Origin: Bryopsis sp. KO-2023
Taxonomy: Eukaryota > Chlorophyta > Ulvophyceae > Bryopsidales > Bryopsidaceae
Length of the DNA stretch: 64,000 nt
NCBI GenBank assembly: GCA_030272585.1
Contig: BSYQ01000002.1
Span: forward strand, 7,502,001 to 7,566,000
Direction of reading: 5' to 3'
A model generated the notes under the pieces. That model ran no database searches. It had not been told where the DNA came from and worked only from the letters and a program-made list of their open reading frames with translations. Shown piece by piece: positions 1 through 64,000 of the stretch (positions are counted from its first letter, which is position 1; each line of letters opens with the position of its first letter). The position numbers and the translations under genes were made by a program.

Positions 1-1655
1 AACCCTTAGCCTGCAAGGTTTCAAGTTGGAGCCTCCAACAGAATTGTTTTTCGTAAAATCGACCTGTAAACTGTGGGTTGAAGCAAGCTTTGGGGATCCG
101 ATGGAGCGCCAAGGATCAGTTGCCATTTGGTGCGTCACATAGGAAGTCACCCTCCCAATTCTGACACTCGAGCATCACCGCCAGTAATGAAAAGCCCTCC
201 CCACCACTCAGCAGCACACGTGTAGCGTCTTGTGGGGTACAAAACGGCGAAGCCCAACCGTTTCCCCAACAAAGAGAAGCACTCTTCCATAATACTCTCG
301 ATCTCAATTAAGAATGCGTACCTTTGTTGCTATCTTGTTGGTCGCCATTGTGGCCACCGCCGCAATGGGTGAAACGGGTGGGCTTCTTGTCGATCAAGCT
401 TTCCCCCTACAGGTTTTCTCGGTCAAGAACCTAATTTGTATATTGATTGGGTTCTGTTGCAGATGTTGAAGCTTCTCTGTTTTCTGGGCGACATTTGGCT
501 GGTTGTGGTTGGAGAAGTGAGTGAAACAGCAAGCTAGGAATTGTTTCCGCTGCAGTTGACGGAATTTTGTTTTGTGAGGATACCCTGTGTCTGAAAAAGA
601 GCTCTGGGCTGGTTGTGTGCAGATTGTGGCTGGAAGAACCAACAGTGCTGCCACTGGGCATTTTGGGACGAATGGGCCTGCCGCTGTAAGTGCCATCAAG
701 GGTGCTACGGTGGCGGCGGCGGAGGTGGTGGTGGTGGTGGCGGGGGAGGAGGAGGAGGCGGCGGTGGTGGTGGTGGCGGCGGCGGAGGTGGTGGTGGAGG
801 AGGTGGAGGAGGGGGTGGCCGCTGAGTCGTCCGTGTCTGTGTAGGTTGAAGTGGCAGCTGTTGGAGTCTGATGTGTTTCTATTCAAACTTGCTCAAAGAC
901 TTTTTTTTTTGCTGTGGACTATATATATATGAGGTGATGGTATTGTCACAGGTTCTCTCCACAAGAAAGAGAGGGGTGTTCGGTTCCTGTGACTAGAGCG
1001 AAGTTTTGTGCGCAATGAATTTGACGGGTCGTTTTTTCTTTGTTAGGCAAGATATCAATCATTGATTAAATAGCATACCTTTGCCGAGCCATGATTCCAT
1101 AGAGCAGCAGTGGATCTGCTGGAAGAAAAAGAAAGAAAGAGACTGAATTTTGTGAATCATGAAACGTCGCATGTAATGAATTCACTAATGTGGTTTGGGT
1201 TAGTTTTTTAAACCTCCCATAAATAGTTTTTTTTCTTGGGCAAGTTCTTGGACTGGATTGGATTTGAAAACCACTGCAAGGCTTTTCTTCCGCTCGTTGC
1301 TTGTCTGTCCAAGAAATGAAGTGGGCCCTCTTTGTGCATGGACGATATGCAGGAAGAGGAGTTGAGTTTAATGTCCCCCATCAAGGGTGTCTGCGAAAGC
1401 CCCTCCCTGTTTTCTTTGGCGAGAAAATCACTCTTCACTTGTCACGGATATGGCAGTCACGGACGGGATAGTACGCCTCCACGCTCGAAAGAGCTTCAGG
1501 AAGGCGTTCAGAGTGGCTGGTTTTAAGTGGAGAAGTGTTCGTCAGAGCGACCCTGGCAAGGTACGCCTCCAGGAGCACTTCTTCTCTCCACTCCGTCCCT
1601 TGTGGACCTTTTCTAAAATTGCAATTATTATCCCCTATACAACTGCCAGCTGGCA
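1..1655 (+). repeat. Segmental duplication, copy 1
   Basis: This stretch is repeated in the same orientation at 60834-62637, about 60 kb away, with scattered substitutions and small indels. The shared part begins at or before base 1 (ACCCTTAGCCTGCAAGG) and ends in the middle of the palindrome at 1629-1670. It carries the secreted peptide gene at 314-825 and about 800 bp of downstream DNA in which I see no other gene. Copy 2 has two short tandem duplications (near 61810-61910 and 62070-62115) that are absent here. Confidence 0.95.
314..825 (+). CDS. Secreted Cys/Gly-rich peptide, copy 1 (3 exons)
   Basis: Likely exported peptide of 106 residues; function unknown. Exons are 314-377, 463-516 and 623-825, with GT-AG introns (donors GTGGGC and GTGAGT, acceptors TTGCAG and GTGCAG), all in phase 1. 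Residues 1-18 or so form a signal peptide (MRTFVAILLV then a hydrophobic stretch). The mature part has Cys pairs around CGWR, NCGWKNQQCCHW and CRCKCHQGC, then a long uninterrupted Gly run ending in Arg. The frame is chosen by comparison with the paralogue at 61147-61648: the four substitutions in exon 3 before the Gly run are all silent in this frame and all change residues in the overlapping V/A/E-rich frame. It could be a cell-wall, adhesive or antimicrobial peptide; nothing here decides. An alternative first donor (GTGAAA, 9 nt upstream) gives the same phase. Confidence 0.82.
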
Positions 1656-1670
1656 GTTGTATAGGGGATA
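1629..1670. repeat. Perfect 42-bp palindrome
   Basis: Two 21-nt arms meet at AGCT with no loop (left half TATCCCCTATACAACTGCCA plus G). In copy 2 of the segmental duplication only the left half and the first bases past the centre survive before R1 repeat sequence begins at 62638. Confidence 0.95.
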
Positions 1671-2192
1671 TAAAGGAGTGAAAGGTTGTGTAAAGATATT
1701 CCACATCGTCCATCCTTAGCCGTCGTAACACCCTTGACTCCCTCACCAAACCAAACCAAAAATTACATGCGCAGAAGCCCGGGCTCACTCACCACCACAG
1801 CCACCCTTCCATTGCATTTGAATGTGCAAGCTGGTGAAACTTCCCCTCTTTCGGTTTGTGTGTCGGTGGAACGATGAGTGTGAGCGTCCCTGACTCCGTC
1901 AACGAACCACACCCAACCGCAGTGAACACCTGGGCTTTGTGGAGCCAGAAATGTAACCATTGAATCATGTGATCATTGAATCATGTATATAACAGAGCCC
2001 CAAGGTTTGTGGTGGCAGAGGGGTGAGAACAAGAAAGGCAGAACTACACACAACCAGGAATGAATCCACCGTAGCTGATCACACTTCTTGATCTCATATC
2101 CCAACACAAACTCATATCCTCTCAATGCTACATCAGCATGAAATCCAGTCCATGGTGGGTGGTGGCAAGTGGCTTTTCGAGAACGGAAGTGA
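1671..2192. other. No gene recognised
   Basis: About 500 bp between the palindrome and the R1 repeat. It includes a directly repeated phrase, ATTGAATCATGT, near 1961-1986. Short open frames here have no family features. Confidence 0.5.
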
Positions 2193-3055
2193 ACGAAGCT
2201 TTGGTTTGCTGGCTTTCATGCGTGTTTATGGGATGTCACCACACGTGGATGGTCAGGGTGGCCAAAGGAGACATGGAATGCCCCTCGAAAGGTTCGTCAG
2301 GGACGTCAGTCAGACTGACTGTTGGGTGCAGCCAAAACCAGCTTTTCCAACCAGCTTGGAAAAGTAGATGGGTGGTGATTGGGTGGTTCCTGCACCCACA
2401 GTCTGACTGATCTTGAGGAATGGGCCGATGGGCTGGCTGTGGGGTTTTTCGCTTTTGTTGGGAAACCGAGTGGGTTGGTGGAAATTATAACAGAACCATA
2501 AACATCCAGAATCCAACAAAACACGCACACAAGGGCACCGAAAACAACAGCAGTTCTTCCCCAACATGCATGAAAATCCCCCCCAAAGAGGTAAAAAGTA
2601 AAATCGAAAACGAAAACAAAAACCCCGCCGGCGGTTTCAGCACCGGCGGCTACGACCTCTCTGGAGCATGACAATTCGAGAGTGAAGGTTCGAACCCGAG
2701 ACCTGGTGGCCAGGGATCCTCTAGCAGATCCCCTTGACCAGCGGGCGAACGATGATATGCAGCAATGTCGCACTCAAGTACCCCCCCCCCCCAAAGGATG
2801 ATTCACCCAACCGCCAGAAACTCGAGCGGTGCTCTCCGACGTCTTCGAAGACGTCTTCGAAACCAAACCAGCTGAATCCGAATCGCTGTCCTCGCGATGC
2901 TCACGCGTGGTGGTGACCAAAGCCACCAAAAGAGTCAGGTGGGTGAGAGTGCGGGGAGCTGTTGTGTGGGGGACAGGAAAACGCTTTCCTGTGCTGGAAA
3001 AGCTCGGTCGAGTTCCCACGGTTTGGGTATGCAACCAAACGCACCAACGGGTGCC
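2193..3055 (-). repeat. Dispersed repeat R1, copy A (tRNA-like promoter)
   Basis: One of five copies (also about 18075-18430, 34780-35255, 53375-54105 and 62638-63215). Read on the minus strand it has a pol III A-box-like TGGTCAAGGGG (2730-2740) and a B-box-like GGTTCGAACC (2687-2696) about 40 nt apart, then a G/C hairpin and a T-rich tract. Upstream of the A box is the 18-bp palindrome GACGTCTTCGAAGACGTC. The tRNA fold itself is degraded, so this looks like a SINE-like or composite element. The part from 2193 to 2500 is shared only with copy D. Confidence 0.75.
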
Positions 3056-4744
3056 ATGGTTTTGGCGCAGCGCGCCTGAGGTGGTGATTCCGGGAGGACT
3101 CTCATTATTTTTCGTGGAACGAATTCAATGGTTTCCAAGAATAAGTAAAAAAACATAACAGAGATGACTAAAAGGAACCTTTCAAATTAATATGCAGCCC
3201 AAATGCACCAGAGTCACTGAAGTGTTTTGTACCTAATGCAGTCCATTGGTTTTAAATAAAACACACACATGAACAGTGATGTTTTTTGTTTTTTTGAATT
3301 CCCCCATATGTATAACCCTTTTCTTTTCTTTCTTACCCATGTAGGTTCAGACATCCAGAAGCCTGATTCTGCTGACCTCTCTCTCCCCCCTTGGAAAGGA
3401 AAAAAAACAAAAATAAAGGAAGGAAGGAAGCGACGATGGTTGAATTGTTGGACTCCAGAAAACCCGAGAATGTTATAAAATGATGGACCATGCACTTGCC
3501 AGCCCAAATGAAACTGCAGAAACTTGAAGTCAAAAAAGTCCTCGTCCTGCTGGGCATAGGGTTAAAATTCCAACGGCTGCTTCCCCCTTCCTAGTTAAAG
3601 GTTGAAAAGGGATCAGCAGGGGGTAAAAAAAATGGGACCAGCAGCAGCAAACTTGATTTCTAGAAAAAAATATTTGTGGTTGATTGGCCAGAATTTTAGG
3701 AGTCTGTTTAACATAGATCAACTGATATAGAAAAAAAAAAATCATCATGTGGCTTTCTCTTGTTCAGGTTTGTTCACTTTGGTTCAGCAAGGGACCATGT
3801 TTTTTCAGCACCAATGATGCCCTTTTCTTTAAATAGTGTGGGTCGCTCTCCTTACAGGCAATTTCTTCGCTGCATTTGTTTTTCAAGTGCCAAACAATTT
3901 AAAAACACAGTGGTAGGGAAAAAAGAGATACCGCATTTTTTGATGTATAGTTTACATATATATGTGGTGTTCTTTCTTTCCGGGGGGGGGGAAGGGAGGA
4001 GAATTTGCCAGTCAGTTTAACAATAATAGTAGTTCGATGAACTGTCTTGAAATGGGGGCAGATTTTCTCAAAAATGAGGGTGTTATCTTTTAAACAAGAA
4101 TAGTGGAGGCCCGAAATGGACAAGGAAGCCTTCGATTTAAAATACAAAAGCAGCCAAATTACTTTATCCCTGTCAGAAAGAAGGGTGTATTTTACTGAGA
4201 AAAAATAACATAGTTCTTCTTATTTCAGTGGGTTCTTTCTTTTTGTTTTTGAATCTCTATTTGTGGTGCAGAGACTTTTCTTCGGTGAGTTTATTTCTAA
4301 CAGAACCCTCCAAACTTTTTGCAGTTTTGGGGGTTTGATCTGTATCTTTTGGGGATATTCTGGTGTTCCTAGTAAAGACGCTCAGGATGGTGAGGGTCAC
4401 CATGGTGGTTTTCCTGGATACTTCAATACATAGGGAAGTTAGGGGTTTATTGTGTGATTGTGTGATTGTGTGTTTGTGTGTGTGTGCTGAGGGGGGAAGT
4501 AAATCTTTGGGCTGAGTTCTGTTCTGTTCGGTTGAGTTTTTTTTTTGTCTTTAAACACAAAATAATAATTTTCTAGCAGCATGGTGGGGTCTGTTTAGGA
4601 GGCTTTTTGAGAATGTATTTCAGGTTCTGGTGGATGATAGACAAGTTTAGGTTAATAGTGTATTTTACCTCTTACTCCCTTTTGAGATTTCAGCTTATTT
4701 TGTATTTCGAATCAGCTGCAAAATTTGGGTGAGGGAAATAGAGT
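3056..4744. other. No gene recognised; low-complexity DNA
   Basis: About 1.7 kb with homopolymer runs, including a G run near 3981, and a GTGTGATT/GTGTGT tract near 4456-4488. Open frames are short and lack splice-compatible homologous blocks. Confidence 0.5.
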
Positions 4745-5056
4745 GAGATACTGATTGGTCAGTCCGAGGAAAGAGAAAACCTCGGCCGGTAAATGGGTGG
4801 GTCTGTTCTGGCGCCCTGAAGAGTTGGTGGTGGGATAGATGAAGTGCTAGGAAAAGCGCCAGGCGGGGAACCAAGCAGCGATCACTGGCCACCTACCTAG
4901 GTGGCAGGACAATGCACCGGAGCGAAGCACAGGATTCACCAATGGCAGACAGGCAGAGGGACCGCTCGATTGTTTTGGTTGCGGAGGTACTAACCGTTGC
5001 GCCACCAGCCCATTTGGGATCACGACCAAAAGACAAATTTGGGAGGTCACAAGTGG
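4745..5056 (-). repeat. Dispersed repeat R2, copy 1 (tRNA-linked)
   Basis: Reverse-oriented copy of a block also found at 10827-11390 and 14826-15388; the shared core includes GGTCCCTCTG and GCATTGTCCTCCCACC on the opposite strand. As at 10.8 kb, it lies directly upstream of a tRNA-like sequence. Near 4977-5012 on the minus strand it contains a tRNA-like 5' half (TGGCGCAACGGTTAG, A-box type) that is absent from the other copies. Confidence 0.8.
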
Positions 5057-5279
5057 CCGAGTGGTACAAGGCGTTAGACTCGACATATGGTTTCTTTTTT
5101 CGCTTTTCAGCTGAGAGAAATGTGCGAAGCAGGGTACATACGAGGTTGGTCGTCAAAATGAAAGTGGAGGTTCCATACTACCTTGAGTACATGGATTTGG
5201 TTCCGAACTCTGACCGGATCTAGTCTTAGATCGTCGCTGACCTAGGGTATCGGCGGGGGTTCGATTCCTCCTCTCCACA
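5050..5279 (+). pseudogene. Chimeric tRNA relic (Leu/Ser-type halves with intervening sequence)
   Basis: The 5' part (TCACAAG, then TGGCCGAGTGG) is nearly the same as tRNA-Leu(TAA) at 10742-10826. The anticodon region reads ACTCGAC, as in Ser(CGA). After about 120 nt comes a long variable arm and a good T arm (GGGGG TTCGATT CCTCC) ending TCTCCAC. The two acceptor strands do not pair: the 3' strand calls for GTGGAGA at the 5' end. This is best read as a joined relic of two tRNA genes; a divergent intron-bearing tRNA-Ser is possible. Confidence 0.45.
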
Positions 5280-5280
5280 C

Positions 5281-7035
5281 TTTCATTTTTGAACACAGGA
5301 CAGCCCTGGTGCGGAATACGACGGAATACGCAAGGTAATATATATATATATATATATCGTCACGTGCACCTCGATTCGACTACCTCATAGGGGGAGGGCT
5401 TTCTCCTTTTCTTTTTCAGATAACATTTCCCACTTTTGGGGGGGGGGGCACAGAAAGAATCAGAATTCTTTTCTTTTGCTGCCCAGGTAACATTTCTTTC
5501 TCAGTGTTTTCAGTTTGGTTTTCTTTGTGTTTTTTCCCCCAGATGTGTCTGTGAATCAATGGGAGTTAACCGAATTCACAGCAAAGGGTCATTCACAGGG
5601 CTGACTGCCCCAGATTCTGTTACAGAATCTACAGAATTTCTGTAGACTTTGTTTCTCTTCCACATCTCAAAAACGACTCGACATTCTCGCCCTCCATTTG
5701 CGCAAACAAACCCAAGAGCTGTAACAATATGAAAGCAGACCACCAATGATAGCCCACCCTTTAGACGACTCCTCGTTTTGGGATGCCGTTTTCTGCCAAA
5801 ACCGATTTTTCCTACCATGCCCGTCTCTGGATTGTGAACTATTGACTGCGGCAACAAAGTAAATAGAAGCCGATTCAGGCATCTCAACTTAAACGCAGGT
5901 GGGGACACATCTCCCTACCATTTTTTGCAATCCAGGCAACCTCTCCCTTTCTTTTGAAATTGGAACTGTTCTCTGAAGCAGCATCATGTCGAGTTGACAC
6001 CGACAAGCAGAAGCATAATTTAGGACTCTATGATCGGGGTCCAGAGTACCTATGCGAAACAAAAAACACACACACGGTTCGCCATGAATGCAAAGGTATG
6101 CCCAAACACAACAACAACAATCCAAACCCTGAGGATTCCAGCTGCTGGGAAGTTGGAATCTGGTGAAGTGGAGCTTCTCCCCATGTACAAAACATGTCGA
6201 CTCCTGTACAAAACAAATTCACAATCCCCATTGAAGGGGGTCTGAATTCGGAATGCCATCATTCCATGAAGACCCAGAATGGCAGAATTAGATAAGACGA
6301 TACCAGGCCGATCTATAGTGCTTCGTCTCGACGCCCTTCACACAAATCCGAAGGCAATTTCTAAAAAAGGGGGGGTCGCCCGAAAAAATGGCCGTCACTC
6401 TTCCACTCTTCCACTCTACCCCTCACGGCAGAAAAGTTTGACCTGGACATCCTGTCAACTCGCCAGATCATTAACTCCGACACAATCGCAGTTGAAAAGA
6501 GGTGCGATCCCACCTCACGAACAACTTTGTCGGACGACCGTTATTTTTTCTCTCGAAGTCCCTCTGCCTGAAACGCTTTTGATTTCGGCCACTCGCACAG
6601 AGGTGAGTTCGCTCGGCGCCAAGTTTTTGCTTCGCTTTTTTGAGCTATATCAAGAAAAAAAACGACTAAAAAGGGGCTGACTGAGACTGTCGGTTTTGTC
6701 TCTGCGGTGGGGGGGTGATCTTGGGGAGGCTCGAGCAGAGTCCTGTTCTCGCTTTTTTGGCTCACTGTCTATTCGTTTTCCTCGTTATGTTTCCGGAACA
6801 GTGTTTTTCTTGGCCCCCAATGAGGGGATGTCGGGGTGGCGTCCCTATCTTCGCTCTTTTCCGTATGAAAAAACTGCGCGCTCGGCGAGGTGATAAAAGT
6901 CTCGCTTTGGGGCTGTTTGATCACGTGATACTGTGAATCGAGGAAGAGCATGGTTTTTTTGAGAGCGCACAGCTCCGTGTCATTGCAAGGACTGATTGGT
7001 TGATCGTTTCTTCGAATTGAAGGGAGGTCGCTACC
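5281..7035. other. No gene recognised upstream of the first F-box/WD40 gene
   Basis: Contains a (TA)n tract near 5338-5357 and a T/C-rich stretch. A frame of 133 codons at 6279-6680 is open but has no recognisable domain. The last few hundred bases probably hold the promoter of the gene at 7036; I see no clear TATA box. Confidence 0.45.
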
Positions 7036-8073
7036 ATGAGCGACCACATCCGGATCGAATGGGACTTGCCCAGGGAGATCCTGATCGAGATTCTTCGAAG
7101 GCTTCCTGTTACCTCGCTTGCCAGATGCTCTTGTGTAGCGCCACATTGGCAAGAAGCTATAAAAAGGGAATCGTCCTTAAAAAGGAAAATCGACTTGGAG
7201 CGTGCGTGGTTGCATGAACCAATAGAGCCTCTTATCCACAAGGGAAAAAAAGAGTTTTTCATATTTTGTTGTGCCAAGATGGAAGATCTCATTGCCTTGG
7301 GTGGTTATAAAAGGTTCACGGTGTTCGACTTCCAGCGAAAAGAATTTGTTTTTGATTGCGAGGAGATTGGCTCCGTGTTCAGTCTCTCTTTTATGGATGG
7401 GATACTTGTGACCGGGGATCTCTTAGGTAATTTGTGTGGATGGGAGATATTCACATGGAAAAAACTTTTTTGTGCCCCAATTCTTGATTCCGCTATCTTA
7501 TCGATTGCGGACCTTGGCGACAACGTGGCCATTGGGGGCAAAGGTGGGGATCTTCGAATTTGGAAAAAAGGGGTATGGGGGTTAAAAGGATCCCTTCAAG
7601 GTCATGAGGGTGATGTGACTTGTCTCTTGCCCCAATCAGACAATCTTTTGATCAGTGGGTCGGGGGATGGGAGTATCCGAATATGGAACTTAGATGACAA
7701 TGTTTGCCTCCGAGTGATTTGTGGGCAAAAATGGGGAGTATGCTCCCTGAGTGTTTCCGATGGATTGATCTTTTGTGGAGCGTTTGATGGTAATATTCGC
7801 TCGTGGGAATTTGAGAGCGGTCAACACATGCAAACCTTTCGAGGTCACAAAAGATACGTGACCTCCGTCTTTGTTAAAGGAGGTCGAATGTTCACGGGAT
7901 CCTATGATAAAACAATAAAAATTTGGGATGCAACGAAGGGTGAGTGTGTGAGGAGTTTTGATTGCTCGCACAATCGAAACCAGGATGATGTCCGGCAAAG
8001 GATGCATGTGCTATGGGCAGGCCACTTTATTTCGGGCATTTTACGATTTTTTGGGCATATGCGCCCAAAATAA
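7036..8073 (+). CDS. F-box/WD40 protein 1, 3' end interrupted by a transposon
   Basis: Probable substrate-receptor subunit of an SCF-type ubiquitin ligase. The F-box is at residues 6-50 (LPREILIEIL, then ARCSCVAPHW), the Skp1-binding part in known families. WD40 repeats follow from about residue 95 to 310, with GH-to-WD units such as LQGHEGDVTCL, ISGSGDGSIRIW, TFRGHKRYVTSV and TGSYDKTIKIWD, which would form a propeller binding the target. ATG at 7036 has a good context (ACCATGAGC) and matches the start of the paralogue at 36309. The gene has no introns. The last 19 codons come from the inserted element at 8018-8927; the native end lies beyond it (8928-9009). Without the insert the frame would read directly into DDEKLVAVRG and WDFSKGL, as in the intact paralogue at 51954. 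Confidence 0.9.
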   Translation: MSDHIRIEWDLPREILIEILRRLPVTSLARCSCVAPHWQEAIKRESSLKRKIDLERAWLHEPIEPLIHKGKKEFFIFCCAKMEDLIALGGYKRFTVFDFQRKEFVFDCEEIGSVFSLSFMDGILVTGDLLGNLCGWEIFTWKKLFCAPILDSAILSIADLGDNVAIGGKGGDLRIWKKGVWGLKGSLQGHEGDVTCLLPQSDNLLISGSGDGSIRIWNLDDNVCLRVICGQKWGVCSLSVSDGLIFCGAFDGNIRSWEFESGQHMQTFRGHKRYVTSVFVKGGRMFTGSYDKTIKIWDATKGECVRSFDCSHNRNQDDVRQRMHVLWAGHFISGILRFFGHMRPK

Positions 8074-8328
8074 GGTTTGCGGCCGTGCCCAAAATTAACT
8101 TCAATTTGTTTGGAGATGTAGTCTAATAATATGATTAAAACTGTCACATCTGAGTTGGATGTGTATATCTCAGGACGGATTTTCACTTCAGGGTTTTTTG
8201 TGTGTGTGCATTCGTTGTTAGTACCTTATATAAGGTAATTCTTGCCTTAAACTAATTTTTGTTGGAAAAGTTTTCTAAAAAATTGTGCTGGAAAAACTAA
8301 AGCAATGAGCGCACGCAGAAATTTTACC

Positions 8329-8367
<39 letters not shown>

Positions 8368-8927
8368 GAATATAATTACATGCGTAGAATGCGTAGAATT
8401 CCCAACGAAAGCAAAGAAGCTCCCTATAACATAACATAATTACACGCGAAGAAGCTCCCTATTGTGGTGTGAAATTAGCACGGGGAGGATCCACAATGTT
8501 TTGGCGAGTTTGAAGACTTGGGGTTGTAGTCCGGCACAAGGGGCGGGATAAGCTTAAGCTCGTTTTCAGATTTTTTGTGTTTGATTCGTTTTGAACACAT
8601 TTCTTTGTGCATTATTTGTGCAGTGCTTTTTTTCTGCGAATGCCTAATTTTTTCCCTGGACTAACTTTTGCAATCTGATTGGATGGCAAAAATCAGTCTA
8701 CGCAGAAAATAAACCCACGCAATACTTAATACGCACAAAAAATTACACTAGATACAATATATGTTGTGCTGAGCTAATCCTATTGATGTAATTTGAGGAG
8801 GAAAAAGATTCCCCAATAAATAAGCCCAAAATAAGGTTTGGGCTGAGGCCCAAAATAAGGTTTGGGCTGAGGCCCAAAATAAGCTATTTTTGGTGTTTCG
8901 GGCGTGTGCCCGAAATAAAGTGGCCTG
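8018..8927. mobile_element. hAT-like MITE inserted in the F-box/WD40 gene
   Basis: A 910-bp element with perfect 20-bp terminal inverted repeats, CAGGCCACTTTATTTCGGGC at 8018-8037 and its complement at 8908-8927. It is flanked by the 8-bp direct repeat GCTATGGG (8010-8017 and 8928-8935). An 8-bp target duplication and CA/TG termini are typical of the hAT superfamily. It encodes no transposase. Subterminal copies of GCCCAAAATAAGG occur near both ends (8060, 8823, 8846, 8872), and a (CA)n tract lies at 8331-8366. Confidence 0.92.
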
Positions 8928-9009
8928 GCTATGGGTCGATGATGAAAAGTTGGTGGCCGTTCGTGGAAATTGGGAGATTAGGGAGTGGGATTTTTCCAAG
9001 GGGTTATGA
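8928..9009 (+). pseudogene. Severed 3' end of F-box/WD40 gene 1
   Basis: Starts with the second copy of the target duplication and continues in the original frame (VDDEKLVAVRG, then WDFSKGL and TGA at 9007-9009). It corresponds to the end of the paralogue at 51954-53060 (VEDEKLTVVTR, WDFSKHF). The transposon separates it from its gene. Confidence 0.9.
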
Positions 9010-10741
9010 GCATTATCTTGGTAGAGCCAATTTTCTTCTATAATGTGTTAATTGATTGTGAGGTACAACTCTAAAGAGAAGCGTTGTTTTGAATTTCTCT
9101 TACCTTCTTCTCCATCGACCAATTATAGCGTGTGATTAATATTTTTTATATATATTTCAAGGCTTTATGATTTGAGAAGACACAAGTAGTTGGGCTATTT
9201 CCATCCTAAATATTCTGCGCAAGTCATAAGTTTATGAATATTGTTTTTTAAGAAAATGTATTGTTGTTTCAAACCTTTGCAACAGTTTTGTCACTCATGC
9301 CCTGCCTCCAGAGTGATTGAGTTTCGTCTTAATCAATCGGATACCCAACACACTTAACAGTACCAGCCAACCCATTGACTCATCACCTAGAGTCGATCAC
9401 TCTCACGAGTGCCGCGCATTTTGCCCTTGCATATTGTCTCTTAAATAAAGAATGCAAAGAAGGAGGAAACTCGACGACGTGAAATTGTGGGCCTCACTGC
9501 TCGTTTTTTTCCACGATCCGGGAGGACGCAGAAAAAAACGACCCTCGAATAAAGAAAACCTCTTTCGAATTCACCAACGAGAAAAAAGAGAATATCTTTT
9601 CCACTGAGACAAGATGTCACATGATGTCACAATATTTTACATTGAAACAAATAGGAGTAAATTCTCGATTCGATCACTACACGTTCTGGTGAAACGCTTT
9701 GCAGTTACATGTCACAAACGGGTTCTGGACAATCCATGTTTTTTTGGAAACTTTGCCCCACGAAAAGAGACTTTGAAATGTCCCAGTGTAGCATTTATCC
9801 TGTTTTTACTGAACCGTGGGCGGACTGCGGCACCCTCTCTGTTTCCTTCAGCAAGATAAAAAAATCAATTATGTGCTCTTCAACTGTCGCAGTAAATGCG
9901 GTCGTGGACAGGGGGGTGACTGTGTAAGTTGGTAAGAACCTCGAAAAGGTTTAGGACAAAAAAAGTTGGTTGAAATCGGCTGGTTCCACGTGTAGCGTTG
10001 CACGCCAGACAGTTATACCTAAATTCTCCCATAACAACGATCATTTTTTTTCAAATTTTAAGTTTTCTGTTTCATGGAATGAAATCTCCACATTTCTTTT
10101 TCGCAGTTCTATATTCTAAGCCAATACACCCCCCACTGTTCGATTTATTTTTTTTCTTCTGTGACTAACCCACCCATTGGCCCCTCATTATTCCCCTCTC
10201 AAATTTTGCAACCCATTCAAAATACAACATCCGTCGAAATCTCAAAAGAAAGTAAGAGGAACTATGCACTACACTCGAAAAATTACTCATCGTCCACCAT
10301 CAGAAACTCAAATCAGTTCTCAAAAAACCCTCTTAAACAATCCCCACCACAGCTCTGAAAAGACACAAAAAGAGCAAAATGTACCCCTTGACAGAACCCA
10401 ACCCACAGATTTCTGATAAAACAGGTTTAGTTCCCCCCCCCCTCACGCCCCCCTTCCAAAAAAACCAAAATCACGCATTCACCCCAACCTAACCCCCTGG
10501 GCCTTGAAATCTTTGGGTAACAAATTACCACCATGATGAGGTGGTTATTTTTTGAGGACAGAAAGACTGCACCCCAAAAATAAACAAATAAAGACTAGAA
10601 ATGAGTAGAGTGAGGAATACTTTACACATATCGAAGGGCTTCTGTTGAAAAGAAAACAAATGTGTTCACTACAGGGGGGGGTACCCAGTCAGACACATCA
10701 AATTTGATTGAGGAAAAAGGCTGATGGATGTCAAATATCCT
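9010..10741. other. No gene recognised
   Basis: About 1.7 kb. 10160-10500 is rich in A and C on this strand. An 81-codon frame at 9614-9859 lacks recognisable features. Confidence 0.45.
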
Positions 10742-10826
10742 TGCACAAGGTGGGGTTCGAAACCACGCAGAGACTAGCTCCATCAGGTCTTAAGTCTGAC
10801 GCCTTGGACCACTCGGCCACTTGTGC
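10742..10826 (-). tRNA. tRNA-Leu (anticodon TAA)
   Basis: 85 nt on the minus strand without intron. The acceptor GCACAAG pairs with CTTGTGC, followed by discriminator A. TGGCCGAGTGG gives the A box; the anticodon loop CTTAAGA has TAA at 34-36, and the long variable arm is of class II type. The anticodon stem has one A-C mismatch and the T stem one T-C mismatch, so some decay is possible. It lies at the edge of repeat R2; the matching position in the copy at 14.8 kb has lost almost all of the tRNA. Confidence 0.78.
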
Positions 10827-11390
10827 CACGAAAATCTTGGAACTAATTTGTCTTTCTGATTGTGAACATAAATGAAGTACTGGTGGGAAACAAGAAGCAA
10901 ACGGGGCGCAGAATGATTCCAAAAGCGAAAAAACAAAAAGAAAAATTGAGGGGTCCCTCTGCTTGTCTACCATTGGTGAATCTTGTGCTCAGCTCTGGTG
11001 CATTGTCCTCCCACCAAGGCAGGCGGCCAGTGATTGCTGCTCGGTTTCCCGCCTGGCGCTTCACCCAGCACTTCATCCTTTTCACCCCCGACTCCTCAGA
11101 GAAAGCACCAGAACAGACCCACCCCTTGGAAAGGATACACCATCAACGCTCGGCACAAGACCAAGAACAGACACCTTCGATCCACGCTCAACAGTCCCCG
11201 CTTGGGTGATAACCAGGCGTTACCCTGCTCGACACTCTAAAATATAGATTTAGGTTACGTTGTTTTCAGACATTGGGGCGGAGTTCAAGCACACGCAACA
11301 AAACCAAATGTCAGTTCTGTAAGACTCCAGCACATCCTGGTTGGTGGAAGACGAGGTGCACCAGCACCCATGGTGCTGGAGCGATGACAC
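10827..11390 (+). repeat. Dispersed repeat R2, copy 2
   Basis: Closely related to 14826-15388 over its length, including TGAACATAAATGAAGTACTG, GGTGAATC, CAGTCCCCGCTTGGG and CTGTAAGACTCCAGCACA. It is directly adjacent to tRNA-Leu(TAA). Confidence 0.88.
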
Positions 11391-12216
11391 CAGCACCCTA
11401 TGGTCCCAAAAATTTCTATGTTCAACAGCTGGCGTCCTTATCATTCATGATGACTTTACGGAATTTTAACCCCCCTAAACCTGGTCAAGACTCAATATGC
11501 TTGCTCCTGAGTTGGGGTGCATTCTTGTATGTCCCACTTGTGCAGCTTTGCTTGTGGTTGATTTCAGCTGCTTGGTTGGATTCTCTATTGGTTGTTTGCC
11601 TCTCTTTGCGTCAAATGTAGGATCCACCAGCTTGGTTTCTTTTCACACCCTCTGCCAGGGAGCAGATTTATTTATTAACTGGCAACAGACAGCCAAATAG
11701 TTTTTCCAGTTCAATGATGGGTGGGTTCTGAGTTTTCTGCAGATTGGACAGTTTGTCTCTCTTCCTTCATGTGAAGTGATTGTGAAATCAAAAACCAAAA
11801 ACCCGATCTGGACACAACATCCAACGTCTTTTTCGGTGGAAGATGGGTAAAAAGACCCCCCAAAAAAAGGTAGAGGAATTTCCCACCAGAACCCCTTGCA
11901 GCAAAATATATCGTTCTCCAAGAAATGGAGTGAAAATTACCAAGGGCTATAGCCAGCATGGCTCAGCTCAGATGGAGTTCCCAACTAAAAAAAAACAGTA
12001 CATAACTCGAGAATCTTGTTGAGAGATAGAAACATCCATCAAGGGATTTGTTCCACAGAGATTTCTTACCAAGATAAACCTCAGCTCAAGCTGAACCACA
12101 TTGGCTCTGGACTTTTTGGGGGATGATCTGGATTTTGTTTTCATTTATAAAGTGAGGATTACCAATCAGTCTAAACAGGGCTCTTTTCTAGGTGGAAAAA
12201 TTCAAAAAATGTTATA
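11391..12216. other. No gene recognised
   Basis: About 800 bp between repeat R2 and the pogo-like element. Open frames are short. Confidence 0.45.
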
Positions 12217-12218
12217 TA

Positions 12219-12744
12219 CAGTAGACACCGCTTTGTCCGCCCCCGGATAATCAAACCCACCGCCTTTTAAGCCCAAATCGCCAGGAACGGAATTTTTAGG
12301 GGGGGGGACCCATCGTTTTATCAGCCCGATCATCGGATAATCAGCCCAACCAATCGCGAATTTCATACGCGAATGGTCGAACGAAGAACGCGCAACGCAA
12401 AGGGAATGTCAAACGGTCGCACAAAATGAATACAATGCAAAAAAATACAAAATCGTCGACTGTTTGCTTCTGTTTCCGGACGTCATATTCGTTCCGATGG
12501 TAGTCGGCCTGGAGCGCCGAGGCTATGACAAGATGGAGGAGTACGAGAGTGCCCAAGACGGTGCATGGAGTTACTTCGACAGCGGTTGAACCGCCAGGCC
12601 ACTATTAACGAGTTTTTTTAGAGTTCGATTCGAAAGCGTGCGCGTCTGGGAAAGGGGAAATGTAAGACACCGTTTTGTGAAACAATCGTTTATTATGCCC
12701 GAAAAAGCGTGGCCCGAATGTGTTCGATAAAGCGGTGTCTTCTG
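12219..12744. mobile_element. pogo/Tigger-like non-autonomous element
   Basis: 526 bp with inverted ends: CAGTAGACACCGCTTTGTCC on the left and the complement of CAGAAGACACCGCTTTATCG on the right. It is flanked by TA on both sides (12217-12218 and 12745-12746). CAGT-type termini, GGATAATC motifs inside and a TA target fit the pogo/Tigger branch of Tc1/mariner. No intact transposase is present. Confidence 0.78.
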
Positions 12745-12840
12745 TATATAGCCTGGAGCTCCTGAAGGAAGTATAGGGGGTATTGGTAATTGGGAGGTTC
12801 AGGGAGCTTGAGGGATGGGTGGGTGAAAAAAAACAGAAAA

Positions 12841-13036
12841 GGATAGAGAGTGATAGTACCATCTGGTGCAACTGGAGGAATGATTGCAAAAGATCTCTTT
12901 CGCCATGGATAGAGAGTGACAGTACCATCTGGTGCAACTGGAGGAATGATTGCAAAAGATCTCTTTCGCCATGGATAGAGAGTGACAGTACCATCTGGTG
13001 CAACTGGAGGAATGATTGCAAAAGATCTCTTTTGCC
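12841..13036. repeat. Three tandem 66-bp units
   Basis: Near-identical units start at 12841, 12907 and 12973 (GATAGAGAGTGACAGTACCA). The period is a multiple of three, so all frames repeat; this does not by itself show coding. Confidence 0.93.
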
Positions 13037-13763
13037 TTCTTTCAACTCTCTTCCATATTTGCAGTAGTGATGGAAAAGAGATTGGACTTCCTGTCGTCAT
13101 GGAGTCGAGAGGAAACCATTTGTGCGCCAGGGCGGGGGGAATCAAATCCCCAGGACCCCTCGACGTAACCAACTCTACACTCAATCTCAATTTATCACCA
13201 AAAAAGGTACAAGACCTCCTTGCGACGCATCAGTCGGGAGCTGGAGTTGGCATGTCTAATGGCGGCGCAACGGTAACTTTTCGGAAAGTGAGAGGAGGAG
13301 GTTGTTGTGGATACAACCTGGCACTGTGATCAAAGAAGTTTCATCAAAAAAGAGGATCCATAACAAGGAAACGTGGATTTTTCGAAAAGAAAGACGCAAA
13401 TTCTCCCGTCACGTGAGTAACGGAAAACTCCCCAGAAAAACAACCCGTCTCTCACAGTTCGATAATGCAGATTGCATATCTGCACCTAACAGGGAAAAAA
13501 GCCCCACAGTACTCGAAAACAAAAAAAACAAAAAAAAAAAGCTCAAAATCGTCGGCCCGCTGTCTAAGCACTTCCAGAAACTATCAATTGACGCTTGGTG
13601 CAAAGGTCGAGCCCCTCGGTTTTTTCAAATTATCTACCCATGCAGTCGGCGCACAACACAACACTGGACCTGAAGCTCAGCGATCAGAAACCGTGAGGCA
13701 ACAGCGGCAGCCTCGACAAGAAGGGTTCAGTAACGACCCCCACTGAGTAAACTCACGTTTTCT
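13037..13763. other. No gene recognised
   Basis: About 700 bp upstream (plus sense) of the PAN-like gene's 3' end. It has short open frames on both strands without recognisable domains. Confidence 0.45.
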
Positions 13764-14346
13764 TTACTCCATCATTCTTTCCTCCTTGGTCAACATCCAT
13801 GGCTCCTCCTCCTCCTCGGAATTGAACTTGTGCACCTTACCGCACCACCAACCCCACTTGCCCTGGTGCTTCCAGTCCGCGATCTTGTTGATGTCCGCCA
13901 ACCAGCAAAAGCGCCTCATGGGGTCGTACGACCAGCGGTTGCACACTGCAGAACAAAACCCTCAGCGTGCATACAAAAGAGAGCGCCTCAGGAAGAAACA
14001 CGAGAAGAAACACGAGAAGAAACACTGAGATCGACTTACCCTGCCCCCGGTCCGACTCGCTGCGTCTGCATTCCTCGCAGCAGGCGCCGTAGCTCCCGAC
14101 ATTCTCCACATCCCTGCATAAACGAACACGGCGAAGATTAATGGCTTCATGCGTGCGCGAACAGGGTACCGAACAGCGGAAAGGTTATGCCACCTCCAAA
14201 AATCAGGGGCATTTCTCAACATACGGGTTCTTGTCGTCGTGATCCCAGTAGCAATCCGTCTGGTTTTCGCACTCGGTGTATGAGTATGCGACGCAGAAGA
14301 GGGTCGCGACGAGCAGAGCCGAGAGCACGAAGGTAGAAGAAGCCAT
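13764..14346 (-). CDS. Secreted PAN/apple-like Cys-rich protein (3 exons)
   Basis: Predicted exported protein of 125 residues. Exons on the minus strand are 14225-14346, 14040-14113 and 13764-13945. Donors GTATGT and GTAAGT and acceptors TGCAG keep one frame, and the joined length of 378 nt is divisible by three. Residues 1-22 are a signal peptide (MASSTFVLSALLVATLF). The mature part has eight Cys: TECENQTDC, then SYGACCEEC, VCNRWSYDP, FCWLAD and GWCGK. The order CC..C...C.WSY....CWL is that of PAN/apple domains, which bind protein or carbohydrate outside the cell; the domain is short, so this is a likely but not certain assignment. The C-terminus is acidic and then basic. The gene does not overlap its neighbours. 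Confidence 0.75.
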
Positions 14347-14825
14347 AGTGGATTGATTGTGTGAGGCAGTTCACGGGATCGAGGCCTCAAGCGCGGTACT
14401 TGTAGGAACACAAAGCCGCAAACACTACAGCCTGTGAGCTGAGTCAAGTCCCTCGTGTCGCACTCAATCTGCTGTGCGGAGGCGATCTCGGTGAATGCCA
14501 GACTGGGGCCCAGCACTTTGTTTGACTGTAAAGCGGATCTCGTTGCTTGGCTTTCCCATACTGGGAGGAGTCGACGGAACATCAAATCGATCCTCGCGTT
14601 TGAGGCAAAGGGTGATTCGACGCCCCAAGCGTATGTGGAAGACTCAGACGCAAAAGAAAAAGATTCTGATCAAGTCATTGAATCTAAAATCATGTTTTTG
14701 CTGAGGTCTTCGAACTGCTGATTATATTTCAGCAGAGTTCACATCTTCTCCATGGGTAGGAGGGGAAAACAAAAGACACAGAAAACATTGAATTTATTTT
14801 GGGTTTTTTTTTCCTCTTATCACCA
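14347..14825. other. Upstream region of the PAN-like gene
   Basis: About 480 bp between the start codon (minus strand) and repeat R2. It probably contains the promoter; I see no clear TATA box. Confidence 0.4.
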
Positions 14826-15388
14826 ATGGATGTGAAATATCCTTGGGCCAGTTGTGCCACAAAAACATCGAACAAATCTGTCTTTTGATTGCGAACATAA
14901 ATGAAGTACTGGTGAAAACCAAGTAGCAAACGAGGCGCAGAGTGATTCAAAAAGTGGTAAAACAAAGAAGAAAATTGAGCGGTCCCTCTGGATGTCTATC
15001 GCTGGTGAATCCTGTGCTCAGCTCTGGTGCATTGTCCTCCCACCGAAGCAGGCGGCCAGTGATCGCTGCTCGGTTCCCCGCCTGGCGCTTTGCCCAACAC
15101 TTCATCTATCCCACCACCGACTCCTCAGAGAAGACGCCAGAACAGACCCACCCCTTGGAAAGGATGCATCATCAACGCTCAACACAAGACCAGGGACAGA
15201 CAGCTTCAATCCACGCTCAACAGTCCCCGCTTGGGTAATAAGCAGGCGCTACCCTGCTCGACACTCTATTGTTGGGAATTAGGGCACGTCGTTTTCAGGC
15301 GTTGAGGCGGAGTTCAAGCACGCGCAACAAATCCAAATGTCAGTTCTGTAAGACTCCAGCACACTCTGATTGGTGGAAGACGAGGTGC
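14826..15388 (+). repeat. Dispersed repeat R2, copy 3
   Basis: Matches 10827-11390. At its start only a remnant of the tRNA-Leu region is left (CCTTGGGCCAGTTGTGCCAC), showing an internal loss of most of the tRNA. Confidence 0.88.
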
Positions 15389-15697
15389 ACAGAGTGGAAT
15401 GTTGTTTCGGCAAAAAAATCACCACGATCATCATGCTGAAGGGACTGGGGGCGCACATATAGATTCGTTGAGAGGAAAACACATGCACAGCTGAAGCTCT
15501 GTATGAACTCCACTCCATAAAGAGAATAAGAAAAGAAAATCTGAAAACGAGTTGCCTTGAATCGCTGTAACAGTCGAGCAGGGTAGCGCTTGATCTGTAC
15601 TGTTTGGCGTGGACGGAAGGTGTTTTAGGACTGCTGGGACCCTCGTAGTCAGTATCGATCTCAGCTAAAAAGCTAGTCAACCGAGCAATTCTCGAGT

Positions 15698-15771
15698 GTC
15701 CACGTGGCCCTAATGGAGAAGGCATCTGCCTCCGGAGCAGAAGACTGCAGGTTCGAGTCCTGCAATGGACG
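15698..15771 (+). tRNA. tRNA-Arg (anticodon CCG)
   Basis: 74 nt without intron. The anticodon stem TCTGC/GCAGA is perfect, with loop CTCCGGA giving CCG. The T arm GCAGG TTCGAGT CCTGC is perfect and supplies a good B box. D stem GCC/GGC. The acceptor GTCCACG/AATGGAC pairs at five of seven positions, so it may be weak or decaying. A degraded relative is at 58510-58585. Confidence 0.75.
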
Positions 15772-16479
15772 GCACTCATGTCAGCTTGTTTCTATCAAAA
15801 ATGATGACCTCGCTGCACTAACGAAGAAAACCATGTCCAATTTCTTTAGTTCGATCCCAGTATGCTTCCTGGTCCTTTCTTTTTTCTAGTGGGGGTGAAA
15901 TCAGCTTGATTCCTTGAGACCTTCTTTCGCACGCTGACGATATTCGCAGTTTTGTTTTCATATGAGTATACTAGCAGGCCGTTGCAGCTTCGCTTGCAAA
16001 TAAAAACGCCTCATGCCTCTTTGAGATCGATGGGACAACGATACATTTTTATTTATGGCACACACAAACAACATGTAATAACTCTTGTGGAGTTCAAGGT
16101 TAGAAGCGAGAAGCGAAAGAGCATTCAAAAGTGTTTCTTTGTTTTTTTCTTTGGGGGTGGTGGCATACTTTTGATTGGGTGGTGGGTAGTTTGAATTGGT
16201 GGCGGCGGCCTCCTTGAAAGTAGAGGATTTGAGTTGGGAGTTTGGCGTTAATTTGAAAAAATACCCAAAGCAGTTGCTGGGGATTGGCAACACAACTTTT
16301 GATCCGACGACCATAGTTTTGAACCCTTACGATGTGTAGTGGAAGGTCAGTGAACTTGTTTGGGGGTTCAGAAATAGAAGGCAAGCTTGGTGAATGTTGT
16401 AGAGTCCATAATAAGAAACTGATAAATCTGTTAAATCAGACATTCCACTTCTCCCACCACTGGTTTCAGTTCTCATGAA
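15772..16479. other. No gene recognised
   Basis: About 700 bp with short open frames only. Confidence 0.45.
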
Positions 16480-17330
16480 TTTGTACTCAAACGTGACAAA
16501 AAACACGAAAGTCAGTATACCGAAAACTCAAAACTCCTCATCCCCGTCAGAAGAAATATGTAAAATCTACCCTCCAACAGATCATTGTTTCCACTGGAAC
16601 CTCCCAAAAAAATCTCCCAAGGAAAAAAAGATAAAACACCCCCACAAAAATATCCACCCTTTCTGCAGATCCACCAACTGGGAAGCTTTGATTCCAGAGT
16701 ATTTCCAAATAAGGGCATTTTACGCCCGCCTGAAGCACATCAGTGATACCAACTCAGTGTCCTTCTGATCAACCCAATTCCAATCAGCAACTGCCCTCAA
16801 CTAAGCTGTTTTCAAGCCTCCTCACAGTTTTCAACAGGCCTCAAGTGAGATCTTTTTCTCTTCCCTTTTCCAGCCAAAATTTTATCTTTCTTTTTCTCTG
16901 TTTCTGTCTCTTTGCTCTGAAAAGTTTTTTTTCCAGCTCTCCCGCCACAGGTATCAGATGTACAAATAAGATGTGACAAAAACAAAAAACATGAAAGTCA
17001 GTCTACCGAAAACTCAGAACTCCTCATCACCGTCAGAGGTAATCTGCAAAATCTGCCGTCCAACAGATAATTGTATCCACTGGAAACTCCCAAAAAATAT
17101 CCCGAAGCAAAAAAGATAAACTACCCCCACAAAAATATCCAATCAACTATCCACCCTTCACTGCAGATCCACCAACTGGGTAGCTTTGATTCCAGAGTTC
17201 TGATCAACCCAATCCCAATCAGCAACTGCCCTCATCTAAGCTGTTTTCAAGCCTCCTCACAGGTTTCAACAGGCCTCTGGTGAGGTCTTTTTCTCTTCCC
17301 TTTTCGAGCCAAAGTTTTTTCTCTCACTCT
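16480..17330 (+). repeat. Direct repeat of two ~430-480 bp units
   Basis: The block from about 16500 (GAAAGTCAGTATACCGAAAA) to 16900 is repeated from about 16985 (GAAAGTCAGTCTACCGAAAA) to 17330. Both units end with AAGCTGTTTTCAAGCCTCC and TTTTTCTCTTCCCTTTTC. No coding frame is shared. Confidence 0.88.
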
Positions 17331-17370
17331 CTCTCCGCTCTGCAAAGTTTTTTTTTGCTCTTTTTCACCT

Positions 17371-17800
17371 CTACACGTTGAAGTCTTCTTCGCGAATCCC
17401 CGACAGTGCTTTAGCTGCTTTGAGTTTACCCAGGAGGTCAGCCTCTTCAGACATCATCTTTTCGGACCACCCGCTGAGTTGAGCGAGGAGTGGCTGCGCT
17501 TGCTCTCACACTGCATTCAAGGAGATGATCGCTGCCTGAAAAAAAAAACTATCAAAGGAAGCCACAGCTTAACGGTTTGACCGTGTTCCTGGACAATTTG
17601 AATCCTGTCGACCAAAACCCTCCACCCTCTTTGAATCCGAATCGAGGAAAACTGTTGGCGTTTTGTGCTCGACTTCACTGGGTCAACACGGTCAAACCGT
17701 CCATGAAAAGATAGCTCACTCCTACCTCCCAGCCCCGACTTTGTGTTAGCGCGCTTGATGCCTTTCGTTCGGCGTCAGTCGCCAAGCTGCCATCGAACTA
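17371..17800 (-). pseudogene. Two exon remnants of a helical protein
   Basis: On the minus strand, 17371-17535 follows a good acceptor (TTTCAG) and reads AAIISLNAV, an in-frame TGA, then EQAQPLLAQLSGW, EEADLLGKLKAAKAL and a stop. The exon before it ends at 17726 at a GTAGGA donor in the same phase and reads DAERKASSALTQSRGWE. A short tandem duplication near 17790-17815 adds a further stop. The helical, Lys/Glu/Ala-rich character is clear; the family is not recognised. The internal TGA suggests loss of function, unless one base is misread. Confidence 0.4.
17572..17700. repeat. Short inverted-repeat element within an intron remnant
   Basis: Perfect 16-bp arms, ACGGTTTGACCGTGTT at 17572-17587 and its complement at 17685-17700, enclose about 97 bp. 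Its size and position fit a very small MITE, but I see no clear target duplication. Confidence 0.6.
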
Positions 17801-18074
17801 AGCTGCCATCGAACCGGCCGTGGAAACTCATACTGGCGCGTGTGTGTAATCGGGATTTGATTAATGGGTCGGATGTGATAGATGCTCCGCCAGCGACGAA
17901 AGCGCTTGCGCATATATAAATAAGATTTTCCATCTGGGTGCTGATGTTGTGTGGAACTGAGATGGGGTGTGTCAGCCTTGAAAAAATTCAGATGCCAAGT
18001 GCTGAAGACCTCCATTTAGCAAGAATTGTTTTTGCTGAACGAACGACCACAACAAGTACGACAACCAGACGTGA

Positions 18075-18430
18075 GGCCGGTTTCAGCACTGGCTACGACC
18101 TCCCTGACGCATCTGATCATCCCTGTCAGTTCGAGAGTGAAGGTTCGAGCCCGGGACCTGGTGGTCAGGGATCCTCTAGCAGATCCCCTTGACCAGGGGG
18201 CGAACGATGACACGCATCGATGTCGCACTCAAGTACCCCCCCCCCAAGGATGATTCACCCAACCGCCAGAAACTCGAGCGGCACTCCGACGTCTTCACAT
18301 CCGTCCCCGGTCCAACCAGCTGTCAATCCGAATCGCTGTTCTCGCGATGCTCACGCGTGGTGACCAAAGCCACAACACATCGTCGTATGGGTCGGTCCAG
18401 CTCCACACGTTTTCCGACCATGTTGTAAGT
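18075..18430 (-). repeat. Dispersed repeat R1, copy B (outer end of palindrome)
   Basis: Short copy with the B-box-like site as GGTTCGAGCC near 18143, the A-box-like site near 18187, and the GACGTCTTC region. The same element in inverse orientation (34780-35255) ends the other arm. The two arms stop matching inside R1. Confidence 0.82.
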
Positions 18431-19239
18431 ACCCTACCCCGACCCCTGCCCCGGCGCACCACACCAGGACGTGTTTCATGTTTCTAACGGGGAAAAAAAA
18501 CGATGACTGGGCCGGAGATGACCACTGCCGAGGAAGCGGTGTCGATCTTTTTGCTCGATCATCCGAGTGGGGCCACTTCTTCTCAGTGCATATCACGACG
18601 AGCTCCAAACTGCGGAAATGGGGGTGACTTTTCCGAGAACCGTTTCCAGGAATGAGGGGGCGCTCCGCTTGTTTCTGGATGGGTTTTTTATTATCCATGC
18701 CCAGCCTCGATCAGTAATCAGTAATCAGTAATCAGGCCGCCCTGGCAAATACAACCAGTGGTATACTTGTGTTCAAGTTTGCAGCTCCTCCTGCCTCCCC
18801 TCCAAAAGAATAGAAATGAAAAATGACTCATAAACGAATAGACAAAAATAGTGAAAAAAATGGTTGGCGTTTCTCGAGGGAGTCTTGATCTGGTTTTGAG
18901 ATTTTGTTTTTCTTGGCTCAGGGCTTTGATAAAAAAGACAGTGCTGAAGAATGTTTTGCCTTTGGGTGAGAGTCCAGTGAACAAACATGTATAAAACGGT
19001 GGTTATTTTTTTTCCCTGAAGCTGCAAGCTTTGGCCTGGAAAATTCGGTCAGTCATAATTTATTTTGCGAGGGATTGTTGAATGTCTGACATGGAGCTCA
19101 GAATACATGTATCCCAGTGCTCTGCAAAGAAAAAGAACCAATAAAAAAACAGACTTCTACTTAACCTTAATGAGGGTATTTCACTCCTGCACATTCTTAA
19201 AACAGGGTTCCGAGAGATCCCTTGGGGAAAAAAGAAACT

Positions 19240-19467
19240 ATGTCCTCAACAACAAGAAAATACTCCAGAAAAGAGGATCCTTCTTGGGGGAGTTATATCG
19301 ATATAGAGAAGAGAGTGGACCTGGCTGGACGTATTCTTCGAGAGGGTACCCTGATCAAAATATCGATATATAAAAACAAAAAGCAACGTGCCGTTGGCGC
19401 CAATTGGTATCGAGTGCGCTTCTTGGACTTCACCTTGCAAAAACTTCGCAGCTTTGCCCAATCATAG
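19240..19467 (+). CDS. Small basic protein, 75 codons (uncertain)
   Basis: An open frame starting MSSTTRKYSRKEDPSW and containing LAGRILREGTLIKIS and GANWYRVRF. Its mirror copy at 33662-33901 has lost the frame, and most differences between the two change residues, so constraint is not evident. A third trace (GASWYR-like) is on the minus strand near 35700-35790, upstream of the second F-box gene. The family is not recognised. It may be part of a larger spliced gene or a relic. Confidence 0.3.
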   Translation: MSSTTRKYSRKEDPSWGSYIDIEKRVDLAGRILREGTLIKISIYKNKKQRAVGANWYRVRFLDFTLQKLRSFAQS

Positions 19468-20005
19468 ATTTTTCTTCGATCAAAAAGTGTCTCGATGTTA
19501 CAACTATTACATAGTTGCCAGGGTTTTTCTTTCTTTTTTTGATCAAAGTTACTGCAATCCCATCCCTTCAAACTTGCGTAAAACAAATACTGCATATTTG
19601 CAAGCTCATTGAGCGTACAAAAAAGAACTGGTGCAAGCAGTGGCTTGTCCTAACTGAAATCGATTCAAGAAAATCCACCCAGCATGATCTTATGGCAGGT
19701 TTTTTCAAAAGACAGGAAGTGTTTTTCTCACTCTTTCCCAAATAGAAGTATGTAACTTCTTCTTTAACGTATTTGCAAAAAAGACAACCCCGCTCAAAGA
19801 CAAAAAAGAAACAAAAAGCAAAAGAAGAGAACTTAATTCAAAACTAGGACTTTTGTTGAAAAAAAAATAAAAATCAACGGAACAAGATAGGACCGGAATA
19901 GGTCCCTTGGTAAGAGAAACACAATATCACACAGATAAAAAAAAAGCTACTGCTACACGGAGTCAAGCGACAGAGGAACAGGGCAGTCCAAATGCACTCG
20001 TCTCT

Positions 20006-23000
20006 TTAATCTGATTTGAGAAGGTCTTCTATCTCTTTTTTGTGCGCACTGTTCACATTCCATACACAAATAACCTCGGCAGCAGTTTTCCCATTGTTAT
20101 TGCGAATGTCTTTCCTTGCATCTGCGAAAAAATGTGAACCCACAATATTGTTTTTTTATCGAAAAATAGATGCCAGTACGAGCTTTTTCTTGTCACAAGG
20201 ATCTCACATTTTCGATATCGATCAAATTTTGGTGATGTTTCCTTGACAGAGTGCAAGATATTTTCCAGTAGAGAAAAGAGTAAAGAAGAGCACTGAGATA
20301 AACTCAAGGCACAAGCATATCTTGTGTTTTACAGGGTTCTTGTTTCCAGCCGAGAAACGTTTCTACAAGAAATACTGAGCAGCCAGATTTGTGCATGAGT
20401 TGAATTTTTTTTGTCTTCATGGAATAAAGAACAGATGAAAAAAGCTTCAAAACCCTGAGTGGAGCTACCGTGGTTGATCAGATTCCTGACGATATCAATG
20501 TGGCCCCAGCTCGACGCCTCATGTAGCGCCGTGTCCCCCCAGGCATCTTGAGCATTGACATTGGCCCCTGAAAAATTGGATTTTTAATCTTATAACTTCA
20601 ACAGACGAAAAAACGTCCTTCGCTCCCTTAAAAAATCGATAGCATAAAGATGAATCAAATTGTCTCGGGTTCTAACTGTTTTTAGAAGAAAAACTTCGTA
20701 AAAAAAAGTTATATATATATTTATTTTTACCTCGCCCAACTATTTTCATCTTGGAATTCCAAAAGATAGAAAAAGAAACAAGAATAGTTCGACCCTACTC
20801 AAGAAAATTATCATTGTGAAAACAACAAGCACTTCGATTTAGCAAGTGGAGGTGCCCCTGTTCTTTTCCATTCTTGGTACAAAAGTAAGAAAAGCAAGCT
20901 GAAGCTTACCAGCGTCCAACAATTCCTTCACCACTTCGGAGTGGCCTTTTGTAGATGCGTAATGCGTGGGAGTTCTTTTTTTTGCATCGCTCAAATCAAC
21001 ATTGGCTCCTGAACACGCACGACAAAGGTACAATATCAACTTCCTTTTCTTCTCAACCTCAAGAGAGAGCCTAATTTTCAGAAAGCCAACAGGCATTTTT
21101 GAGAGAAAAAAAAATGACAAGTTCTCCAAATAAAACAATCATAGTCCCAAATGACCGATGAGTGATGTCTTAAAAGGGGTGCCAACTCGCTAAGGAGGGG
21201 GTTAGGATACCTCAAATCGATAGTATACCCTTATCCATAGAAAAAAAAGAAAGATATTTTTTTGTACACACGGTCTGGAAGAATATACATTAATATATTC
21301 TCGAATGTTACTTTGAAAGAATGGTTGAATCGATAGACTTGTATTTTGACATGAGTTTTGAAAAGACTAGGCCAAAGAATATACTTCCTATTTCGAAAAA
21401 AGAAGCAAAAATAAATGAGAGTTTTCTTTTGAAGTTTTGGCAAACCTTTCAAAAGTAGTGTTTTGACGATAGAATGATGTCCTTTCTCGGCTGCCCAGGA
21501 AAGTATGGTTTGTCTTCTGTCATCTTGAGTATTGACATCAAATCCCATGGACATCAATGCCTAAAAAAGGTGCACATTTTAATATTACAAAAAGAATTAA
21601 AGCTAAATGAAACAAAGTAGAATTTCATTTCACATTTACCATGTTTCGTTATGAAACATGAAACAAGTAGATGGGAGAACCAAATGTTCTTTTTTTACCT
21701 TGAATGTTTTAAGATCACTCTTCTTGACAGCGTACAAGAGCAGTGGCACACCTCGGTCCTGTTGTCAAACAAGATCACCAAGGCATATCTTTTTAAACCG
21801 GAGTAAAAAGTTCCGAAGCTGAACACGCAACACTAAAAACACTTGCAACAAATAATAAAGCTACTTCCCCTACCTTGAAATGACATTGCACAGGTCTCTC
21901 TACAACAATAGAACAAAACTTTTCAGCAACAATTTTTTTTTCTTCTGTTTCAAAGGAGTTTTTGATATTATACGCAATTTTTATTGAATTTGTTGATCAA
22001 AAGGCACACGACTGCTTCAACGTTTAATTATCTTTATCGATCAAATTTGGGGATAAACGAAGCACGTTCTTTTGAGAATGTGTTGAAAACTTTTTTAGCT
22101 CCCCACCCCCCCCCCAAAAAAAATTCAACATTGAGTAAGTACTGCGATACCTATATTCCCAACCACTCTTTTCAACGCTTGTATCTCGTCATCTTTATCA
22201 TGGATCAGCTCTTTCTCTTTTCGCTCAGTTGCTTTCATCATCTCCTCTTTCTGGCTGATCACTTCATCTTGTTCCCTATTTTTTTCCTCAAGCAATGAAA
22301 CCCTTGATTCCTTTTCACGCTCCAGTGCTGCAAACTCACCTACAAGGGACGAAAAAAAAGCTTGTCTCCTTAGCGATTTCTTACTGACCAGTTACAAACT
22401 GTGCAAGTCAAATATTGACTGAATTCTCTACACTCTTGGCACATGGATTGCGCATACCTCGCAGCGCTTCGATCTCGTGCTGCTTTGCAACTCTCTGGGC
22501 GACGTTCTCCTCAAGGGTCGTTCGAAGAGATGTTATCAAGTCATCTCTCTGTTTCAAATGCTCCCCACCAGCCTTCAGCTGCTCACGAAAAAAAGTCATC
22601 ATCGCGCGATCTTCTTTGAGACTCACTTGGAGAGAACTTATCATCGCATCTTTTTCTTGAATTCTCTCGCTGTGCTCCGTCTCTTTCTCAAGAATTCCAG
22701 ACCCAGCCTTTTTCAACTGCTCCCCAGAAACGGCAATCTGATCGTCTTTCTTTTTTAGTTGCCTCTGTACTTCCTCGACCTGCTCTCGAAGGGAGGTCAC
22801 TGTGGCTTGATATTCTCCAACTTCAGACTCGGACTTTTTCAACTGCTCCCCAATCTGAGCGTCTTTCTTCTTGACTTGCCCCTGTACCTCCTTGACCTGA
22901 TCTCGAAGGGAAATCACTGTGGCGTGATATTCTTCAGCTTCAGACTCGGACTTTTTCAACTGCTCCCCAATCTGAGCGTCTTTCTTCTTGACTTGCCCCT

Positions 23001-25660
23001 GTACCTCCTTGACCTGATCTCGAAGGGAAATCACTGTGGCGTGATACTCTTCAGCTTCACACTTGGCCTTTTTCAACTCTTCCCCCGAAACAGCAATCTG
23101 AGCGGCTTTATCATCTACACCATTCGCAGCTTGTGCCTGTAGCCTGCCGATGTCGGAGAGAGCATTTGAAATCAACGCGTCTCTCTGATCAATGGTGGCG
23201 TCCCTGACAGATATACAATCGTTTTTCTCTTCTAGTTGCTTCGCAACGTTGTGCAGCTCTTTTTCTTTCTCGTCAACGGCGACCTGAACAATCGCACACA
23301 AACAAAAAAGTCCCCTCCTGGCGTTGTGTCATTGTTGTGAAGCAAAGCTGGTCAAGACTCTTGACTCAAGAGAAACGACTATTAGTTGCCCCCCCATATG
23401 TATGTACTTTTCGGCCCCCCCTCCCCCGAAATCCTGGTTGCGCTCTTGACTCAAGAGAAACGACCATTGGAGTACCTTCAGCGAGCGTATCACTTCAGAC
23501 ACGTTGTCGACTTTCTTTAACGACTGCTGCAGCCTCGATCCTGGGCTAGCTGAGTGACAAGCAAAAAAAAATGGATCGTTACAACATTATTCTGTACGAA
23601 CTGTATTGTTTAAGGAGACAAGGGCGACGAATCAACAACACCACACCACTATATTCACCCCACCAAACTGCAGGGGGAAAGAGAAAAACGTATGGAATCG
23701 CACGAATGTTTGGAATCTAGCGCATGGTTTCGCGACCTAAATAGAGGTACAGAACTTCACGATAACAAGCAAGCGTGTCATTGATCTTCGACTTCCTGGA
23801 ATGAGGTCTCTCACCTCGCAAAACGTCTTCTTGTGAACTGCGCAGGACCTCTTTACGAAATCCATCTCTGCCTTTCAGCTCTTCGAGACGGGCAGGAAGA
23901 TCAGCGATTTCTTCTTGGGTGTCTGGCGTATCTCTTTCAGTCGAACACTTCCCTGAAAAGAAACACAATGCGCCCCCTGACTGAAACTGTCCCACAACCT
24001 CATATAACAAAGCGCAGACGGCTCTTGACACCATTTTCACGGAACATCACGGAGCTTAAGGAGATGTCGCTATTGGTTGGTTGGTTGGTTGGTTGGTTGA
24101 ATGGGGGGAAGACTGTGCTGTGGGAGTTCTTTGGTCGGCCAAAAAAAGCCTGCGTGGTGTGAATATGAGCAAAAGTAGATCCCCAGTTACCTCGTAGGGG
24201 ACGATCCTGATTGGCTGGGATGGCCCCGTTGCAAACCTTGTCTTCAACTTTTTTCACTTCAAGAGCTCCTTCACCATTTAATTGTTGGAGGGACGCCAAG
24301 CCTATGTCAACAAAACTCGTTTAAAAGTGCGGAGCTGCGAGAGAATCTATCGTGTCTGTCGTTATCCATAACGCTGTCAGGCAACAGTCGCATAAGGCTA
24401 TCTTGTTTCCATCATTTCAGTGATCCAGCCTGTGCGCGCGTGTTGCACACGGAAATAAGTTTAGGTGGTCGGCGACGGCTGCCTGTCAAATGTACTTAAT
24501 GATTGATAAGGAAATAAATTTGTCATTCCCCTCCGCTAAAGTTTTTTGAACATCTACACAGCCCAAACTTCGATACCCGAATCAACTGAAAATCACATCA
24601 CCCCATCCCCCTGCCACCAATCCGTGTTGGATTCACACAGAAACACCCCAGTATCCACACCGCCGACCCGAACGGCGAATGAGAAAAAGACTACGAAAGC
24701 GCATATAACATTTGGACAGTCCCAAGCAGAAAAACTAGAAACGACGCAGCAAGCAAGAGAACCCGTGGAATCCGACTTTCTGGGTATAGGTCGTCTCACC
24801 TCGCACAGGGTCTTCTTGAAAACTGCGCATGGTCTCCTTACGAAAATCACCTCGGCCTTCCAGTTCATTCAGACGGGCACGAAGATGAGCGATTTCCGCT
24901 TGAGGATCTGGCTTCTCACGCTCACCCAAACGCTTCCCTGTAAAAACAAGCGAAAAAAAGCTCAGTGTGGCCCCTGACTGCAACGGTGTCGAAACCTGAT
25001 CAGGTAAGAAAACGTGTAGACGCACGTTTTCTAGCTGATACGACGGCACGACCCTTCTCGACAACATTCACACAAACAACACGGAGCTTCGCAGGCGTCT
25101 ATCGTGGATCAAAAGAGAAAGGACGCTGTGCAGTGCCTGATGTGGTAGCAACGTCCCTTGCTGGTCCAAAAAAAAAAACACGCCCTTCGTGAGAATACCA
25201 GCAGAAGAACGCGGTGTTACCTCGTGTGGAACCATCCCGACCGTCCGACATGGTCTCGTTGCAAAGCTTGCCTTCGACTGCTGCACCCCAAGACCCCCTC
25301 CGACTGTTCGACTGCAGGCTGGAAGTCATTCCTGTGTTCACAAGAGTCCTTTGAAACTGTGGCGCTGTGAGACTTTTTCAAGCTTTCAGGAGGCGTGGTC
25401 GCGTCTGTCGTTTCGGTTGTGACTTGAGGGAACACTACGAGACGTTTTCCGCACTCGCTGAGCGAACACTCGCATACGTGTATCCCCTTCCTATCTTTTC
25501 GGCGACCCAACCCGACCCAACCCGCTAGTGTACCGCAGGTGGAGAGGAATTCGCCGTTTGAGATCAAAGCACACGCCAGAGGGGGGCGGAAAAAGCAAGG
25601 TGCATCGATAACTGTCGTTTCTACCATAGAACGCGCCCCTTTTGAAAAGGGAAATCGCAT
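20006..25660 (-). CDS. Coiled-coil/ankyrin-repeat protein, left copy (multi-exon)
   Basis: Probable scaffold or adaptor protein. The first exon begins at ATG 25660 (MRFPFSKGARS). Two homologous exon pairs follow, one reading EDKLCNE then GKRLGEREKPDPQAEI, the other EDKVCNGAIPANQDRP then GKCSTERDTPDTQEEI. The coiled coil is in one large exon (22458-23283), with two near-identical 117-bp tandem units (KKSESEAEEYHATV). A short exon leads to four ankyrin repeats with conserved cores: GFDVNTQDDRRQTILSWAAE, ANVDLSDAKKRTPTHYAS, ANVNAQDAWGDTALHEAS, ADARKDIRNNNGKTAAEV. Exon phases match throughout and the stop is TAA at 20006. The acceptor of the last exon differs from the right copy (TCGCAG against TAGCAG), probably moving the junction by one codon. 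No frame break is visible. Transcription is divergent from the right copy. Confidence 0.78.
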
Positions 25661-25690
25661 GTGCTGCCATGCCTTTCCAGGAAAGGCTTT

Positions 25691-27474
25691 CCTTATTTGT
25701 TTGGTGTTGATGTTGGTGCTGTTGCTCTACTTCAAAATCTTGTCATTCTGGTCGCTAATTTCACTCCACAGTTGCACACAACAGGTTGTTAAGGAAAAAA
25801 AGGATGAACCACGGTATCTGGCTTTCCTTGATTCGCTGAGACTTGGAATATTGAAAATAAAAGTAGCAGCGAGGTATCCAACGCGGAGGAGGGGGGACGA
25901 GAACAAATCCAAAGAAGCCCCTCTCTTCGTTATTACGCTTCCCAATCTGAAAAAGATGTTCGGGTGTTTTCTCTCTCTTTTTCGACATTTTGTTGTGCAG
26001 GAAAAAGCTTTTCTTTGAATTTAGGTTTCCAGTATGACACTAGGAGTGGATCATGGGTGGTCGATCTATGGGTGTGGTAGGCGATAAAGTCGACGTCTGT
26101 GTGAACGACACAGGACAGAATTTCAGAGGCCTTCTGCTGAAGCATTCAAGACTGCCATCGCCAATGTATTCGACGCAGAAACTGCCAGAGCGTGCAGCAT
26201 ATGCTGAATGTTCAATGCACCCCCAAAAAAAGGGAAAAAAAGAAAAAGAAGTGGAGGGACCGGTGCAATCTAATATTGACAGAAGCAAAAAGGAAAAGAT
26301 CATTCCTTCCAAAAGGAAAACCCCTGATGTAGCAGTTAATATTAGAATGAATATCCACTTTCTAATCCTAATTCAGTTCTGTTCCTGATTTGCATGTAGC
26401 AAAACAAATCAATCATATTCTTTTAACCTCCTGTGGAATTGTTAATGGGGAAATTGAGCTGTCAGATGGCTGTTCAATTGACATTTCTTGATGGGTGTGA
26501 ACAGTTGGTGCCTGTGGTGAATTAGGAGAGGGAACTGTGGGTGTTGTATTGGACTGGCAGTACCAAGCAAGGGTTTTTGAGATGTGAAGCTTACGACCTT
26601 CGTTGTCACTATTCTATGTTGCAGACATGGTTCCACAAACAACCCACTAGTTTTCTTTCACCAAGTGGTGTTTTTTATTACATCAACGTTCCACACACTT
26701 ACATCACAATCCTTTTTTTTCCCACACTCTGCTGAAAACGAATATTATTTATTATCTTTCAACTCCCCAATTTTTCACAAATCTGATTATCGGTTTTTGG
26801 TACCTTTGTATTTCTTTTTCCCAATTTCTAATTGTTCCACATGGTATGATTTAGTGTCAGAAATGGGGTAAACATGAATGAATGGGAGCCGGCGTTTTGC
26901 CAGAAACTAGAAAAACACTCAAGCTCCGATAGACATAAGGACACTGTGTAAACGGGTCGACAAGCCCTTTCCTCGAGCGCCTATAATACTCAGACGCCTT
27001 GATTTTCCAGCCATCGATGGCGGACACAGTACATAATCTTAACTGAATACAAGACAGGTGTATCACTCTTCCTCTTCTTGTGCTAGTTTCTTACTCTCCC
27101 CCCCCCCAAAAAAAAGAAACTATGCAACTGAATCAAAATACAATATCAGGCCAAATTCTAAAAAGGAGTGAGAGGAACAAAACGCCACTGTCTTCAGATT
27201 ATCCATCAATTCTTGATCAAGCCTGTTGAACACCCCTACCATACCCCTTCAAAACACAAAAAATGTAACCAACAGAGCCCAGTCCACAGATTTATGAAAA
27301 ATCAGATTCACTTCCTATCCCCTACCCCACCCAAATAAAACACACACATACACAACGAAAAAAATCACTTCCTTTTACTTTACAGAAGTTAGATCTTGCG
27401 GCTATATGTGAAAGCAAAGAGTCGCGGACAGATCTGAGTCTGTATGAACATTTCTGTAAAACAAACAGCCATTA

Positions 27475-27551
<77 letters not shown>

Positions 27552-27794
27552 CAAATCAACCCCCAAACCCCCCTTTACATCTGGCTCACCACCACGATGA
27601 TGAGGTTCTCTATTTTTAATATTCAAAGTCTATGCGAATTAAGAGATAGTCACATACCAGTTCACCCTCTTTTAATCCTCCTCCATAGAAACCTGTGGTG
27701 TGGACCTGTGAAGCAAAGAAAGCGAGCCAGAACTACAACAGTTCGATGCAGAGCAACAGCAAGAGCAACAGTAACAGCACCAACACAAAACGAA
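25691..27794. other. Spacer between palindrome arms
   Basis: About 2.1 kb of unique DNA between two divergent gene copies, so it may hold both promoters. A frame of 111 codons at 26053-26388 and others are open but unrecognised. A (CA)n tract is listed separately. Confidence 0.6.
27474..27549. repeat. (CA)n microsatellite
   Basis: About 37 uninterrupted CA units, near the inner end of the right arm. Confidence 0.98.
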
Positions 27795-27818
27795 ACGAAA
27801 GAAGAGGATTGGCAGCAT

Positions 27819-30800
27819 ATGCGATCGCCCTTTTCAAGGGCGGCGCGCTCTATGGTAGAAGCGACAGTTATCGCGGCACCTTCATTTTTTCGCCTCCCTC
27901 TGGCGTGTGTTTTGATCTCAAACGGCGAATTACTGTCCATGTGCGGTACACTAGCGGGTTGGGTCGGGTTGGGTCGGCGAAAAGATAGGAAGGGGATACA
28001 CGTATGCGAGTGTTTGCTCAGCGAGTGCGAAGAACAGCTCATAGTGTTCCCTCAAGTCACAACCGAAACGACAGACGCGACCACGCCTCCTGAAAGCTTG
28101 AAAAGGTCTCGCAGCTCCACAGTTTCAAACGACTCTTGTGAACACAGGAATGGCTTCCGGCCTGCATTCAAACAGTCGGAGGGGGTCTTGGGGTGAAGCA
28201 ATCGAAGACAAGCTTTGCAACGAGCCCATGTCGGACGGTCGGGATGGTTCCACACGAGGTAACACCGTGTTCTTCTGCTCGTATTCTCACAAAGAGAGTG
28301 CGCTTTTTTGGAACAGCAAGGGAGGTTGATACCACATCAGGCACTGCACGGCGCTCTTCCTTTTTCGATCCACGATAGACTTGACCTGTGAAGCTCCGTG
28401 TTGTTTGTGTGAATGTTGTCGAGAAGGGTCGTGCCGTCGTATCAGCTAGAAAACGTGCGTCGATACGTTTTCTTACCTGATCAGGTTTCGACACCGTTGC
28501 AGTCAGGGGCCACACTGAGCTTTTTTTCGCTTGTTTTTACAGGGAAGCGTTTGGGTGAGCGTGAGAAGCCAGATGCTCAAGCGGAAATCGCTCATCTTCG
28601 TGCCCGTGTGATTGAACTGGAGGGCCGAGGTGATTTTCGTAAGGAGATCATGCGCAGTTTTCAAGAAGACCCTGTGCGAGGTGAGACGACCTATACCCAG
28701 AAAGTCGGATTCCACGGATTCTCTTGCTTGTTGCGCCGTTTCTAGTTTTTCCGCTTGGGACTGTCCAAATGTTATATGCGCTTTCGTACTCTTTTTCTCA
28801 TTCGCCGTTCGGGTCGGCGGGGTGGATACTGGGGTGTTCCTGTGTGAATCGAACACGGATTGCTGGCGGCTTTCAGGGGGTTGGAGTGATGTGATAGTCT
28901 GTTGATTTCGGCATCCAAGCTGGGGCTGTGTTGATGGTTTTTTCTTTTTTTTTCTCAACTGAGGGGGATTTCAATTTTTTTCCCGTGTGCAACACGCGCA
29001 CGGGTTGGGTAAATGAAATGATAAAAACGTATGCGTTTGCTGCCTGGCAGTGCTGTGGATATCGACATACACAATTGAACCTCTCGCAGCTCCGCACTCT
29101 TAAACGATTTTTTTTGACACAGGCATTCCTTCCCTCCTGCAATTGAATGGTGAAGGAGCTCTCGAAGCGAAAGAAGTTGAAGATAAGGTTCTCAGTGGGG
29201 CCATCCCAGCCAATCAGGATCGTCCCCTGCAAGGTAAGTGGGGATTATCTTGTGCTCATATTCACATCACGCAGTCTTTTTCACCCGACGAAAGGGCTCC
29301 CACAGGAGCTACAGCACAGTCTTCTTTCCCCTCTAGTCTTCCCCCCCCCCTCCCCCCAACCAATAGCGACATCTGTTGAAGCTCCGTGGTGTTTGTGGAA
29401 ATGTTGTCAAGACCCGTCGTCGTGTTTTATCGACCAACAAACGCGCCCTTACGCTTTGTTACATGAGGTTGTGGGACAGTTGTAGTCAGGGGGCACATTG
29501 TGTTTTTCTTCAGGGAAGTGTTTGACTGAAAGAGAGACGCCAGACACCCAAGCAGAAATCGCTGATCTTTCTGCCCGTCTCGAAGAGCTGAAAGGCAGAG
29601 ATGGCTTTCGTAAAGAGGTCCTGCGCAGTTCCCAAGAAGACGTTTTGCGAGGTGAGAGACCTCATTCCAAGAAGTCGAAGAGCAATGACACGCTTGCTTG
29701 TCCTCGTGTCGTTCTGTACCTCTATTCAGGTCGCGAAACCATGCGCTAGATTCCAAACATTCATGCGATTCCATACGTTATTCTCTTTCCCCCTGCAGTT
29801 TGGTGGGGTGGATATAGTGGTGTTGTGTTGTTGATTCATCGCCCTTGTCTCCCTAAACGATCCAGTTCGTACAGAACATGTTTAAAGAATTGTTTCTTTC
29901 TGGTTTGCCACTCAGCTAGCCCAGGATCGAGGCTGCAGCAGTCGTTGAAGAAAGTCGACAACGTGTCTGAAGTGATATGCTCGCTGAAGGTACTCCAATG
30001 GTCGTTGCTCTTGACCAGCTCTACTCGACAATAATCATATAACGCCGGGAAGGGGACATTTTTGTTTGTGTGCGATCGTTCAGGTCGCCGTTGACGCGAA
30101 AGAAAAAGAGCTGCACATCGTTGCGAAGCAGCTTGAAGAGAAGAACGATTGTATCTCTGTCAGAGACGCCACCATTGATCAGAGAGATGCGTTGATTTCA
30201 AATGCGCTCTCCGACATCGGCAGGCTACAGGCACAAGCTGCGAATGTTGTAGAGGACCAAGCTGCAGTGAATTCTCTTCGTCAGCAAGTCATCGAGAAAG
30301 ACAATCAGCTTGCTGTTTCGGGGAAAGAGTTGAAAAAGTCGGAGTCTGAAGTTGGAGAATATCAAGCTACAGTGACTTCCCTTCGAGATCAGGTCAAGGA
30401 GGTACAGGGGCAACTAAAAAAGAAAGACGCTCAGATTGCTGTTTCTGGGGAGCAGTTGGAAAAGGCTGAGTCTGAAATTCTCAAGAAAGAGACGGAAACT
30501 CAGGAGCACGACGAAAGACTACTGGAAAAGGATGCGATGATAAGTTCTCTCCAAGTGAGTCTCAAAGAAGATCGCGCGATGATGAACTTTCTTCGTGAGC
30601 AGCTGAAGGCTGGTGGGGAGCATTTGAAAGAGAGAGATGACTTGATAATATCTCTTCGAACGACCCTTGAGGAGAACGTCGCCCACAGAGCTGCAAAGCA
30701 GCACGAGATCGAAGCGCTGCGAGGTATGCGCGCTCCATCTGCCAAGAGTGTAAAAAATTCAGTCATATTTTACTTCCACAGTTTCTAACCCGTCAGTAAG

Positions 30801-33120
30801 AAAACGCTAAGGAGACAGACTTTTTTTTCGTTCCTTGTAGGTGAGTTTGCAGCACTGGAGCGTGAAAAAGAATCAAGGGTTTCATTGCTTGAGGAGAAAA
30901 ATAGGGAACAAGACGGAGTGATCAGCCAGAAAGAGGAGATGATAAAAGCAACTGAGCGAAAAGAGAAAGAGATGCTCTGGAAAAAAGGTGACGAGATCAA
31001 GCGTTAGAAGGAGTGGTTGAGAATATAGGTATCGCAATACCTACTCAACGTTGATTTTTTTGCCTTTTTTTGGGGGGGAGTTAAAGTTCTCAACACAATC
31101 TCGAAAAGACTTGCTCCGTTTATCCCCAAATTTGGTCGATAAAGAGAAGTAAACGCTTAAGCAGTCGTGTGCTTCTGGATCAACAAATACCTAAAGACCC
31201 GACGGCCATAACAAATTCAATAAAAACTGAGTATAATATCAAAAACTCCTCTGAAACAGAAAAAAAGCATTGTTGCTGAAAAGTTTTGTTGAATTGTTGC
31301 AGAGAGAATTATGCAACGTCATTTCAAGGTAGGGGAAGTAGCTTTATCATTTGTTGCAAGCTTTTTTAGTGTTGCCTGTGCGGCTTCGGAACTTTTTACT
31401 CCCGTTTAAAAAGACATACCTTGGTGATCTTGTTTCACAACAGGATCGAGGTGTGCCACTGCTCTTGGACGCTGTCAAGAATAGTGATCTTAAAACAGTC
31501 GAGGTAAAAAAAAGTCGGATTCGATTCTCCCATGAGATCATATTTTGTTTCGTTTATCAAAATGTGCACTTTTTCCAGGCATTGATGTCCATGGGATTTG
31601 ATGTCAATACTCAAGATAACAATAAACAAACCGTACTTTCATGGGCAGCCGAGAAAGGGCATCATTCTATCGTCAAAACACTACTTCTGAAAGGTTTGCC
31701 AAAACTTCAAAAGAAAACTCTCATTTGTTTTTGCTTCTTTTTTCGAAATAGGAAGTATATTCTTTGGCCTAGTCTTTTCAAAACTCCTGTCAAAATACAA
31801 GTCTATCGATTCAACCATTCTTTCAAAGTATCATTCGAGAATATATAAATGTCTATTCTTCCAGACCGTGTGGACAAAAAATACATCTTTCCTTTTTTTC
31901 TATGGATAAGGGTATACTATCGATTTGAGCTATCCTAACCCCCTCCTTAGCGAGTTGGCACCCCTTTGAAGATGTCACCCATCGGTCATTTGGAATTATG
32001 ATTCCCATATTTTTTATTTAGAGAACTTGCTATTCTTTTTCCCCAAAAATGCCTGGTGGCTTTCTAAAACCTGGCTCTCTCTCTTGAGCTTGAGAAGAAA
32101 AGGAAGTTGATATTGTACCTTTGTCGTGCGTGTTCAGGAGCCAATGTTGATTTGAGCAATGAGAATAAACAAACTCCCATGCATCAGGCATCTTTTCATG
32201 ACCACTCCGAAGTGGTGAAGAAATTGTTGGACGCTGGTAAGCTTCAGCTTGGTCTTCTCAGTTTCGTACCAAAAATGAGGAAGAACAGGGGCACCTCCAC
32301 TTGCTAAATCGAAGTGCTTGTTGTTTTCACAATGATAATTTTTTTGAGCAGGGTACAACAATTTTTGTTTCTTTTTCTATTATTTGAAATTCCATGAAGA
32401 AAATAGTTGGGCGAGGTAAAAAATATATATATATATAGCTTTTTTTTATAAAGTTTTTCTCCTAAGAACAGTTGGAAGCCGAGACAATATGATTTATCTT
32501 TGTGCTATCGATATTTGAAGGGAACGAAGGACTTTTTTTCGTCTGTTAAAGTGAAAAGATTAAAAATTCAATTTTTCAGGGGCCAATGTCGATGCTCAAA
32601 CTATAGCGGGGGACACGGCGCTACATTTGGCGTCAATGTGTGGCCACCTTGATACAGCCAGGGAATTGATCAACCATGGTAGCTCCTCTCAGATTTTTGA
32701 TGCTTTTTCCCTCTGTTCTTTATCCCATGAGGGCACAAATCTGGCTGCTGATTATTCCTTGTAGAAATGATTCTGGGCTAGAAAAAGTAACCCTTCAAAA
32801 CACAAGATATGCTTGTGCCTTGAAATATTCTTAGTGCTCTTTTTTACTCTTGTCTCCACTAGAAAATATCTAGCACTCTGCAAAGGAAACATCACCCAAA
32901 TTTGATCGATATCGAAAATGTGAGATCCTTGTGACAAGAAAAAGCTCGTACTGGCATCTCTTTTTGGATAAAGAACAGTTTTGTGGGTTCACTTTTTTTA
33001 GCAGATGCAAGGAAAGACATTCGCAATAACGGTGGGAAGACTGCTGCCCAGGTTATTTCTGCATGCCATGGGAACAATGCGCGCAAAAAAGAGCTAGACG
33101 ACCTTCTCAAAACAGATTGA
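27819..33120 (+). pseudogene. Coiled-coil/ankyrin-repeat gene, right copy, frameshifted
   Basis: Same exon order as the left copy: start MRSPFSRAARS at 27819; exon pairs near 28138-28259 and 28543-28680, then 29143-29232 and 29514-29651; an exon near 29932-29987 (SPGSRLQQSLKK); coiled coil 30084-30723; ankyrin exons near 31445-31505, 31580-31693, 32140-32237, 32580-32680 and 33004-33120. In the exon from 30841, the left copy reads GAGATACAAGCG and this copy GAGATCAAGCG; the missing base leads to a TAG 10 nt later. The ankyrin exons themselves stay open (SNENKQTPMHQAS, TIAGDTALHLAS), so decay is recent or the 5' part may still be used as a shorter protein. A donor GTGACG just before the break could also bypass it. 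Confidence 0.7.
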
Positions 33121-33661
33121 AGAGACGAGTGCATTCCGACTGCCCTGTTCCTATGTTGCTTGACTCCGTGTAGCAGTAGCATTTTTTTATCTATGTGATA
33201 TTGTGTTTCTCTCACCAAGGGACGTACTCCGGTCCTATCTTGTTCCGTTGATTTTTATTTTTTTTTCAACAAAAGTCCCAGTTTTGAATTTAGTTCTCTG
33301 CGTTTGCTTTTTGTTTCCTTTTTGCCTTTGAGCGGGTTTTTTTTTGTGCAAATACGTTAAGGAAGAAGTTACATACTTCTATTAGGGAAAAAGTGAGAAA
33401 AACATTTCCTATCTTTTGAAAAATCCTGCCATAAGATCATGCTGGGTGGATTTTTTTGAATCGATTTTTCAGCTAGGACTAGCTACTGCTTGCACCAGCT
33501 CTATTTTGTACGCTCAGTGAGCTTGCAAATGTGCAATAATTTTTTGAGGCAAGTTTGAAGGGATGGGATTGCAGTAACTTGGATCATGAAAAAAAAGAAA
33601 AACCCTGGCAAGGATGTAATAGTTGTAACATCGAGACACTTTTTGATTTGATGAAAATTTT

Positions 33662-33901
33662 ATGAATTAGCAAAGCTGCGAAGTTTCCAGGTGGTTTTCG
33701 CAAGGTTCAGCGCTTCTTGGACTGCACCGTCGATACCAATTGGCGCCAACGGCACGTTGCCCTTTGTTTTGCGATTGATACTTTGATCAGGGTACCCTCT
33801 CGAAGAATACGTCCAGCCAGGATCACTCTCCTCTCTGTATCGATAAAACTTCCCCAAAAAGGATCCTCTTTTCTGGAGTATTTTCTTGTTGTTAAGGACA
33901 T
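33662..33901 (-). pseudogene. Mirror copy of the small basic protein gene, frameshifted
   Basis: Starts MSLTTRKYSRKEDPFW as in 19240-19467, but the frame shifts after LREGTLIKVS, so the GANWYR part is read as RWRQLV. Confidence 0.55.
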
Positions 33902-34779
33902 AGTTTCTTTTTTCCCCAAGGGATCTCTCGGAACCCTGTTTTAAGAATGTGCAGGAGTGAAATATCCTCATTAAGGTTAGGTAGAAATCTGTTTTTTAAT
34001 GGTTCTTTTTCTTTTCAGAGCACTGGAATACATGTATTCTGAGCTCCATGTCAGACATTCAACAGTCCCCCGCAAAGCAAAACAAACCATGACTGACCGA
34101 ATTTTCCAGGCCAAAGCCTGCAGCTTTAGGGAAAAACAAACCATAACCACCGTTGAAAACATGTTTGTTCACTGAGATCTCACCCAAAGGCAAAACATTC
34201 TTCAGCACTGTCTTTTTTATCAAAGCCCTGAGCCAAGAAAAACACAATCTCAAAACCAGATCAAGACTCCCTCGAGAAACGCCTACCACTTTTTTCACTA
34301 CTTTTGTCTATTTATTTATGGATCATTTTTCATTTCTATTCTTTTGGAGGGGAGGGAGGAGGAGCTGCAAACTTCAACACAAGTCTACCACTGGTTGTAT
34401 TTGCCAAGGGGGCCTGATTACTGATTACTGATTACTGATCAAGTCTGGGCATGGATGATGAAAAACCCATCCAGAAACAAGCGGAGCGCCCCCTCATTCC
34501 TGGAAACGGTTCTCGGAAAACTCACCCCCATTTCCGCAGTTTGGAGTCTCGTCGTGATATGCACTGAGAAGAAGTGGCCCCACTCTGATGATGGAGCAAA
34601 GGGATCGACACCACTTCCTCGACATCGGCCATCTCCGTCCCAGTCATCGTTTTTTTTCCCCGTTAGAAATATGAAACACGTCCTGGTGTGGTGCGTCGGG
34701 GCAGGGGTCGCGGTAGGGTACTTACAACATGGTCGGAAAACGTGTGGAGCTGGACCGACCCATACGACGATGTGTTGTG

Positions 34780-35255
34780 GCTTTGGTCACCACCACGCGT
34801 GAGCATCGCGAGGACAGCGATTCGGATTGACAGCTGGTTGGACCGGGGACGTCTTCGAAGACGTCGGAGAGCCGCTCGACGCGCGCACCGCTCGAGTTTC
34901 TGGCGGTTGGGTGAATCATCCTTGGGGGGGTACTTGAGTGAGACATCGCTGCATGTCATCGTTCGCCCGCTGGTCAAGGGGATCTGCTAGAGGATCCCTG
35001 GACATCAGGTCCCGGGTTCGAACCTTTACTCTCGAACTGACAGGGATGATCAGATGCGCCAGGGAGGTCGTAGCCGCCGGTGCTGAAACCGCCGGCGGGG
35101 TTTTTGTTTTTTTTTTCGATTTTACTTTTTACCTTTTTTGGGGGAATTTTCATGCATGTTGGGGAGAAACTGCTGTTGTTTTCGGTGTGTGTGCGTGTTT
35201 TGGTGGATCCTGGAAAGAATTTGTGCACAGAATTAATTGCAAATGGTATTTGATC
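34780..35255 (+). repeat. Dispersed repeat R1, copy C (outer end of palindrome)
   Basis: Contains GACGTCTTCGAAGACGTC near 34846, TGGTCAAGGGG near 34971, GGTTCGAACC near 35015 and the CCGCCGGCGG hairpin, followed by a T-rich tail. Confidence 0.85.
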
Positions 35256-36308
35256 CCATGACAAAGCAGTGACCTGAAGACAAATCCTCTTCAATTTGTC
35301 CCAATCAAAACGTAATCAATCCCCACTCCTTTTCGTAAAACAATGCACAGGGGATTCTTCTAGTCGAAACAAAACAAAACGCTGGGGCCTCGTAGTAGGG
35401 CAAGTTACATTACAAGTGGATAGGACTACAGACATACTATGAAAAGAGAGTGTAATATAACAGCCGATCTTTTTTCCCAAGATTGTAGTCACCACCACTT
35501 TATCAATGGTTGATTTGCTGAGAGGGGGCCAGAAAACAGTTTTTGTGCAAGACATGATCATCTTGCCGAACCCCGAAAGGGCGATTTCACGTACGCTGCG
35601 CAGCTGGCTGAGAAAACCCCCCTAGCCTGCAGACTGGTGGAGCCCACCATTTCTTTGGCTGGGAAAATTGACAAGGAACATAACTTCTCATAAGGTAATG
35701 ATACCGCTTTCTCTTGCGTTCGATACCAACTGGCGCCAATAGACGGTGCCCTCTATTTGCCGGTCAATGCTCTCATGAGGAGCCGCCGGATCGCCACAAA
35801 GCGTTTCTTTCCTTGTTCTCCTGCCATCGGCTGCTTTTTTTGAGCCCATTGTGGTTTCTTTTTAAGCGGAGGACCCCAGCCTCAGTGTTTTTTTTACTCC
35901 CCCTCCTCCTCGTTTGACAACGATCACACAAATGCACGGCACTGGTAATGGAATCGACATCGTCGCAAACATACCAATACTTCGATTCGAGACTCTCGAG
36001 GACTGTTGCAAATCTCTCCCTCTGTTGGTCCGAAAACCTGGCTCTGGTGAAGGTTACACTCTTTTTCGAACTGGGCTAGTTTGGAATTGGCTGACTAGAC
36101 TTATTACCTGAAGCGGTCGCAGCAGGAAAAACATTGCAGAGACAAATGCCACAAGGAAAGAGGAAAGAACCAATCACCAGTCTTGTTCTGAAATAAGTTG
36201 CTTCTTCAGATGACTCGATCAATGTTACGATCCGTCAGGGTGACGTGAAGCCTTGATTTTTGTTGCACGTGAATTTCAGAGCTGCTTTCTTTATGTTAGA
36301 AGGTTCAC
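35256..36308. other. Region upstream of F-box/WD40 gene 2
   Basis: No intact gene seen. A short trace of the small basic gene (GGCGCCAGTTGGTATCGAA on the minus strand) lies near 35720-35745. Confidence 0.45.
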
Positions 36309-37469
36309 ATGAGCGATCACGTGAGTGTCGAGTGGGAGCTGCCCAGTGGCGTTCTTGCTAGAATTTTTGAGGGGATGCGCCCAAGGACTTTGGCCAGGTG
36401 CTCCTGTGTTTCCAAGGCTTGGAACGATGTCACCAGAGAGGAACGTTTTTCTAGAAAAGTCTTCCTCGAGAGAGCCTGGCGATGTGGCAACGTTGTACCG
36501 AAGTGTATCAATACAAACAAGGAATGGCCTAGCAGTTTCACAATGTGGGGCGAGATCCTTGCGATGGTGAAAAGCACAAGAATTGATGCTGAAGTAATCT
36601 TGGTAAACGTTGAAAATGGCGAGGTCTCTACAAGAGCTGGTCCCCACCTGTGGAAGTCTTGTTTGTGTTTGATCGATGGAATGCTCCTGCGCGAGGCGGG
36701 GGATCAAGCTGTGGTTGTCTTAAAAACACCTGAATTGACAAAAATCGCGTCTCTGAGGCTTCGTTTTAAAGCTGAAGTGATTGTGGACGTTGGAGAAGAA
36801 CTCGTGGCTATTGGTGGTGAGTTTGGGTGCTTGGAATTGTGGAGCAAGATCGATTGGAGTTGTGTCGAGATTCTGAATGATGGCGGAGGTGGTGGGATGT
36901 CGTCGGGAAACGATATTCTGTGTGCGGCTTTGGCTGGGGAAGCGGGTTGGCTGGTCTGTGGGGTGAGAGTTGGGCATCTCGAAGTGTGGAGCTTGGCTTC
37001 TTACACTCGCGTGGCAACGCTGAAGGGTCACTCTTGCCCTGTCCAGAGCGTTCATGTCAATGGTAAACTGATCATCAGTTGCTCCGTCAATGGCACCGTC
37101 CGGACATGGCTTCAGAAAACTTTCGAGTGTACGCGAGTTTTCAACGTCGATGTGTCGTGGTTTCCTGTGGCGTTGAGCGAAACCAAATTTGCACACTTTT
37201 CGAGGAGCCCGATGGAAGTTGTGGTTTGTGATATTGCTGGGGAGGATCATTGCCTCAGGAAATTTGAAGTGGGAGATGAAGTCCTAGGTCTTTTCTTGAC
37301 AGAGGATAAGCTCATTGTTGTGAGGCACAATGGGAAAATTATGGTATGGGATTTTCTTGCTCACTCTTGCGTAAGAATGAAAGGTTTCTTTGGTCCGCTG
37401 CTTATTAAGAAAAAACTCGTGTGGTTTGGCATTTTGTGTTGCTGGATTCTTGGAATGATTTTTTGGTGA
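36309..37469 (+). CDS. F-box/WD40 protein 2
   Basis: 386 residues, no intron. It starts MSDHVSVEWELPSG, like gene 1 (MSDHIRIEWDLPRE). The F-box is at about residues 8-50 (LARCSCVSKAWNDV). WD40-like repeats follow but are more divergent: clear units are GCLELWSKIDW, GHLEVWSL with TLKGHSCPVQSV, SCSVNGTVRTW and NGKIMVWDF. The role is expected to be substrate recognition in an SCF ubiquitin ligase. The C-terminus (LVWFGILCCWILGMIFW) is hydrophobic and unlike the paralogues, which end soon after WDFSK; a base change or a new end is possible. ATG context is TCACATGAGC. Confidence 0.85.
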   Translation: MSDHVSVEWELPSGVLARIFEGMRPRTLARCSCVSKAWNDVTREERFSRKVFLERAWRCGNVVPKCINTNKEWPSSFTMWGEILAMVKSTRIDAEVILVNVENGEVSTRAGPHLWKSCLCLIDGMLLREAGDQAVVVLKTPELTKIASLRLRFKAEVIVDVGEELVAIGGEFGCLELWSKIDWSCVEILNDGGGGGMSSGNDILCAALAGEAGWLVCGVRVGHLEVWSLASYTRVATLKGHSCPVQSVHVNGKLIISCSVNGTVRTWLQKTFECTRVFNVDVSWFPVALSETKFAHFSRSPMEVVVCDIAGEDHCLRKFEVGDEVLGLFLTEDKLIVVRHNGKIMVWDFLAHSCVRMKGFFGPLLIKKKLVWFGILCCWILGMIFW

Positions 37470-38354
37470 AAGAGGGAGAGAAGCATTCTAAATACGGCTA
37501 ATCTCCTGACCTGCAGATGTGTACTTCCTTTTAACCACACTCTTTTCCTTGTACAATTACTTGATGATGTCAAAATTTGTCCAATCACTCTTTCTCAAGC
37601 GTCTGGGGCGTGCAATCACTCTTTGGGAAAGTGTGCATCATCCCTGCTCAACATTCTCCACCTAGCTCTGGACCCTGAATCAAGCAAGACACAAGCCCCG
37701 CCATCATCAAGAAGATGTCTTTAGTATGAACACCTAGCCTTGGAAGTTTTCTGATCCCACGTGGTCAGTGCACTCAAAAGCAGTGGCAATCTATCTGGCA
37801 TTTCTCTTTTTCCCGTTTTGCGGCTAGCAAGTTGTCTGACAAGCACGCTGACGAGCTGCTTTGAGTGCGTAGGAGGAGGGGTTGGGAAGGCACAGGATAA
37901 GAAATATAATTTTTGTACGAAAATCTTGTGGGGGGAAAAATCGGAAAAACGTTTTTAGTCTCACTGAGTGCCACTAACAGATCGGTCCTAGTGCTCGGTT
38001 TTGAAGTGTAAAAATACCAAATTGAAGGTTTTGAAGTGTAGACACAGATGGTGACACAACTTGTCCTTTGACAGATCCTGTCTAAAGGAAGGAGAAAAGT
38101 GATTGTGAACAAGTTTCTTTGGGTCAGAACCGATCGAGTCCACATGAAATACGAACCTCCCCCGAATTGTCACCCTTTGTCCTCTTCCTGTTGAAGCCCA
38201 CCCCAGAAATGAACATAAAAATCTACTCAAATCTTAGAAAAAACAACCATCCAGGATTATAACTCATCATGGTCATCTCCAAGATCCTCATCATCCCCGC
38301 CATCATCTCCACCGCCAGCTTGATAGACAGCGGCGACGATTGACTGACAGATAT
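37470..38354. other. No gene recognised; left flank of the Crypton-like region
   Basis: About 880 bp. A degenerate version of the 15-bp motif (CCAGGATTATAACTCA) lies near 38251. Confidence 0.45.
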
Positions 38355-38479
38355 CCAGAATATAACTGGGGGGCTGGCAACAGGCTGGCAACGCGTTAGC
38401 AACATTTTGACAACGTGACCCGATTACGCAATGGGACGCTCGCCAATTACTAAAGCGCTCAGTCTGCCCGATGTAACTG

Positions 38480-38527
38480 CGCAGGCGGCGAGGTGTGACG
38501 CACTCAAGTCACACCTCGCCGCCTGCG
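38480..38527. repeat. Perfect 20-bp-arm hairpin upstream of the Crypton-like gene
   Basis: Arms CGCAGGCGGCGAGGTGTGAC (38480-38499) and complement (38508-38527) enclose an 8-nt loop. It lies 31 bp before the likely start codon. Confidence 0.92.
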
Positions 38528-38558
38528 ACACGACTGATTCTTGCGTGTATCTCTAAAA

Positions 38559-41500
38559 ATGGACGATGTGACGAGCGAAACTGGGACGTTCGAGACCGAT
38601 GGGACGTGGGATGTCGACAGTGTCACCAGTGCTTCCAGTGCTGGTGACGCTGCTGATGCTGGTGTGAAACTCCATATCGATGCTGAATAAATGCACGAAA
38701 ATGAAAAATCCAGAATATAACTGGATTTTCCAGCTGACTGGTAGATTTTGCATGAGATGTTTGCAGAAAATCAAAAAATCAGAAAATCAACTCCAAAATT
38801 TTTTTACTTTTTATTTGTTCCTCAAAGGTCTAAAATTTTCAGAATTAAAAAAGTTGGCACAAGAAGGAAATTGGCGGCGTATCGCACAACTGCTTGGACT
38901 AAACAATATCACAGACGAGACGGTGGAGGTTGGCATGATAACTCAAGACCAATCCAGAAAGGAACTTTGTTCCTTGTTGTTAAACTGGAGAGAATCGACG
39001 GCGAATAATTACACGCGGCGAATCAAGAAGTACTTGGTAAATATGTGTGGTAGAGGCTGATTTCACCAAATTCAACTGATTTTCCCTGATTTTGCTCAAG
39101 GCTCCTTTTTTTTCATTCTTGAATTTTCACTGAAATCCAACTGATTTTCCCTGATTTTGCATTTTTTAAAAATTTCACTGGAATTCAACAGATTTTCTTG
39201 ATTTTGCATTTTTTTAAATTTCACTGGAATTCAACTGATTTTCCTGATTTTGCTCAAGACTGCCTTTATTTAATTCTTGAATTTTCACTGAAATCCAACT
39301 GATTTTCCCTGATCTTGCATTTTTAAAAAATTTCACTGGAATTCAACTGATTTTCCTGATTTTGCATTTTTTTTTAATTTCACTGGAATTCAACTGATTT
39401 TGCTGATTTTTCTCAAGACTCCATTTTTTTAATTCTTGAATTTTCACTGAAATCCAACTGATTTTCCCTGATTTTGCATTTTTTTAAAATTTCACTGGAA
39501 TTCAACTGATTTTCCTGATTTTGCTCAAGACTGCATTTTTTTAATTCTTGAATTTTCACTGAAATCCAACCTGATATTCCCTAATTAATTTTCATGTAGG
39601 ATTGGCTTCAGGAAAAACACCCACAAGGGTGTCACAACAATTTCCTCGTCCGACCGGGGTGGGTGATGGAGTTTCTTACGGAGGTGGATCAAAAAAAACG
39701 AAGCCTAGTGGGACAAAAACACAAAACTGCGGGTAACGAAAGGAAATACTAAAATCAGTTCGAAAATCTTTGGTAATGATGATAGTAACAAAAAATCAAC
39801 AATATTTATAAGAAAAATTAAGAATTAATTTTCTGGGGGGCTGCAATTTTCAGATTTTTTTTTTTTTTTTCTTTTTTTTTTTTTTAGTGGATTTTCAGCC
39901 TGACCTCCGAGGGGTCTTGATGCGATTGGTACATGGCCAGTCCGTTGAAAACATTATAGCAAAAAGAGAGAAAGTCACCTCAATCAACCCCGCCTTTGAT
40001 GTGCAAGTGAGTGATATTCCGTACCTTGATCACTTGTTGTGCCATGACATGTTGACACATGGTGTCCATGTGGATTTGGAAATTTTGCTTGGAGGGGTTG
40101 ACGTCTCAGGGCTGGAGCCGGCACAAGGCATTGGTATCAACGAAATCCCAACCGTGGACGGTCATGAGGTAAGCGTGATTGATTTCTGGAATTCTGTTTT
40201 TTTTTACTAATTTAATATAATAGTATTAAGAATCTGCAAAACAGAGGAATAAGGAAAAGAATTAGGAGGGAAAAAAAAAAACTATAATTATTTAATTTTC
40301 TGTGAATTTTATAGATTTCAAAGAAGGATTTTGATGGCTATGTACAAGCCTTAAACATGCTTCAGAAATTTCAGTCCATGGTCATCAAAGATTCCGGGAG
40401 AGAGCTATTGTTGCAAAATGGCGTCTTCAAAAGCTGGCGTGACAAGTGGCGCTCGGGGGTCGCTAAAAGATTAGCGGAGTAAGTGACCTCCAGAGTTGTG
40501 CGCAACTCGATTTTTCAACAACGACAACGGTACGGCAACGGCAACGGCAATTAACGGCGCCGTTGTTGCCGTGAAAACCGTTGCCGTACCGTTGTTGCAC
40601 AACGGTTTAACGGCCGTTAACGGCGGCTTAACGGCCCGTTGCAACGGCCACCGTTAACGGCGCTTTTTATGTACAGACAGCCCTTACTATAGTATTACTA
40701 ATACACAATCCACCCCGTCCCGTTCGTTCCCTTTTCGTTTCGTGAGCGAGGAAGGAAGTGAACCCGTTTAGAAAGACAACCAAACGACTCCTTATGTTCT
40801 CCCGAGCACGACGCACTCTGTCGCGTGCGAAACGAGTGAGGAACGAGGGAGATATCCCAGTTTCTGTGAAAAGTACAAAAACTGGGATATCTCCCTCGTT
40901 TCTTGCTCGTTTCGCGCGCGACAAAGTGCGACGCGCTCGGAAAAAGTTTCTCTTTTATCTGAGCTGCTTTTTCAAGGTCTAAAACGACTCCTCAACCAAA
41001 ACGACGGATGGTGTGGGTGAAGATCTACATCAGATCTTTTTTTAGGTTGATAGGAAGTTCCGTCGTTTGGCCGCTTTCAACGTCGCTAAAGTTCCGCAAA
41101 AAAGGGAACTTCCACGGGTGTTTTCACGAAGAAGAGAGCGAGAAAGAGAAAGTTCCGCCTTTTCCAAATGCTATTTTCAGAGTTGAAACCAACTAAAATT
41201 GAAAATTAAAGGAGGTAATGGGAAAAGGCGGAACTTTCTCTATCTCGCTCTCTTCTTCGTGAAAACACCCGTGGAAGTTCCCTTTTTTGCGGAACTTTAG
41301 CGACGTTGAAAGCGGCCAAACGACGGAACTTCCTATCAACCTAAAAAAAGATCTGATGTAGATCTTCACCCACACCATCCGTCGTTTTGGTTGAGGAGTC
41401 GTTTTAGACCTTGAAAAAGCAGCTCAGATAAAAGAGAAACTTTTTCCGAGCGCGTCGCACTTTGTCGCGCGCGAAACGAGCAAGAAACGAGGGAGATATC

Positions 41501-44500
41501 CCAGTTTTTGTACTTTTCACAGAAACTGGGATATCTCCCTCGTTTCTCACTCGTTTCGCACGCGACAGAGTGCGTCGTGCTCGGAAAAATCTCTTCTTAC
41601 GTTTGGTTTCATTCCTAAACGGGTTCACGACTTTCCTTACCCGCGAAACGAGCGAGACACGAACGGGACGTGGTGGATTATTCATTCCACTACTCTTAAT
41701 TGAGTAACACTAACCGTAGTAATCTGCAGCAACGGCGTTCACCGTTGCAACGGATCTGTTACCGTTAACGGCGTTTTAACGGCCATTAACGGTCACACGG
41801 AACCGCTGACGGTAACGGTACGGCAACGGCCCGTTACCGTTAACGGCGCCGTTATTAACGGCGCCGTTGCAACGGCGCACAACTCTGGTGACCTCTCTTT
41901 TTCTTATATATTCTTTCTTTTTTGTTTTTGTTTTTTTTTTTGTTATTGTTACTGTTTTTGTTTTTGTTTTTGTTTTTGTTTTTGTTTTTGTTTTTGTTTT
42001 TGCTTTTAAATCATTTTGAAATCTGCAGCCCCTAAAAAAAAATGGGTGGGTGGGGCTGCAGATTCTGCAGCCCTTATGAATGGAAATGGGTGGATGGGCT
42101 GCAGATTCTGCAGCCCTTATGAATGGAAATGGGTGGATGGGCTGCAGATTCTGCAGCCCTTATGAATGGAAATGGGTGGATGGGCTGCAGATTCTGCAGC
42201 CCTTATGAATGGAAATGGGTGGATGGGCTGCAGATTCTGCAGCCCTTATGAATGGAAATGGGTGGATGGGCTGCAGATTCTGCAGCCCTTATGAATGGAA
42301 GAATTGGCATCCCCCAAAAAAAATGGGTGGATGGGGTTGTAGAATCTACAGCCCTTATGAATGGAGGCGGAATGGATGGGCTGCAAATTTTGCAGCCCTT
42401 ATGATTGGAAGGAATAGATGGGCTGTGGATTCCGCAGCCCCCATGATTCGTTTGTTTGAACCCGTTTGAAACAGGTATTTGTTTCAAAACTCAGTTGTGT
42501 TACATTTTGGAGAAAACCAACAAGGTCAATGAAGATCGAGAGCACCCCCCAGTTATATTCTGGGAGTGAAGGAGTGAAAGAGCTAATCCAAAACATTATG
42601 GGCTTTACTCCAAAACAACATTCTGGGATTTAAAATAAGAAAGACGACTAACTTTCAAATATCTCCAATCAATGGTGTTTAAACAGGAAATTCTCCGATC
42701 GCCAGCGAGGCGGTTTGGGGGACTCGTTTTCGGCCGAAACAAAGAAACAAATACAGGAGGAGTACATGTGCAACCCCTCCCCTAATGCAATGCAACTGAG
42801 GGCCTTGTTTTTGATGAGCTGTGCGACACTTGGGAGGGGGGACGATATGAGAAAAGTTCAATACTCTGACCTTTCGATCGAGAAGCTTCCAGATTTTTCC
42901 CCTCGCCCAATGACCATCCTCAATATAACGAAGCATATCGTAAGTCCCGGAAATTTGCCCCTTATATTCTGGAAATTTATCGAAAGGCGACCGATTCTGC
43001 AAATTTATTGGAAGGCGACTGATTATATTTTGAAAAAAACATCTCAACTGAAATTTTAATGAAATGATCCAAAACAAATAAAAAATAGTTTCTTTTTTTT
43101 CGAAACTATTGTTTGTTTGTGCTCACCATGAATTGCGAAACCGTTTCAGGGTAAGAAGAATGATACCGGAGTGAAAGAACATTTGTCTTTGGCTCCGCAT
43201 CGTGATCCATTGGTGTGCGGAGTCGTGGCACTGAGTTTACTCCTTGTTTGGAGAGAACATCATTTGAAGCGGGACCCTCCGAATGCGTTTTGCCCTCGGC
43301 GCTCTTGGTATGGTTGGTACCTCTTCCAGGGTTCATCGCCAACCACAGAGATGGATTACAATGTCCATCTCGAGGGCGCCAAGCGTGCCCTCAAGGCCGT
43401 CCAGTTTTCCACCACCCACCCTACTCATTGCCCCCGGATCTCCGGGGCTAATGAGTTGAGGAAAGCTGGGTGAGGTTTTCCTAAGATTATGTCCTACTTT
43501 CTAATAATTCAGTTGGTTTCCTCCGAGTTCATTTTTTTTTTAATGTTTTATATTTATCAAAACAGGGCGGACAACGGGGTCGTGCGTTCAATGTTATTGC
43601 ATTCACGGAGAGACGACGAACTTTCGTACCTCCACACTCCCCCGCCCGAAGGCTTGTTCATCATGGCAGGTTTTCGAGGGGGGGAACATGACATGTTCAG
43701 AATGGACGTGGACCCGGGCGACTATTTCCCCACCATGACAGGATCGATTTTCCCTGACCTGGAAACACAACTTGAATCAAAGCGAAGGGTAAGCTGGACT
43801 CTTTGGGAGACCTGCAACCAGTAAATTTCAGTTTTGTTTTCCCACCTCCTGCTCATCGTTCTTCTTTCTGTCCACCTGACCAAGGAGTTACTCTGAATAT
43901 ATATCTGGCTTGGGTGGGATTCGAACCCACCATTCCCCAAAGAACCAAGCAACAAAAGATATGTTAGCTGACTGAACATTGTGCTCCCAGCACAATCAGT
44001 CGTATACTGCAGCCTTCAAGGATGTGTCCGGGGAAAGATATCTTGAGGCGAAATTGTTCCTTCGACGCATCTTCTGGGCAAACTTGCCTGCACTACATGA
44101 CAGGTATACATTCTTTTCTCTTCATTTCGGGCAAATGCAATGTAACAAAAAGATGTCAGCTCCCAGAATATCCGCCCTATTTTGGTTGGGTACACAAATC
44201 AGATGAAACATCCAGAATATAACATTCATGAAATACCAATTTTATGAAACGTAATTTTTCTGTTGCCCTGCCTGATTCCTCACCACCTTCCAAAGTTTGG
44301 ATCCTCCCCTGAAAATCCCAAGCATCACCGACTCCCACTTTTCGCACTTTGCATTCTGAAGGCAATTTTTCATGTGGAATTCATCCTGGCGAGGTATTCT
44401 CTCACATGATACACAAGAATCGCCGCAATTCTCCGTCGTGATCACATCTTCTTCGTGGATCGGTGCAGGTATCCACAGCACCCAATATTCGAGATTCCCG

Positions 44501-46784
44501 AACTGAGGATGCATGAACAAGACTTCCTTTCATGGAAGGTTTTGCAAAGCACCTATCTCCAAAACATGGGCTGCTCCACAGAGGTTCAGCCGCATGATGA
44601 CCTGGCGGCGGCTGCTCTGAGCTTGGCTCTTGCTGCTGTCCAACGCGCCACATCTTCAGGCAATCCCAACCTTGCACATCCCACAACGTTTGTTCTTCAT
44701 ATCGTCGCCTCGTCAATAAACAAATTTGCAGAACCCTAACAGTCCCGAAATCAACCAGATCTTTGTCTACAAAAAAAAAATTATATATAATATCTTTTTT
44801 TTTCTTTTATCTCACCACAAACACGGACAGCCTCTCTTCCACTTGTTTCAGGGATTGCTTTGCAATATCCGTCAACATCACCAGCAGGCGCAAGCCAGCC
44901 CTTCGATTTACATGGAGAACGGCCACCTTGGCCTCCTGTCCTTCACCCCTTGCTGCAAACGTTCCCGATCACAACGCCTTGTCCAACAGCAGCACCGCCC
45001 CAGCCACTACCTACAGGGGAACAGACAACACACCAGACCACGACAGGTGCGCCCTCACTTCACCCCTTGCTGCAAACAGTCCGGGCCCCGCACAACCCCC
45101 TCCCAGCTCCCTCCACACTCCTTCGTCCGATTGCACCAACAGTGGGGCAGAGGTCGGCTATTCATACGCCAAATCCATCCCCATTATCAACATCAGCAGC
45201 AGATGCCGGCCAGCTCTCGGTATTACCTGGAGGACATCCACCTTTGCTACACCCCCGCCTGCAAACATTCCCGTCCACATTGCCTTTCCCAAGAGCAGCA
45301 TCTCCCCAGCTGCAGCCTGCACATCACGACATCACGACAGGTGCGCCCTCGCTTCACCCCTTGCTGCAAACAGTCCGGGCCCCGCACAACCCCCTCCCAG
45401 CCCCCTCCACACTCCTTCGTCCGATGGCACCAACAGTGGGGCAGAAGTCGGCCATTCATACGCCAAATCCATCCCCATTATCAACATCAGCAGCAGATGC
45501 TGGCCAGCTCTTGGCATTACCTGGCGGACATCCACCTTTGCTACACCCCCGCCTGCAAACATTCCCATCCACATTGCCTTTCTCAACAGCAGCATCTCCC
45601 CAGCTGCAGCCTGCACATCACGACATCACGACAGGTGCGCCCTCGCTTCACCCTATGCTCCAACGTGCAGGGGGGCCAAGTGCACAGGGCCTCATGACAC
45701 GTCCCCATTTGCTTCACCCGGTGCTGCAACCAGTATCAAGCCCAGTGCTTCGCCCAAGAACACCGGGTTCCCAGCCGCAACTTGCAAGGGGGCGCGAAAC
45801 CTGGCACGTCACGACAGGTTGGGATTTGTAGGATTTGAGGTACATCCTTGCGTTTCAAAGCATGAACACAACACACACACATACCTACATCTGCACATTC
45901 AGGTGATTTGGAATGACTTCTGGTGGCCCTTTGGTTCATGAGAAATGTAAAATTAAAGCAAAATCTGCATATGGTCAAACTGAGAATGTAGGGAATGCAG
46001 TGTCCAGAATGTAGCCAGAGTACTACCATGACTCATCAGAAAGATAATGACCAGAAATTCATGTGACCAAGCTGGTGACAATTATTTTGGTTGATCCAGA
46101 AAGTCTGAGACCCTCACTCACCGTACCCCAAGCTCCTCCCCACCTGCCACAACAGTCCGCTGCTTCTCTGCTGGTTCCGAGGCCTGTCTCATCCCAGCTT
46201 CTCCCACTGAACCAACCTATGCCACAGCCACAAAAATTTGGCGGCGTTACTCTTCCCCCTGTGAAGCTCCAAAATAGGGACCTCCGGAGCTTGAATGGTA
46301 ATGATCATCCTGCAACAGAAAAAGACGCCCCCCCCCCCGCAACCCTGACATTGAAGTTCTTCGAAAAACGCAATCACAAGTCCGTTTTATATATAAGCAA
46401 CAGCCAGTTATATTCTGGAGCTACATACTTCCACAACAATCACGGCTCCGGTTTATTGTTTTTGAAGAAAGCGATTCCCATCACATCTGGGAGGAGTGGA
46501 AGAAGGGCATTCACCTGACCCCGTTGGTGCAAACGGCTCCTTTAAAGGCCCTCTTCAGCCTTGGTCGACCTGGCATGTGGAGGGTGAACGATGGAACTCA
46601 CCGCTCGTTCTTCACACGCCGCTACAAACTCTACGCACACATGGAAGCGCTCAAAAACAGGGTTGGGGAACGAGCGATGCTGGAATTAATGGAGGGATGG
46701 CGAGCGAGCATTAAACCATCATCACTTTCCAAATTGCTGAGGGACTTGGAGGCGAAGAAAATACCACCCTCCTGTTTTGTTTGA
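38559..46784 (+). CDS. Crypton-like tyrosine recombinase with Death-like and GCR1_C-like domains
   Basis: Likely DNA recombinase or DNA-binding protein derived from one. Exons whose phases agree: 38559-38661 (uncertain start, MDDVTSETG), 38843-39036, 39600-39732, 39888-40168, 40315-40478, 42687-42939, 43150-43469, 43566-43788, 43991-44103, 44469-about 44739, then 44852-45817, 46100-46297 and 46468-46784. The first ten join to about 684 residues. The recombinase core has LGRGDDMR (first Arg), THCPR (HxxR), LLH and, nine residues on, SYL (His then Tyr), followed by GSIFPDLE. This order matches Crypton-type recombinases and the related CBF3/Ndc10 fold. The last three exons share phase and end in a domain like GCR1_C. 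The junction from exon ten to exon eleven is not resolved, because no phase-1 donor was found, so the gene may end at the TAA at 44737 with a second gene following. Confidence 0.68.
38843..39036 (+). CDS. Death-domain-like exon of the Crypton-like gene
   Basis: Encodes about 65 residues with the Death-domain pattern of six helices: LKKLAQEGNWRRIAQLLGL, then ITDETVE, SRKELCSLLLNWRES and YTRRIKKYL. The W..IA..LGL, the LL..W and the spacing are typical of the Death superfamily, which forms homotypic complexes. The flanking splice sites are TTTTCAG and GTAAAT. The similarity is by eye; a generic DNA-binding helical N-domain is the alternative. Confidence 0.5.
39060..39590. repeat. A/T-rich tandem repeat in an intron
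   Basis: Composite units built from CACTGAAATCCAACTGATTT and CACTGGAATTCAACTGATTT with poly-T spacers. Larger blocks beginning ATTCTTGAATTTTCACTG start near 39116, 39271, 39431 and 39543. Confidence 0.92.
40491..41887. mobile_element. Foldback hAT-like element in a Crypton-gene intron
   Basis: 1397 bp with terminal CAGAGTTGTGCGC and its complement, flanked by the 8-bp direct repeat GTGACCTC (40483-40490 and 41888-41895). Nearly the whole element is an inverted repeat with its centre near 41195. The outer 170-190 bp on each side are filled with AACGG/CCGTT subterminal repeats. Each arm contains a smaller hairpin around GGGATATCTCCCTCGTTTC. It encodes no transposase. The first target copy overlaps the splice donor GTAAGT at 40479, which remains usable. 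Confidence 0.9.
41925..42003. repeat. (GTTTTT)n tract
   Basis: At least eight GTTTTT units preceded by related T-rich sequence, between the foldback element and the minisatellite. Confidence 0.93.
42043..42445. repeat. 43-bp minisatellite with a hairpin in each unit
   Basis: Six or so near-perfect 43-bp units and three or four degenerate ones. Each has GGGCTGCAGA, a T, then TCTGCAGCCC: 10-bp arms around one base. Confidence 0.93.
42687..43788 (+). CDS. Recombinase catalytic exons of the Crypton-like gene
   Basis: Three exons (42687-42939, 43150-43469, 43566-43788) carry the likely catalytic set. ALFLMSCATLGRGDDMRKVQ provides the first Arg. HPTHCPRISGANELRKAG provides His and the second Arg. 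MLLHSRRDDELSYL provides a His and, nine residues later, the Tyr that would attack DNA. MAGFRGGEHDMFRMDVDPG and IFPDLETQL follow, as in CBF3-domain-2-like proteins. All residues expected for catalysis are present, so the enzyme may be active. Confidence 0.65.
43911..43985 (-). pseudogene. tRNA-like relic within an intron
   Basis: On the minus strand the T arm GTGGG TTCGAAT CCCAC is perfect (B box) and GTTCAGTCAGCTAACA resembles an A box. Acceptor and anticodon arms do not form. Confidence 0.35.
44852..45817 (+). CDS. Pro-rich repeat exon(s)
   Basis: A C-rich stretch in which all three forward frames are open for about 970 bp. The frame with repeated LHPLLQT, TTGAPS and LLRPxAPTVGQ is preferred. 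It has the fewest residue changes between the two 297-bp tandem units (six, against eight and eleven in the other frames), and its phase fits the next exon (46100). It would be a flexible linker of about 320 residues before the C-terminal domain. Confidence 0.45.
46100..46784 (+). CDS. C-terminal exons with a GCR1_C-like domain
   Basis: Exons 46100-46297 and 46468-46784 join in phase 1. After a Pro/Gln-rich stretch comes SDSHHIWEEWKKG, LKALFSLGRPGMWR, RRYKLYAHMEALKNRVGE and LLRDLEAKK. The pattern of W..EW..G, a Trp and Arg, then a helix with R..Y is that of the GCR1_C DNA-binding domain often found at the end of fungal Crypton-type proteins. The stop is TGA at 46784. Confidence 0.55.
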
Positions 46785-48071
46785 CTTGTTGTGAAACACT
46801 AATTTTAAAGAAGCCCGCAGCTTGGACTCATACCTTGGCCACCGGGCCAGAAGGGCCAGAAGGAATATTCTGGTCAAAACCGGGAAGTCAATACGGCGAA
46901 GGGAGTTCTGGGACTCCAAAAAACTGGAAAGAGCCAATAAGAGCCCAGTTATATGGATGCGTCATGATGGCTCACTTCTGCAACACCACTGAAGGACCAA
47001 AAAGAAAAGGCTTACAAGCTGCCCGATGCTGTTCATGCGATTCGGATAGTTGTTTCTTTCGATCGAGCTCTTTTTCAAAACCAGCCACGTTTCCCTTCAC
47101 CTCCACAGCTTTCTTTTCCACCTCCATTCTCACGCCTCCAATCCATGTTGGATAGCACTGGGGAATAAAGAAAGAAACACCATCACAAATACTGAGGAGT
47201 GACAAAACCACACGACCTGGAGAAAGAATTATGCAGGTGTAGAACACGGGCCTATGTTCTACACCTGCCAATATGCATAGATCGCCAGCTATATTGTGGG
47301 TAGAACGTGACAAACATACATTGATTGATTCATGTCAAAGGATGTACAGACTAAGCACTGATATTGCCAGGCTGCCAGTTATATTGTGGGTCTCTTGCGA
47401 GTCCATTGCTGACACCGAAAGACCCCTCCAAGTCCCAAGGAAAATAACTCACCGCTGGTGCAGTGGTCTTGACCGAGAACGAGGTTGCTCACAGCCACCC
47501 AGTTATATTCTGGATCTATTCTAAATCTATTGTCATGGCAACAGAAAATACAACAAGGGTCAGTAGAGTAGGAAAAGAAAAGAACACAGAGGTTGCTGAG
47601 AATATTATGCCCACAGCGCTACCTTTGATTTCAATTTTTGCGAAATGTTTTGAATCGATGCTGAGTGATTTCCTATGTTTCTCGTGTTCATGAAAAGGGC
47701 TTCCAATCAAGTCTCAACCAATGCTTGTGAGTTGCCAGGGAAAGGCACTTTGTTTTTTGTGTCTTTTCGTTCTACACACATACATTTCGCCACAGGTTGA
47801 GCACCCTCTCTTGCTCTCTCAAAGAAAGAAGAGCATGGCTGGACCCAACGAATCTCGATGAAAACACATCACTGCAAAAGACACAAGAAAACAACTGTTG
47901 GACCAGGAAAGCAAAGCAGCAAGCACATTTCTTGTTGTGGATATATATCCTGGTTACCCAGGTTATATATCATATGAAACAGTCTGTCCAGACCTGGCGA
48001 AGACAATAAAACACGGATCCAAAGATGGGAAAACCAACCGAAAGGAATAGAGTTCCAGAACAAACCGGGAA
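46785..48071. other. Right flank of the Crypton-like region
   Basis: No gene recognised. It contains three copies of the 15-bp motif at 47285-47513. A minus-strand frame near 46972-47150 (VRMEVEKKAVEVKGN) is helical in character but unsupported. Confidence 0.45.
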
Positions 48072-48812
48072 ATGTCGAAGATGGTCCACACACCGCAACC
48101 ACACGTACCCATGTGCGAAGTCAGGCAGCGTCTCAGGGAGCAAGCCCGACGGGCGCAAGCTCCAGTGGAAGGTGGGGTGGCGGCGGAAACGGCCCCGACG
48201 GTCTCGACGGGCGGACCAGGGGGATCAACCCCCGCGAGGGAGGTTCCACAAAGCAGAGGACGACGTGCGACAGAGGAAGCGAAGACCGAGGGTAAGGGTC
48301 GAAACCCTCGCGCCCAGAAAAAGTGCGAGATCGCGTTGCCAACGCCACGTGGCTCCGTCGGGCTGGGAGGGGGGGAGGGGGGGTGTACGGCCGTTGCCAA
48401 CGATGTTGCCGTGATGTGGCGAACGCGATCGCGCGCCAGTAGTATCCCGTGGTCAGGGGAAGCTGATGAGTACGAGGGGAGCTCATTAAAAATCGAACAT
48501 GAATTGATCTGTTTGACTGTCAGCAAGGAGGAGAGTGGAGCTAGTCAGCAGACTGCTGAGGCATTTCGACAGTCCTTCAGAGATAATTGCTGGTACTTAG
48601 AAGAATCCCTGCTTCCTGGATTGTCGAAAGTAAGTAAAACGATGACAGAATAATGTTTTGCAGTGTCGACAGCCTTCTAAAAGTGCTCTGATTTCTTTTG
48701 TTTGGGGCTTCAGGAGCGGGGAAAACAGTTGCAGAAAGTTCACAGGATTCTGAGGGCAGCGCATGGAGCTGTAGACACCTGGAATCAAGCTGATGGGCTT
48801 GAAGGGATCTAG
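48072..48812 (+). CDS. Hypothetical two-exon protein
   Basis: Exons 48072-48629 and 48714-48812, joined in phase 0 by a GTAAGT donor and a TTCAG acceptor: about 218 residues. The first third is basic and Pro/Gly-rich (VRQRLREQARRAQAPVEGG), likely disordered, and its DNA is clearly more GC-rich than the surroundings. The last part is helical (TAEAFRQSFRDNCWYLEESL, then KQLQKVHRILRAAHGAV). The family is not recognised. It may continue into exons downstream if the last exon uses the internal GTAGAC donor instead of the stop. Confidence 0.45.
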
Positions 48813-48828
48813 TTTCTTCAACAGCTGA

Positions 48829-50310
48829 TCAGATCGATTGCCTCTCTCAACAGTTCAAACTCACTTACAAGTCGCTTGCACCAGAGCAGAGCACTAGAAG
48901 TTTACTAGGCATATCTGGGTTGCCTGCTGTCAAGGTTGGGATTTTGAAATGATGCATTGTTCCAGCTCATGTGAGCAAAATTGGCCTTGTGGAATTTCAA
49001 TGGAATTTTGGTTGAGGCTGAGATATGAATGTTTCGGTTCAGGGGAAAGTCTGATCTGGGATGGATTGGGTTTACAACCAATGGGTCCTAACCAGGTGCA
49101 CCTGGGTTTCCTTCCAGGTTGGAAAACCAGTTCAAGGATGCATATGAACAGGGGTGGTCAGAGGATAGTTCCAGCTGTGACAAGGGCAAGGCAGAAACGG
49201 CTGCTGGAGGTGTTGCTGTTGCTATCGCCGGTGCAGTGTGTTTGAAGAGGGAAAACTGATTCGAGGCCAGCAGGACATGCTGAGGCTGAATTTTGATAAT
49301 AAATAAAAAAGCAATAAAGGTTCTTATCTTTTGTGGGGATGAACGTTGGAACGATGCTTTATTTTTGTTTTATTTCTTCTTTGAAGGTCAGGTCTGGTGC
49401 TTGTGAAATTACGATGGACTGAAGGCTGGAAAAACGGAGTTGGTGGTGGAGAGGAAATGGACCGTGGAAAATCATTTAGGCAACAAGGAAACCGTCCTCG
49501 AAAACGCCAACCCCCGACAACAGTGAACATCTACAAGTGCGAAGATTCTGTTGTGAAGGTACCAGTGGGTTGGGCTGCTCTTTCCCTTTCCCTTCTTTTT
49601 TTTTGGGGGGGGGGAAGGGGCGTCAGAATAGTAATTCCCTATGAGAATGTGGCTGGGTCTGGATGTTGACCAGACTTCAGAACCATGCGTTTGAGTGATT
49701 TCCCACATGTTTGCTGGATCGAGAGGATTCAAAAGTGTGTCTGTTCTTTATGCTGGGTGTTGGTTTTGTTTGTGTTTTTTAATGGAAATATGGATGGAAA
49801 AGTGAATGCCATCACGTGGATTCCTGCAAAATGCTGGGGCTTCTTTTCGGAACAGTCATGGCCTCGATGGTTCCACCTCACTTGTTAAATTAAAACTATT
49901 ACACTCTTTCGTGTTCATTTTTTATTTTCTTTCAATTTTTTCTTTCTTTACCTTTTCCCCAGGTGTATGTGCCTGACTTGTTGACCGATGTGGCCATTTC
50001 GACAGAAAAATAAGCTGGGGTCTCGGTTATTGTAATTGGTGGGGAGGAGCCAGTGGAGTCAACCGTTCCAGACCAATTTGTCACGTCCGCATCCGCAAAT
50101 GCTTCTGCATGCACGAAGGAGGGCACAGTTGCAGGTCAAGCTTGTGTGTGGGGAATGCTTCATCAGTGATGGAAGGCGCAACCACTGTCGTTGGAAATGC
50201 TTGTGGTGGACTGAAGCGGTTGGAGGCTTGCCATGGTGTTGGTGCTTCTTGCTGTGCGAGAACCTTCAAGAGGAAGCTCTATAACTGTTCCAAAGACAGG
50301 GAATAATGGT
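48829..50310 (+). pseudogene. Possible exons of one or more unrecognised genes
   Basis: Several open blocks have acceptors and donors: about 48829-48934 (DQIDCLSQQFKLTYKSL), 49116-49245 (ENQFKDAYEQGWSEDSS), 49391-49558 (VLVKLRWTEGWKNG, then RPRKRQPPTTVNIYKCED) and 49963 onward (VYVPDLLTDVAISTEK then TAA). Past that stop the same frame runs on as VSVIVIGGEEPVES. The blocks could be a decayed continuation of the preceding gene. Confidence 0.3.
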
Positions 50311-50689
50311 CCATGGATCAGAATCAATGTGTATAGTTACGAGAAGAATACGAAGAGGTCTTTTCAAGATGGGAAGAAGAAGCAGTGCTTCTGCCTTCAG
50401 TAGAGAGATAGAGGAGATTCTTATCCAGAATTAACATGCAGTTCGATATTTCGGCTTTTCATATTTCATTTGTGAGTTGGGATGGCAGGGAGTGACGTCC
50501 CTTATATCGTTTTTAGTCCAGCAACATTTCTGCTAGCAATATTGATGGGGGGGGTTTAATTTTAGTTGTTATCTGTAAAGAATGTTGCAAAACCTGCATC
50601 AAACAATGTGACAAAGCCTCTCCCCGTTGTGGGAATCAACGTTGCAAAGTTCACCATCAACAATGTTCCAATGTCTCTCCCCGTTGTAG

Positions 50690-51730
50690 CATCCAACGTT
50701 GTTGAGTGCACATTATTCCGTGCCAAAACGCCAATGTGCGTTGTAAACATCATCGTTGTTGAGTGCACATTATTCCGTGCTAAAACGCCTGTCTGCGTTG
50801 TAAACATCATCGTTGTTGAGTGCACATTATTCCGTGCTAAAACGCCTGTCTGCGTTGTAAACATCATCGTTGTTGAGTGCACATTATTCCGTGCCAAAAC
50901 GCCTGTCTGCGTTGTAAACGTATGCGTTGTGAACGTCATCGTTGTGGAGTGCACATTATTCCGTGCTAAAACGCCTGTCTGCGTTGTGAACGTCATCGTT
51001 GTGGAGTGCACATTGTTCCGTGCTAAAACGCCTGTCTGCGTTGTAAACATCATCGTTGTTGAGTGTACATTATTCCGTGTTAAAACGCCTGTCTGCGTTG
51101 TGAACGTCTGCGTTGTGAATGTCATCGTTGTGGAGTGCACATTATTCCGTGCTAAAACGCCTGTCTGCGTTGTGAATGTCATCGTTGTTGAGTGCACATT
51201 ATTCCGTGCTAAAACGCCTGTCTGCGTTGTGAACGTCATCGTTGTGGAGTGCACATTGTTCCGTGCTAAAACGCCTGTCTGCGTTGTAAACATCATTGTT
51301 GTTGAGTGCACATTATTCCGTGTTAAAACGCCTGTCTGCGTTGTGAACGTCTGCGTTGTAAACATCATCGTTGTTGAGTGCACATTATTCCGTGCTAAAA
51401 CGCTTGTCTGCGTTGTGAACGTCATCGCTGCGGAGTGCACATTATTCCGTGCTAAAACACTTGTCTGCGTTGTAAACATCATCGCTGTTGAGTGCACATT
51501 ATTCCGTGCTAAAACGCCTGTCTGCGTTGTGAACTGCATCGTTGTGGAGTGCACATTATTCCGTGCTCAGAGGCCTGTTTACGTTGTAAACTGCATCGTT
51601 GTGAAGTGCACGTTATTCCGTGCTAAAACGCCTGTCTGCGTTGTGAGCTGCATCGTTGTGGAGTGCACATTATTCCGTGCTCAGAGGCCTGTTTACGTTG
51701 TAAACTGCATCGTTGCAAATGAAGCACTCA
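50690..51730. repeat. 57-bp tandem array, about 17 units
   Basis: Units share GAGTGCACATTATTCCGTGC and CGCCTGTCTGCGTTGT. Some carry an extra 15-18 bp (GTAAACGTATGCGTT-type). One frame on each strand is open through the array (CTLFRAKTPVCVVN forward, NNVHSTTMMFTTQTGVLAR reverse). Unit differences do not decide between them, so coding is unproven. The array lies just upstream of F-box/WD40 gene 3. Confidence 0.92.
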
Positions 51731-51953
51731 ACCATGTCATTTCCAAAAGACGTCAACCATGCTAACCGGGCCTTCTGCGTGACTCGCCGACTGGATGTGG
51801 GTGCTAAAAAATGCAACATTGTTAAACGTGCACTCCACATCGATGAAAAACAACCATGCAAACGGGGTGTAGAACAACGTTAATGATGTCATTAACCATG
51901 CGAACGTTTACATCGTATTCAGCGAATCTCCTATAGTGCAGGTGGTGTTGAGA

Positions 51954-53060
51954 ATGCTTGGCTGGAAGGGCGATCATCGTTCCAATACCAGCGACTCTTT
52001 CACCATCGAATGGGACTTGCCCAAAGATATCCTCATCGACATTTTCCAAATGGTTTCGGCGAAAACGCTGGCTAGATGCTCTTGTGTGGTCAAGTCTTGG
52101 CGTGAAGTTATGGATACAGAGCTTGACTTGAAAAGAAAAATTGGCTTGGAGCGTGCATGGTTGCATGATCCACCACAGCCCGTTATCCATCGGGACCCTC
52201 TTCGAATGTTACCATTGCTGACATGTGCAGTGATGGAAAACCTTATTGCATTGACGGACGATCACAAGCTCAAGGTGATAAATTTCAACACGGGAGAAAC
52301 CGTTTTTGATTGTAGTACCACATTTCACTTCCACATTGGAAGGGTAGGCCCACAAAACAGTCTTTCTTTCATGGATGGGATGCTTGTTGGTGGGGGTTGC
52401 AATGGATCTTTGTGCGGATGGGATATCTCAAACGAATGGAGGTTGCTTTTCAACGTGTCAATTTTCTGCAACAAGAGTATCTTGTCGATTGCGGACCTTG
52501 GCGACAACGTGGCTATTGGGGGGGTGGATGGGGAGCTTGAAATTTGGAAAAAAGGGGTATGGGAGCTCGTTACCTCCCTTCAAGGTCACAAACACAGGGT
52601 TTGGCAGATCTTACCGGAGGAAGGCAATCTCTTGATCAGTGGTTCGGAAGATGAGACTATTCGAATATGGAACTTACTTGATAATGCGTGCCTTAGAGTC
52701 ATTAGTGGACAAAAACGGGGAGTGAGCTCCATGAGTGTTTCTGATGGATTGATATTTTGTGGAGCGTGGGATGGAAACATTCGCTTGTGGGAAGTGAACA
52801 GCGGTAAACATGTGCACACCTTTCGTGGTCACACGAAAACCATCACATCAGTTGGTATCAAAGGAGGTCGTGTTTTCTCCGGATCTTGTGATGGAACTGT
52901 TAAAATATGGGATAAAACTAAGGAGGAGTGTGTGCAGAGCTTTGCTTGTTTCCAGAAAGTGGAACAAATGGTGAATCAGGTCTTGGTGGAGGACGAAAAG
53001 CTAACAGTTGTGACTAGGTTTGGAGAGATTTGGCATTGGGATTTTTCCAAGCACTTTTGA
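51954..53060 (+). CDS. F-box/WD40 protein 3
   Basis: About 368 residues, no intron after the chosen ATG (MLGWKGDHRSN); an upstream exon is possible because GTGCAG lies just before. F-box at about residues 18-65 (LPKDILIDIF, then LARCSCVVKSWREV). WD40 repeats follow: LSFMDGMLVGGG, NVAIGGVDGELEIW, LQGHKHRVWQI with SGSEDETIRIW, FCGAWDGNIRLW, TFRGHTKTITSV with SGSCDGTVKIWD and a final GEIWHWDF. This is the intact relative of gene 1 and shows what that gene lost. Expected to act as an SCF ubiquitin-ligase receptor. Confidence 0.9.
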   Translation: MLGWKGDHRSNTSDSFTIEWDLPKDILIDIFQMVSAKTLARCSCVVKSWREVMDTELDLKRKIGLERAWLHDPPQPVIHRDPLRMLPLLTCAVMENLIALTDDHKLKVINFNTGETVFDCSTTFHFHIGRVGPQNSLSFMDGMLVGGGCNGSLCGWDISNEWRLLFNVSIFCNKSILSIADLGDNVAIGGVDGELEIWKKGVWELVTSLQGHKHRVWQILPEEGNLLISGSEDETIRIWNLLDNACLRVISGQKRGVSSMSVSDGLIFCGAWDGNIRLWEVNSGKHVHTFRGHTKTITSVGIKGGRVFSGSCDGTVKIWDKTKEECVQSFACFQKVEQMVNQVLVEDEKLTVVTRFGEIWHWDFSKHF

Positions 53061-53374
53061 GTGGTGTCACGTTTTTATTTGATACGATTTTAGTTTTTTT
53101 CTGGGGTATGTCAATAATGTCAAATACGTTGTTTGTTATATGGCTGAAGTAACACTGGTCCATTCGCTGCAAACCTTGCCCTGCTTTTTCTCGTTTGTAC
53201 CACCGAGTTGTTCTATAAGATTCGACCTTTGAGTCCAAGGCCAGTCCGCCAGTCGAGAGTGTTCTTTTTTTTTCCCTTCAACTTTCGAAAAAAAAAAACC
53301 TCAGTCGGTCAGAGCTCAGTCGAAGGTCTTTATCGCTTGCTCCATCCGATTTCGAGTGGATAATTAACCACGTG

Positions 53375-54105
53375 CACGTGGCTGGTCAGGGTAGCCAAAG
53401 GAGATGTGGAATGCCCCTCGAAAGGGACGTCAGGGACGTCAGTCAGACTGACTGTTGGGTGCAGCCAAAACCAGCTTTTCCAAGCTGGTCGGAAAAGTAG
53501 ATGGGTGGTGATTGGGTGGTTTCTGGTTGGAGCTGCACCCACAGTCTGACTGATCCTGAGGAATGGGCTGATGGGCTGGCTATGGGGTTTTTCGCTTTTG
53601 TTGGGAAACCAAGTGGGTTAGTGCAACTTCTAACAGAGCCATGAACATCCAGGACTCAACAAAACACGCACACACACCGAAAACAACAGCAGTTTTTTTT
53701 CCCCAACATGCATGAGAATCCCCCCAAAAAAGGTAAAAAGTAAAATCGAAAAAAAAAACAAAAACCCCGCCGGCGGTTTCAGCACCGGCGGCTACGACCT
53801 CTCTGGCGCATGACAATTCGAGAGTGAAGGTTCGAACCCGGGACCTGATGTCTAGGGATCCTCTAGCAGATCCCCTTGACCAGCGGGCCGAACAATGACA
53901 TGCAGCGATGTCGCACTCAAGTACCCCCCCAAGGATGATTCACCCAACCGCCAGAAACTCGAGCGGTGCGCGCGCGTCGAGCGGCTCTCCGACGTCTTCG
54001 AAGACGTCTTCGAAACCAAACCAGCTGAATCCGAATCGCGGTCCTCGCGATGCTCACACGTGGTGGTTACCAAAGCCACCAAAGAGTCAGGTGGGGGATG
54101 ACTGA
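53375..54105 (-). repeat. Dispersed repeat R1, copy D
   Basis: Like copy A over its whole length, including the block shared only by A and D (GTCAGTCAGACTGACTGTTG). B-box-like GGTTCGAACC is near 53829 and the paired GACGTCTTCGAAGAC palindrome near 53990. Confidence 0.88.
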
Positions 54106-54372
54106 CACCCTTGCACCGAGACTAAATGTCAGTGAGGAATGCGGGGCACTGGAGTTCTCACAGACAAACGATCCAAATTCTCGGCTGGGGTGTTCGCTGG
54201 AAGAAGAAAATGTCGTGAGCGCATCGCCAAGCATCAGAGGAGGGACTTCCATTGCGCAAACTAAAATACGCGCTGCAACACAATCGCGCGTGGACGAGGC
54301 TGGTGGGGGATCATTCTGTGTTGTTTTTTTTGTGATGAGAGTTGACATCAAATTGAATGCTGCTTCTTCCTT

Positions 54373-54927
54373 TGCATAGCAGATGCCTCTGTGACGTCTT
54401 TAACGGCCATCCAGGCGATCGCGCCCTAAAATGAAAAGAGCTTCACGTTTTGCCCAGCTTTCCACAGTCTTTTCCTTGCAAGAATATGGAGAGCGACTTG
54501 ATCAACTGTGTCAAGGCATTAAACCAGCAGAATGTGTGAATTCGTTTTTTTTTTTGCCAGGGGCCGATGCGGAGCCTTCAATTTTGCTGGGTATGGCTGC
54601 GAAAAACGGGCGTCTTCTTGCTGTCGAGACTCTTCTTGAAGCAGGTGAATCTTTTTTGCAACAGTTTTCTTTAAGGTCCATCTGGTTATGGCTGGTAATG
54701 TTTAAACAAAGACCTGCTACAAGGTCGGTCAACGCCGCCCACAAGCGAGTAGCATTGACCTCGTGAATAAGAGCAACTATTCAATAATGGTTGATAGCTT
54801 TTGGACAGGGCTCGATAAGAATGCGAAGGACTCTGAAGGCAGGACCCCAAAGGATGCTATTTGTACTTGTCCTCTCAATCCTTGCGATGAAGAAACTGAA
54901 GAGGCGTTGCATGACCTTCTTGGCTGA
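54373..54927 (+). CDS. Partial ankyrin-repeat gene
   Basis: Exons 54561-54644 (GADAEPSILLGMAAKNGRLL, then ETLLEAG) and 54809-54927 (LDKNAKDSEGRTPKDA, then EEALHDLLG and TGA) join in phase 1. The last exon is homologous to the last exon of the palindrome genes (RKDIRNNNGKTAAEVI, then EIEDLLKSD). Upstream, a remnant after TGCATAG (ADASVTSLTAIQAIAP, stop) looks like another copy of that terminal exon. The frame from ATG 54431 (MKRASRFAQLSTV) may be the start, but its splice donor is unclear. The gene is likely truncated, or the 5' part was replaced. Confidence 0.55.
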
Positions 54928-56683
54928 GGATCTTCTCATTTTCTGGAGGGCCAAACACTCTGTGTTCAGAGAGATTCTGTACTCTAGACAATATTTCCTT
55001 TTTTTTGTTTTGTTGCGATAGAGGCCTGTGCCTCTGCGTATATAATTTTCATTGATTGATGATCAGGGCTAAAGTTATAACATGGGTACACAACGTTTTT
55101 GAAGACGATCTGGTAATGCCTCAAGATACTCGAGAAAAAATCTGAGAGTTTGTTTGCTTAGTTTGCTGTTTTGGGTTGCTTTTTGGTCATAGAATCAAGT
55201 CGCCAGGTATAGTTTGTTCATACAAGAATTCGCGAATTCTACAATGTTGAAATGGCCCTGTTGTCAGTAAACTTTCTTGTAACCGGTCTGCTAAGTAGAA
55301 TTGCGTTGTCAAAAATCTGCTCAAGCAATACTGGATCACCGAATGTTGTCCTCGATAGGAGTCTGAAAGACACGATTCAATTACAACCAGAAATGATCCA
55401 CTGCAGATGAATACACCGTTTTTTCCACCGAACTGTTTTCAGATCCAAAGTGAGGAAAGGAGTCGTTAGGCAATACTTTGTGGATGAGGTTGAAAACAGG
55501 GCTGATTGCTTTCTTGGGGATCCAGGTGCATGAAAATACATGCAAAAACATTTGCTTGGGGCTTCCGCAGCTGTACCCCCTAAGTTTACTTTGAAGTGGA
55601 TTGCGGAACACACTAAAAATAAATAGAAAAAAATGTCATAACCTCTATTCGCTGGCAACCGTGTACTCAGTAGTCGCGGACACGGTAGTTTGCAGTTGAA
55701 GACGCGGAGTGCGGTCGACAAAACCCAAAACGACAGAAACTCGCTACAGACGTGGCTGCCACGGGCGTTTTGTCGAAACGTGGAGTGATTATTGTGTCAT
55801 TCATTGTCACTGTAATGAAATTCAATTTCACACCTACTCGAACGAAAGCTGCGTGGTGCCTACGGTTTGTCAAAACAAAAGGATTCGAACCCTCGACGGG
55901 ACGTGCTTGACACTCAAACGTGTGCACCAAGCCACGGTCCTGACTCCAATCGATCAGCCGCCTCTCGATTTAAATACCCTTCCCGGGAAAATTTCATTTC
56001 CATCACACCCACACTTGCTTGTCAAATTGAAAGTCAGATATTGTTTTACTGACCCGCAAAAAAAGAGTCACAGGCAAGTTTTTCTCCCTAATATTCTAAT
56101 GAGGATAAATGGTTTCCGCTTGATTAGTTTAATCTAAGGCTTCCCTGTTCATTCCAGGCCTCATCTATTCTTCTTTAAAAAATAAAACACACATTCTCAA
56201 AAACATCTGCCCCCAGCTTTGGTCATTCTATTATATAAATTTCTATCATCAGTACAATAAGTAGCTGAGTTTTGGTGAGTGGAGGACCACCCGTCACTTG
56301 TTCTTTTTTGCATCCCACTTTGTTTTTGAAAAGACAGTCTGGCAGTCGAAAAGATGATGGCGGCAAAGAAATTGTTGAAGAAATAAACCAAATGTTTTAA
56401 GAAAAAAACAGCCACCACAACTCATTGATGCTCGAAAAAAACGGCCCCTGGCTGAGCCAGACTGAACATACCCTGATAAGGGAAAGCGACATGATTTTTT
56501 TTTTCCCTCTATTTTTGATTTACTTGATGTTTAGTTAAGTATTTTTCTGATGATAGGGATAGCCAACCACAACTCCTTTTCCCTTTTTATAAATCAAATT
56601 TACTGCTGCTGGCCAGGGTGAACGTGCTTTTTTTTTGCTATTCTTAGTTAGGGATTTATTCTTTTGGGAACTTGAAGTGATCG

Positions 56684-56773
56684 GGTCGGGTGGTCTAGCT
56701 TGGTCAAGACATCGCACTGGAGGGGAGTGTCCCATTATCGCGAAAATCGGGGGTTCGAATCCCCCTCCAACCC
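56684..56773 (+). tRNA. tRNA-like sequence, class II type, probably not functional
   Basis: The T arm GGGGG TTCGAAT CCCCC is perfect, the D stem GTCT/AGAC is perfect and the acceptor pairs at six of seven positions. The anticodon arm (GCACT GGAGGGG AGTGT) lacks T at position 33, and two extra bases precede it, so no anticodon can be assigned. Confidence 0.35.
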
Positions 56774-58509
56774 CTTTATGACCCTTTTTGGTCGTCCCAG
56801 CTATGTGAACCTTTCCTGTTTCTTGTCCTTTGCAGTTTCTGCAAGAGTGGTTAGTGCTGTCCTGGGCACCTGAAAATCATGCAACAGATGGATGGCCTGA
56901 GTGAGAATGAATAATCTTTATTTTGTTATTCTAATACACCACCTTGACGCTGTTTTGTGGATTTTTTTTCTCTTTTTTCAAAGGGGCTTTATTCATTAGT
57001 CCGAGGGATTTTGTCATGATACCTTCCATGGACATTCATTGTTGTTTCTGAGTCACAATCATCGATCAATCTTTACAAGAGTGGAAAGCCAATCTGTATG
57101 GATGTGGGTGGGTTGGTGGGGGCTTTCTTGATATGATTTCTTTTTTTGGTTCGTTGCTGTCCCCGACATTATGGATTTTATGGTAATCGTCATTGCAAAG
57201 GACAATGTCGAGTCAATTATATCGCACTCAAGACCCCACAAGAAGCACTCCAACTCATGCTTTTTGGAGGAGACATCATTCAGGGCCCAGCAGATCTATT
57301 GATCCATGGCTGAGGTCTACCAGAAGCGTGCAGCAAAAGAGTCCAAAAAAAGCCTGACAATTTAAATTTTTAACTGCCATCAGTTATTTTTAAGAAACAT
57401 ACATATATTCCCATTGCCTGGATGAGTTGTTGTGCTAAGCTCAGGTACTGCAAATCCAGGAGAGCCGCCACTCTGACCTAGAAAGCCTTTTGGTTCTTCT
57501 TACATTCTTGGATTCCTTTCGAGACAAGGCTTCTGTTGCTGCCCAATGCATGGAAACTTTTTTCCTTTTCTTTGGCAATCTATTTCCATTTTTAAAAACT
57601 CAGAAATGAAGTCCTGGTCTTCCCTACATGAGTTTCCACAATTTGAAAACAGAATTTAAATCCACCTGTATCGAAATTGATATTGATTGGGAAAGCAGGT
57701 GCAAATTTAATGATCTGAAAAAGGGAAGGGGGGGGGGAACTGAGGTGTTCCATTAAAAAATTCGATTTTCCTCCACACGAATGCTGGTTTCTTGGGAGGT
57801 AGAATTCATGGTGGGATGATTGGTGAGGTCAATCAACCATACTAGTTCATCTCCAATTTCCTAGGGTCTTTTCTTTTCGATTTCACAATAACAGCAATTC
57901 AGCAGGGCGCAATGGTCAGTTCGCAAGGGGGTTTCTTGTTTTAATAAAGAAAAAGGGTATAATAGGAACAAGAGATATTTTTGTACAAGCAATTTTTCCA
58001 TTCAGGTGCGAGTTGAATTTTGGTTCCAATTTCAAGTGCTTGCCTGATGCATATACATCAATCCAATGCACCCCTACCATCTCTAGAACAGGGGGGGGGG
58101 GGTCAGATATGGCCTCCATCGACATTTTCACCACATATGGAAGTGCTGGTTGGCTGGTCTATTTTGACCATATGAAAAGGTTGGCTGGCTGGCTGGCTGG
58201 CTTTCACCACATGTAAATGAAAATGCTGGTTGGCTGGATGGTTTCCCGCACCCCACACATGCTATAATTCGGGGTTAGGAATTCAAGGAGGAAGTTTCCA
58301 CAATCAGGCAGACGGTGCTTGATATATGAGTGTGAAAAAAAAGGAAAAGAAAGAAGACACAGGAAAAGGGGTGTCAAATTTTTTGAAAAACAAATAGAAA
58401 ACTGAAAATCAATGTTGAATAGAACTAAAAAAGATTTTAATAAGCTGAGTTAAATAAATATATACAATTGTTTAAGAACAGCACTGACCCCTATCCAAAC
58501 TACGAGAAG

Positions 58510-58585
58510 TGCCATCCACGGCAGGACTCGAACCTGCAATCCTTTGCTTTGGAGGCAGACGTCTTCTCCACCAATCAATCATCTT
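58510..58585 (-). pseudogene. tRNA-Arg-derived relic
   Basis: The 3' two-thirds match tRNA-Arg(CCG) at 15698 (GGAGAAG, TCTGCCTCC, TGCAGGTTCGAGTCCTGC, even the following GGCACT). The anticodon loop is changed to CTCCAAA (CCA), and the 5' acceptor and A box are lost. Confidence 0.55.
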
Positions 58586-58964
58586 TTTACACTTATGAGC
58601 TTGGTCCCGCTCGACTGCCTATTACAAGGAGTGTCTCTGATACGTCTCTGATACTTAAAGAACCCCCCCCGCACGTGCCCGCACCAACCACAATTCGAAC
58701 TACAGACCTCCCAACGACAAACCCCAATCCACCACAGGCGGTTTAAACGTCATACCCAGGACACCCAACGAAGGTAGAGTTTATTAGCTTCTGGATTTAG
58801 GCTCCGAACACACACTGTTTGATGCAATCTTTCTGATTACTGAACGCCGAATTAATTTATAGGTTGCTTATAAGTTGTTTATCTGTGTTTTTTTGTTCGC
58901 CTTCAACCAACCAAAAATATTACAAGACATGCCAGGCCAGAGCCTATAGCATCAGGGGCATACA

Positions 58965-60812
58965 TTCTGATTTGTTTTTTGGACGGGTTTTCTCGATTTT
59001 TCCGCAATAGAAGCTAATTACACAAATCCGTATTTATGGCCACAATCCATCAACCTCAAACCCAATACTGTGTCTACCCGCGATCAAAAGCAAAAGAATC
59101 AAACGACAAAGATGAACGCTCTAAAAAAGCGTTACCCTGAGGCCGATGTAAAGAAAGAGAGAGCTGCTGCCACGCTCTTTCAACAACAACTGAAACCGGG
59201 AGGTCTTGACAAGTCGCAACGGCGCGAGATAAAGAACGAACCAACAGACCACTGTCCGAAGAAAACCCGCCAAAAGACTCGGCCGCAAAACAGATAAAAT
59301 CAAACCCCAAACGATGACATTTCTCAGCCACTTGAGCCTTTCGATCCATACAACGTAAAATGCCCGCCCCCCCTTCGCGAGTAGCCCGAGCCAAAGTGGA
59401 CTGCTGCAAAGGATGCGATACAGTGACATCAATAACACACGCCTTACCATGCCGCCAAGACGGAAAAAATACGTCAGCCGGACGCTCAAAAGAAGAATCT
59501 ACGTGCAACTCCATTTGAGGACGCACACCCGCCGACCGAGAAAAATGGAACAAAAAGTTCCGGATACTATTATGACGAGCCAAAACACTGCCCCCCACTG
59601 GGCACATGATAGCATGATCACCGAAAACATCCATGGACGAATGACACATGGGACAAACAGCGCCATCCTCATACATGGGGAGACCCAATCGCCATCGTAA
59701 TAAAATATTGAACGCCGCCGAAGAAAGCTCCGTCCGCAATAGAAGCTGATTACACAAATCCGTATTTATGTCCACAATCCATCAACCTCAAACCCAATAC
59801 TGTGTCTACCCGCGATCAAAAGCAAAAGAATCAAACGACAAAGATGAACGCTCTAAAAAAGCGTTACCCTGAGGCCGATGTAAAGAAAGAGAGAGCTGCT
59901 GCCACGCTCTCTCAACAACAACTGAAACCGGAAGGTCTTGACAAGTCGCAACTGCGCGAGATAAAGAACGGATCAAAAGACCACTGTCCGAAGAAAACCC
60001 GCCAAAAGACTCGGCCGCAAAACAGAGAAAATCAAACCCCAAACGATGACATTTCTCAGCCACTTGAGCCTTTCGATCCATACAACGTAAAATGCCCGCC
60101 CCCCCTTCGCGAGTAGCCCGAGCCAAGGTGGACTGCTGCAAAGGATGCGATACAGTGACATCAATAACACACGCCTTACCATGCCGCCAAGACGGAAAAA
60201 ATACGTCAGCCGGACGCTCAAAAGAAGAATCTACGTGCAACTCCATTTGAGGACGCACACCCGCCGACCGAGAAAAATGGAACAAAAAGTTCCGGATACT
60301 ATTATGACGAGCCAAAACACTGCCCCCCACTTGGCACATGATAGCATGATCACCGAAAACATCCATGGACGAATGACACATGGGACAAACAGCGCCATCC
60401 TCATACATGGGGAGACCCAATCGCCATCGTAATAAAATATTGAACGCCGCCGAAGAAAGCTCCGTCCCCAACGCCTGATTAGGCAAAGCAGAAAGGTAAG
60501 CCCCCGAATAAGGAAGAGAGAGACTTCGCAGACGTGCCTCATCCCGCCGGAACCCTTGACGCAAAAGAGCATCAAACCGCCGCTCTCCAACCAGCAACGT
60601 CAACGCTTTCTGGGTAACCTGCTCCTTCGCAAACCACTCCTCGGGGGAACTGAGAGCTGCTGGCGGCAAAATATCATCAAGTTGCACAGCGGCAAAGCTC
60701 CACGAAGGATGGTTGGAAGAAAAAGAAACCCCCGAAAGAATCGACAAATCATGACGAACAAAATGTAATAGAAGCTGAGCGGCTTCTTCGTGTGTAATCA
60801 TGATTTGATTTG
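58965..60812 (-). mobile_element. 5'-truncated non-LTR retrotransposon with endonuclease-like end
   Basis: The insert is flanked by the 14-bp direct repeat ATCAGGGGCATACA (58951-58964 and 60813-60826). The longest frame, 60801 to 59806, gives 331 residues of the C-terminal part only. It has a zinc knuckle CPMCHSSMDVFGDHAIMC, then ARHNSIRNFLF, then RPADVFFP with IDVTV, the PD-(D/E)XK-like pattern of R2/NeSL-type elements that cut DNA for target-primed insertion. The reverse transcriptase is absent. A second unit of 732 bp (59004-59735, frame 59775 to 59074) repeats the 3' part in tandem; its own 5' break joins directly to the next unit's 3' end. Confidence 0.85.
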
Positions 60813-60833
60813 ATCAGGGGCATACAAGGAAAA

Positions 60834-62637
60834 ACCCTTAGCCTGCAAGGTTTCAAGTTGGAGCCTCCAACAGAATTTTTTTTTTCTCGTAAAATCGATC
60901 TGTAAACTGTGGGTTGAAGCAAGCTTTGGGGATCCGATGGAGCACCAAGGATCAGTTGCCATTTGGTGTGCCGCATAGAAAGTCACCCTCCCAATTCTGA
61001 CACTCGAGCGTCACCGCCTGTAATGAAAAGCCCTCCCCACTACTCAGCAGCACACGTGTAGCGTCTTGTGGGGTACAAAACGGCGAAGCCCAACCGTTTC
61101 CCCAACAAAAAGCACTCTTCCAGAACACTCTCGATCTCAATTAAGAATGCGTACCTTTGTTGCTATCTTGTTGGTCGCCATTGTGGCCACCGCCGCAGTG
61201 GGTGAAACGGGTGGGTTTCCTGTCGATCAAGCTTTCCCCCTACAGGTTTTCTGGGTGAAGAACCTAATTTGTATATTGATTGGGTTATGTTGCAGATGTC
61301 GAAGCTTCTCTGTCTTCTGGGCGTCATTTGGCTGGTTGTGGTTGGAGAAGTGAGTGAAACAGCAAGCTAGGAATTGTGTCCCTGCAGTTGATGAAATTCT
61401 GTTTTGTGAGGATACCCTGTGTCTGAAAAAGAGCTCTGGGCTGGTTGTGTGCAGATTGTGGTTGGAAGAACCAACAATGCTGCCACTGGGCATTTTGGGA
61501 CGAATGGGCTTGCCGCTGTAAGTGCCATCAAGGCTGCTACGGTGGTGGTGGCGGCGGCGGTGGTGGCGGGGGAGGAGGAGGCGGCGGCGGCGGTGGTGGT
61601 GGTGGTGGCGGCGGCGGCGGCGGAGGTGGAGGAGGGGGTGGCCGCTGAGTCGTCCGTGTCTGTGTAGGTTGAAGTGGCAGCTGTTGGAGTCTGACGTGTT
61701 TCTATTCAAACTTGCTCGAAGACTTTTTGTTTTCTGTGGACTGATGCATGAGGTGATGGTATTGTCACAGGTTCTCTCCACAAGAAAGAGAGGGGTGTTC
61801 GGTTCCTGTGACTATAGCGAAGTTTTGTGTTCAATGAATTTGACGGGTCGTTCTTTCTTTGTTAGGCTTTTGTGTTCAATGAATTTGACGGGTCGTCCTT
61901 TCTTTGTTAGGCAAGATATCAATCATTGATTGAATAGCATACCTTTGCCGAGCCATGATTTCACAGGGCAGCAGTGGATCTGCTTGGCAATCATTTCCTA
62001 GAGACTGATTTTTGGGAATCATGAAACGTCGCATGTAATGAATTCACTAATGTGAGTTGGGTTAGTTTTTTAAACCTCCTATCAATAGTTTTTAAACCTC
62101 CTATCAATAGTTTTTTTTTCTTGGGCAAGTACTCAGAGCGGGCGTTGAACTCTACCAAGTGGGTCCCTCGAATCTGTTTATTGGCTTTTCTTTGCACTCT
62201 TTGGACGGATTGGATTTGAAAACCACTGCAGGTTTTTTCTTCCGCTCTCCGTGCCTAGCTCGTTGCTTGTCTGTCCAATAGATGAAGTGGGTCCTCTTTG
62301 TGCATAGACGATATGCAGGAAGAGGGGTTGAGTTTAATGTCCCCCATCAAGGGTGTCTGCGGAAGCCCCTCCCTGTTTTCTTTGACGAGAAAATCAAAGA
62401 AGAGAGAAACGCACTCGTCACTTGTCACGGATATGGCTGTTACAGACGGGATAGTACGCCTCCACGCTCGAAAGAGCTTCAGGAAGGCGTTCAGAGTGGC
62501 TGGTTTCAAGTGGAGATGTGTTCGTCAGAGCGATCCTGGCACGGTACGCCTCCAGGAGCACCTCTTCTCTCCACTCCGTCCCTTGTGGACCTTTTCTATA
62601 ATTGCAATTATTATCCCCTATACAACTGCCAGCTGGC
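60834..62637 (+). repeat. Segmental duplication, copy 2
   Basis: Direct copy of 1-1655. It begins 7 bp after the retrotransposon's right target repeat and ends within the half-palindrome CAACTGCCAGCTGGCA, where R1 sequence starts. A long frame at 62282-62854 is open, but its differences from copy 1 are mostly residue-changing and copy 1 is frameshifted, so it is not called as a gene. Confidence 0.95.
61147..61648 (+). CDS. Secreted Cys/Gly-rich peptide, copy 2 (3 exons)
   Basis: Exons 61147-61210, 61296-61349 and 61455-61648 give 103 residues. Exon lengths, phases and Cys positions match the gene at 314-825. Differences are one signal-peptide residue (M to V), one in exon 2 (F to S) and three fewer Gly codons; the exon 3 core is unchanged in protein. 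The better donor GTGGGT here supports the first splice site. Both copies are probably functional. Confidence 0.82.
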
Positions 62638-63215
62638 ACCAAAGAGAACTCGTCCGAGCTTATCCAGAACAGGAAACCGTTTTCCTGTCCCCCGCACTCT
62701 CACCCACCTGACTCGTTGGTGGCTTTGGTCACCACGCGTTAGCATCGCGAGGACAGCGATTCGGATTGACAGCTGGTTTGGACCGGGGACGTCTTCGAAG
62801 ACGTCGGAGAGCCTCTCGAGGCGGACACCGCTCGAGTTTCTGGTGGTTGGGTGACTCATCCTTTGGGGGGTACTTGAGTGCGACATCGTTGCGTGTCATC
62901 GTTCGCCCGCTGGTCAAGGGGATCTGCTAGAGGATCCCTGGCCACCAGGTCCCGGGTTCGAACCTTCACTCTCGAATTGTCATGCGCCAGAGAGGTCGTA
63001 GCCGCCGGTGCTGAAACCGCCGGCGGGGTTTTGTTTTCGTTTTCGATTTTACTTTTTACCTTTTTTGGGGGATTTTCATGCATGTTGGGGAAAAAAAACT
63101 GCTGTTGTTTTCGGTGGCCTTGTGTTCGTGCTTGTTTTGTTGAATCTTGGATGTTCATGGCTCTGTTAGAAGTTGCACTAACCCACTTGGTTTCCCAATG
63201 GCTCAGTAACCATCT
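62638..63215 (+). repeat. Dispersed repeat R1, copy E
   Basis: Joined to the broken palindrome at the end of segmental copy 2. It carries TGGTCAAGGGG (62911-62921), GGTTCGAACC (62955-62964), the CCGCCGGCGG hairpin and the T-rich tail. Confidence 0.88.
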
Positions 63216-64000
63216 CAGATCTGAGGTTTAAGATGAGAAAAATCTTCCATTTAATGTAAGAATTGAACCATTCTTACAGTGCTGTTTGCAATTTGAAAAC
63301 AAAAACAAAAAAGAGAATCATCAGGATGCCAAAAAAAACAACGAAAACGCCCTTCATTGAACTTAAAAAATTATGGAAGGAAAAACTCAAACATTGACCA
63401 AGTGGGAGAAGAAAATCAGCCTCCTTGAAAAAGAACCAAAGAGCCGTTTCATTCAGACGATAAAATCTTTTTTTTTGTGCTTCTCCGTCTCGACCATTGC
63501 GTACACCTCCACTTCAGAGTACCTCGTCCCTTTCTAAACAGGAAAGAGGAAATTGCTCGTCGACACTCCTCTATGATCAATGATACCAATGCCAAGAAAA
63601 CCCACCATATATTGAGATGGCTCCTCCTTAGCTCAATGTGTCACGGACCATGAGATTCAACGGCTCGACCCGAACAGCCTCCACTCTCTCAGACACCTGG
63701 ATCTTTCTTGCTGCAAAAAATATCAAATCGCTGTCTCAAGCGGATCGCAGATTTCGGCAGCTTGACAAACATCAGTTAGAGGAGCTGCAAAGAGGTGCTA
63801 ACTTCACTCGCGAACGGGGTCCTCCACTTTTGTTCAAAAGGTAGTTGTACTCTCGTATTTAAACCACACGAAACAAATGTGTCCTCTTTGTGATTCGTTT
63901 ATCTTCTCGCATGGTTTGAAACCTTTAGATCCAATTTGTGCCGACCTGTGGCTGTCTGGAAACGGTGGTGGTGGTGGTGGTGAACGACCATCATTCCATG
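63216..64000 (+). other. Window end; possible exon at 63650-63844
   Basis: A frame from ATG 63650 reads NIKSLSQADRRFRQL, loosely like an F-box end, and is followed by AAAAGGTAG, a possible donor. Another frame of the same DNA reads LHSLRHLDLSCC, like a leucine-rich repeat. Neither is settled. A (GGT)n tract ends the window. Confidence 0.25.

Follow-up and report, generated by a model that had tools for sequence, protein, structure and literature searches.

The recombinase gene

The window analyzed here is a stretch of 64,000 nucleotides from the Bryopsis sp. KO-2023 genome (C2:7502001-7566000 of 91.09 Mb in 28 contigs), a genome in which chlorophyll a/b-binding proteins gave 107 exon-level matches; we take these proteins to be of the green type. 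On its forward strand, positions 38559-46784 hold a recombinase gene of 13 exons with a product of 1151 amino acids and a single, terminal stop codon. Ten exons were identified first, from reading frame and splice sites, and the count rose to 13 once frames conserved in relatives were added. The introns comprise 11 of the GT-AG type and one of the GC-AG type, located after exon 10. The exons were supported by the gene model and by their conservation in a copy on contig C7 (copy C, below), and where indicated by Pfam matches or the family alignment:

38559..38661, + strand: exon 1, with the start codon (phase, splice sites, kept in the C7 copy)
38843..39036, + strand: exon 2, N-terminal module (Death-like, sub-threshold) and start of the SAM-like domain (Pfam)
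39600..39732, + strand: exon 3, remainder of the SAM-like match (Pfam)
39888..40168, + strand: exon 4
40315..40478, + strand: exon 5
42687..42939, + strand: exon 6, NDC10_II, R342 and K374 (Pfam, alignment)
43150..43469, + strand: exon 7, NDC10_II, H469 and R472 (Pfam, alignment)
43566..43788, + strand: exon 8, NDC10_II, H495 and Y504 (Pfam, alignment)
43991..44103, + strand: exon 9
44469..44659, + strand: exon 10, with the GC donor
44852..45817, + strand: exon 11, Pro-rich repeats
46100..46297, + strand: exon 12
46468..46784, + strand: exon 13, GCR1_C and the stop codon (Pfam)

Exon 13 was assigned to the recombinase gene because two relatives have the same last exon 3' of their catalytic exons. 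In copy C, all 13 exons align without gaps and every splice dinucleotide is kept. Exon mismatches between the window copy and copy C number 34 in 3456 positions, against 309 in 5388 plus 1314 gap columns in the remainder of the element, a part that takes in low-complexity introns. The 18 synonymous and 16 non-synonymous codon differences correspond to a dN of 0.006 and a dS of 0.022 (Nei-Gojobori). The initial annotation had described an intron-rich gene with ordered exons and matching phases, and this description held, with phase agreement at all 12 junctions and every exon kept in the C7 copy; its limits of 38559-46784 span the gene, but the element that contains the gene is larger (38352-48447). 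A Pfam search of four open frames in the last 1.7 kb of the element gave no E-value better than 0.15, and the recombinase is the sole gene identified in the element.

Two introns contain repetitive DNA. Positions 40491-41887 in intron 5 of the window copy are a 1.4-kb foldback element with an 8-bp target duplication (GTGACCTC) and CAGAGTTGTGCGC ends, presumably hAT-like, which is absent from copy C. Tandem-like repeats at 42040-42440 (intron 5) and 39060-39590 (intron 2) differ in number between these two copies.

Domain organization and catalytic residues

The whole protein was searched against Pfam and matched NDC10_II at residues 327-607 (E 6.8e-15). Within this region lie R342 (in LGRGDDMR), K374, H469 and R472 (in THCPR), H495, and Y504, the last two being nine residues apart. 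We take these six residues to be the catalytic set, from general knowledge of XerD/Cre-type recombinases. The order R, HxxR, H, and Y over three exons had been proposed from the sequence, and it stands as described: R, K, H, R, H, and Y are invariant in all four aligned members, the rows of the relatives having been assembled by hand. NDC10_II matches all four members of this alignment and Phage_integrase three of the four. When the four-member profile was compared with the PDB, yeast Ndc10 ranked top (E 0.0014 and 0.0053, over 35 positions), followed by the integron integrase IntI4 (E 0.52); a PDB search with one single sequence gave nothing useful.

The C-terminal end resembles GCR1_C. The last exon alone scored 22.8 bits (E 1.2e-4), just below the Pfam cut-off of 23, and the last exons of two relatives scored 19.9 bits (E 9.2e-4) and 23.0 bits (E 9.8e-5). 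On the whole protein, the match covers residues 1052-1123 and is weaker (15.8 bits, E 0.018, below the cut-off), and SAM-like integrase N-termini match weakly from residue 84 (E 0.06). Profile searches on the spliced protein recover the recombinase part of the initial annotation firmly, through NDC10_II, and its GCR1_C part weakly, whereas the Death domain that it had also named is unlisted at E up to 1 on the 1151-residue protein. The protein is predicted to run from an N-terminal module through a SAM-like core-binding domain, an NDC10_II catalytic domain, and a Pro-rich linker to a putative GCR1_C DNA-binding end.

Element ends, copies, and putative derivatives

The limits of the element were set by homology to two further copies:

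38352..48447, + strand: whole element, 10,096 bp including both TATCC (homology limits against copies B and C)
38352..38356, + strand: left TATCC, identical in copies B and C and in the diverged copy D
48443..48447, + strand: right TATCC, identical in copies B, C, and D

The window copy is referred to as A; B (C2:7576793-7586889) is inverted and lies 26 kb from A, and C is on contig C7. Homology among these three ends sharply, with TATCC at each end and different flanks. A single 1-base indel distinguishes A from B over 10,096 bp, and from this near-identity we infer recent transposition instead of gene conversion. A fourth, diverged copy (D, at C2:8553135) also has TATCC at both ends. The survey of genome copies proposed with the initial annotation returned a near-identical, a close, and a diverged copy, each bounded by TATCC; near full-length close copies numbered only three.

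As judged by eye, terminal inverted repeats are absent, with no pairing between the two ends from their outermost base onward. When the two ends are joined, short imperfect inverted arms appear with 9 of 13 pairs and their best center exactly at the junction. Since 142 of 1000 random 80-mers reach nine pairs somewhere, the putative palindrome at the circle junction, of the kind that recombinase sites may have, is only suggestive.

A pattern for the left end, allowing at most one mismatch, matched the genome 26 times (10 exact; reversed control, 0), and six of the 26 matches correspond to motif sites in the interior of A, B, and C. At L058 (C2:2092630) and L078 (C12:2166968), a left end and a right end are separated by tens of bases at most, and both loci look like very short internally deleted derivatives. 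They belong, with L075 (C8:5211897) and L076 (C9:5432546), to a set of very short fragments that carry the left end of the Crypton; in some of these, a right end or another TATCC is no more than tens of bases away, and the fragments are perhaps minimal non-autonomous derivatives. A 240-bp element at C9:1150527-1150766 has two left ends that face one another as an inverted pair. From the right end at C8:4966922, element sequence runs on for 362 bases only. The spliced protein gave at least 79 exon-level matches in the genome at E up to 0.01 (134 candidates, 65 scored), and other loci matched GCR1_C (five) and NDC10_II (13). One scan of viral_contigs with exon 7 for viral relatives returned 11 pattern matches, none of which was confirmed.

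A repeated 15-bp motif

The motif CCAGTTATATTCTGG, with at most two mismatches, occurs eight times in the window, where 0.10 are expected, and all eight occurrences are inside the element. They were located by motif search:

38355..38369, - strand: motif at the left end
38710..38724, - strand: motif, exact
42549..42563, + strand: motif, exact
42958..42972, + strand: motif, 2 mismatches
46404..46418, + strand: motif, exact
47285..47299, + strand: motif, 2 mismatches
47375..47389, + strand: motif, 1 mismatch
47499..47513, + strand: motif, exact

The occurrences are on the minus strand in the left part of the element and on the plus strand farther right; a ninth match, with three mismatches at 44212, runs contrary to this order. 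Across the genome there are 22 exact occurrences (reversed control, 0), divided among A, B, and C (15, five each), the short inverted-ends element on C9 (two), and single left ends (five). The 6.9 kb of copy D that were searched contain the terminal motif only, with one mismatch. Our guess is that the motif could be a docking site for the recombinase.

Insertion sites and rearrangements

At a paralogous empty site (C2:6714868-6715172), the left flank of A adjoins the right flank of B with a single TATCC between them. All 120 flanking bases match, and identity over 1500 bases per side is 95.6% and 93.4%. The site is within the coding sequence of an HSP70 gene (HSP70 2.6e-61), near the C-terminus; the gene ends in HDEL and on those grounds is presumably of the BiP type. 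In the window, the corresponding feature borders the element:

38257..38351, - strand: 3' end (HDEL) of an HSP70/BiP-type gene, cut by the insertion; in the empty site it joins the right flank of B

The corresponding junction between B's left flank and A's right flank occurs at C8 5419542-5419731 (102/120) and C9 1747050-1747239 (96/120), with the misses mostly in the outer left bases, where the B flank is another dispersed repeat. It follows from these pairings at the C2, C8, and C9 sites that A and B have swapped right flanks. Each of the two copies is situated in one part of the HSP70 gene. In the simplest account, the 26 kb between A and B would have been inverted after insertion, an event that would also have placed the two parts of the HSP70 gene approximately 36 kb apart.

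At the site of copy C, both paralogues with both flanks carry approximately 460 bp between them, and the element in copy C replaces this native DNA. In the one paralogue that was read, a native TATCC lies at each border of the approximately 460 bp (247863 and 248328). In two more paralogues, which have the left flank only, the first site reads TCTCC and is followed by this same native DNA. The replacement would be consistent with joining by microhomology or with a second exchange involving TATCC.

Either the recombinase or homologous recombination could have been the agent of the A-B inversion. That host repair accounts for both events, with homologous recombination producing the inversion and end-joining at short repeats producing the loss of DNA at C, without the recombinase, has in our judgment an even chance of being right: the 10 kb of near-identical inverted sequence are ample for homologous recombination, and the 5 bp of TATCC are sufficient for microhomology. 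Against it, a native TATCC marks the limit of the DNA missing at C in the paralogue that was read, as exchange at TATCC predicts, although microhomology predicts the same outcome at that border.

Window positions 38202-38351, the HSP70/HDEL flank, have 13 more matches at 81-99% identity, 12 on C2 and one on C1, which may represent an expanded chaperone gene family or pseudogenes thereof. Beside the insertion, an open frame of 389 amino acids (36300-37469, + strand) has F-box-like (6.5e-9) and WD40-type matches. Two SRP RNA genes lie approximately 4 kb apart on the minus strand (10943-11233 and 14975-15262); the best match is the metazoan family for one and the plant family for the other.

Identity and mobility of the element

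With NDC10_II, a GCR1_C-like last exon, TATCC-bounded ends, an empty site, and near-identical copies, the proposal of a Crypton-like tyrosine recombinase with a GCR1_C end is upheld, and we conclude with high confidence that the element is an autonomous Crypton, a DNA transposon moved by its tyrosine recombinase. Movement of Cryptons is described by analogy with prokaryotic elements in the 2011 survey (Kojima and Jurka 2011, PMC3212892). For the present element, the recombinase, which is probably catalytically active, would join the two TATCC ends to form a circle, and the circle would then recombine with a genomic TATCC to leave an insert bordered by TATCC on both sides. Points that count against the Crypton model are that the second empty-site candidates match at 102/120 and 96/120 only, that the flanks of the C site never meet in the paralogues found, that the GCR1_C match falls short of its cut-off on the whole protein, and that gene conversion could likewise explain the near-identity of A and B.

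The Crypton could also be dead by now, a silent copy that looks intact, with A and B homogenized by gene conversion. The scarcity of near full-length close copies (three) and the 1.4-kb insert in intron 5 of A would agree with this, but all 13 exons are open in both A and C with splice sites kept, and A and B differ by one base while occupying two different sites; we therefore consider a dead element unlikely. The Crypton is apparently recently mobile and, as an intron-rich GCR1_C element, known in kind.

The N-terminal module

The initial annotation had read exon 2 as Death-domain-like. Exon 2 alone matched Death (PF00531) with 16.5 bits (E 0.0092), and exon 2 of the C7 copy with 19.1 bits (E 0.0015), both below the Pfam cut-off of 22.6; on a 139-residue piece, the E-value was 0.092. 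Matches were limited to two of seven family members, the window copy and the nearly identical C7 copy, with none in the other five. A seven-member profile of the N-terminal module found nothing in the PDB at E up to 10. For exon 2 alone, the PDB offered no match other than a helical repeat designed de novo (E 0.022), and a longer N-terminal profile gave 11 PDB matches, mostly antibody chains (best E 0.19). With sub-threshold scores, five of seven members lacking a match, and a module profile lacking a PDB match, the assignment of a Death domain is not supported.

The end of exon 2 also matches an integrase SAM-like N-terminal domain (Phage_int_SAM_4, E 0.0015 on 109 amino acids, in two of seven members), and T53, Y57, R59, R60, and Y64 of exon 2, which are invariant, fall within the matching stretch. 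The module is common to three diverged lineages (D/C26, C1/C8, and C4), in which it is 31-54% identical to that of the window copy, and it was therefore not newly acquired by the window copy. Capture of a Death module from the host, as suggested earlier, is disfavored by this distribution and, weakly, by a coarse search of the host genome, in which no Death match exceeded the cut-off; the one match had an E-value of 0.98, and exon 2 itself was unlisted in that search. No paper linking Crypton, Death domain, and transposon was found in the open-licence literature searched. Most likely, the module belongs to the N-terminal domain of the recombinase, as a helical extension of it.

A more elaborate reading holds jointly that the module is a Death-fold assembly domain directly ahead of the SAM-like domain, that a Death-type interface would build the synaptic complex on the repeated CCAGTTATATTCTGG sites, and that the recombinase itself would reshape the chromosome of the host, inserting, inverting, and exchanging DNA between TATCC sites in a cassette-like manner; we hold this combination to be very improbable. 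Less probable still is that the locus is a domesticated, Crypton-derived host gene fused to a captured Death-type assembly domain: the sub-cut-off matches of exon 2 (E 0.0092 in A, 0.0015 in C) and a dN (0.006) lower than dS (0.022) between A and C speak for it, but such constraint is also expected of an active transposon, five of seven members have no Death match, the module profile has no PDB match, and the gene, for which domestication had been suggested, sits between intact TATCC ends in an element with copies at several different sites and an empty site.

Comparison with known Cryptons

The Crypton was compared with known systems by their described features, and statements on CryptonF, CryptonS, and the catalytic site of Ndc10 follow PMC3212892. 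Like the element, CryptonF of fungi and oomycetes combines a tyrosine recombinase with GCR1_C and has short terminal direct repeats without long terminal repeats, although its repeats are mostly of 6 bp, as opposed to the 5-bp TATCC (PMC3212892). The element further differs from CryptonF in its 13 exons, its N-terminal module, and a host rich in chlorophyll a/b-binding protein genes. CryptonS, from oomycetes and a diatom, has direct repeats of 5 or 6 bp, mostly TATGG, which resemble TATCC, but is reported there to lack the GCR1_C that the element has (PMC3212892). Yeast Ndc10 (CBF3 subunit A) shares NDC10_II and ranks top among the PDB matches of the family profile, with an E-value of 0.0014 and a short matching stretch; it is a domesticated centromere protein that has lost the catalytic site (PMC3212892), whereas the element keeps all six residues. 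Likeness to the Death domain (PF00531) itself is confined to the sub-threshold exon 2 matches of the nearly identical window and C7 copies, with none in the five other members. The host table in PMC3212892 has a diatom as its sole alga and includes no plants, and no report of Cryptons in Bigelowiella or chlorarachniophytes was found in the open-licence literature searched.

What is unusual about the element is its 13 exons, its host, the occurrence of TATCC ends together with GCR1_C, and the evidence on its sites. Its exact ends, its four copies bounded by TATCC, the clean paralogous empty site, the one-base difference between A and B over 10 kb, and the intact gene make it a ready substrate on which excision and integration of a Crypton could be tested directly. 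In addition, two Cryptons in inverse orientation seem here to have inverted the 26 kb between them and parted the two pieces of an HSP70-type gene.
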